Of a stretch of DNA of 34,977 nt, positions 1 through 34,977 are shown piece by piece. The position numbers and the translations under genes were made by a program. The notes beneath the pieces were generated by a model. It worked only from the letters and a program-made list of their open reading frames with translations. It made no database searches and was not told the DNA's origin. Numbering within the stretch: the first letter of the stretch is position 1; each line of letters starts with the position of its first letter. The DNA lies in NCBI GenBank assembly GCA_026989655.1, contig JALSIX010000003.1, forward strand, positions 1 to 34,977, written 5' to 3'. This stretch comes from Caldilineaceae bacterium (GTDB lineage: Bacteria > Chloroflexota > Anaerolineae > Caldilineales > Caldilineaceae).

Positions 1-1364
1 CCCTCCAACCCCTGCCGGACAGCTACCTGGGACCTATCCTGAACCTACGCACCGGACAGAACGTCCGCATCACCTTCACCAACCGACTGCCCGGCACCGA
101 GAAGAGCATCGTCCACTGGCACGGCCTCCACGTGCCCGAGGCCGCGGACGGACACCCCCGCTACGCCATCTCCCCGGGCGAGAGCTATACATACGAGTTC
201 ACCGTCCGGGACCGGGCCGGCACCTACTGGTACCATCCCCATCCCCACGGCCGCACCGGCCCCCAGGTCTACCGAGGCCTGGCCGGCCTCATCCACATCT
301 CCGATCCCAGCCAGGCCACCGAACAGGGCCTGCCCACAGGCCCCTACGACCTGCCCCTGGTGATCCAGGACCGCCGCTTCGACGCCCAGAACCGGCTCCT
401 CTACGGCGTGGACATGGCCGGCTTCCTGGGCGACCGCATCCTGGTGAACGGCCGGCCAGACGCCACCCGCACGGTGGAGCGGAGGCCCTATCGCCTGCGC
501 CTGCTCAACGGCTCCAACGCCCGGATCTACAAGCTGGCCTGGTCCGACAACACGCCCCTGACGGTCATCGCCACCGACGGCGGCCTGCTGGAACAGCCGG
601 TGCAGCGGAACTACGTGACCTTGGGCCCCGCAGAGCGGGTGGAGCTGCTGGTGGACTTCAGCCAGTGGCCGGCCGACTCCACCGTGACCTTGCGCAGCCT
701 GGCCTTCTCGGTGACCGGGGGCGGCAACAGCGAGCTGCCCAACGGCGCCGAGTTCTCGGTGATGGACTTCCAGATCCAGGAGGCCAGCCCGGCCACCCCC
801 ACCCCGGAACCCACACCCACCCCCTTCGCCACGGCGCCTGCACCCCCGGGCCACCGGATCTTCCTGCCCAGGGTGAGCAAGGACGTCCCCCCGGGAGAGG
901 CCGCCCAGGTCCAGGTGGATCGGAGCTTCGCCCTCTACCTACAGGCCGGCCAGTGGACCATCAACGGCCGCACCTTCGAGATGACCGGCGTGGCCCAGGA
1001 CGAGATCGTGGAGCTGGGAACCACCGAGGTGTGGGAGTTCGTCAACCAACGACCTGGAGGAGGCGGCATGCCGGGCATGGCGGGCCAACCCCACCCCATG
1101 CACATCCACGGGCTCCAGTTCCGGGTGCTCTCCCGCCAGGCCCCCACGGACGCCACCCAACGGGCCAACTGGGAGACGGTCAAGGACGGCTACGTGGACC
1201 AGGGCTGGAAGGACACGGTGCTGCTCATGCCCGGCGAGCGAGTCCGGGTACAGGTCCAGTTCCAGGACTACACCGGACTCTTCCTCTACCACTGCCACAA
1301 CCTGGAACACGAGGACATGGGCATGATGCGCAACTACCGGGTGGTGGATCCCGCGGCCCGGTGA
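1..1364 (+). CDS. Multicopper oxidase (CueO/CotA/SufI-like), 5' end outside window
   Basis: This is the C-terminal part (about 453 residues) of a three-domain multicopper oxidase; the reading frame is open from base 3 and the start lies upstream of the window. All four copper-binding segments are visible: HWHG (114-125), HPHPHG (234-251), HPMHIHG (1092-1112) and HCH followed by H and an axial Met (1290-1325, HCHNLEHEDMGMM). The family couples one-electron oxidation of Cu(I), phenols or similar substrates to four-electron reduction of O2 outside the cytoplasmic membrane. Two oddities stand out. A Pro/Thr-rich linker (about 795-850) followed by HRIFLPRV (852-875) interrupts the region between cupredoxin domains 2 and 3. 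A short Gly/Met-rich insert precedes the third copper motif (about 1050-1090). Substrate cannot be read from the sequence; a cuprous oxidase role is suggested by the Met-rich proteins nearby but is inference. Confidence 0.93.
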   Translation, partial: LQPLPDSYLGPILNLRTGQNVRITFTNRLPGTEKSIVHWHGLHVPEAADGHPRYAISPGESYTYEFTVRDRAGTYWYHPHPHGRTGPQVYRGLAGLIHISDPSQATEQGLPTGPYDLPLVIQDRRFDAQNRLLYGVDMAGFLGDRILVNGRPDATRTVERRPYRLRLLNGSNARIYKLAWSDNTPLTVIATDGGLLEQPVQRNYVTLGPAERVELLVDFSQWPADSTVTLRSLAFSVTGGGNSELPNGAEFSVMDFQIQEASPATPTPEPTPTPFATAPAPPGHRIFLPRVSKDVPPGEAAQVQVDRSFALYLQAGQWTINGRTFEMTGVAQDEIVELGTTEVWEFVNQRPGGGGMPGMAGQPHPMHIHGLQFRVLSRQAPTDATQRANWETVKDGYVDQGWKDTVLLMPGERVRVQVQFQDYTGLFLYHCHNLEHEDMGMMRNYRVVDPAAR

Positions 1365-1383
1365 GCCGACTCCGGAGGACGAG

Positions 1384-1896
1384 ATGAGCCAACCCCCTGA
1401 GGGTCAGGTCCTCCACGCCTGGTACGGCCTGCCCGGCGAGATCGTGATCGAGCACGACTACTGGCACCTGGTCCGGGTGGGAGCGGTCTCCCTGCCCCAT
1501 CCGCCCCTGGTGAACCTCTTCATCCGCCGCGGGCTTCCCGTGGAGGAGCGCCGACGGCTCAGCTACTGGCACGAGTTCGGCCACCTCCAGACCCTGCCCC
1601 TGGCCCTCCTCCACGGGCTCTGGCTGGTGTGGCCAGGTTCTGCCAGGGTCCGCTCCTGGCCGGAGAGGCTGACACGCCTGGCCGCGATCCTGTTGGCCCA
1701 CGAGGCCCTGTGGGAGCTCCTCTCGGAGAGCTACGTGGTCTGGAAAGTGGGGCCGACCGCCTATCGCCGGCTCTACCGGACCCACCCCAACCCCTGGTTG
1801 CGGGGGTTCTGGGTGGGGATGGCCCTCCTGGCCCTGGTGGGCTCCTGGCTGGCTCGGGGCCGACCCCGAGTAGTCGGACAGGAGCGCAGGCGGTAG
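1384..1896 (+). CDS. Small membrane protein with HEFGH motif, unknown family
   Basis: 170 residues. I do not recognise a named family. The sequence shows HEFGH at residues 63-67, the HExxH signature of zinc-dependent hydrolases. It is followed by a hydrophobic stretch (about 71-86), a second helix with HEALWELLSE (106-115) that could supply a third zinc ligand (Glu107 or Glu111), and a last membrane helix (about 141-157). The C-terminus is Arg-rich and so probably cytoplasmic. The start is supported by GGAGG five bases upstream of ATG. It begins 19 bases after the multicopper oxidase stop, so the two are probably co-transcribed. A membrane metalloprotease or a metal-binding accessory protein is possible, but HExxH alone is weak evidence. 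Confidence 0.7.
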   Translation: MSQPPEGQVLHAWYGLPGEIVIEHDYWHLVRVGAVSLPHPPLVNLFIRRGLPVEERRRLSYWHEFGHLQTLPLALLHGLWLVWPGSARVRSWPERLTRLAAILLAHEALWELLSESYVVWKVGPTAYRRLYRTHPNPWLRGFWVGMALLALVGSWLARGRPRVVGQERRR

Positions 1897-2026
1897 ACCC
1901 AGCCCCCGCAGCCGCGGGCCATGGGCCCCCGATCGGGACATCGCTGGAACAAGCACCGGCCCAGGAGGGCACAGAGGCTTCACCGCCATCGACAAAAGGA
2001 TGCCCAGAAGGGAAAGGAGGGAGGCC

Positions 2027-3694
2027 ATGGCCGTACGGATCGGGGTCAGGAACCTGGGGCGCTACCGGGAGATCCTGGCCGTCTTCACCCGACATGGCTT
2101 TGGCTGGCTCTGGGCCGAGCTGGGCCTGACCGGCCTGCTGCCCCTGGGCCAGCGGTGGAGTCGGCCCACCCAGGACGGCGCATCCGCCCAGGCCGTGCAC
2201 CTGCGCCAGGCCTTCGAGGAGCTGGGCGCCACCTTCGTGAAGCTGGGGCAGGTGCTGAGCACCCGCTCCGATCTGCTGCCGCCGGAGTACATCGCGGAGC
2301 TCTCCAAGCTCCAGGACGCGGTGCCCCCAGTCCCCTATGCCCAGGTGGTGGAGGTGCTCCAGGAGGAGCTGGGCCGGGAAGCCCAGGAGCTCTTCGCGGA
2401 ACTGGACCCCGAACCCCTGGCCGCGGCCTCCATCGGCCAGGTGCACGCGGCCCGGCTGCCCAACGGCGAACCCGTGGTGGTGAAGGTCCAGCGCCCCGGG
2501 GTGGCCGAGGCCATCGAACAGGATCTGGCCATCCTGCTGGACCTGGCCCGGCTCATCACCGAGCACACGGGGTTCGGGCGGGACTACGACGTCCTGGCCC
2601 TGGCCCAGGAGTTCGCCTTCAACCTGCGCTGCGAGCTCAACTACGTCCGGGAGGGGGAGAACGCGGAGCGCTTCCGCCGCATGTTCCAGGGGGACCCGGA
2701 TGTCTGCATCCCCCGCATCCACTGGCCCTACACCACGGAGCGGGTGCTGGTCATGCAGCGGGTCACGGGCATCAAGATCACAGACCTGGAAGGCCTGGCC
2801 CAGGCGGGCCTGGATCGACGACGGCTGGCGGCCAACTTCGTCCGCCTGATGTTGGAGGAGATGTTCGTCCACGGCTTCTTCCACGCGGATCCCCACCCGG
2901 GAAACCTCTACGTGTTGGAGGATGGCCGGATCGGCCTGATCGACTTCGGCATGATCGGCCGGCTGGACGAATCCCTGCAGGAAGGGCTCTCCCGGCTCTT
3001 CCTGGCCGTGGCCAAAGGCCACAGCGACCGGGTCCTGGACGAGATGCTCTTCCTGGGCATGCTCCGGGGAAAGGTGAACTCCCAGGCCCTCCGACGGGAT
3101 CTGGACCACATGATCGCGTGCTACGCCCACCGCTCGGCCCAGGAGATCGCGGCCTCCAACCTCTTCGCGGAACTGATGGCCCTGGCCCGTCGCCACCGCC
3201 TGCGCATGCCCGCGGACCTGGTCCTCATGGCCCGGGCCATGGCCATCAGCGAGGGGATCGGCCTCCAACTCGATCCGGATTTCCAGTTCGTTCCCTTCAG
3301 CACCCCCTACCTGGAACAGTACTGGCTCCACCGCCATTCTCCCCTCCGGGTGGGCGAGAAGGTGGTGGACGGCATGGTGGAGATGACCGAGTTCGGCCTC
3401 TCCTTTCCCCGACGTTTCACCCGGCTGGTCACCCTTCTGGAACAGGGAGAGCTGGGCGGGCAGATCGAGCTCCGGGGCATGGAACACACCCTGGACCGGG
3501 TGCAGCGGATGGTGCACCAGCTTTCGGCCAGCGTGTTGGTGGGGGCGCTGATCGTGGGCCTGAGCCAGTTCATGCACATGGTGGCCCCCGAGGGCTTCCT
3601 CCAGGAATACGCGGGACGTTTCTTCGGCTTCCTCTTCGTCATCGCCATCGTGTTGGGGTTCTGGCTCCTGATCAGCATCGTCCGCTCCCGATAG
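2027..3694 (+). CDS. ABC1/AarF/UbiB-family atypical protein kinase
   Basis: 555 residues. The family hallmarks are in order: the KxGQ segment VKLGQVLSTRSDLLP (residues 71-85), the Ala-rich nucleotide loop AAASIGQVHAARL (132-144), the VVVKVQRPG lysine (Lys153), the catalytic-loop-like HADPHPGN (286-293) and DFG (306-308). Two membrane helices close the protein (about 503-522 and 535-552), as in UbiB/COQ8 proteins. Family members are atypical ATPases that support quinone or isoprenoid-lipid handling at the membrane. No quinone biosynthesis gene is present here, so that role comes from family knowledge only. I chose the ATG at 2027 because AAAGGAGG lies six bases before it; an upstream in-frame ATG at 2000 would add nine residues but has a poorer site. 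It follows the HEFGH gene by 130 bases on the same strand. Confidence 0.92.
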   Translation: MAVRIGVRNLGRYREILAVFTRHGFGWLWAELGLTGLLPLGQRWSRPTQDGASAQAVHLRQAFEELGATFVKLGQVLSTRSDLLPPEYIAELSKLQDAVPPVPYAQVVEVLQEELGREAQELFAELDPEPLAAASIGQVHAARLPNGEPVVVKVQRPGVAEAIEQDLAILLDLARLITEHTGFGRDYDVLALAQEFAFNLRCELNYVREGENAERFRRMFQGDPDVCIPRIHWPYTTERVLVMQRVTGIKITDLEGLAQAGLDRRRLAANFVRLMLEEMFVHGFFHADPHPGNLYVLEDGRIGLIDFGMIGRLDESLQEGLSRLFLAVAKGHSDRVLDEMLFLGMLRGKVNSQALRRDLDHMIACYAHRSAQEIAASNLFAELMALARRHRLRMPADLVLMARAMAISEGIGLQLDPDFQFVPFSTPYLEQYWLHRHSPLRVGEKVVDGMVEMTEFGLSFPRRFTRLVTLLEQGELGGQIELRGMEHTLDRVQRMVHQLSASVLVGALIVGLSQFMHMVAPEGFLQEYAGRFFGFLFVIAIVLGFWLLISIVRSR

Positions 3695-3761
3695 AGGGGC
3701 CCAGCCCGCCCACCCCAGGGCCGAGCTCGCCCCGACGCCCCCCATCTCCAGGCAGCACCGG

Positions 3762-3790
3762 TTGGCAGGGCTTCATACACCCTTCATATC
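3762..3790 (+). promoter_or_regulatory. Candidate promoter with 11-bp-spaced CTTCATA direct repeat
   Basis: TTGGCA (3762-3767), a 17-base spacer and CATATC (3785-3790) form a plausible sigma70-type promoter for the Met-rich gene, giving a leader of about 135 bases. Within it CTTCATA occurs twice, at 3771-3777 and 3782-3788, an exact 11-bp period. Direct repeats of that period are typical binding sites of OmpR/PhoB-type regulators. The -10 match is weak and the assignment is inference. Confidence 0.35.
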
Positions 3791-3933
3791 CCTGTGGCAT
3801 GATGGGGATGCAGGAGACGATGAGGGGTCCGTCGGGACGGCCATGCAGGACACTCCGACCGCCTGCCCCGGCAGGACACTTCCACCCAACCCCCATACGG
3901 CGAACGGCGGCTAATCTCACAAGGAGGTGAGCC

Positions 3934-4905
3934 ATGGACTTGCGCAAGAGCTTTTCCCTCAGCCTCGGGATCGTCCTGGGCCTCGGTCTCCTCTTTCTGG
4001 CCCTCGCGGGCACGGCTCTGGCCCAGGGCATGATGCCACCCGGCAGCCCCCCCATGCCGGGCATGCCCGGTGGCATGATGGGGCCCGGTCCTGGATATCC
4101 TGGAAACCAGGGCTACACCGACACCGTGCCCTTCGCCCCAGGCTTCGGCTACGGCATGATGGGACCCGGTATGGGCATGATGGGCATGGGACCCGGCATG
4201 ATGGGCTTCGGCTACGGCATGGGCCCGGGCATGATGGCCGGCCAGGGCTACACCGACACCGCGCCCTTCGCCCCAGGCTTCGGCTACGGCATGATGGGAC
4301 CCGGTATGGGCATGATGGGCATGGGACCCGGCATGATGGGGATGATGGGCATGGGGGAGCCTGAGCTCCTGGGTCTGCCGGTGTTGAGCATTCCCGAGGC
4401 CCGGGAGGCTGTGGAAGGATACCTGGAGCGCCTCGCTGTCCTGGGGCTCCCCGCAGAGGCGTTCACCATCGGGGAGGTCATGGTCTTCGACAACCAGGCC
4501 TACGTCCAGGTGTTGGAGAAGGAGACCGGGCGCGGTGCCTTTGAGCTCCTGGTGGAGCCCCGGACCCGCTGGGTGATGCCCGAGCCCGGGCCCAACATGA
4601 TGTGGAACCTGAAGTACAGCCCCATGGCCCGGATGATGGGATGGTCCTTCGGCCAAGAAGGCCTGCTCGCGGAGATGCCCATCGACCAGGAGGCCGCCCT
4701 GCGGATCGCCCAGGCCTACGCGGCCCGGGTGCTCAACGGCGCCCAGGTGGCCCCGGAGCTCACCGCGTTCTACGGCTACTACACCGTGGATGTGCTGCGA
4801 GACGGAAAGCCCGTGGGCATGCTGAGCGTCAACGGCTACACCGGCCAGGTCTTCGTGCACCACTGGCACGGCGATTTCGTGGCCATGGGCGAGGCCGAGG
4901 AGTGA
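3934..4905 (+). CDS. Exported Met/Gly-rich protein with PepSY-like C-terminal region
   Basis: 323 residues. A signal peptide (1-30, ending ALA) is followed by a Met/Gly/Pro-rich segment (about 32-141) built on MGMMGMGPGMM-type strings, then a folded region (about 143-323). The folded part contains two PepSY-like repeats, one with PEPGPNMMWN and one with NGYTGQVFVHHWHGDF. I recall the same segments in uncharacterised periplasmic proteins of other bacteria, but know no assigned function. Met-rich strings commonly bind Cu(I), and the gene lies between a multicopper oxidase and the cytochrome oxidase operon, so periplasmic copper holding or delivery is the leading guess. The start is fixed by AAGGAGG seven bases before ATG. 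The Met-rich part contains a recent internal duplication (separate entry). A hairpin at 4945-4980 follows. Confidence 0.85.
   Translation: MDLRKSFSLSLGIVLGLGLLFLALAGTALAQGMMPPGSPPMPGMPGGMMGPGPGYPGNQGYTDTVPFAPGFGYGMMGPGMGMMGMGPGMMGFGYGMGPGMMAGQGYTDTAPFAPGFGYGMMGPGMGMMGMGPGMMGMMGMGEPELLGLPVLSIPEAREAVEGYLERLAVLGLPAEAFTIGEVMVFDNQAYVQVLEKETGRGAFELLVEPRTRWVMPEPGPNMMWNLKYSPMARMMGWSFGQEGLLAEMPIDQEAALRIAQAYAARVLNGAQVAPELTAFYGYYTVDVLRDGKPVGMLSVNGYTGQVFVHHWHGDFVAMGEAEE
4108..4341 (+). repeat. In-frame 99-bp direct repeat inside the Met-rich gene
   Basis: Codons 59-91 (4108-4206) and 104-136 (4243-4341) encode the same 33-residue unit QGYTDT[VA]PFAPGFGYGMM and so on. By eye the two 99-bp copies differ at two bases only, one giving Val to Ala and one silent. 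They are offset by 135 bp. The near identity points to a recent duplication or gene conversion that lengthened the putative metal-binding segment. Confidence 0.9.
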
Positions 4906-4944
4906 AGTCCGCTTCCTCCCAGGAGAACGGACCCGGAGAGGCGC

Positions 4945-4980
4945 GCGTGGGGGGTGGCAGTCGGCTGCCACCCCCCACGC
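4945..4980. terminator. Perfect 16-bp hairpin between convergent genes
   Basis: The arms 4945-4960 and 4965-4980 are exact reverse complements (GCGTGGGGGGTGGCAG) around a TCGG loop. The hairpin sits between the stop of the Met-rich gene (plus) and the stop of ctaB (minus), so it probably serves both directions. Neither side has a clear U-tract. Confidence 0.75.
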
Positions 4981-5004
4981 CGCGTCTGGGCCTCTATCCC
5001 TGCC

Positions 5005-5934
5005 CTATATCAGGACATCCACACAGATCAGAAGAAGTACCAGCCCCAGGTAGACGTTGGAGGCCTTGAACAGACCAAACGCCTCGCGGCGGCCCGGAGA
5101 GCGCCACAGCCGCAGGTTCCGCAGGGCCAGGTCCAGGGTGGCCAGGCCCACGGGGATACCGTAGAGCCATCCCAGGGCAGGGTGGGTCAGGAGAGCCAGG
5201 GCGGCCAGGGCCGTGCCCCCGGTGTGGGCCGCGATCCAGAGGACGGCCCGCCGCGGTGAGGTCTGGGTGGGCAGCATGGGGACACCGCCCCGTCGATAGT
5301 CGTCCTGATAGACCAAGGCCAGGCTCCAGAAGTGGGTGGGGGTCCACAGGAAGACCAGAAGGGCCAGCCAGAGCGCCCCGGCCTCGTTCCAGAAACCCAC
5401 CGCGGCGCTGCCGCTGAGCACCGCCGCGCTGCCGGCGGCCCCGCCGATGACAATGTTCCACAGGGTGCGGGGTTTGAGCCAAAGGGTGTAGACCACCACG
5501 TAGATGAACGCGCCCAGGAACAGGAAGATCGTCAGGGCCGGGTTCCAGGGCAACACCGCCAGCCCGGGCAACAGGACCATGCCGCCGGCCACATAGGGAA
5601 CCCACCGGGGATCGCCCAGCCGTCCGGCCACCAACGGCCGCCGACGGGTCCGCAGCATCCGGCGGTCCGTGTCCCGTTCCAGGTACTGGTTGATGGCCGA
5701 GGAGCCCGCGGCGGCCAGCCCACCGGTGACCAACAGCAGGGCCAGCCGGGCCGAGCCCGGCCATCCGCGGGCCCCCAGGAAGGCGCCGCCCACCGCGGCC
5801 AGCAGGAGCAGGGAGACCACCCGGAGCTTGAACAGGACCGCCAGGTCCTGGAGCCAGGTACGCCATGGGGCTGCCGATGAGGGGAGGGCCGGGGAATGGG
5901 AGGCCCGGGGTTCGAGCGGCTGGGAGATGGACAT
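5005..5934 (-). CDS. ctaB: Protohaem IX farnesyltransferase (haem O synthase)
   Basis: 309 residues, UbiA-superfamily membrane prenyltransferase. The two Asp-rich motifs expected for the family are present: NQYLERDTDRRM (about residues 101-112) and YQDDYRRGGVPMLP. About eight hydrophobic helices follow a short polar N-terminus. The enzyme adds a farnesyl group to haem B to make haem O, the precursor of the haem A used by the oxidase encoded upstream. AGGAGG lies eight bases before the ATG. It is the last gene of the oxidase operon, starting 16 bases after the cupredoxin lipoprotein, and ends at the bidirectional hairpin. No ctaA (haem A synthase) is in the window. Confidence 0.95.
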   Translation of the reverse strand: MSISQPLEPRASHSPALPSSAAPWRTWLQDLAVLFKLRVVSLLLLAAVGGAFLGARGWPGSARLALLLVTGGLAAAGSSAINQYLERDTDRRMLRTRRRPLVAGRLGDPRWVPYVAGGMVLLPGLAVLPWNPALTIFLFLGAFIYVVVYTLWLKPRTLWNIVIGGAAGSAAVLSGSAAVGFWNEAGALWLALLVFLWTPTHFWSLALVYQDDYRRGGVPMLPTQTSPRRAVLWIAAHTGGTALAALALLTHPALGWLYGIPVGLATLDLALRNLRLWRSPGRREAFGLFKASNVYLGLVLLLICVDVLI

Positions 5935-5950
5935 GGCTCGCCTCCTGGGC

Positions 5951-6637
5951 TTAGGGTTCGACGATCAGGACGGCCCGCATGCCGTCGTCGTAGTGCTGGC
6001 CCCGTTCCTGGAAGCAGCCCAGCTCCCAGCGTCCTACCTTGTCCTCGGGCACGGTGAAGGTGAGGACCGTGGCCTGGTCGGGCGGGACCATCCGGGGGTC
6101 GATCATGACCATGAGGCCTGCGTGCTCGTCGGCCAGGTTGGCCAGGGTCAGGGGGCCGAACTCGCCGACCATGGCCCCGGGGGCCTCGTCGTGGCCGGGG
6201 TCCGGGCCGCCCTCATCATGTCCGGGGTCCTCCTCCATGGCCATGTCTTCCCCCATGGCCGACGGCTCCATGCCCTCCATGCCGCCCATATCCATGCCCT
6301 CCATCTCCATGCCCGGCAGGCCCATGACCATGCCCGGGCCCTCCACCTGGATGTCCTGGATGCCCGCGAAGAAGTCCTCGGCAAAGCCCTCGGTGATCCC
6401 CTCGTGGACCTCCACTTCCCGGCCGATCATCAGCTCGTGCAGGTGGGTGCCCCGGTTCACGATGACCATGCGCACCCGCTGCCCGGCCTTGAGCCGGATC
6501 ACGTCCGGATCGATGTCGTAGTCCTCCAGCACGATCTGGATCTCCCCCTCCGGGCCGGGCTCTGCCGCCAGGAGGGTGCTGCACGCGGCCAAAAGGAGCG
6601 AGGCAGCGACCACCGCGGCCAGGGATAGAAATCGCAT
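5951..6637 (-). CDS. Cupredoxin-like lipoprotein with Met/Asp/His-rich insert
   Basis: 228 residues. The signal sequence ends in a lipobox (LAAC, Cys19), so the protein is probably a membrane-anchored lipoprotein facing outwards. The N-terminal half has a cupredoxin strand pattern with HLHEL (His65, His67), and the C-terminal half ends with GCFQERGQHYDDGM, placing Cys208, His215 and Met220 as the remaining type-1 copper ligands. Between them is an insert (about 101-155) rich in Met, Asp, Glu and His. GGAGG lies four bases before the ATG, which is 11 bases after the subunit III stop; ctaB follows 16 bases on. Position in the oxidase operon suggests an electron carrier to CuA, or a copper donor during assembly; the sequence does not separate these. 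No SCO1 or Cox11 gene is visible in the window. Confidence 0.82.
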   Translation of the reverse strand: MRFLSLAAVVAASLLLAACSTLLAAEPGPEGEIQIVLEDYDIDPDVIRLKAGQRVRMVIVNRGTHLHELMIGREVEVHEGITEGFAEDFFAGIQDIQVEGPGMVMGLPGMEMEGMDMGGMEGMEPSAMGEDMAMEEDPGHDEGGPDPGHDEAPGAMVGEFGPLTLANLADEHAGLMVMIDPRMVPPDQATVLTFTVPEDKVGRWELGCFQERGQHYDDGMRAVLIVEP

Positions 6638-6648
6638 GGTCCCTCCTC

Positions 6649-7221
6649 TCACACAACCAGGTAGAGCGCGGCGTAGAAGAAGACCCACACCACGTCCACG
6701 AAGTGCCAGTATTTGACCACGGCCTCCGGTGGCCAGGCGTCCTGGGGCCCGTAGGCCCCTCGCCGGCCGTTGTAGTAGATCAGCCCCAGCAACACCACAC
6801 CGCTCAACACGTGGAAGGCATGCATCCCCGTCATGGAGAAGAAGACCGTCCCAAAGGGCGTCCAGGGGGGGAAGTGCTGGAAGGCCGCGTACCACTCGAA
6901 GGCCACCCCCACCAGGAAGACCGTGCCCAACACCATGGTCCACAGGGTGTAGCGCAGGAAGCGGGGACGGTCGCCGTAGGTGATGTAGGTCTCGGACAGG
7001 TAGGCCGTCAGGCTGCTCAGGAGCAGGATCACGGTGATGGCCAGCCCCAGCCCCTGGCTCAACTCGGCCGGGCGCTGGATGCCCTGGAGGTAGAAGCGGG
7101 TGGCCAACAGCCCGGCGAAGAGCATGCTCTCGGAGAAGAGGAAGAGCCAGAACCCCAGCCGGTTGATGTAGAGCCGGGGATAGGGATGGGCGGCCTGGTT
7201 GGCATGGGCAGGGGAGCTCAT
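6649..7221 (-). CDS. ctaE: Cytochrome c oxidase subunit III
   Basis: 190 residues, five predicted membrane helices, the short bacterial form of subunit III. Recognisable segments are GFWLFLFSESMLFAGLLATRF near the N-terminus, SMTGMHAFHVLSGVVLLG in the middle and KYWHFVDVVWVFFYAALYL at the C-terminus, including the conserved Glu and His of the family. Subunit III stabilises subunit I and helps proton uptake. The gene starts three bases after the subunit IV stop and ends 11 bases before the cupredoxin lipoprotein, so it lies inside the operon. GGAGG is about ten bases before the ATG, slightly far. Subunit IV precedes subunit III here, the reverse of the common ctaC-D-E-F order. Confidence 0.95.
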   Translation of the reverse strand: MSSPAHANQAAHPYPRLYINRLGFWLFLFSESMLFAGLLATRFYLQGIQRPAELSQGLGLAITVILLLSSLTAYLSETYITYGDRPRFLRYTLWTMVLGTVFLVGVAFEWYAAFQHFPPWTPFGTVFFSMTGMHAFHVLSGVVLLGLIYYNGRRGAYGPQDAWPPEAVVKYWHFVDVVWVFFYAALYLVV

Positions 7222-7224
7222 GGG

Positions 7225-7431
7225 CTAGTGACCTCCTTCCCGATAGCGGAGCTGGGCAATGTGCATGAAGTAGTACGCGATGAGCCCCACCTTGGCCACC
7301 GCGATGGCCGTCAAGGGGAGCAGGATCCCGGTGAAGGAGACTGCGATCCAGTACTCCACCCCGGTGAGGACAGCAAGCAACACCGCGGCCACGATGCCCG
7401 TGCGGATCCGGGCCGCCTTCTCTCTCTCCAT
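7225..7431 (-). CDS. ctaF: Cytochrome c oxidase subunit IV, prokaryotic type
   Basis: 68 residues with two membrane helices. The sequence LTGVEYWIAV and AKVGLIAYYFMHIAQLRY fits the small bacterial subunit IV family (conserved Glu in helix 1, Lys and FMH in helix 2). I chose the ATG at 7431 because GGAGG lies seven bases upstream; a further 13 residues could be read upstream from 7470 without a comparable site. It follows ctaD by 81 bases, and its stop is three bases before the subunit III start, consistent with coupled translation. Confidence 0.88.
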   Translation of the reverse strand: MEREKAARIRTGIVAAVLLAVLTGVEYWIAVSFTGILLPLTAIAVAKVGLIAYYFMHIAQLRYREGGH

Positions 7432-7512
7432 GGATACACCTCCGGATGTCTCAGGGTCCATCGCGTCCACTGCGATCCAAGGGCCCCCTCATCCTGTCGG
7501 ACCCGACCGCGC

Positions 7513-9336
7513 TCAGTCGCTGGCCGGAGAAGGAGAGGGCGATAGGCGGGCGTGCACGGTCCCCGGCACCCCATAGCCGTAGGGGTCGTCCACCACCTCC
7601 GGCACGCTGGGGAAGTTGTGCAGGGGCGGCGGCGAGGGGATGAGCCACTCCAGGGTTCGAGCGCCCCAGGGATTGGCCGCGGCCTTCTCGCCCCGCACCC
7701 AGGAGCGGACCATGTTGTACACGAAGAGGATGAAGCTCGCGCCCAGGACGAACGCGGCCAGGCTCACCCAACGGTTCAGCCCCCCCAGCTCGGGCACGTA
7801 GTCCGCGATGCGCCGGTTCATGCCGTGGATGCCCAGCCAGAACATGGGCAGGAAGGTGAGGTTGAAGGCGATGAACATCCACCAGAAGTGGATCTTGCCC
7901 AGGCGCTCGTTGTACATCCGACCGGTGATCTTGGGGAACCAGTAGTAGATCCCCGCGAACAGGCCGAAGATGCCGCCGCCCACGATGGTGTAGTGGAAGT
8001 GGGCCACCACGAAGTAGGTGTCCTGGAGGTGCATGTCCACCGGCACGTCCGAGAGGAAGACCCCGGTGATGCCCCCGATGAGGAAGTTGAAGATCACCGC
8101 CAGGGCGAACAGCATGGGGGTCTTCAGGTTCAGCTTCCCCCGCCAGATGGTCCCCAGGGCCGAGAGGAAGACCAGGCCGGTGGGCACAGAGATGAGCTCG
8201 GTGGTGACCATGAAGGGGATGAGGAGCTTCTCGGACATGCCCGCCACGAACATGTGGTGGGCCCAGACCACCGCGCTCAGGACAACCACGCCCATCATGC
8301 CGGCCACGGCCCACCGGTAGGCGAAGAGGGGCTTGCGCGCGAAGTGGGAGATGACCTCCAACGCGATGCCGAAGCCCGGCAAGATCATCACGTAGACCGC
8401 GGGATGGGAGTAGAACCAGAAGACGTGCTGGTAGAGCACCGGGTTGCCCCCCCGGGCCGGGTCGAAGAAACCGAAGCCCGCCACCCGATCCAGGATGATC
8501 ATGAGCATGGCCAGGCCGATGAACTGGGTGAAGAGCAAGCTCAGAATGGCCGTGCCGATGATGGACCAGACGAAGACCGGCAGACGACCCCAGGAGAGCC
8601 CCGGAGCCCGCATGGTGATCACCGTGGTGATGATGTTGATGGCACCCAGGATGGAGGAGAAGCCGATGGTCAGGAAGGCCAGGTTGTAGAAGAGGGCCCC
8701 GAGCTTGGTCACCGCGGCCAGGGGCGGATAGCCCGTCCATCCCGTGTCGAAGCCACCGGCCAGCGCGGCCCCCACCAGGAGCAGGGCCACGGGCGGAACG
8801 AACCAGAAGCTCAGGGCGTTGAGCCGAGGATAGGCCATGTCGTCGGCCCCCACCATGATGGGCACCAGATAGTTGCCGAAGGCCCCCATGATGGTGGCCA
8901 CGGCCACGAAGATCATGGTGGTGCCGTGGAGGCTCATCAGCCGGTTGTACTGGGCACTGTTCAGGAGATCCCGACCGGGCTGCATGAGCTCGTAGCGCAT
9001 GAACATGGCCAGCAGCCCCGCGATCAGGAACAGGGCCACCAACAACACCCCGTACTGGATCCCGATGACCTTGTGGTCCGTGTCGAAGTCGAAGTAGCGA
9101 CGCCAGCCCGTGGTGGTGTAGGGCCGGTTGGGCAGCCCCAGCCAACCCCGGGCCCAGTAGTCCCACACCCCCACGCCCAACAGCCAGCCGCTCAGGCCGA
9201 AGAGGTAGGCCATGACCACGGCCGGCTCCAGCTTCCAGCCGGGAAGGCCGAAGAACAGCCGCAGGAGGACCAGGAGGCCCACTCCCAGGGCCGCCCCTAT
9301 GGCTCCCCAGGCCAGACCCTTGAACACAGGTTTCAT
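7513..9336 (-). CDS. ctaD: Cytochrome c oxidase subunit I, A2-type haem-copper oxidase
   Basis: 607 residues. It catalyses O2 reduction to water with proton pumping at the haem a / haem a3-CuB site. Clear landmarks are LMSLHGTTM (low-spin haem ligand region), YSHPAVY at residues 309-315 (CuB His and the cross-linked Tyr), VWAHHMFVAGMS (CuB His pair) and VAHFHYTIVGGG (haem a3/haem a ligands). The YSHPAVY form, with Tyr-Ser before the His and Ala in place of the Glu of GHPEVY, is the mark of A2-type oxidases, where the Tyr-Ser pair is proposed to replace the D-channel glutamate. An extra N-terminal hydrophobic region precedes FDFDTDHK. I chose the ATG at 9336 (AGGAGG eight bases upstream) over a start 18 codons earlier. 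Confidence 0.97.
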   Translation of the reverse strand: MKPVFKGLAWGAIGAALGVGLLVLLRLFFGLPGWKLEPAVVMAYLFGLSGWLLGVGVWDYWARGWLGLPNRPYTTTGWRRYFDFDTDHKVIGIQYGVLLVALFLIAGLLAMFMRYELMQPGRDLLNSAQYNRLMSLHGTTMIFVAVATIMGAFGNYLVPIMVGADDMAYPRLNALSFWFVPPVALLLVGAALAGGFDTGWTGYPPLAAVTKLGALFYNLAFLTIGFSSILGAINIITTVITMRAPGLSWGRLPVFVWSIIGTAILSLLFTQFIGLAMLMIILDRVAGFGFFDPARGGNPVLYQHVFWFYSHPAVYVMILPGFGIALEVISHFARKPLFAYRWAVAGMMGVVVLSAVVWAHHMFVAGMSEKLLIPFMVTTELISVPTGLVFLSALGTIWRGKLNLKTPMLFALAVIFNFLIGGITGVFLSDVPVDMHLQDTYFVVAHFHYTIVGGGIFGLFAGIYYWFPKITGRMYNERLGKIHFWWMFIAFNLTFLPMFWLGIHGMNRRIADYVPELGGLNRWVSLAAFVLGASFILFVYNMVRSWVRGEKAAANPWGARTLEWLIPSPPPLHNFPSVPEVVDDPYGYGVPGTVHARLSPSPSPASD

Positions 9337-9376
9337 GGTAGACGCCTCCTCTGGATGAAAAGCACTTGGAACCCAC

Positions 9377-10213
9377 TCAGTGGCCGGCATCCGACTCCAT
9401 CTCGGTGGAGCCCTCGCCCATGCCCCCCATCTCCTCGCCCATGCCGGACATCCCCGACATGCCGCCCCCTGCCATGGCCGCCTGGACCTTGGCCGCCTCC
9501 AGCCATTCCTGGAAGGCCTCCGGCTCCAGCACCCGCACCGTCATCCGCATGAGAGGATGGCCGGTACCGCAGAGCTCCGCACACTGGACCCGGAAGTTGG
9601 GGTCTGCCTCATAGGTCCCCACCTGGGTGGGGGTCACGTAGAGGGTGGTCACCTTCCCCGGCACCGCGTCCATCTTGGTGCGAAAGGCCGGGATCCACAC
9701 CGAGTGGATCACGTCCTGGGAGGTGATCTCGAACTTCACCCGGGTGTCCACCGGCATGGCGATCTGGAGGGCCCACTCGTAGCTCAGGTCGTACTGGGGA
9801 TAGCGCACGTTCCAGTGCCACTGCACCCCCTCGATCTGGATCACCAGGTCCGCAGTGCGGTTGGCCTCCAGCTCCCGGATGCCCTTGAGCCCGGGGTTGA
9901 ACACGATGTACACCGCCAGGACCAGGCTGCCCAGGACCCAGAGCCGGGCCACCGCGGGGTGGTTGCGCACCGGTGGACCGTCCTGGAGCTCCCCATCCGA
10001 CGCCCGGAAACGGAACAGGCTGTACAGCAGGAAGGCCAGGACCAGGGCCGCCACGGGGATGGACAGGACCAACAGGAGCCGGAAGGCCTCGTCGATGATC
10101 GCGGCCTCCTCCGCCCCCTGGACAGGCAAGAAGTCCACGGTGAACGCGATCCCTTCCCCAACAAGGGTGAACAGGGCCCACAACAGGGTCACCACCACGA
10201 TATCTCGCCTCAT
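9377..10213 (-). CDS. ctaC: Cytochrome c oxidase subunit II with Met-rich C-terminal tail
   Basis: 278 residues. An N-terminal hydrophobic segment (4-24) is followed by two further helices (about 46-67 and 90-105) and a periplasmic cupredoxin domain. The aromatic QWHW (131-134) and the CuA site are intact: His170, Cys211, Cys215, His219 and Met222 (CAELCGTGHPLM). There is no fused cytochrome c domain, so this is an aa3 rather than a caa3 enzyme and needs a separate electron donor. The C-terminus (246-278) is unusual: Met/Gly/Glu-rich (MAGGGMSGMSGMGEEMGGMGEG). I chose the ATG at 10213 because AGGAGG lies seven bases upstream. It starts 51 bases after the degenerate receiver gene and ends 40 bases before ctaD. 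Confidence 0.96.
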   Translation of the reverse strand: MRRDIVVVTLLWALFTLVGEGIAFTVDFLPVQGAEEAAIIDEAFRLLLVLSIPVAALVLAFLLYSLFRFRASDGELQDGPPVRNHPAVARLWVLGSLVLAVYIVFNPGLKGIRELEANRTADLVIQIEGVQWHWNVRYPQYDLSYEWALQIAMPVDTRVKFEITSQDVIHSVWIPAFRTKMDAVPGKVTTLYVTPTQVGTYEADPNFRVQCAELCGTGHPLMRMTVRVLEPEAFQEWLEAAKVQAAMAGGGMSGMSGMGEEMGGMGEGSTEMESDAGH

Positions 10214-10264
10214 GTACGGACCTCCTCTCCTGTAGCGCGTGCCGCCGAACAAGGATCGCCCCGC

Positions 10265-10612
10265 TCAGCCCAGGACCAGACGGAGAAACTCCTCCGCCGT
10301 GGTGTAGGCCATGTACTGGGCGCGCACCATGTGCACCATCTGGCTCTCCAGGTTCACGAACACCACCTGGATGTCCGGGACCAGGAACAGGGAGAACAGC
10401 GAGCTCCACCGGGAATCCGCGCCGACCTCCTCCCACCCCTTCTGGTCGATGATCAGGGTGTCCACCGGCTCCTGGGACGCGGCATCCACCAGGGTCTCCA
10501 GACTGTCCGCGGTCTCCACCTCCGCGTAGGGCGCCATCAGGCGAGCCAGCCCTCGGCGGAACAGGTGGTTGGGGGAATAGAGCACCACGCGCACCTGGGC
10601 CTCCTCCGGCAT
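10265..10612 (-). CDS. Stand-alone degenerate response-regulator receiver domain
   Basis: 115 residues, receiver-like fold only, with no DNA-binding domain. The segment LYSPNHLFRRGLARLM (11-26) aligns with VVDDHALFRRGVVELL of the neighbouring NarL-type regulator, but the acidic pair is Ser13-Pro14. The phospho-acceptor position is kept (Asp56 in DTLIIDQKG), while the switch Thr is Asn87 and the conserved Lys is replaced by Thr near 104. It therefore looks like a pseudo-receiver that is unlikely to be switched by standard phosphorylation. The start is uncertain: no good ribosome binding site precedes the ATG at 10612, and in-frame starts at 10693 (ATG) and 10732 (GTG) would add a low-complexity Pro/Arg stretch. 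It is the first gene of the oxidase operon and may tune it by binding a partner protein. Confidence 0.68.
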   Translation of the reverse strand: MPEEAQVRVVLYSPNHLFRRGLARLMAPYAEVETADSLETLVDAASQEPVDTLIIDQKGWEEVGADSRWSSLFSLFLVPDIQVVFVNLESQMVHMVRAQYMAYTTAEEFLRLVLG

Positions 10613-10663
10613 GAAGGCCGCACTGCGGAGCTTGGGTGGATCGGAAGATGGGGGCCAGGATCG

Positions 10664-10692
10664 AGGATAGCCGGAAGCCCGACCCTCGTCCA
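10664..10692 (-). promoter_or_regulatory. Candidate promoter of the oxidase operon
   Basis: On the minus strand TGGACG (10692-10687), a 17-base spacer and TATCCT (10669-10664) resemble a sigma70-type promoter. If used, transcription would start near 10657, which favours the ATG at 10612 for the receiver gene and excludes the more upstream starts. The match is moderate. Confidence 0.35.
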
Positions 10693-10722
10693 TCGTCCTC
10701 TGGACGATTGGAGGGTGAATGG

Positions 10723-10749
10723 GGCCATCCACCGAAAGGTGGAGGGGCC
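10723..10749. terminator. Stem-loop downstream of the minus-strand response regulator
   Basis: CCACC (10729-10733) and GGTGG (10738-10742) close a GAAA loop, extended by GGCC arms at 10723-10726 and 10746-10749. It lies 19 bases past the regulator stop and could end that transcript before the oxidase operon. There is no U-tract, so read-through is possible. Confidence 0.35.
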
Positions 10750-10767
10750 GAGGGCCGGGCTCCTCTT

Positions 10768-11448
10768 TCAGGAGGAGGAAGAGGAGGAGGAAGAGAGCAG
10801 CCCCAGGGCCGCAGCCCGGGCCACGGCCTCTGCCCGGGTGGTCGCGTCCAACTTCTCCAGGATGTGGCGCACGTGGGTCTTCACCGTGCTCTCGGAGATG
10901 ACCAGCTGCCGCGCGATCTCCCCGGTGGTCGCGCCCTGGGCCAGCGCGTGCAACACCTCCTGTTCCCGGGGGCTCAGGATGCCGGCGGGCGAAGGTTCCG
11001 GGGGGCGCTGGGCTGCGGCCTGCATCACCCGAGGGGTCACCTCGGGGGCCAGCGCACCGTGGCCCGCGACCACCCGGTGGATAGCCCGCACCAGCTCCTC
11101 AGGCTCTGTGTTCTTCAGGAGATATCCGTCCGCCCCCCCGGCCAGGGCGGCCATCAGATCCTCGTCCCGGTCGGAGATGGTGAGCATGATCACCCGGCCG
11201 GCGCCCTCCCGCTTCAGCGCGGGCAGGATCTCCACCCCCCGGGCCCCGGGCATGTGGACGTCCAGCAGCACCACCTGGGGAGCATGGCGTCGGGTCAGGA
11301 CCAAGGCCTCCTGGGCGTTGCCGGCCTCGCCCACCACGTCCAGCCCCGGCTCCTCCCGCAGCAGCTCCACCACTCCCCGGCGGAAGAGCGCGTGGTCGTC
11401 CACCACCAAGACCCGGATGGGAGAGGGGTTGACCGCCGGCTCAGGCAT
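10768..11448 (-). CDS. NarL/LuxR-family response regulator
   Basis: 226 residues. The receiver domain has the acidic pair Asp17-Asp18, phospho-acceptor Asp63 (LLDVHMPG), Thr90 and Lys112. A LuxR-type helix-turn-helix follows (about 155-215: LSPREQEVLHALAQGATTGEIARQ and ISESTVKTHVRHILEKL). It acts in the cytoplasm as a transcription factor switched by the histidine kinase whose gene overlaps it by eight bases upstream (11441-11448). The protein ends in eight consecutive serines encoded by TCC/TCT codons right before the stop, an odd low-complexity tail. Targets cannot be read directly; the adjacent oxidase operon and the cytochrome c gene are the likely ones. Confidence 0.93.
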   Translation of the reverse strand: MPEPAVNPSPIRVLVVDDHALFRRGVVELLREEPGLDVVGEAGNAQEALVLTRRHAPQVVLLDVHMPGARGVEILPALKREGAGRVIMLTISDRDEDLMAALAGGADGYLLKNTEPEELVRAIHRVVAGHGALAPEVTPRVMQAAAQRPPEPSPAGILSPREQEVLHALAQGATTGEIARQLVISESTVKTHVRHILEKLDATTRAEAVARAAALGLLSSSSSSSS

Positions 11449-13363
11449 GGATCGGGTCTCCCTGGTGGATGGGCAGCCGGACCACCACCTGGGTGCCGTG
11501 GCCCGGCTGGCTGAGGATCTGGAGCTCCCCGCCGATGAGCTCGCTGCGTTCCTGCATGATCCGCAGACCATGGCGGGAGAGGGGAGGCACGTCGTCCGGG
11601 TCGAAGCCCACCCCGTTGTCCGCGATCTGCACCGCCAGCCAAGGAGGCGCCAGCTCCCAGGCGATCCAGACCCGGTCCGCGCCCGAGTGTTTCCGCACGT
11701 TGCCCAGGGCCTCCTGGACAATGCGCATGAGCTGCACGTGGATCTCCGGGGCCAGGTGGACCGGCGGCGGGGGCTCGGCCACGATCTCCACCGGGCTGAG
11801 GGTCCGGAAGTCGTCCAACAGAGGGGCGAGCCAATCCTCGATGGCCCCCTGCCCCGGCTGGAGACGCAGGCCGTCGATGGCCTCGCGGGCATCCACGTAC
11901 GCGGCCGCGATGAGCTCTCGGACCTGCTCCAACCCCTTCCGGGCCCGAGCGAGGTCCTCCTCCTGCAGCCAACGGGCGATCTGGCCCGTCCGCAGCTTGA
12001 GATAGCCCAGGGTCTGGGCCAACCCATCGTGGATCTCCCGGGCCAGTCGGGTCCGTTCGGCCAGGGCCGCCTGGTGCTCCAGGCGGAGGGAGAGGCGGAA
12101 GTTCTCCACCAGGAGGCCCACCTGGAGGGCAATGGTGGTGGCCAGCCGCACGTGGCGGCGGGTGAAGCCCTGGGAACGGGTGGACCACCACACCAGGCAG
12201 CCCAGATACCGCTCCTCCACCCGCATGGGGGCCAGGAGAAGGGCCCGGAGCGGTCCTGCGCCGTCCCCACCCACCACATCCCCCAGCAGCAGGGGATCCT
12301 GGGCTGTGCGCATGCTGGAGACCAGCCCCTGGAGCCAGGGCCATGCGGCTTCAGGAGGGGTGCCCGCCTGGGCACAGCAGGTCGGCTCCCGCTCCGGGGA
12401 CTCGTCCAGGAAGACACACCCCCCCTGGGCCTCCAGGGAGTCCAGGGTGTCGTGGAGGAGCGCGGCCAGGGTGGTGTGGAGAGTGGCCTGCCGGCGATAG
12501 AGCCGGACCTGCTGCAGGGCCCGGACCTCCTGGGTGCGCAGCCGCTGGGTCTCCAGGGCCAGGGCCATCTCGTCGGCCATGGTGTCCAAGAGCATGCGCA
12601 CGTCCGGGTCCACCCGGGTGCCCGGCTCCAGATAGAGGGTCAGCAGCCCCAGGTCCCGGCCCCCCCGGCGGAGGGCCAGGCAGAGGATCTGGAACCCGGG
12701 ACGGCCCTCCACCCGGGCCAGCAGGGGGCAGGGCTCCAGGGGCGCCCCGGAACGGCGGTGGGCACACTGGAGACAGTGCTCCCGGGCCTCCCGGGCCTCC
12801 ACCAGCCGATTGGTCCAGCTTTCCACCCATTCCTGGTCCACCGCGCCGTGGGAGACCACATGCATGGGACGGCCCTGGCCGTCGAAGGGGAGCAGCGAGA
12901 CGCCCACCACCGGGAGCACCTGCTGGGGCAGCTCCACGATGGCCCGGTGCAACGTCTCCTCGTCCTCTGCCTGGACCAGACGGCGGTTGATGGCCAGGAG
13001 GATGCCCAGCCAACGGTTGGCCCGGTCCAGGGCTCGGCCGGTCCGGATCAGGGAGCGATACGCGGCCAGGGTCTCCTGGACCCGATGCTGGATGAAGCCC
13101 AGGGTCCACCAGGCCAACAGGGGCCCGATGAGCCCATAGAACAGGAGCTGGGTGGCGAAGTGGTGCCAGCGAGGCAGGTGCAGCAGCAGGGTGTGCTCCA
13201 GGGTCTGGTGGAGGCTGACCAGGACCAGGGCCAGGATCGGCGCCTGCCAACGCCATCGGCCCACCCGGCGGAGCAGGGCCTCCGCGGCGACGAGTCCCGC
13301 GGAGGGTTCCGGCCCAGACTGGGTGGGCGCCAGGGGATCCGGAGACAGGGAATCGGTCGGCAT
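11441..13363 (-). CDS. Membrane sensor histidine kinase with GAF regions (NarX/LiaS-like, HisKA_3)
   Basis: 640 residues from the first ATG after the promoter. Two membrane helices (about 41-60 and 70-91) with several His residues (WHHF 66-69) and FYGLIGP (75-81) are followed by two GAF-like regions (about 130-300 and 310-430), a HisKA_3 dimerisation helix with phospho-acceptor His445 (AREIHDGLAQ) and a C-terminal HATPase (DNGVGFD, GHGTQVVVRLP). The first GAF-like region carries a Cys cluster (Cys197, Cys200, Cys212, Cys228), which could bind a metal or Fe-S cluster; this is speculation. A GTG at 13453 would extend the frame, but a -10 box at 13459-13454 abuts it, so it cannot lie within that transcript. 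The partner response regulator follows with an eight-base overlap. Confidence 0.9.
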   Translation of the reverse strand: MPTDSLSPDPLAPTQSGPEPSAGLVAAEALLRRVGRWRWQAPILALVLVSLHQTLEHTLLLHLPRWHHFATQLLFYGLIGPLLAWWTLGFIQHRVQETLAAYRSLIRTGRALDRANRWLGILLAINRRLVQAEDEETLHRAIVELPQQVLPVVGVSLLPFDGQGRPMHVVSHGAVDQEWVESWTNRLVEAREAREHCLQCAHRRSGAPLEPCPLLARVEGRPGFQILCLALRRGGRDLGLLTLYLEPGTRVDPDVRMLLDTMADEMALALETQRLRTQEVRALQQVRLYRRQATLHTTLAALLHDTLDSLEAQGGCVFLDESPEREPTCCAQAGTPPEAAWPWLQGLVSSMRTAQDPLLLGDVVGGDGAGPLRALLLAPMRVEERYLGCLVWWSTRSQGFTRRHVRLATTIALQVGLLVENFRLSLRLEHQAALAERTRLAREIHDGLAQTLGYLKLRTGQIARWLQEEDLARARKGLEQVRELIAAAYVDAREAIDGLRLQPGQGAIEDWLAPLLDDFRTLSPVEIVAEPPPPVHLAPEIHVQLMRIVQEALGNVRKHSGADRVWIAWELAPPWLAVQIADNGVGFDPDDVPPLSRHGLRIMQERSELIGGELQILSQPGHGTQVVVRLPIHQGDPIHA

Positions 13364-13453
13364 GGTCGCGGTCCAGGCTGTGTCCAGGCTGTGGAGGACA
13401 GCCGTGTCGGGCGAACCGCCCTGGATGTAGACACATGGATCGGAGGCCCCCAC

Positions 13454-13482
13454 AGTATACCCAGAGGCCGCCCGGGGTTCAA
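13454..13482 (-). promoter_or_regulatory. Promoter of the minus-strand kinase-regulator pair
   Basis: TTGAAC (13482-13477), a 17-base spacer and TATACT (13459-13454) match sigma70 consensus closely. The predicted leader to the ATG at 13363 is about 85 bases. Confidence 0.75.
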
Positions 13483-13492
13483 GTCCGCTTGA
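13479..13492. promoter_or_regulatory. Inverted repeat between the two divergent -35 boxes
   Basis: TCAAG-TCCG-CTTGA is a perfect 5-bp inverted repeat covering parts of both -35 elements of the back-to-back promoters. A protein bound here would touch both promoters at once, so it is a candidate shared operator. The symmetry may also arise simply because two TTGA-type -35 boxes face each other. Confidence 0.35.
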
Positions 13493-13518
13493 CGACGGCC
13501 GTGCCCCAGGGGTATAGT
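13489..13518 (+). promoter_or_regulatory. Promoter of the plus-strand kinase-regulator pair
   Basis: TTGACG (13489-13494), an 18-base spacer and TATAGT (13513-13518) give a strong sigma70-type promoter, about 30 bases upstream of the kinase start. It is divergent from the promoter at 13482-13454. Confidence 0.75.
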
Positions 13519-13554
13519 GGGCCCAGACGGCGACCGTTGGCCAAGGAGCCCTGG

Positions 13555-14847
13555 ATGGACGTGCTGCGTCGTTTCTGGCAAGAGAGCCCTGTGGCCCGGC
13601 GGGTCCATCTCCTGCGCTGGGCCCTGCCCCCGGTCATCGCGGTGGTGGTGCTGGTCTACCAGTTGGGCATCGCGGCCTGGGCCCACGACCATCTGGGACA
13701 TCTGGCCCACACCCTGCTGGAGCTGGCCTTCTACGGTGTCCTGGGGCCTGTGGTCTCCTGGGTCACCCTGTCCTGGATCGGGATCTGGCTGCGGGAGAAG
13801 GAGGCCGCGGAGCAGGTGGCCCGGGCCCGGGAACGGCACCTGGCCAGCATCACCGATGCCTCCGCGGAGGCCATCCTCAGCCTGGCCCCGGACGGCACCA
13901 TCCGTTCGTGGAACCGGGGAGCCACGGCCCTCTTCGGCTACACACCCCGGGAGACCATCGGCCGCCCTCTGGACGCGTTCTTGGTCCGGCGGCTGCATGC
14001 CCCCCGCCCCCTGCATCGGGGCCGGCGCGACGCGGATGCCCCGGTCCCCGTCCACTACCAGGCAGTGATCCGTCGAGCCGATGGCCAACAGATCCCGGTG
14101 GAGGTCACCCAGACCCCCCTGGCCGACGACGACCAGACCCTCACCGGGGCCGCGGTGATCCTGCGGGACATCCGAGAACAGAAGGCCCGAGAGGCCATCC
14201 TGGCCGAGGAGCGAGCCCGGATCGCCCGGGACCTCCACGACGGTGTGGCCCAGGGGCTGTACTTTCTGGGCCTCAAGCTGGACTTCCTCCGCCGCCAGGT
14301 CCACCGGGACCCCACAGGCGTGACCCAGGAGCTGAAGGCCCTGAAGCAGACGGTCCAGGCCCAGATCCAGGAGGTCCGACGGACCATCTTCGCGCTGCGG
14401 CCGGTGGACCTGGAAGGGCTGGGATTTCGACAGGCTGTGGAGAAGTATGTGGCCGAGTTCGGCGAGCAGATGGGCCTGGAGATCTGCCTGCGCGTGGACG
14501 GCGATCTGGGGCACCTCTCCCCCCTGGTGGAACCCCAGCTCTTCCGGGTGCTCCAGGAGGCCTTGAACAACGTGGCCAAACACGCCCGAGCCCGCCACGT
14601 GGAGGTCTGCTTCCGGGTGGAGCCGGGCGGATGGCTGGCGCTCACCGTGTCCGACGACGGGATCGGCCTCCCCACCCCGGCCGATCCCACCCCGAACGGC
14701 AAGATCGGTCTCCGACAGATGCGGGAGCGGATCCAGGCCCTGCAGGGCCAGATGACCCTGGAGAGCCGGCCCGGGGCCGGGACGACCCTACAGGTTCGGA
14801 TTCCGGTCCAGCGGGAGCCCCAGCCGATGGGAGAGGAGCCCCTATGA
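13555..14847 (+). CDS. Membrane PAS sensor histidine kinase (HisKA_3)
   Basis: 430 residues. Two membrane helices (about 22-41 and 50-78) contain AHDHLGHLAH and FYGVLGP (59-65), which match the membrane module of the divergent kinase. A PAS domain follows (about 93-205, ASITDASAEAILSLAPDG through GAAVILRDI), then the HisKA_3 helix with phospho-acceptor His228 (ARDLHDGVAQG) and the HATPase (EALNNVAKHA, DDGIGL, GAGTTLQVRIP). It signals to the response regulator whose ATG overlaps its stop (ATGA at 14844). AAGGAG lies six to seven bases before the ATG. The signal is unknown; PAS domains in such kinases often sense redox state or oxygen, and the oxidase neighbourhood fits that. Confidence 0.93.
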   Translation: MDVLRRFWQESPVARRVHLLRWALPPVIAVVVLVYQLGIAAWAHDHLGHLAHTLLELAFYGVLGPVVSWVTLSWIGIWLREKEAAEQVARARERHLASITDASAEAILSLAPDGTIRSWNRGATALFGYTPRETIGRPLDAFLVRRLHAPRPLHRGRRDADAPVPVHYQAVIRRADGQQIPVEVTQTPLADDDQTLTGAAVILRDIREQKAREAILAEERARIARDLHDGVAQGLYFLGLKLDFLRRQVHRDPTGVTQELKALKQTVQAQIQEVRRTIFALRPVDLEGLGFRQAVEKYVAEFGEQMGLEICLRVDGDLGHLSPLVEPQLFRVLQEALNNVAKHARARHVEVCFRVEPGGWLALTVSDDGIGLPTPADPTPNGKIGLRQMRERIQALQGQMTLESRPGAGTTLQVRIPVQREPQPMGEEPL

Positions 14848-15530
14848 GCGGCCACCGCAAGATCCGCATCCTCATCGCAGACGACCACACCATGGTCCGC
14901 CAGGGGCTGAGCCAGATCTGCGACGCGGAGCCGGACATGGCCGTGGTGGGGCAGGCAGCCAACGGCGCGGAGGCCGTGCGGCTGGCCCTCCAGCTCCGCC
15001 CAGACGTGGTGGTCATGGACATCAACATGCCCGAGGTGGACGGGGTCCAGGCCACCCGACAGATCACCGGAGCCCTGCCCGGCGCGGGGGTGATCATCCT
15101 CACCATGTACCGGCAGGACCAACACGTGTTCGAGGCCATCAAGGCCGGGGCCAGGGCCTATCTGCTCAAGGACGCGGACAGCGAGGAGCTGTTGCAGGCC
15201 ATCCGGGCCGTGGCCGCGGGCCAAGCCCTGTTGGATCCGGCCATCGCACGCAAGATGATCGACGAGTTCCGCCGTATCCAGGAGGCGACCGCAGACCCGG
15301 AGACCGGAGCCCTGGCCCCCCGGGACCTGGAGATCCTGCGGCTGGTGGCCCAAGGGCTGGCCAACGACGAGATCGCGGAACGGCTACACCTCTCGGAGAA
15401 GACCGTGCGAAACCGGCTCACCGGCATCTTCGAGATCCTGCGGGTCCGCAACCGCACCCAGGCCGCCCTCTACGCGCTGCGCAAAGGCCTGGCCGATCTG
15501 GACGCCTCGGACGAGGCCGACCTCCCCTAG
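14844..15530 (+). CDS. NarL/LuxR-family response regulator
   Basis: 228 residues. The receiver domain is complete: Asp13-Asp14, phospho-acceptor Asp59 (VVMDINMPE), Thr87 and Lys109. The C-terminal LuxR helix-turn-helix (about 150-210: LAPRDLEILRLVAQGLANDEIAE and LSEKTVRNRLTGIFEIL) binds DNA. The four-base overlap with the upstream kinase shows the two are made as a pair. The gene directly downstream encodes a cytochrome c and has a palindromic site in its promoter region, so it is a candidate target. Confidence 0.94.
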   Translation: MSGHRKIRILIADDHTMVRQGLSQICDAEPDMAVVGQAANGAEAVRLALQLRPDVVVMDINMPEVDGVQATRQITGALPGAGVIILTMYRQDQHVFEAIKAGARAYLLKDADSEELLQAIRAVAAGQALLDPAIARKMIDEFRRIQEATADPETGALAPRDLEILRLVAQGLANDEIAERLHLSEKTVRNRLTGIFEILRVRNRTQAALYALRKGLADLDASDEADLP

Positions 15531-15554
15531 CCCTCCTGCCACTCCACGGACCAG

Positions 15555-15619
15555 GGGACAAATGTCCCGACCGTTCAGGCACCATGTCCCTTCCCCGGGC
15601 TGTGCCCATGCGCTAGGAT
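15555..15619 (+). promoter_or_regulatory. DosR-like palindrome and promoter before the cytochrome c gene
   Basis: GGGACA-AA-TGTCCC (15555-15568) is a perfect 6-bp-arm palindrome. A second TGTCCC half site lies at 15585-15590, exactly 22 bp (two helical turns) further on. A weak promoter TTCCCC (15591-15596), 17 bases, TAGGAT (15614-15619) follows, which would put the sites near -64 and -38. The poor -35 with well-placed upstream sites is what an activator-dependent promoter looks like. The GGGACN-NN-NGTCCC form resembles the box bound by mycobacterial DosR, a NarL-family regulator. Confidence 0.5.
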
Positions 15620-15802
15620 GAGGTCGGGGAGGGCGGGGGAAACGCCCCCGCGGCGGACTCCCGGCCACAACGGCCACGGAGGCCCTTTCCGCAAGGCGTC
15701 TTCCCGTCCTCAAGACCTCACGGGGCCCGAAGGTGGGCCCCCGGGATCGAGGAAAGACCCGTGGAGATTCCAGACACAGGAGCAAAAAGGAGAGGACGAA
15801 CG

Positions 15803-16384
15803 ATGCGGATCCGTGGACAGCTCTGGTGGATCGGCGTGGCGCTCATCGGGTTGGCCCTGGTGGTGGCCGCATGCGGCGGCCGAGGGGAGGAACCGGAGCC
15901 GGAGAGCCGCGGTCTCGTCCCGGTGGCCGAGGCCCACACCGAGGGCGATCCCCATAGCCTGGAGGAACACCAGGCCGCGGCCGAGGAGGGCGACGGCCAC
16001 GGGGACGAGGAGGAAGCGGAGGAGGACCACTCCCCCGGCGATCACATGGCCGGCCGCCACACCGCGCCGGAAGAGGCCCTGGAACTGGAGAACCCCATTC
16101 CGCCCACCGAGGAGTCCATCGCCCGGGGCGCGGAGATCTACGCCCGGAACTGCGCGGTCTGCCACGGTGCCGAGGGCTACGGGGACGGCCCCAGCGCCGC
16201 GGTCATGGATCCCAAGCCGGCCAACCTCTGGGCCGACCACGTACAGGAGCGGCCCGATGGCGCCCTGTTCTGGACCATCACCCACGGCGTTCCGGAGAGC
16301 CCCATGCCCGCCTGGGGTGAGGTCCTGAGCGAGGAGGACCGTTGGAACCTGGTGAACTTCCTCCGCACCTTCCAGGAGGAGTGA
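15803..16384 (+). CDS. Lipoprotein class I c-type cytochrome
   Basis: 193 residues. The signal sequence ends in lipobox VAAC (Cys24), so the mature protein is probably lipid-anchored outside the membrane. A long acidic, His-containing linker (about 25-100) leads to a single mono-haem cytochrome c domain with CAVCH (117-121) and axial Met168 (ESPMPAWG). GGAGAGG lies upstream of the ATG at 15803; an in-frame start at 15761 would put charged residues before the signal sequence. As the oxidase subunit II has no fused haem domain, this protein is a good candidate electron donor to it, although it could also serve another enzyme. A perfect hairpin ends the transcript unit. Confidence 0.92.
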   Translation: MRIRGQLWWIGVALIGLALVVAACGGRGEEPEPESRGLVPVAEAHTEGDPHSLEEHQAAAEEGDGHGDEEEAEEDHSPGDHMAGRHTAPEEALELENPIPPTEESIARGAEIYARNCAVCHGAEGYGDGPSAAVMDPKPANLWADHVQERPDGALFWTITHGVPESPMPAWGEVLSEEDRWNLVNFLRTFQEE

Positions 16385-16407
16385 CCCCGGTTCCCGTTGA
16401 TGCCCAA

Positions 16408-16449
16408 GGGAAGGCCCCGGCGCGCGGCCCCGGGCGCCGGGGCCTTCCC
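16408..16449 (+). terminator. Perfect 16-bp hairpin after the cytochrome c gene
   Basis: The arms 16408-16423 and 16434-16449 (GGGAAGGCCCCGGCGC and its complement) enclose a ten-base loop. It starts 23 bases after the cytochrome stop. No U-tract follows, as with the other GC-rich hairpins in this window. Confidence 0.7.
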
Positions 16450-16569
16450 GCGACCCCGCCCCGCCCGCGGAACCCCTGCCCCCTCCTGGACGTTGTGGCC
16501 ACGCCCCGGACGCCTGTCCCCGGGGCCAGGAAGGTCCAAGAGGCCCCAACTGGCCAGGGGCCGTCCACC

Positions 16570-18000
16570 GTGGGAGGAAAACAGGCCATACGCGTTGCCC
16601 TGCTCCTCGCGGGGACGTTGTTGGGGCTGTGGAGCGGCAGTCTCCAGTGGGCCCGTTCCGCCGAGGCCCCTGTCCGCCGCGTCCACGCGCCGTATCGGCC
16701 CGGCGGCATCGACTGGGCAGAGACGGCCATCTTCTGGTTCGGGCGGGTGAACGCCGCGGAGAACTACGTGGATGGACGGGTGGCCTACAACGACCAGATC
16801 CTCCTGGTCCACCTGATCGTCTTCGACCGCCAGCTCTGGTACGACCGAAGCCCGACCCCCGAGACCCTGCTGGAATGGGACGCCGCGGAGCTCTTCCTGG
16901 CCACCCAGGCCACACCGGGAAGCGCTCCGGGCCCCACCGCCCACCGCTTCGTGGTGCAGCTCCACCACTGGCAGGATCCCATGCGCTACCGGGCCGCGTA
17001 CCAGGGCAATGGCACGACCTGGGTGGCCCGCTCCGCGGTCTACACCGCGACCGCAGGCCATCGGGCCGGGGAGATCAACGGCCCGGGGGAGGATCGGGGC
17101 TGGCTGGCCACCTTCCGCATCCCCTTCCGCAGCCTGGGAATGGACGGACCGCCGCCCCCGGGCACCGTATGGCGGCTGGGGGTCCGGGTACACGACCGGG
17201 ATGGGCCGGAGGAGCCCGTGCCCTACACCCCAGCCTGGCCCGAGACCTTCCGGCCGGACAACCCCACCACCTGGGGAGAACTGGTCTTCGGGATGCCCCA
17301 GTACACCCCCCCTCCGGCCGTTCCCCAGGGCACCACCCTGATCCGACAGGGCGTAGCGGGCACACGGGTGGTGGATGCCCAGGTGGGGGGCGACACCGTC
17401 TGTGGAGGCAACCTGGACTACTGGACCGAATGGGGCAACGCCAACTACGCGGGCTCCCCTCACCTGAACGTCCAGAACCAGAACGATGTGGCCGACTGGC
17501 CCTGCTTCTCCAAGGTCTACATGACCTTCCCCCTGGACGCCATTCCCCCCGGCAAGCGGATCCTCTCGGCCACGGTGACCCTGCACCAGTTCGGCAACGC
17601 GTACGGCCAGGGGGTCCGGGCCTCCTGGGTCCAGGTCCTCACCGTGGCCGAGGACTGGGACGAGTCCACCATCACCTGGAACAACGCGCCGTGGGCCGAG
17701 AAGAACCTGGGCGGCACCTGGGTCGAGCCGGTGGACCGCTTCCCGGGCTGGCCCGGCATCCCGTGGACCTGGGATGTGAGCCTGGCCGTGGCCGAGGCCT
17801 ACCGGGAAGGCCGCCCCCTGCGGCTGGCCTTCTACTCCGCGGACACCGCGTACCACAGCGGCAAGTACTTCGTCTCCTCCGACACCGGGGACTGGAACGC
17901 CCAGGCCCGGCCCACCCTTCGAGTGGGCTGGGGGCAGCCGCTGGATCCCGCCGCCATGCGATACCGGCTCTTCTTGCCCCACCTCTTCCGGGGCCCTTGA
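16570..18000 (+). CDS. Secreted CBM9/DOMON-like plus DNRLRE-domain protein with FLP tail
   Basis: 476 residues from the GTG chosen here. A signal peptide (about 1-32) leads to a beta-rich CBM9/DOMON-like region (about 40-250, including IDWAETAIFWFGRVN and WLATFRIPFRSLGM). A DNRLRE-type region follows (about 270-460), recognised by SKVYMTFPLDAIP, ILSATVTLHQF, WDESTITWNNAPW and LRLAFYSADTAYHSGKYFVSSD. The C-terminus reads YRLFLPHLFRGP, the same FLP tail seen at 28025. The start is uncertain: GGAGG (16573-16577) sits inside the frame just after the GTG, ten bases before an ATA codon, so a non-standard start at 16588 is conceivable. Such proteins bind surfaces or polysaccharides; the exact role is unknown. 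Confidence 0.75.
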   Translation: MGGKQAIRVALLLAGTLLGLWSGSLQWARSAEAPVRRVHAPYRPGGIDWAETAIFWFGRVNAAENYVDGRVAYNDQILLVHLIVFDRQLWYDRSPTPETLLEWDAAELFLATQATPGSAPGPTAHRFVVQLHHWQDPMRYRAAYQGNGTTWVARSAVYTATAGHRAGEINGPGEDRGWLATFRIPFRSLGMDGPPPPGTVWRLGVRVHDRDGPEEPVPYTPAWPETFRPDNPTTWGELVFGMPQYTPPPAVPQGTTLIRQGVAGTRVVDAQVGGDTVCGGNLDYWTEWGNANYAGSPHLNVQNQNDVADWPCFSKVYMTFPLDAIPPGKRILSATVTLHQFGNAYGQGVRASWVQVLTVAEDWDESTITWNNAPWAEKNLGGTWVEPVDRFPGWPGIPWTWDVSLAVAEAYREGRPLRLAFYSADTAYHSGKYFVSSDTGDWNAQARPTLRVGWGQPLDPAAMRYRLFLPHLFRGP

Positions 18001-18108
18001 ACATCCCCCCTGGCCCCCCAGGCTTCCCCGGACAGACAGCCCCCATAGGGCCCCGATCGCCCGCGGAGAGCACCCAGGACAAGCCCGGAAGAAGGGTCCC
18101 CAGAGGCT

Positions 18109-18138
18109 TTGACATGGGTTTGTGCCCTGAAGTACAAT
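18109..18138 (+). promoter_or_regulatory. Promoter of the sdh operon
   Basis: TTGACA (18109-18114, full consensus), an 18-base spacer and TACAAT (18133-18138) form a strong sigma70-type promoter about 130 bases before sdhC. The leader holds no open frame with a ribosome binding site. Confidence 0.8.
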
Positions 18139-18139
18139 G

Positions 18140-18158
18140 AGGTACAGTCGTCGTACCT
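18140..18158 (+). promoter_or_regulatory. Inverted repeat at the sdh transcription start
   Basis: AGGTAC and GTACCT are perfect 6-bp arms separated by AGTCGTC, starting two bases after the -10 box. The position fits a repressor operator or a 5' stem-loop of the transcript. No regulator is assigned. Confidence 0.4.
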
Positions 18159-18271
18159 TGGCATCTCCTGGACGGCCGGAGCCCGGTCGCGAGCGGCTGT
18201 CCACCACCTCTCCACATCCTCCCGTCGCCCACATGGACGACGCTCGGCCCTTTCGTGAAAGGAGTGCGTCT

Positions 18272-18658
18272 ATGGGAGCTTTGGTCGAGACCCTGCGGTA
18301 TGTGATCAGCTATCGAGGCACAGAGGGGCACTGGGCCTGGCTGCTCCACCGCCTCAGCGGCCTGGGCATCGCCCTGTTCCTCTCCATGCACATCATCAGC
18401 ATCTTCTCCGTGGGACTGGGCCCCCGGGTCTACAACTTCCTCCACGAGGTCCTCTACGTCTCGGCACCGGCCAAGGTGCTGGAGGTCTTCCTGATCTTCG
18501 GGGTCCTCTTCCACGCGGCCAACGGCATGCGCATCATCGTCATCGACTTCTTCCCCGGCCTGGGGAAGTACCAGCGGACCATCGTGCGCATCGAACTGCT
18601 GGTGGTGATCCTGGTCTTCATCCCGGCAGCCATCATCACCCTGCAGGGTGTGCTCTGA
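18272..18658 (+). CDS. sdhC: Succinate dehydrogenase cytochrome b556 subunit
   Basis: 128 residues with three membrane helices. LLHRLSGLGIALFLSMHI near the N-terminus and LFHAANGMRIIVIDF in the middle are typical of SdhC, which with SdhD anchors the catalytic subunits, binds haem b and forms the quinone site. I chose the ATG at 18272 because AAAGGAG lies seven bases before it; the frame is open back to 18137, but the -10 box overlaps that region. It is the first gene of the complex II operon, 53 bases before sdhD. Confidence 0.92.
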   Translation: MGALVETLRYVISYRGTEGHWAWLLHRLSGLGIALFLSMHIISIFSVGLGPRVYNFLHEVLYVSAPAKVLEVFLIFGVLFHAANGMRIIVIDFFPGLGKYQRTIVRIELLVVILVFIPAAIITLQGVL

Positions 18659-18711
18659 GGGGGGCTCCTTCCCCCGACACAGGTCCCACGAGCGAACAAG
18701 GAGTCGAACCG

Positions 18712-19110
18712 ATGGGCATCTCCACCTTCCGCTGGAAGACCAAGTACGGTCAGCCCAACTGGGAGCGGATCAGTTGGCTCTACATGCGCCTCAGCGGTCT
18801 GGTGATGTTCCTGATCGTGACCTTCCATCTGCTCTACATGCACATGGTGGTCCGGGTGGAGAACCTCACCTTCCAGAACATCGTGGATCGCTGGAACGGC
18901 CCCTACGGGCTGGCCTGGAAGACGTTGGACACGGCCCTGCTGATCTTCGGCCTGACCCACGGCTACAACGGTGTGCGCTGGAGCATCGACGACTACGTCC
19001 ACCACCGGGGCTGGAACCTGGTCCTGAAGATGCTCCTCTACATCGTGGGGAGCATCCTGATGATCGCCGGGGCCCTGGCCATCTTCGTCGGGCCTGGATC
19101 CCTGGTCTGA
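18712..19110 (+). CDS. sdhD: Succinate dehydrogenase membrane anchor subunit
   Basis: 132 residues with three membrane helices. WERISWLYMRLSGLVMFLIVTFHLLYMH and THGYNGVRWSIDDYV are features of the SdhD anchor, including the haem-side His and the Asp-Tyr pair near the quinone site. AAGGAG precedes the ATG by eight bases. It lies between sdhC and sdhA with 50-base gaps. Confidence 0.92.
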   Translation: MGISTFRWKTKYGQPNWERISWLYMRLSGLVMFLIVTFHLLYMHMVVRVENLTFQNIVDRWNGPYGLAWKTLDTALLIFGLTHGYNGVRWSIDDYVHHRGWNLVLKMLLYIVGSILMIAGALAIFVGPGSLV

Positions 19111-19160
19111 GGTCGTTTCCCCCCATGACCGCCATCACGCCCCATAGGCAAGGATAGACC

Positions 19161-20894
19161 ATGGTACGCACACATCGGACCGAGACGGTGGTGGTAGGAG
19201 CCGGCGGCGCGGGCCTCATGGCGGCCCTCTACGCCAGCCGAGGCTCCCAGACCGTTGTCCTGAGCAAGCTCTACCCCACCCGGAGCCACACGGGCACCGC
19301 CCAGGGGGGTATCGGCGCGGCCCTGGGCAACATCGAGGAGGATCACCCCGAGTGGCACACCTTCGACACCGTCAAAGGCAGCGACTACCTGGCCGACCAG
19401 GATGCCGTGGAGCGCATGTGCTACGAGGCCCCGGAGATCGTGTACGAGCTGGAGCACATGGGGCTCCCCTTCAGCCGCACACCCGAGGGCAAGATCAACC
19501 AACGCCCCTTCGGCGGCCATGCCGCGGAGTTCGGCAAACGGCCGGTGCCCCGGGCCTGCTTCGCCGCGGACCGCACCGGCCACATGATCCTGCAGACCCT
19601 GTACCAACAGTGCCTGAAGCATCGGGTGAAGTTCTACGACGAGTTCCACGTGCTGGACCTGGTGCTCAGCCCCGACGGCCGGGCAGCCGGGGTGGTGGCC
19701 TACGACATCGACCAGGGCGAGCTCCACCTCTTCCACGCGAAGGCCGTCATCTTCGCCACCGGTGGCTTCGGCCGCATCTGGCAGATCACCAGCAACGCCC
19801 ACAGCCTGACCGGAGACGGCCCGGCCATCCTGCTCCAGAAGGGCCTTCCCCTGGAGGACATGGAGTTCTTCCAGTTCCACCCCACGGGCATCTACAAGAT
19901 GGGGATCCTCATCACCGAGGCCGTGCGGGGGGAAGGCGGGGTGCTGCGGAACGACCAGGGCGAGCGGTTCATGGAGCGCTACGCCCCCACCATGAAGGAC
20001 CTGGCCAGCCGAGACGTGGTCAGCCGGGCCATCTACCTGGAGGTGAAGGCCGGCCGGGGCATCGGCGGGAAGAACTACGTCCACCTGGACGCAACCCACC
20101 TGGGGCGGGAGAAGATCGAGGAACGCCTCCCCGACATCGCGGACTTCTGCCGCACCTACCTGGGCATCGACCCCGCGGAACAGCCCATCCCCGTCCAGCC
20201 CACCGCCCACTACGCCATGGGGGGCATCCCCACGGATGTGGAGGGCCGGGTACGGCGCAACGCGGCCGGCGACCTGGTGCCCGGCCTCTACGCAGCCGGC
20301 GAGGTGGCCTGTGTCAGCGTCCACGGCGCGAACCGGCTGGGCACCAACAGCCTGTTGGACATCGTGGTCTTCGGCAAACACGCGGGCCAGGATGCCGCTC
20401 GCTTCTGTCAGCAGAACGACTGGCCCGAGCTGCCGGAGGAGACCTGGCAGCCCAGCCAGGCCACCATCGAGCGCATCCTGAACAACACCGGCGAGGACAA
20501 CGCGGCCCGGATCCGGGACGAGATGCAGGCCGTGATGATGGACCACGTGGGCGTGTTCCGCACTGCGGAGGGCATCCAGAAGGCCCTGGAGAAGATCCAC
20601 GAGCTCCAGGAGCGGGTGCGGCACGTGACCGTCAGCGACAAGGGCAAACGGTTCAACACCGAGCTCCTGGAGGCCATCGAGCTGCGCAACCTCCTGGAGC
20701 TGGCCGAGGTCACCGCCCAGAGCGCGCTGAACCGCACCGAGAGCCGGGGCGCGCACTACCGGGAGGACTTCCAACAGCGGGACGACGAACACTGGCTCAA
20801 GCACACCTTCGTCCGCAAGGAAGATGGCCAGATCCGGTTCGAGTACCGGCCCGTGGTCATCACCAAGTACCAGCCTCAAGAGCGGAAGTACTGA
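19161..20894 (+). CDS. sdhA: Succinate dehydrogenase flavoprotein subunit
   Basis: 577 residues, normal length. An N-terminal FAD-binding motif ([16 protein letters not shown], residues 10-25) is followed by SHTGTAQGG with His43, the expected site of covalent FAD attachment. [25 protein letters not shown] and [15 protein letters not shown] mark the substrate and FAD domains. It oxidises succinate to fumarate in the TCA cycle and passes electrons to SdhB. The gene is third in the operon; the start is supported by AAGGAT seven bases upstream and by the immediate FAD motif. Confidence 0.97.
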
Positions 20895-20924
20895 GGAGAG
20901 CCCGACGATCCGGATCCCCCCTGG

Positions 20925-20950
20925 AGCGCGACCTGCCTGGAGGTCGCGCT
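20925..20950 (+). other. Perfect 10-bp hairpin between sdhA and sdhB
   Basis: The arms AGCGCGACCT (20925-20934) and AGGTCGCGCT (20941-20950) enclose a six-base loop in the 84-base gap. It could stabilise the 3' end of the upstream message or partially stop transcription. No U-tract follows. Confidence 0.55.
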
Positions 20951-20978
20951 GCCCGGAGACCGACGAGGACAGAGAACC

Positions 20979-21674
20979 ATGAGAGTCAAGATGCGGATCC
21001 GCCGCTTCAACCCCGAGAAGGACTCGAAGCCCTGGTGGGGTGAATACGAGGTGGAGGTGGAACCCACCGACCGGGTCCTGGACGCGCTGCACCAGGTGAA
21101 GTGGTACCAGGACGGCACCCTCACCCTCCGCCGCTCCTGTGCCCATGGCATCTGCGGCAGCGATGCCATGGTGATCAACGGCCGCAACGCGCTGGCCTGC
21201 AAGGTGCTCATGCGGGACGTGGGCAAGGTCTGCGTGGTGGAACCGCTCCGGGGCCTTCCCCTGATCAAGGACCTGGTGGTGGACATGGAGCCCTTCTTCG
21301 CCAAGTATCGGGCGGTCATGCCCTGGCTGGTGAACGACGAGATCCCCGACCACGGGGAACGGCTCCAGAGCCCCGAGGCCCGGGAGCGGTACGACGACAC
21401 CACCAAGTGCATCCTGTGCGCGGCCTGCACCACCAGCTGCCCCAGCTTCTGGGCCAACGAGCACTACATCGGACCCGCCGCCATCGTCCAGGCCCACCGC
21501 TTCATCTTCGACGATCGGGACCGGGCCGCGGTGGAACGGCTGCGCATCCTGAACGACCGCGACGGCGTGTGGCGCTGTCGCACGGTCTTCAACTGCGTCC
21601 AGGCCTGCCCCCGGGAGATCGACGTGACCAAGGCCATCGGCGAGGTCAAACTGGCCATCCTCGAGGCCCTGTAG
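20979..21674 (+). CDS. sdhB: Succinate dehydrogenase iron-sulfur subunit
   Basis: 231 residues. The [2Fe-2S] ligands are Cys54, Cys59, Asp62 and Cys74 (SCAHGICGSDAM and ALAC); an Asp at the third position is known from E. coli SdhB. The C-terminal ferredoxin-like domain carries CILCAACTTSCPSFW and CRTVFNCVQACPREI for the [4Fe-4S] and [3Fe-4S] clusters. It relays electrons from SdhA to the quinone site in SdhC/SdhD. The start lacks a strong Shine-Dalgarno sequence (GAGGACAGAGAACC precedes it). It is the last gene of the operon. Confidence 0.97.
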   Translation: MRVKMRIRRFNPEKDSKPWWGEYEVEVEPTDRVLDALHQVKWYQDGTLTLRRSCAHGICGSDAMVINGRNALACKVLMRDVGKVCVVEPLRGLPLIKDLVVDMEPFFAKYRAVMPWLVNDEIPDHGERLQSPEARERYDDTTKCILCAACTTSCPSFWANEHYIGPAAIVQAHRFIFDDRDRAAVERLRILNDRDGVWRCRTVFNCVQACPREIDVTKAIGEVKLAILEAL

Positions 21675-21782
21675 CCCCCCCCAGGGTACAGAGGAGCCCG
21701 GGCCGGCGGGGGTCCCCTGCTCCCGGCAGGACCCGCCACCGGCCCTTCTCCCACGAAAATGCTCCGAGGACGTTCCAATGAC

Positions 21783-21816
21783 AGAGGCCCGGAACGGTTT
21801 TCCGTTCCGGGCCTCT
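21783..21816. terminator. Perfect 15-bp hairpin between convergent transcripts
   Basis: AGAGGCCCGGAACGG (21783-21797), loop TTTT, and its exact complement (21802-21816) lie between the sdhB stop and the stop of the minus-strand NHLP-like gene. It probably ends both transcripts. A partly T-rich stretch (CGTTGTCTCG) follows on the plus strand. Confidence 0.8.
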
Positions 21817-21850
21817 CGTTGTCTCGCCGTCCCCTCGCTTCTCTTCGGGG

Positions 21851-22195
21851 CTATGCGCGGTGTTCTGCCAGATGGGGGTGAAGCGGGGTCAGGGACTCCA
21901 CCTGGACCGGCTCTCGATCCAGGTCGACAAGGTGCCGGGCAAATTCCTCCAGGCTTCGGGCCCGAATGGCCGACAGCCGGGCCAACAGGGCAGGGGAGAA
22001 ATGGAAGCGCTCCCCGTCGTAGCCGTGGGCAATGGCCCGCATGGGATCCCGCAGGAAGGCCTCACGAAAGGAACGGCTGACCACCGCGGCGCTCATCAGG
22101 CGGCTGAGCTCCACCGCGTCGGGATCCGGCTCGGCCAGGGTCGCGGCCGCCGGCTGCCGCCCCAGATACTGCAGCAACGCACGCAGTTGAGCCAT
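21851..22195 (-). CDS. Os1348/NHLP-like (RiPP leader-type) small protein
   Basis: 114 residues. The central part (about 28-93) looks like the nitrile-hydratase-leader-type domain of the Os1348/Franean1_4349 group: SRSFREAFLRDPMRAIA (40-56), then FSPALLARLSAI (66-77) and SLEEFARHLVDLD (81-93). In those families the domain is a leader or recognition region for modifying enzymes. Here a short polar tail (94-114, rich in Pro, His and Glu) follows with no Cys, Ser or Thr-rich core. The ATG lies three bases after the stop of the repeat-peptide gene with no independent strong ribosome binding site, so translation is probably coupled. It may be a partner or separate leader for the repeat peptide, or a peptide precursor itself. 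The family call is from memory of the pattern and should be tested. Confidence 0.7.
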   Translation of the reverse strand: MAQLRALLQYLGRQPAAATLAEPDPDAVELSRLMSAAVVSRSFREAFLRDPMRAIAHGYDGERFHFSPALLARLSAIRARSLEEFARHLVDLDREPVQVESLTPLHPHLAEHRA

Positions 22196-22198
22196 TGC

Positions 22199-22372
22199 TC
22201 ACCCGCCCCAGCCACTGGGCGCTGAAGGGGTCCGACCGCCCCAACCACTGGGTGCCGAGGGGGTCCGCCCCCCCCAACCGCTGGGCGCCGAGGGAGTTCG
22301 GCCCCCCCAACCACTGGGTCCCGAAGGGGTCCGACCGCCCCAACCGCTGGGTCCTGAGGGTGTCCGTGCCAT
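22199..22372 (-). CDS. 57-residue peptide of five RTPS[GA]PSGWGG repeats
   Basis: The peptide is Met-Ala followed by five copies of an 11-residue unit, RTPSGPSGWGG twice and RTPSAPSGWGG three times, and nothing else. AAAGGAGG lies seven bases before the ATG, one of the best ribosome binding sites in the window. The 33-bp units differ at many third codon positions, yet the only amino-acid change among units is Gly/Ala at position 5, so selection acts on the peptide. It has no signal peptide, Cys or membrane segment. Each unit ends in Gly-Gly, the cleavage site used by double-glycine peptidases. It lies downstream of the STAND/SARP regulator and three bases before the NHLP-like gene. A multi-copy precursor of a secreted or modified peptide is the leading idea; a structural or metal-binding role is possible. 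Function is unknown. Confidence 0.82.
   Translation of the reverse strand: MARTPSGPSGWGGRTPSGPSGWGGRTPSAPSGWGGRTPSAPSGWGGRTPSAPSGWGG
22202..22366 (-). repeat. Five tandem 33-bp coding repeats
   Basis: Five exact 33-bp periods without spacers encode the undecapeptide units described for the overlapping gene. Units share the invariant codons CCC (Pro6) and TGG (Trp9) and differ at third positions of Arg, Thr, Pro, Ser and Gly codons. The lack of spacers and the coding bias exclude a CRISPR array. Confidence 0.93.
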
Positions 22373-22411
22373 GGCTCTGCCTCCTTTGATGCTCGAACCG
22401 GGATGATGGGA

Positions 22412-22417
22412 GATATA
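22412..22417 (-). promoter_or_regulatory. Possible -10 box for the repeat-peptide gene
   Basis: The 240 bases between the regulator stop and the peptide start hold TATATC on the minus strand, about 40 bases before the ATG. The best hexamer 17 bases upstream is CTGGAT, a poor -35, so the promoter may need an activator such as the adjacent SARP protein. A TTGACT further upstream (near 22480) has no good -10. Nothing else was recognised in this gap. Confidence 0.25.
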
Positions 22418-22612
22418 GGCCGATGCGTGCAATGATCCAGGACACACCAACCCTGTGATCTGCACCACGTTCTCCAGTCAAGCACCGACCGGGCTGGGTA
22501 GGGGGCTGGGCAGCAGGCTGGGTGGCGGGGGAAGACGTCGAAAGGTCCAGGGGAAACGGGCGAATCCGGGAATGGAGCTCGGGAGGCCCGCTCCAGGGGA
22601 AGGGGAAATGGA

Positions 22613-25600
22613 CTACGAGCCGTTCTGGGCCGGGACGTTGCCCAGGAGCTCGAGGAGGAGCTGATCCGTCTGGGGGGAAGGGGCCACGTCCATCTCCTGG
22701 CGGAGGGTGGCCCGGCAGGTCTCGTACTGCCGGATGATCTGCGCGCGGTTGCCCCGGGCCGCATGGACCCGCATGGCCAGCCGGTGGGCGCTCTCCAGGC
22801 ACGGATCCATCTGGAGAAGCGAGTGGCTGCGGATCAGTGCTTCGCTGTAGCGGCCCTGGGCCAGGTAGAGCTCGGCCAGCTCCAGGCTGCCGTCGATGTA
22901 GAGCTGTCGGAGTTCCTCCCGCCGGGCATGGATCCAGGGGGCCTGGCCCTCCTCCAGGTAGTCGCCGGTGTAGTGGCGCAGGGCCTCTTCGTAGGCTCCC
23001 CGGATCGCCTCAGGCTCCGTGGCCTTCCGTGCCGCCTCCAAGTGGTGGAGGAACTCCTCCACATCGTAGAGATATTCCAGGTCCCGGTTGAAGCGATAGA
23101 TGCCCTCCTCGTAGGTCACCACCTCGGGGAACAGCGCATGGCGCAGCCGGTAGAGGGCGTTCTTGACCCGGATATGGACCTCCTCCGGCGAGGCATCCGG
23201 CCAGAACAGGGCGCCGATCTGTTCTCGGGTGAGGCCCTGGGGGTGTTCGAGCAGGCAGAAGAGGAGCTCCCGGGCCACCGCGCTCTGCCAGGCGCTGGGC
23301 TCCACCGGGCGCTCCTCCAACAGCACCGCCCCCCGGCCGAAGGCCCGCAGCACCAGGGGCGGTGAGATCCGGAAAGGGGTCTCGGTCCACTCGTCCAACA
23401 GCCGGCGGACCTCCTGCTGGAGCACCGGCCGTTGGCGGGTCCAGAGCTCGGCATCCCGCAGGAACCGCCGGAGATAGTGGGAGGCGCCGCTGCGATGGCC
23501 CAGGACCTGGAGGGGGCGGCTCACCTGGGTGACCGTGGGCATGAGCGCGTGCCAGGACTCCAGCCGGGCGGCCAGGCTCACGGCCTGGCGGGCCTCCTCC
23601 ATGGCCTCGGGTTCCTGGCCCAACTGGTGGCGGGTGACGGCCAGCAGGATGCGGGCCCGCGCTTCCTCCACCGCATTGTCCGTCTGGGCCAACATCGCGG
23701 TGGCCTGGGCCAGGGCCGGAAGGGCCTCTTCCGCGCGGGCATCCAACAGGTAGTGGCTGCCCACCACCAGGTAGTAGAGACCGTATTCGAAGGCGGAGGG
23801 ATGTCGGGCCAGGAGCTGGCGGGCCGCTTCCAGGTAGCGCTCCCGGCTGGTGGGGTCGCTCCGCTGCAGTCGGGCCAGGGCAAGATGGGTGTAGAGGACC
23901 AGGTAGCGGTCTCCTACCTGTTCGGCCTGTTGCCGGGCACGGAGGTAGTAGGCCACGGCCCAGCTCTCCAGGCCCACGTCGCAGCAGATGTCCGCGAGGC
24001 TGGCCCGCACGTAGGCCTCCATGCGGCCGTCCTGGATGGAGCGGGCCAGCTGGAGAGCCCGGAGGAGATGCTGGACCGCCACCGAATAATCGCCGAGCAG
24101 GCTGTGGAGGACTCCCAGGTCGTTGTGGACCGTGGACTGGAGCATCAGGTTGCCCAGCGCGGAGGCATGGGCCAGGGCCTGCTCGAAGATGGCCTGGGCA
24201 TTGCGGTAGCGTCCGGCCGCGAGCCATGTGGAGCCCAGGTCCTTCTCCACCCGAGCCTGGTTGGTCCGGTCCTCGGCCGCGGTATAGTTGCGCAGGGCAC
24301 GCTGCAGGTGCTCCGCGGCCTGGTCCAGCCGTCCGAGGAAGTGGTGGCTGAGGCCCAGCAGCCGTTGTGCCTCGGCCACCACCCGGGTCTGCTCCCGGAG
24401 GGCCGCCAGGTGCTCCTGGGCGTCGGCGTGGGGATGGAGCCGCTCCGTGTCCTCCCCGTGGAGATGCTCCAGGGCGCGCTGGGCATCGTGGATGGCCTCG
24501 GTATGGCGTCCCTGGTAGTGGTGGAGCATGGCCCGCCGGACCAGGCCTCGGGCCAGTTGCTCGGCCGATCCCTGCTGTTCCAGCCGATGGACAGCCTCGT
24601 CCATCAGGGCCAGGGCGATGTCGGGCCGCCCCTCCTGGGCCTCCAGCACCCCCCGCAGGGAGAGCAGGATGGGGTCCTGGCCCACCCGTTCGGCCGGCAG
24701 ATGGGAGAGCCATTCCCCCAGAAGGCCGAAACGGTGCTCGGCCACCAGCCAGGTGCCCAACTGGGCGATGAGCCGGGCCATGGCCTCGGTGTCCTCCAAC
24801 AGGCGCAGGCAGCGGAACACCTCGTTCCACTGGGCCCGCTCCTGGTGGTAGGCCATCCGACGCCGGAGCAGGGTCTCCCACCGTTCCGGATCCGAGCGAC
24901 GCAGGGTCTCCTGCAGGAACTCCTGGAAGAGGTGGCTGTAGCGGAAATCCACCTCCTGGTGCACCGTCTCCACCACGAAGAGGTGCCGCTGGCGCACCTC
25001 GCTCAACAGAGCCCGCCAGTCCGTGTCCTCCGGGTAGAGGGGCCCCAGGACATGGGCACAGATCTCCGGGCTCAGGAAGTCCAACACGGAGGAGTCCAGC
25101 AGGAATCTCTGCATGGGCGCCGGCTGGGGGTCCAGGACCTGTTCCCGGAGGTAGACGGCCAGGGCATTGGGGTGCTGGGGGCCGCTCAAGAGGGGGGCAT
25201 GGCTCTCTCCCAGGGGCCGGGAGGAGAGCAACAAACCGGTGATCCAGCCGTCCGTTCGTTCGGCCAGGGCCTGGGCCTCCTCCAGGGTCAGGTGCAGGCC
25301 ATGGCTGCGCCGCAGGACCTCCCGGATCTCCTCGGGCTGGAAGCGGAGGTCCTCGGTGCCCAGGCCGGCGGTCAGCCCCCGGGCCACCAGGAGCACCTGG
25401 TCTGGCAGCCGCAGGAGCCGCCGGGAGAGGAGCGCGACCTGGACCTGCTCCCCGCTGACCAGGATGAACCGGCTGAGAAAGGCGCCGATACCGGGGTGGT
25501 CGTCGACGAAATGGGCGTCGTCCACCACCAGCAGGAAGTGCTCGTGCACATGGTGGTGGAGCTCGTGGGCCAGGAGCGCGGCCAGTTGATGGGCAGAGAG

Positions 25601-25945
25601 GCCGAAACGGACCAGCCCCTGCGCGTCGCTCAGGGCGGAGCGGCGCAGTTGGGGAAAGGCCTGGAGCAGGGTCGCAGCGATGTAGCGGAAGAAGAGGCCC
25701 AGGTCCCGATCGCCGGGGTCCGCGGTGAACCAGCATACGGGCAACTCCACCTGGTTGGCCAGCTCCGCGACCAGGGAGGTCTTGCCGTAGCCCGCGGGCG
25801 CGATGACCTGGATCAGCTTGTAGTCCAGAAGCGCATACAGGCGGCGCAGGAGGCGTGGGCGGCTCACAAAGTGGGCCCGATGGGCGGGGAGGGCGATCTT
25901 GCCTGGCAGGATCGGTGGTTCGTAGGGCGAGGGCTCGTGCGTCAT
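22613..25945 (-). CDS. STAND ATPase / TPR / SARP (BTAD) transcriptional regulator
   Basis: 1110 residues. The N-terminus is a MalT-like STAND ATPase with Walker A APAGYGKTS (49-57) and Walker B LLVVDDAH (138-145). A long helical TPR region follows (about 400-850, repeats such as GDYSVAVQHLLRALQLA). The C-terminus has an OmpR-type winged helix (about 860-960, ending RVKNALYRLRHALFPE) and a bacterial transcriptional activation domain (about 960-1105, YTGDYLEEGQAPW, ELAELYLAQGRYSEALIRSHSLLQMDP). Such regulators wait for a ligand or partner, oligomerise through the ATPase and activate transcription. The nearest downstream genes on the same strand are the repeat peptide and the NHLP-like protein, so these are likely targets or ligands. 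The ribosome binding site is weak (GTGAGATCC). Confidence 0.92.
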   Translation of the reverse strand: MTHEPSPYEPPILPGKIALPAHRAHFVSRPRLLRRLYALLDYKLIQVIAPAGYGKTSLVAELANQVELPVCWFTADPGDRDLGLFFRYIAATLLQAFPQLRRSALSDAQGLVRFGLSAHQLAALLAHELHHHVHEHFLLVVDDAHFVDDHPGIGAFLSRFILVSGEQVQVALLSRRLLRLPDQVLLVARGLTAGLGTEDLRFQPEEIREVLRRSHGLHLTLEEAQALAERTDGWITGLLLSSRPLGESHAPLLSGPQHPNALAVYLREQVLDPQPAPMQRFLLDSSVLDFLSPEICAHVLGPLYPEDTDWRALLSEVRQRHLFVVETVHQEVDFRYSHLFQEFLQETLRRSDPERWETLLRRRMAYHQERAQWNEVFRCLRLLEDTEAMARLIAQLGTWLVAEHRFGLLGEWLSHLPAERVGQDPILLSLRGVLEAQEGRPDIALALMDEAVHRLEQQGSAEQLARGLVRRAMLHHYQGRHTEAIHDAQRALEHLHGEDTERLHPHADAQEHLAALREQTRVVAEAQRLLGLSHHFLGRLDQAAEHLQRALRNYTAAEDRTNQARVEKDLGSTWLAAGRYRNAQAIFEQALAHASALGNLMLQSTVHNDLGVLHSLLGDYSVAVQHLLRALQLARSIQDGRMEAYVRASLADICCDVGLESWAVAYYLRARQQAEQVGDRYLVLYTHLALARLQRSDPTSRERYLEAARQLLARHPSAFEYGLYYLVVGSHYLLDARAEEALPALAQATAMLAQTDNAVEEARARILLAVTRHQLGQEPEAMEEARQAVSLAARLESWHALMPTVTQVSRPLQVLGHRSGASHYLRRFLRDAELWTRQRPVLQQEVRRLLDEWTETPFRISPPLVLRAFGRGAVLLEERPVEPSAWQSAVARELLFCLLEHPQGLTREQIGALFWPDASPEEVHIRVKNALYRLRHALFPEVVTYEEGIYRFNRDLEYLYDVEEFLHHLEAARKATEPEAIRGAYEEALRHYTGDYLEEGQAPWIHARREELRQLYIDGSLELAELYLAQGRYSEALIRSHSLLQMDPCLESAHRLAMRVHAARGNRAQIIRQYETCRATLRQEMDVAPSPQTDQLLLELLGNVPAQNGS

Positions 25946-26336
25946 GCGGATCTCACTCGCAACAGCTCCAGAGCAGCCGAGCGGACCCTAGTATACACGA
26001 AACTCCGGGAATTGGACAACCCAGCACCAGGGGGGCCATTCAGCCCCCGGAAAAGTCCATCGTGGAGCAAGACTCTATTCCCGGAATGTCACCTGCAAAG
26101 GCTGTATCCGAAAAATGAGAACCTTTCCCCACCGGCCTCGGGACCTCCCATCCCCTATAATGGACCTAAGCTGGATGCACGGCGATCTGGGCGAGTGCGG
26201 ATCACGGCCAGCCCAGGACAGAGGCCCGGCAAGGACGGACGACCACCGCCCCGTGGACAGAGGAGCCCGCCCAAGCAGGCTGTCGGCCTGGGAAACGGGC
26301 TCCACGGCAACGAGACAAAAGGGAGCAGAACAGAAC
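25946..26336. promoter_or_regulatory. 391-base divergent intergenic region
   Basis: On the minus strand TTGTCC (26019-26014), 18 bases and TATACT (25995-25990) form a plausible promoter for the regulator, with a leader of about 40 bases. On the plus strand a perfect TATAAT (26156-26161) without a good -35 probably serves the secreted protein, giving a leader of about 170 bases. A 6-bp hairpin GGGGGC/GCCCCC lies at 26031-26048. An in-frame extension of the secreted protein back to 26115 crosses the -10 box and lacks a ribosome binding site, so I treat this stretch as non-coding. Confidence 0.55.
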
Positions 26337-28025
26337 ATGGACCGATACACCGAGCACCCACCCACAGGGCTCCAGCGAGGCCGAACAGGCCGCAACGGCT
26401 GGATCCTGTGGATGTTGTCCCTGGCGGCCGTGGCGATGGCCGTGGGCCTGGCCCCCAGCGCGTCGGCGACCCTGGGCCTGCTGGGCGAATCGCCGCCCCC
26501 ATCGCCCATTGAGACCCCCTCGCCCCTTCCCACACCCGGAGCCGAGGCACCGGTCCTGGTTGCGGTGGACCCCGATCGGAGTGTGAACACGGTTCCCCAA
26601 CGGGTAGAGCTCCGAGGCCGGGGGTTTCGCCCGACCAGCCGGGCATTCCTGTACCCGGCCAACGGCCCCTCCCAGAATCCCCGGTACCTGGCCACCCGGT
26701 ACCGTTCGCCCAAGCGCTTGATAGCCCTGGTGCCGGCCGGGCTGCCCCCTGGGCTCTACACCCTGGGGGTGGACAACCGCAACGGCACCCCCCGGGCCCT
26801 GCTGCCCGAGGGCTTCCAGGTGCTGAGCACCCTGGACGACCTGGGCTCCACCCCCGATCGGCTGTGGACCGACCCCCTGCGGGCTGTGGCGGGGCAGGAG
26901 ATGGAGATCGGCCTGCGAGTGGTCCGGGTGGGGGGGACGGCCGGGATCCCGCCAGTGGCCGTGGACTTCTACGTCCGCTGGGAAGACGAGGAGGCGCGCT
27001 TCCTGGGCCGGGGCGTGCTCCCGGGCATCGGCCCCAACAGCGGGGCCAGCACCTCGCCCGTCCGCTGGACGCCCCAGCGCTGGGGCAAGGCCACCCTGAT
27101 CGCGGTCATCGATCCGGAGAACCAGGTTCCGGAGAGCAACGAGGAGAACAACCGGGTGGAGCGGACCCTCCACGTGCGCCTGGCCACGGCCCAGGACACC
27201 ACCCCACCCATCGCCCGGGATCTCCAGGTCAACGGCGGACAGCAGATCGTGGCCAGCCCGGCCGTCTCCCTGACCGTGGACGCGCTGGATCCCCCGCCGG
27301 ATGCCACCGGACCGAACAAGGTGCTCTACGTGGAATCCCGCTGGCGCGCCAAGGGCCGCGGCGGGTTCTGGGCGCCGGTCCAGTGGACCGACTGGCTGGA
27401 CTACGGAGACCAGCCCCACGGATGGACCCTGGACGAGGAGCCCGGCCTGCGCTATCTCCAGGCCTGGGTGGCCGACCAGGCCGGGAACATCTCGGCCCGG
27501 GCCGCAACCACCTGGCTCAACTACATCCCCGGCGAGGACTCCCTGCTCCAAGGCGAGGTGCGGGTCTACCGCCAGATGGTGCCGGCAGGGCGCTGTCTCT
27601 ACGTCCGGGTAGAGCCCAGCGCACCGGACATGGACCCGGATCTCTACGTATGGGCCCCGGACGGAACGGTCCGCTACAGCATCCTGGGGCCCGGCCAGGT
27701 GGACGAGCTCCTCATCAGCCCGGATGCGGACACCCGTTACCAGATCGAGGTGGAGGCCCTGACAGACGTGACCCTTCGCCTGACGGTGGAGATCCGGTCC
27801 GCCTGTGCTCGACGCGGCCTCACTGCCCAGGCCATCGGCGTGGCCGCGGAGAAGAGCCCCCGGAATGCCCCCACCATTCCGTTGGACCAGGCACCCGAAG
27901 GGGACCAGAACGCGCCGGCCGTGGACCTGACGGAATACCTGCTCTTCCTGGCCCGGGTGGGCAAATTCACCCCGGAGGCCGCCTCCAACCCCACCCGGAT
28001 CTTCCTACCCCGGATCGTCCGCTGA
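26337..28025 (+). CDS. Secreted CARDB-like protein with FLP tail
   Basis: 562 residues. A signal peptide (hydrophobic 21-40, cleavage near ASA at 44) is followed by a Pro-rich linker (about 52-70). An IPT/TIG-like region comes next (about 75-165), then a CARDB-like domain (about 170-285, VAVDFYVRWEDEEARFLG and EENNRVERTLHV). Further beta-rich segments (VSLTVDALDPP, AWVADQAGNIS) and a pre-peptidase-like C-terminal region (about 405-485) are less certain. The protein ends TRIFLPRIVR, like the tail at 18000. It is probably exported and surface-associated; no catalytic motif is visible. GGGAG lies 11 bases before the ATG. It is a single gene between a divergent promoter region and a convergent hairpin. 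Confidence 0.8.
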   Translation: MDRYTEHPPTGLQRGRTGRNGWILWMLSLAAVAMAVGLAPSASATLGLLGESPPPSPIETPSPLPTPGAEAPVLVAVDPDRSVNTVPQRVELRGRGFRPTSRAFLYPANGPSQNPRYLATRYRSPKRLIALVPAGLPPGLYTLGVDNRNGTPRALLPEGFQVLSTLDDLGSTPDRLWTDPLRAVAGQEMEIGLRVVRVGGTAGIPPVAVDFYVRWEDEEARFLGRGVLPGIGPNSGASTSPVRWTPQRWGKATLIAVIDPENQVPESNEENNRVERTLHVRLATAQDTTPPIARDLQVNGGQQIVASPAVSLTVDALDPPPDATGPNKVLYVESRWRAKGRGGFWAPVQWTDWLDYGDQPHGWTLDEEPGLRYLQAWVADQAGNISARAATTWLNYIPGEDSLLQGEVRVYRQMVPAGRCLYVRVEPSAPDMDPDLYVWAPDGTVRYSILGPGQVDELLISPDADTRYQIEVEALTDVTLRLTVEIRSACARRGLTAQAIGVAAEKSPRNAPTIPLDQAPEGDQNAPAVDLTEYLLFLARVGKFTPEAASNPTRIFLPRIVR

Positions 28026-28040
28026 CCCCTTGCCTCTCCC

Positions 28041-28081
28041 GGCCCCTGGGACGATGCGAGCTGGAGATCGTCCCAGGGGCC
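28041..28081. terminator. Perfect 15-bp hairpin between convergent genes
   Basis: The arms GGCCCCTGGGACGAT (28041-28055) and its complement (28067-28081) flank an 11-base loop, between the stop of the secreted protein and the stop of galT on the other strand. It probably works in both directions; there is no U-tract. Confidence 0.75.
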
Positions 28082-28092
28082 TTCCCACCATC

Positions 28093-29142
28093 CTACCCGC
28101 GCTGCCGATAGTGGATCTCGCTCTGGGCCCGCAGCCGAGAGGCAGCCTGTTCTGGCGTGATGTCCCGCTGAGGAGCGGCCAACATCTCGTAGCCCACCAT
28201 GAACTTCCGCACCGTGGCCGAACGCAACAGGGGCGGGTAGAAGTGGGCGTGGAGCTGCCAATGGGGATAGTGGCCCCCATCCGTGGGCTGGCCATGCCAC
28301 CCCATGGAGTAGGGAAAGCGCGCCTGGAACAGGTTGTCGTAGCGGGTGACCAGCCGTTTCAGGATGTGGGCCAGATCGCGACGCTCCGGGGGCTTCAGCT
28401 CGGGCAGGGCAGTCACCGGACGACGGGGAAGGACCAGGGTCTCGAAGGGCCAGACAGCCCAGTAGGGGACCAGCACCACCCAGCTCTCGTTCTCCACCAC
28501 CACCCGCTCCCCTTGGACAAGCTCTGCCTCCAGGTAGTCCACCAGCAGGGGACGGTTGTGGGCCTCGAAATAGGCCCGCTGGTGGCGATCCTCCAGGGCC
28601 GGCACGTTGGGGACGCGCCGATTGGCCCACACCTGGCCGTGGGGGTGGGGATTGGAGGCCCCCATCATCGCACCGCGATTCTCGAAGACCTGGACGTAGG
28701 CCACCTGCTCCAGACGGCCCAGCTCCTCCACCTGTTCGGCCCAGACCTCCACCACCTGTCGGATCGCCTCCGGTGTCATCTCCGCCAGGGTCAGATCGTG
28801 GCGCGGGCTGAAACAGATCACCCGACAGAGGCCGCTCTCGGCCTGGGCCTGGAAGAACGGGCCCTGGCTCACGTCCTCGACAGGGGTATGCGGCAGGAGG
28901 GCCGGGAAGTCGTTGGTGAAGACGAAGGTGGCGGTGTACCGGGGATTGCGGACCCCACCGGCCCGGAGATTGCCCGGGCACAGATAGCAGGTCGGATCGT
29001 AGGCCGGCAGCTCCTGGGCCGACCGCGGTTCCACCTGGCCCTGCCAGGGTCGTCTCGCCCGCTGGGGAGAGACCAACACCCACTCACCGGTGAGCAGATT
29101 CCGCCGCCGGTGGGGATGCTCGGCCCAGTCGAAGGCCCTCAT
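28093..29142 (-). CDS. galT: Galactose-1-phosphate uridylyltransferase
   Basis: 349 residues, class I GalT of the HIT superfamily. The catalytic HPHGQ motif is at residues 166-170, with His168 the expected nucleophile that forms the uridylyl intermediate, and CYLCPGN (52-58) supplies zinc ligands. [20 protein letters not shown] near the C-terminus is also typical. It exchanges UDP between glucose-1-phosphate and galactose-1-phosphate in the Leloir pathway. Its ATG overlaps the stop of the upstream ROK kinase gene by four bases, so they are co-expressed. No galK or galE is in the window. Confidence 0.94.
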
Positions 29143-30044
29143 ACAGCGGCCCTCCAGGCCCCCTCGGCCAGGGCGATCGCGCCCAACACCCCGGCTCGTC
29201 CTCCCAGGCCGGGTTTCACCACATAGGCCTCCACGGCCTCGGTGAGGGCCGGGCGCTGGATGTAGTCGTTGAGCAACGCCTGGACCTCTCGGCGTACCTG
29301 GGAGAGGAGCCCGGGCACAGCCATCACCCCACCCCCCAGGATCACCCGCTGGGGCGAGAGCACACAGACGATGTTGACCACCCCCTGGGCGATGTAGTGG
29401 GCCTCCAACGACCAGGCGGGATGATCCGGCGGCAGCGCGTCACCGGGCTGTCCCCAACGGGCCTGGAGGGCCGGTCCACTGGCCAGCCCTTCCCAGCAGT
29501 CCCCATGGTAGGGACAGATCCCGGGGAAGGGATCCCGCTCCCGGTCGTGACAGAGCCGCATGTGGCCCATCTCCGGATGCATGAGGCCGTGCATCAGGGC
29601 CCCGTTGACCATGCCGCCTCCGCCGATGCCGGTGCCGATGGTCAGGTAGACAAAGGTATCCAGCCCCTGGGCAGCCCCCCATCGCCACTCCCCCAGGGCC
29701 GCCCCGTTGACGTCGGTGTCGAAGGCCACAGGGATCCGAAAGGCCTGCCGCAGAAAGCCCACCACGTCGGTGTGGGCCCAGCCGGGTTTGGGAGTGGTGG
29801 TGATGTAGCCGAAGGTGGGCGAACGGGGATCCGGGTCCACCGGCCCGAAGGAGGCCACTCCCAGAGCATCCAGACGCCCCTGACGGGCCTCCTGTTCCTG
29901 GAAGAAGGCCACCGCCCGCCCCAGGGTCTCCTGGGCATCCGCGGTGGTGGGAAAGCGGATCTCGGCCCGAATGTCGTCTGGGCCGGTGCCCACGGCGCAG
30001 ACGAACTTCGTGCCACCGGCCTCGATGCCACCGAACAACGCCAT
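29139..30044 (-). CDS. ROK-family sugar kinase, fructokinase-like
   Basis: 301 residues. [15 protein letters not shown] (5-19) is the ROK phosphate loop, and [16 protein letters not shown] (133-148) the second nucleotide segment. HPEMGH (156-161) followed by CPYHGDC (177-183) and [10 protein letters not shown] is the zinc-binding pattern of ROK fructokinases (YdhR type); glucokinases of this fold carry a CxCGxxGC variant. It probably phosphorylates fructose or a related hexose with ATP in the cytoplasm. AGGAGG lies six bases before the ATG. It overlaps galT by four bases and follows the endonuclease V gene by 66 bases. Confidence 0.88.
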
Positions 30045-30110
30045 AGGTGCCTCCTGTTGTCTCGTGGAGATGGGATCCTGGTCGACATGGAGGGGGCAAC
30101 GCCCTGGGGC

Positions 30111-30788
30111 TCAGCGGCCCGAGCTCCGACTGAGCCGATCGGCCAGGCGAGTGGGCTCGGGGAGTCGGTAGTGGGTGGTGCAACGGAGGGTCCACTCCAC
30201 GGCCTCGGCCAAGGTGATCCGGTGGCCCACACTCACATAGACCGGCTTGGCCCCGGGCCGGGTGCGCACCGCGGCACCGATCACCTGGCCCCGGTCCACC
30301 AGGGGAACCCAGGCACCACGGAGCTCGGGCAGCTCCCCTTGCGGCTGGCCGCACAGCCGGGCCTTGGCCACCCCGATGGTCGGGCGATCCAACAGCACTC
30401 CCAGGTGGCTGGCCAGACCCAACCGCCGGGGATGGGCACGCCCCTGGGAGTCGGTGAAGAGCAGATCCGGCTCGGTGTGCAGCCGCTCCAGGGCCCGAAG
30501 CAGCCCGGGAACTTCCCGAAAGCTGAGCAGGCCCGGCACATAGGGGAAGTGGATGGGCCCCTCCCAGACCGCGGACTCCACCAGGGAGAGGGAGGGAACG
30601 GCCAGGACCACGGCCACGGCCCGACCCCGTTCGCGGCGAACCCCCATGTCCAGGCCGGCCACCGTGGCCACCGCACGGTCCAGAGGTTCTTCCCGGACCC
30701 GGGCCGCGAGCCGGACCTGGATGGCCCGGGCCTCTTCAGGGGTCACGTCCCAGGGATGGCGACAATGGGACGGGATCTCCACACGCAC
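30111..30788 (-). CDS. nfi: Endonuclease V (deoxyinosine 3' endonuclease)
   Basis: 225 residues from the GTG at 30788. The family's acidic positions are recognisable: VAGLDMGV near the N-terminus and LLFTDSQGRAHPRRLGLASH with HLGVLLDRPTIGVAKARL in the middle, and PVYVSVGHRITLAEAVEW towards the end. The enzyme nicks DNA one base 3' of deoxyinosine in base-deamination repair. The usual DGxG is DSQG here, a small deviation. The start is inferred: no ATG is available in the expected place, GTG codons occur at 30788 and 30782, and the former begins four bases after the upstream membrane-protein stop, fitting coupled translation. Confidence 0.9.
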   Translation of the reverse strand: MRVEIPSHCRHPWDVTPEEARAIQVRLAARVREEPLDRAVATVAGLDMGVRRERGRAVAVVLAVPSLSLVESAVWEGPIHFPYVPGLLSFREVPGLLRALERLHTEPDLLFTDSQGRAHPRRLGLASHLGVLLDRPTIGVAKARLCGQPQGELPELRGAWVPLVDRGQVIGAAVRTRPGAKPVYVSVGHRITLAEAVEWTLRCTTHYRLPEPTRLADRLSRSSGR

Positions 30789-30792
30789 CGGA

Positions 30793-31032
30793 TCAATCCG
30801 GGGACGATTCCTCGGCCGAGAGGGCCTCCTGGATGTCCCGCTCCACATCCACCGCGGCGGTGGCCACGGCCCAGGCCACCAGGAACCAGACCCCGCCGCC
30901 AATGGCCAGGGCCACCAGGATGTTCAAGGGCGCCCGAGGGACATTGCCCCGCAGGATCCCGATGACGGTGAGCAGCAGTCCCAGGCCCCCGAAGAGGAGG
31001 CCGATCTTCACGGGGACGGACAGACGACGCAT
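30793..31032 (-). CDS. Small two-helix membrane protein, unknown
   Basis: 79 residues. Two hydrophobic helices (about 8-27 and 35-61) are separated by a short basic loop (LRGNVPRAP), and the C-terminus is acidic (VERDIQEALSAEESSPD). I do not recognise the family. The start is well supported by GGAGG nine bases before the ATG. It lies 75 bases after recJ, and the endonuclease V start follows its stop by four bases, so it belongs to the same transcript. Confidence 0.75.
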   Translation of the reverse strand: MRRLSVPVKIGLLFGGLGLLLTVIGILRGNVPRAPLNILVALAIGGGVWFLVAWAVATAAVDVERDIQEALSAEESSPD

Positions 31033-31107
31033 GGAAAGTGTTCCTCCTTCCGGGAAAGACAGAGACGGCCCCAGGCCCTCTGCCTCAGGGGTCCCCGGCC
31101 AGGGACG

Positions 31108-32844
31108 TCAGCCGTCCGCTGGACGAAGGTCCTGGACGTTGAGCTGGAGCGTCTGGCGCCCCTGCCATCGGTTGACCTCCAGGTAGAAGACCAGGTCCAC
31201 CCGGTCTCCGGGGGCCAATATCTCGGCCCATGCCCCCTGGCGAAAGGCAATGGCGTCCAATACCCCGGCTCCGGGTCCCCGGTCCACCACCAACTTCAGG
31301 TGTTGGCCGTTGCCCACAGCCCGGACCGTGCGGATACGACATCCCCGGGCCAGAAGAAGCGCAGGCGGGTTGTCCTGGCCGGTGGGCTCCATCCGGGCCA
31401 GTTGGCTGTGCAGGGCCCAGTCCACCAGGGCCAGGTCCACCTCCACATCGATGTGGAGGGTGGGGGCCAGCTCCGGATGGTCTGCCAGGACATGGGCCGC
31501 CAGGTGGACCAGGGCCTCCTGGAGTTCGGGCAACCGCCGGGTCTCCACGGTGAAGCCCGCGGCCCGGGCATGGCCCCCGTGGCGCACGAAGAGGTGTTCC
31601 ACCGCGTCCAGGGCCGAGATGATGTCGAACTCCACGATGCTGCGGGCACTGCCCCGGCTGAGCTCCTGGCCCTGTTCCACAACGACCACGGGACGGTAGT
31701 AGCGCTCGGTGAGTTTGCCCGCCACCAGGCCCACGATGCCCGGCTGGAACTCGGGATGGGCCGCGAAGAGCAGGGGTGGAAAAGCATCCTGGCCGGCCAG
31801 GACCTGTTCCTCCACCAGAGTCTCTGCGGCCGCGGTCAACCGTTGCCGCTCCTGGTTCAGGGCCTCCAGCCGGGTGGCCAGCTCGAAAGCGATCTGGTAG
31901 TCGGTGGCCCGGAGCAGGTCGTAGGCCAGGCCCGCGTGGAGCAGACGCCCTGCCGCGTTGATCCGGGGGGCAATGCGGTAGCTGACGGTGGCGGCATCCA
32001 CGGTGGCCGGGACGATCCCCGCATGCTCCATCACCGCGTAGAGGCCCACCCGTCGTCCCTGGCGCAGGACCTGGAGGCCCCGCCGCACCAGGGAGCGGTT
32101 CTCGTGTTGCAGGGGCATCAGATCGGCCACGGTGCCGACGGCGACCAGGTCCAGCAGCTCCTGCTCCAGCTCCGCTGCCCGGTCCCGACCCAGAGGACTC
32201 CACCGTTCGTGGGCCACGGCCCGCAACACCCCCTGGGCCACCCGATAGGCCACCCCCACCCCAGCCAGGCGCTCAAAGCCCGTGGGATCGTCTGCCCGAC
32301 GGGGGTTGACCACCGCCAGGGCCGGCGGCAGCTCCCGGCCTACAGAGTGGTGATCGGTGACGATCACGTCCATCCCCATCCGCGCCGCCGCGGCCACCTC
32401 CTCCACGCTCCGGATCCCACAGTCCACGGTCACCAACAGGTCCGTGTCCCGGGCCAGGCGCTCCAAGGCCTCCAGGTGCAGGCCGTAGCCCTCGTCCATC
32501 CGATCCGGAATGTAGGCTCGAACCCGGGCCCCGGCGGCCTCCAGCGCGGTGGCCAGCAGGGCCGTGGCCGTCACCCCATCGGCGTCGAAATCCCCGTAGA
32601 CGCAGATCCGCTCGCCACGTTCGATGGCCCGGACCAACCGCTGCACGGCCGGTACCATGTCCACCATGCGATAGGGGTTCTCCTGGACCGCGTCCTCGCT
32701 CGCCAAATAGGCCCGGATGCTGTCCCCATCCCGCAGGCCGCGGTTGTAGAGGACCTGGAGGAGGACAGGGTGTTCGGGGACCGCGGCGAAGAACGCCGCC
32801 GGTGCCGGAGGATAGATCACCCACCGCTTGGATGGACCGGACAC
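31108..32844 (-). CDS. recJ: Single-strand-specific 5'-3' exonuclease RecJ
   Basis: 578 residues, DHH/DHHA1 phosphoesterase. YGDFDADGVTATALL (83-97) is motif I, DCGIRS (141-146) and TDHH (163-166) are motifs II and III, RIAPRINAAGRL follows, and VRHGGHARAAGFTV is the DHHA1 substrate-binding motif. A C-terminal OB-like region follows (ending VNRWQGRQTLQLNVQDLRP). It degrades single-stranded DNA in recombination and repair. The start is GTG, preceded by an AGAGAGGG sequence about six bases upstream; no upstream ATG is in frame before the promoter. It is the first gene of the minus-strand cluster. Confidence 0.95.
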   Translation of the reverse strand: MSGPSKRWVIYPPAPAAFFAAVPEHPVLLQVLYNRGLRDGDSIRAYLASEDAVQENPYRMVDMVPAVQRLVRAIERGERICVYGDFDADGVTATALLATALEAAGARVRAYIPDRMDEGYGLHLEALERLARDTDLLVTVDCGIRSVEEVAAAARMGMDVIVTDHHSVGRELPPALAVVNPRRADDPTGFERLAGVGVAYRVAQGVLRAVAHERWSPLGRDRAAELEQELLDLVAVGTVADLMPLQHENRSLVRRGLQVLRQGRRVGLYAVMEHAGIVPATVDAATVSYRIAPRINAAGRLLHAGLAYDLLRATDYQIAFELATRLEALNQERQRLTAAAETLVEEQVLAGQDAFPPLLFAAHPEFQPGIVGLVAGKLTERYYRPVVVVEQGQELSRGSARSIVEFDIISALDAVEHLFVRHGGHARAAGFTVETRRLPELQEALVHLAAHVLADHPELAPTLHIDVEVDLALVDWALHSQLARMEPTGQDNPPALLLARGCRIRTVRAVGNGQHLKLVVDRGPGAGVLDAIAFRQGAWAEILAPGDRVDLVFYLEVNRWQGRQTLQLNVQDLRPADG

Positions 32845-32906
32845 CTGGATCCCTCTCTGGGTGAAGCCACGGAGGCTGGGGATGCACCGCCCCCCATGTG
32901 CCCTCC

Positions 32907-32935
32907 ATTATAGCCGAGGCCCAGAGGGGCACCAA
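32907..32935 (-). promoter_or_regulatory. Promoter of the recJ cluster
   Basis: TTGGTG (32935-32930), a 17-base spacer and TATAAT (32912-32907, full consensus) on the minus strand, about 65 bases before the recJ GTG. One of the clearest promoters in the window. Confidence 0.75.
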
Positions 32936-33066
32936 AGCCGCCCGGGAGATCAGGCCCCCTGGCCCGGGGAATTTCATAGATCCAAACGACCACCGCATGC
33001 GTCCCGATCAGTGTCCCCCGACCGACCATCGCCTTCCAGAGCAACGGCCATCTCCATGGCTTCGGC

Positions 33067-33091
33067 GCCCTCCCTTGTCGCCAGGGAGGGC
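33067..33091 (+). other. Stem-loop in the leader of the DUF7282 gene
   Basis: GCCCTCCCT (33067-33075) and AGGGAGGGC (33083-33091) form a perfect 9-bp stem with a seven-base loop, 32 bases before the ATG. It could affect translation or message stability. No promoter was recognised with confidence between 32936 and 33066. Confidence 0.5.
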
Positions 33092-33123
33092 ACAGACACC
33101 TTAGAGGAAAGGAGGGAACCGCG

Positions 33124-34530
33124 ATGCAACCTCGCAAGTGGATCGTCTGGCCGATGATCCTGGCCCTGGCACTTTTCGTCGTCCCCACGGCTCTCCAGGC
33201 CAGCTCCCACGATGCTGCCCAGGAGGAAGGGGCTTCCACCCCCACCGTGGAGGTCTCGGACCAGCCCATCGTGGACGGCACGGTGACCGTGGACCGGGTG
33301 GTGGCCGCCCAGGACGGCTGGATGGTGATCCATGCACAGAAAGACGGCCGTGTGGGTCCGCCCATCGGGTCCGCGGCGGTGATGGCGGGCGAGAACGCGG
33401 GGATCGTGGTGACCGTCGACGTGGAAATGGCCACGGAGACGCTGTACGCCATGCTCCACGTGGACGCGGGGGAGCCCGGCACCTACGAGTTCCCGGGGCC
33501 GGACGGGCCGGTGATGGTGGAGGACAAACCCCTGGTGGTCCCCTTCATGGTCACGGGCCAGATGACCCGGACGGAGCTGCTCCAGCAGCAGGTGGCCGAT
33601 CTGGAAGCCCAGGTGGCTGCGCTGGAGGCAGCATGGGTCCAGGCCAGCACCTACCAGGTGGCCAACACCCTCTTCCTCGCGGCCGTCGGTGATCTGGACG
33701 ATGGCGCCGCCGTGGCCCAGTTGCGGCGGGTACTTTTGGCCACCCACTGGCCAGACGAGGCATTGGCCTCCCAGGCCCAGGAGCTGGCCGACACCCTGAA
33801 CAGGCTGGCCAAGGCCCTGGCCAGCGACGAGGACACCGCGGACCTCCGAAGCGCCGCGGCGGAAGGCCGAGATGCCCTGGTGGCCGCGGGCAACCGCTGG
33901 CTCGATAGGGCTCTGGGCATCCTAGAGCCCGCGGTAGAGGTCTCGGACCAGCCCATCGTGGACGGCACGGTGACCGTGGACCAGGTGGTGGCCGCACAGG
34001 ACGGCTGGATCGTCGTCCACACCCAGAAGGACGGCGGCATCGGCCCCGTCATCGGCTACGCCCCTGTCTCCGCAGGCACCAACACCAACGTCGCCGTGGA
34101 GATCGACCCCGAGGCCGCATCCAACACCCTCTACGCCATGCTCCACGTGGACGCCGGTGAACCCGGCACCTACGAGTTCCCCGGACCCGACGGCCCCGTC
34201 GTCCTCGACGGCAAACCCCTGGCCCCCGCCTTCCAGGTCCTTCCATCCCCGGAGGAAGAGGCCATGGAAGAGGCAGAGGAGGAGGTGGTCATCGACATCC
34301 GCCGCTTCTCCTTCGGCGCGCCGCTGCAGATCCAGCCCGGCACCACCGTGATCTGGATCAACCAGGACGCCGCCCCCCATACCGTCACCGCTTCCGACGG
34401 CACCTTCGACTCGGGCAACCTGTCCCAGGGAGCCGAGTTCCGCTACACTTTCACCGAGCCCGGAGAGTACGAGTACTACTGTCGCTATCACCCAGGCATG
34501 GTGAGCACCATCATCGTGACAGGAGAGTGA
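33124..34530 (+). CDS. Exported protein with two DUF7282 repeats and a type-1 copper domain
   Basis: 468 residues. A signal peptide (1-26, ending LQA) is followed by a DUF7282-like domain (about 41-140), a helical segment (about 141-265, VADLEAQVAALEAA onwards), a second DUF7282-like domain (about 270-375) and a C-terminal plastocyanin-like domain (about 385-468). Each DUF7282 copy starts VEVSDQPIVDGTVTVD and contains VVAAQDGW, IGxxxGxAxVxAG and YAMLHVDAGEPGTYEFPGPDGPV. The copper ligands of the last domain are His419, Cys453, His456 and Met459 (APHTV and YYCRYHPGM). DUF7282 has no assigned function that I know; the fused blue-copper domain suggests a role in extracellular electron transfer or copper binding. 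AAAGGAGGG lies nine bases before the ATG. Confidence 0.88.
   Translation: MQPRKWIVWPMILALALFVVPTALQASSHDAAQEEGASTPTVEVSDQPIVDGTVTVDRVVAAQDGWMVIHAQKDGRVGPPIGSAAVMAGENAGIVVTVDVEMATETLYAMLHVDAGEPGTYEFPGPDGPVMVEDKPLVVPFMVTGQMTRTELLQQQVADLEAQVAALEAAWVQASTYQVANTLFLAAVGDLDDGAAVAQLRRVLLATHWPDEALASQAQELADTLNRLAKALASDEDTADLRSAAAEGRDALVAAGNRWLDRALGILEPAVEVSDQPIVDGTVTVDQVVAAQDGWIVVHTQKDGGIGPVIGYAPVSAGTNTNVAVEIDPEAASNTLYAMLHVDAGEPGTYEFPGPDGPVVLDGKPLAPAFQVLPSPEEEAMEEAEEEVVIDIRRFSFGAPLQIQPGTTVIWINQDAAPHTVTASDGTFDSGNLSQGAEFRYTFTEPGEYEYYCRYHPGMVSTIIVTGE
33982..34103 (+). repeat. 122-bp direct repeat shared with the next gene (second copy 34856-34977)
   Basis: Bases 33982-34103 and 34856-34977 match at all but three positions by eye, in the same codon phase of the two DUF7282-type genes. 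The similarity continues to the window edge and so may be longer. The first DUF7282 copy in the same gene (from about 33240) is much less similar over its middle part, which points to recent conversion or duplication between genes. Confidence 0.9.
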
Positions 34531-34622
34531 AGGGCCGGGAGCGTGAAGGACGAGGAGGCCGCAGCATGGAACACGGGTCGCGGTTTCGACCTGAAGCGGT
34601 GGCCCGTTGTTCCATGCCGACC

Positions 34623-34651
34623 ATGACCATCGTCTGTCGTTCCGCTACATC
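34623..34651 (+). promoter_or_regulatory. Possible promoter of the second DUF7282 gene
   Basis: ATGACC (34623-34628), a 17-base spacer and TACATC (34646-34651) are a moderate sigma70-type match in the 178-base gap between the two DUF7282 genes. The rest of the gap shows no gene. Confidence 0.3.
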
Positions 34652-34708
34652 TCACCGTTTCCAAACACCTTCAACATCCAAACACCCTCAAAAGAAGGAG
34701 AGAGCTCG

Positions 34709-34977
34709 ATGACAGTGAAACACTCGGTTGTATGGGCCATCGTCCTGGTGGCTGCCCTTTCCCTGGTGTGGATCCCCGGCGCCAGGGCCCAGGAAATCTC
34801 CCCCAGCGTCACCGTCATGGACCAGGAGATCCAGGACGGCAAGGTCGTCATCGCCCAGGTGGTGGCCGCTCAGGACGGCTGGATCGTCATCCACACCCAG
34901 AAGGACGGCGGCATCGGCCCCGTCATCGGCTACGCCCCCGTCTCCGCAGGCACCAACACCAACGTCGCCGTGGAGAT
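34709..34977 (+). CDS. Exported DUF7282-type protein, 3' end outside window
   Basis: The first 89 codons are present. A signal peptide (about 1-27, ending ARA) leads directly into a DUF7282-type domain: VTVMDQEIQDGKVVIAQVVAAQDGW, shown here only as a pattern of strands, then IHTQKDGGIGPVIGYAPVSA. AAGGAG lies ten bases before the ATG. The domain is almost identical in DNA to the second copy in the preceding gene. Whether this protein also carries a helical spacer or copper domain cannot be seen. Confidence 0.85.
   Translation, partial: MTVKHSVVWAIVLVAALSLVWIPGARAQEISPSVTVMDQEIQDGKVVIAQVVAAQDGWIVIHTQKDGGIGPVIGYAPVSAGTNTNVAVE

Follow-up and report, generated by a model that had tools for sequence, protein, structure and literature searches.

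Organization of the locus and the repeat-encoding gene

The locus examined lies on a whole contig of 34,977 nucleotides from a Caldilineaceae bacterium (GenBank assembly GCA_026989655.1, contig JALSIX010000003.1), referred to below as the window, and comprises a small operon on the minus strand with a large regulatory gene, a gene for a repeat peptide designated P0001 and a gene for an Os1348/NHLP-clan-like protein designated P0002. P0001 is encoded on the minus strand from 22372 to 22199, and its 57-residue product, MARTPSGPSGWGGRTPSGPSGWGGRTPSAPSGWGGRTPSAPSGWGGRTPSAPSGWGG, consists of Met-Ala followed by five 11-residue units RTPS[G/A]PSGWGG without any hydrophobic segment. The ribosome binding site AAAGGAGG is located at 22387-22380, 7 nt upstream of the ATG. 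The earlier note, which described this peptide and its silent differences but gave no strand, was correct in its observation, which was confirmed in full, while the plus-strand translation of the same interval contains stops. Tandem Repeats Finder recovered the array with a period of 33, 5.0 copies and 82% matches.

Comparison of the five units, a measurement that the earlier note had named as a check on selection, revealed that 10 of 33 columns vary, of which nine are third codon positions, and that the only replacement is Gly/Ala at position 5 (Gly in units 1-2 and Ala in units 3-5). Over the 10 unit pairs 53 silent and 6 replacement differences were counted, corresponding to pS of 0.55 and pN of 0.026, and of 12 distinct changes from the consensus only one is a replacement, as compared to 7.4 expected (P 5e-5). 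One caveat not seen in the earlier note is that the antisense frame whose third positions coincide (PPQPLG[A/P]EGVR) is equally conserved; however, its only start codons lie beyond the repeat, hence it was rejected as the coding frame. The reading of P0001 as a translated peptide under purifying selection is therefore sound. The alternative that a non-coding GC-rich minisatellite is read by chance as a peptide rests on the tandem 33-bp array and is very unlikely, given the silent-biased divergence, the presence of a ribosome binding site and ATG, the conserved gene position and the same pattern in seven repeat genes described below.

The P0002 gene (21851-22195, minus strand, 114 amino acids) begins with its start codon 3 nt after the P0001 stop. 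P0002 matches NF038399 with E 1.5e-7 at 31.4 bits, which is below the curated cut-off of 40, and Pfam PF14407 with E 1.3e-4, and hence is a divergent relative of the Os1348/NHLP clan. Its structural model overlaps the Os1348 structure 6LK7 only weakly (Z 4.3, 54 residues aligned, rmsd 3.3), and Foldseek itself gave no match with E under 1, which leaves the assignment of the Os1348 fold undecided, while a PDB sequence search with the Os1348-like profile yielded no hit. Upstream of P0001, at 22613-25945 on the minus strand, is the gene for a 1110-amino-acid MalT-type STAND ATPase-TPR-BTAD (SARP) regulator (Pfam TPR 2e-21, BTAD 5e-21, MalT model 3.6e-50), which over its full length is 35-38% identical to the regulators at most of the homologous loci of the same family. 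Downstream, a perfect hairpin AGAGGCCCGGAACGG-TTTT-CCGTTCCGGGCCTCT at 21783-21816 was read directly in the sequence, without use of a folding program, and is a likely bidirectional terminator between the operon and the convergent sdhB. The other window ORFs scanned encode ordinary metabolic, respiratory and sensor functions (succinate dehydrogenase, cytochrome oxidase, UbiA, galT, histidine kinase). Short tandem repeats of 21 and 30 bp are also present at 4141-4355, in a Gly/Met-rich stretch of an ORF without a Pfam match (3934-4905).

A family of small helix-tail peptides at the same position

P0001 itself does not reach any Pfam or NCBIfam model, with only a sub-threshold low-complexity match (Mucin-like, 17.8 bits against a cut-off of 28.7). 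The search for small genes with related tandem units, which the earlier note had put forward as a test, was performed as a nucleotide-pattern scan of 84,980 species for two PxG[WY]GG units 11 amino acids apart and returned 83 stretches, mostly in Gly-rich proteins and none the same gene. A protein search with P0001 within the order gave only chance-level low-complexity matches, and a search for related loci with P0002 returned nothing. However, homologues of P0002 were found in 11 other genomes of the order, whose neighbourhoods share one operon, composed of the regulator, one or two genes for 35-48-residue peptides with a single helix and a tail ending like ..LSAGAPRGYGG, the gene for the membrane protein DUF5317 and the Os1348-like gene. 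DUF5317 occurs in exactly these 11 genomes and is missing from the genome of the window, in which neither DUF5317 nor a helix-form peptide was detected, although the empty search with the 37-residue peptide is weak by itself.

A profile built from the Os1348-like proteins extended this set to 88 of 396 genomes of the class and 85 of 152 genomes of the family of G369 (G and L numbers denote genomes and loci of this survey), with a few hits elsewhere in the phylum. Of 132 loci read in all, the window and 131 further ones, about 106 carry between the SARP and Os1348-like genes one to three genes for a 30-56-residue peptide with a basic N-terminus, one hydrophobic helix and a short Gly/Pro-rich tail after a GAP-like motif, usually followed by DUF5317, seven carry a repeat peptide and 19 no recognised one. 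Genes were called with our own script, due to which these counts are approximate, and an apparent repeat at L115 was an artefact of masked N bases and was removed. Neither the helix-tail peptides nor the repeat forms reach a Pfam or NCBIfam model, and no paper on the peptide family or the operon was found in the open-access literature, subscription literature not having been searched. Some lineages (L117, L128, L124, L126 and L150) have peptides with Cys-containing tails (GGCC, SSGCC, CGQIRC, CASC), a possible subfamily with different tail chemistry, and at several loci of the window's family (L053, L061) a sensor histidine kinase-like gene follows the Os1348-like gene.

P0001 lies exactly where the helix-tail peptide lies in relatives, on the same strand, and its unit ends in APSGWGG against APRGYGG in the tails of its own family, a score reached by only 0.0002 of shuffled units. 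It differs by the absence of the hydrophobic helix, since its maximum 17-residue hydropathy is -0.74, against a median of 2.5 for the helical relatives, and hence it is put forward as a derived variant and not as a typical member.

Independent loss of the helix with multiplication of the tail

A parallel was observed in a distant genus, labelled g104, in which six species carry repeat peptides at this position without the helix: G369 (RRSPSDGGVGG x3), G424 (RRSPADASTTG x5), G416 and G419 (RRSPADGCTGG x3), G418 (RRSPSDGGSST, five units with divergent ends) and G422 (RMPADGGGGGRR x3). A seventh species, G417 (L271), has a soluble single-unit form, MNNNFSRLLDNLNRRTPSDGGGGGH. Congeners have the helix form with a tail such as APSDGGGGPF and share the N-terminal start and similar upstream sequence. 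Differences between units are mostly silent in all seven repeat genes, that of the window included, and only L279 of G418, whose two end units have diverged, shows many replacements. A tree of the Os1348-like proteins places the window inside the helix-form relatives of its family and the g104 forms elsewhere, and at least two separate origins are forced by well-supported branches, although the fine branching is unsure as only 101 columns were used. Copy number also rises by whole-gene duplication, since in at least 11 loci (L302 of G431, L055, L057, L060, L061, L136, L140, L144, L147, L305 and L308) the helix-tail peptide gene is itself present in two or three near-identical tandem copies, a second route to higher tail dosage. 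An unrelated small ORF, MADEERTPDGYGGFKELTPDGYGGYKELTPDGYGGHK.., with 11-residue ELTPDGYGGxK units was found in a Planctomycetota MAG (L161, minus strand 537-652) and represents another repeat peptide of unknown kind.

The interpretation given in the earlier note was partly supported. Purifying selection on the peptide, the proximity to a SARP regulator and the lack of any described family with this unit, as judged by the Pfam and NCBIfam models and the pattern scan, all held. However, cleavage after each Gly-Gly, proposed in the note to release copies of the undecapeptide, was not supported and is disfavoured, because the homologous repeat peptides end their units in TTG or SST as well as GG, while arginine at the unit junction is constant, and because the genome has no C39 double-glycine peptidase (PF03412 is absent from this assembly, which is 99% complete in 150 contigs, and present in 8 of 14 control genomes). 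The note also missed that the gene is the repeat form of a wide small-peptide family, that an Os1348-like gene follows at once and that the same repeat-making happened independently elsewhere. Lack of conservation of the unit in orthologues had been set in advance as a ground for giving up the reading, and this condition is literally fulfilled, since the unit sequence differs between lineages; yet it does not refute the reading, as architecture, gene position and within-gene purifying selection are conserved.

A SARP-operator-like repeat upstream of the peptide gene

In 67 of 99 upstream regions, the 240 bp before the peptide gene hold an exact 7-mer repeated at 12 bp, as compared to 0-7 at most other spacings (16 at 11 bp and 14 at 24 bp, the double of 12) and to 2 of 85 and 7 of 84 in control regions. 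A typical example is TTTTGAAGCCTG present twice, 67-88 nt before the ATG. Related loci share sequence, hence these are not 67 independent events, but the motif differs between lineages while the spacing stays. The window contains CCCAGCC three times, 12 bp apart, at 22492-22522 on the minus strand, 120-150 nt upstream of the P0001 ATG; on its own this array is only suggestive (P 0.008 by shuffling) and lies further upstream than most. A search of the genome of the window for CCCAGCC pairs gave eight matches, of which the two in the window form the only triple, and the rest were not followed. The gap between the regulator and the peptide gene (22373-22612) also holds TTGACT and TATATC promoter-like words, which were not tested. 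SARP-LAL regulators such as PimR, which likewise join a large ATP-binding part to a SARP DNA-binding part, bind three heptamer direct repeats in the target promoter (PMC5930380), although with 11-bp instead of 12-bp spacing, whereas here the target is a small-peptide gene and the domain order is reversed, with BTAD at the C-terminus. It is inferred that the adjacent regulator controls the peptide gene.

Possible functions of the tail

Sequence comparison shows the conserved position of the peptide gene, the loss of the helix with three- to fivefold multiplication of the tail in the window's lineage and separately in g104, the purifying selection on the encoded tail and the frequent 12-bp-spaced heptamer repeat, the kind of operator SARPs bind. 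From these it is inferred, and not demonstrated, that the tail is the active part, that in the ordinary form it is displayed outside or released at the end of the helix, and that in the repeat form several copies are made as one soluble chain and probably cut at the arginine that starts every unit. The leading proposal, held only tentatively, is that the tail is a ligand of the TPR domain of the adjacent regulator, which would then activate the peptide gene and P0002 through the repeat operator, in a positive feedback loop built like Gram-positive peptide quorum sensing but with a SARP. There are no expression, processing, secretion or binding data, export, processing and binding being untested, nothing yet ties peptide sequence to regulator specificity, and the repeat form has no export signal by hydropathy, which does not suit a secreted signal unless another route exists. 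The absence of DUF5317 from this genome also counts against this proposal. A wider reading, in which STAND-TPR-SARP regulators sense short Gly/Pro-rich tail peptides in cell-cell signalling and lineages have repeatedly turned a membrane-anchored single-copy precursor into a soluble multi-copy precursor, is possible but unlikely.

In RRNPPA quorum sensing, exemplified by Rap-Phr with tandemly duplicated propeptides (PMC11343458), a TPR-domain regulator is likewise encoded next to a short peptide, the signal sits at the C-terminal tail, and some propeptides hold more than one copy and need several cuts. However, the regulator described here has 1110 amino acids and lies outside the 250-500 residues quoted for such receptors (PMC10075063), being a STAND-TPR-SARP and not a Rap/Rgg type, the repeat forms lack a signal sequence and consist almost wholly of units, and no pheromone, import or binding has been shown.

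The main rival, though an unlikely one, is a multi-core natural-product precursor, in which the tails would be core peptides that are modified and released as antimicrobial or other natural products, with the Os1348-like protein as leader-like or carrier partner. This finds support in the placement of P0002 near the NHLP/Os1348 group, whose founder, Os1348 of Pseudomonas sp. Os17, is tied to antibiotic activity (PMC7726476), in the common control of natural-product clusters by SARPs, in the variation of tails between lineages, and in the resemblance of tandem cores under silent-only divergence to multi-core microviridin precursors (PMC5934393). On the other hand, P0001 is not homologous to Os1348, and the modification-like enzymes and efflux pump of the Os17 cluster are absent here, as far as the window ORFs were scanned. 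No modification enzyme, peptidase or dedicated transporter turned up among the window ORFs scanned, which did not include every small ORF, and none was recognised between the regulator and the Os1348-like gene at the homologous loci. The missing C39 peptidase likewise speaks against it, and tails are mostly Gly, Pro, Ser and Asp, with Cys in only some lineages. Multi-core RiPP precursors and fungal Kex2-processed repeat proteins (PMC7329392) share with the forms described here one chain carrying several near-identical short units, with dibasic RR junctions in the g104 forms, but here no leader peptide and no modifying enzyme were found and the system is bacterial.

Another unlikely alternative is an intracellular structural or regulatory peptide, in which the uncut repeat would bind P0002 or the regulator directly in the cytosol, the repeats giving avidity, with the helix form doing the same job at the membrane. 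The lack of any helix or export signal in the repeat forms, the 3-nt distance between P0001 and P0002, suggesting coupled translation, and the absence of DUF5317 from the operon in g104 as well are in favour of it, but it does not explain why every unit is kept complete with an Arg or Arg-Arg junction, and binding data are lacking here too. A role of P0001 as a leader or coupling ORF, translated only to control P0002 by Trp-codon attenuation or translational coupling, could be suggested by its five Trp codons and the 3-nt gap, but is very improbable, since homologous repeat peptides lack Trp, selection acts on all residues, and the distance between the genes is 80-100 nt in g104 and over 600 nt where DUF5317 intervenes.

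These results bring to light a widespread small-peptide family, with about 106 loci in one survey, that is tied by gene order and a conserved operator-like repeat to a TPR-SARP regulator whose inducer is unknown. The recurrent loss of the helix with multiplication of the tail, by which the ligand question for this class of SARP regulators becomes directly testable with synthetic 7-11-residue peptides, works as a natural experiment that points to the tail as the functional part, perhaps a peptide signal.
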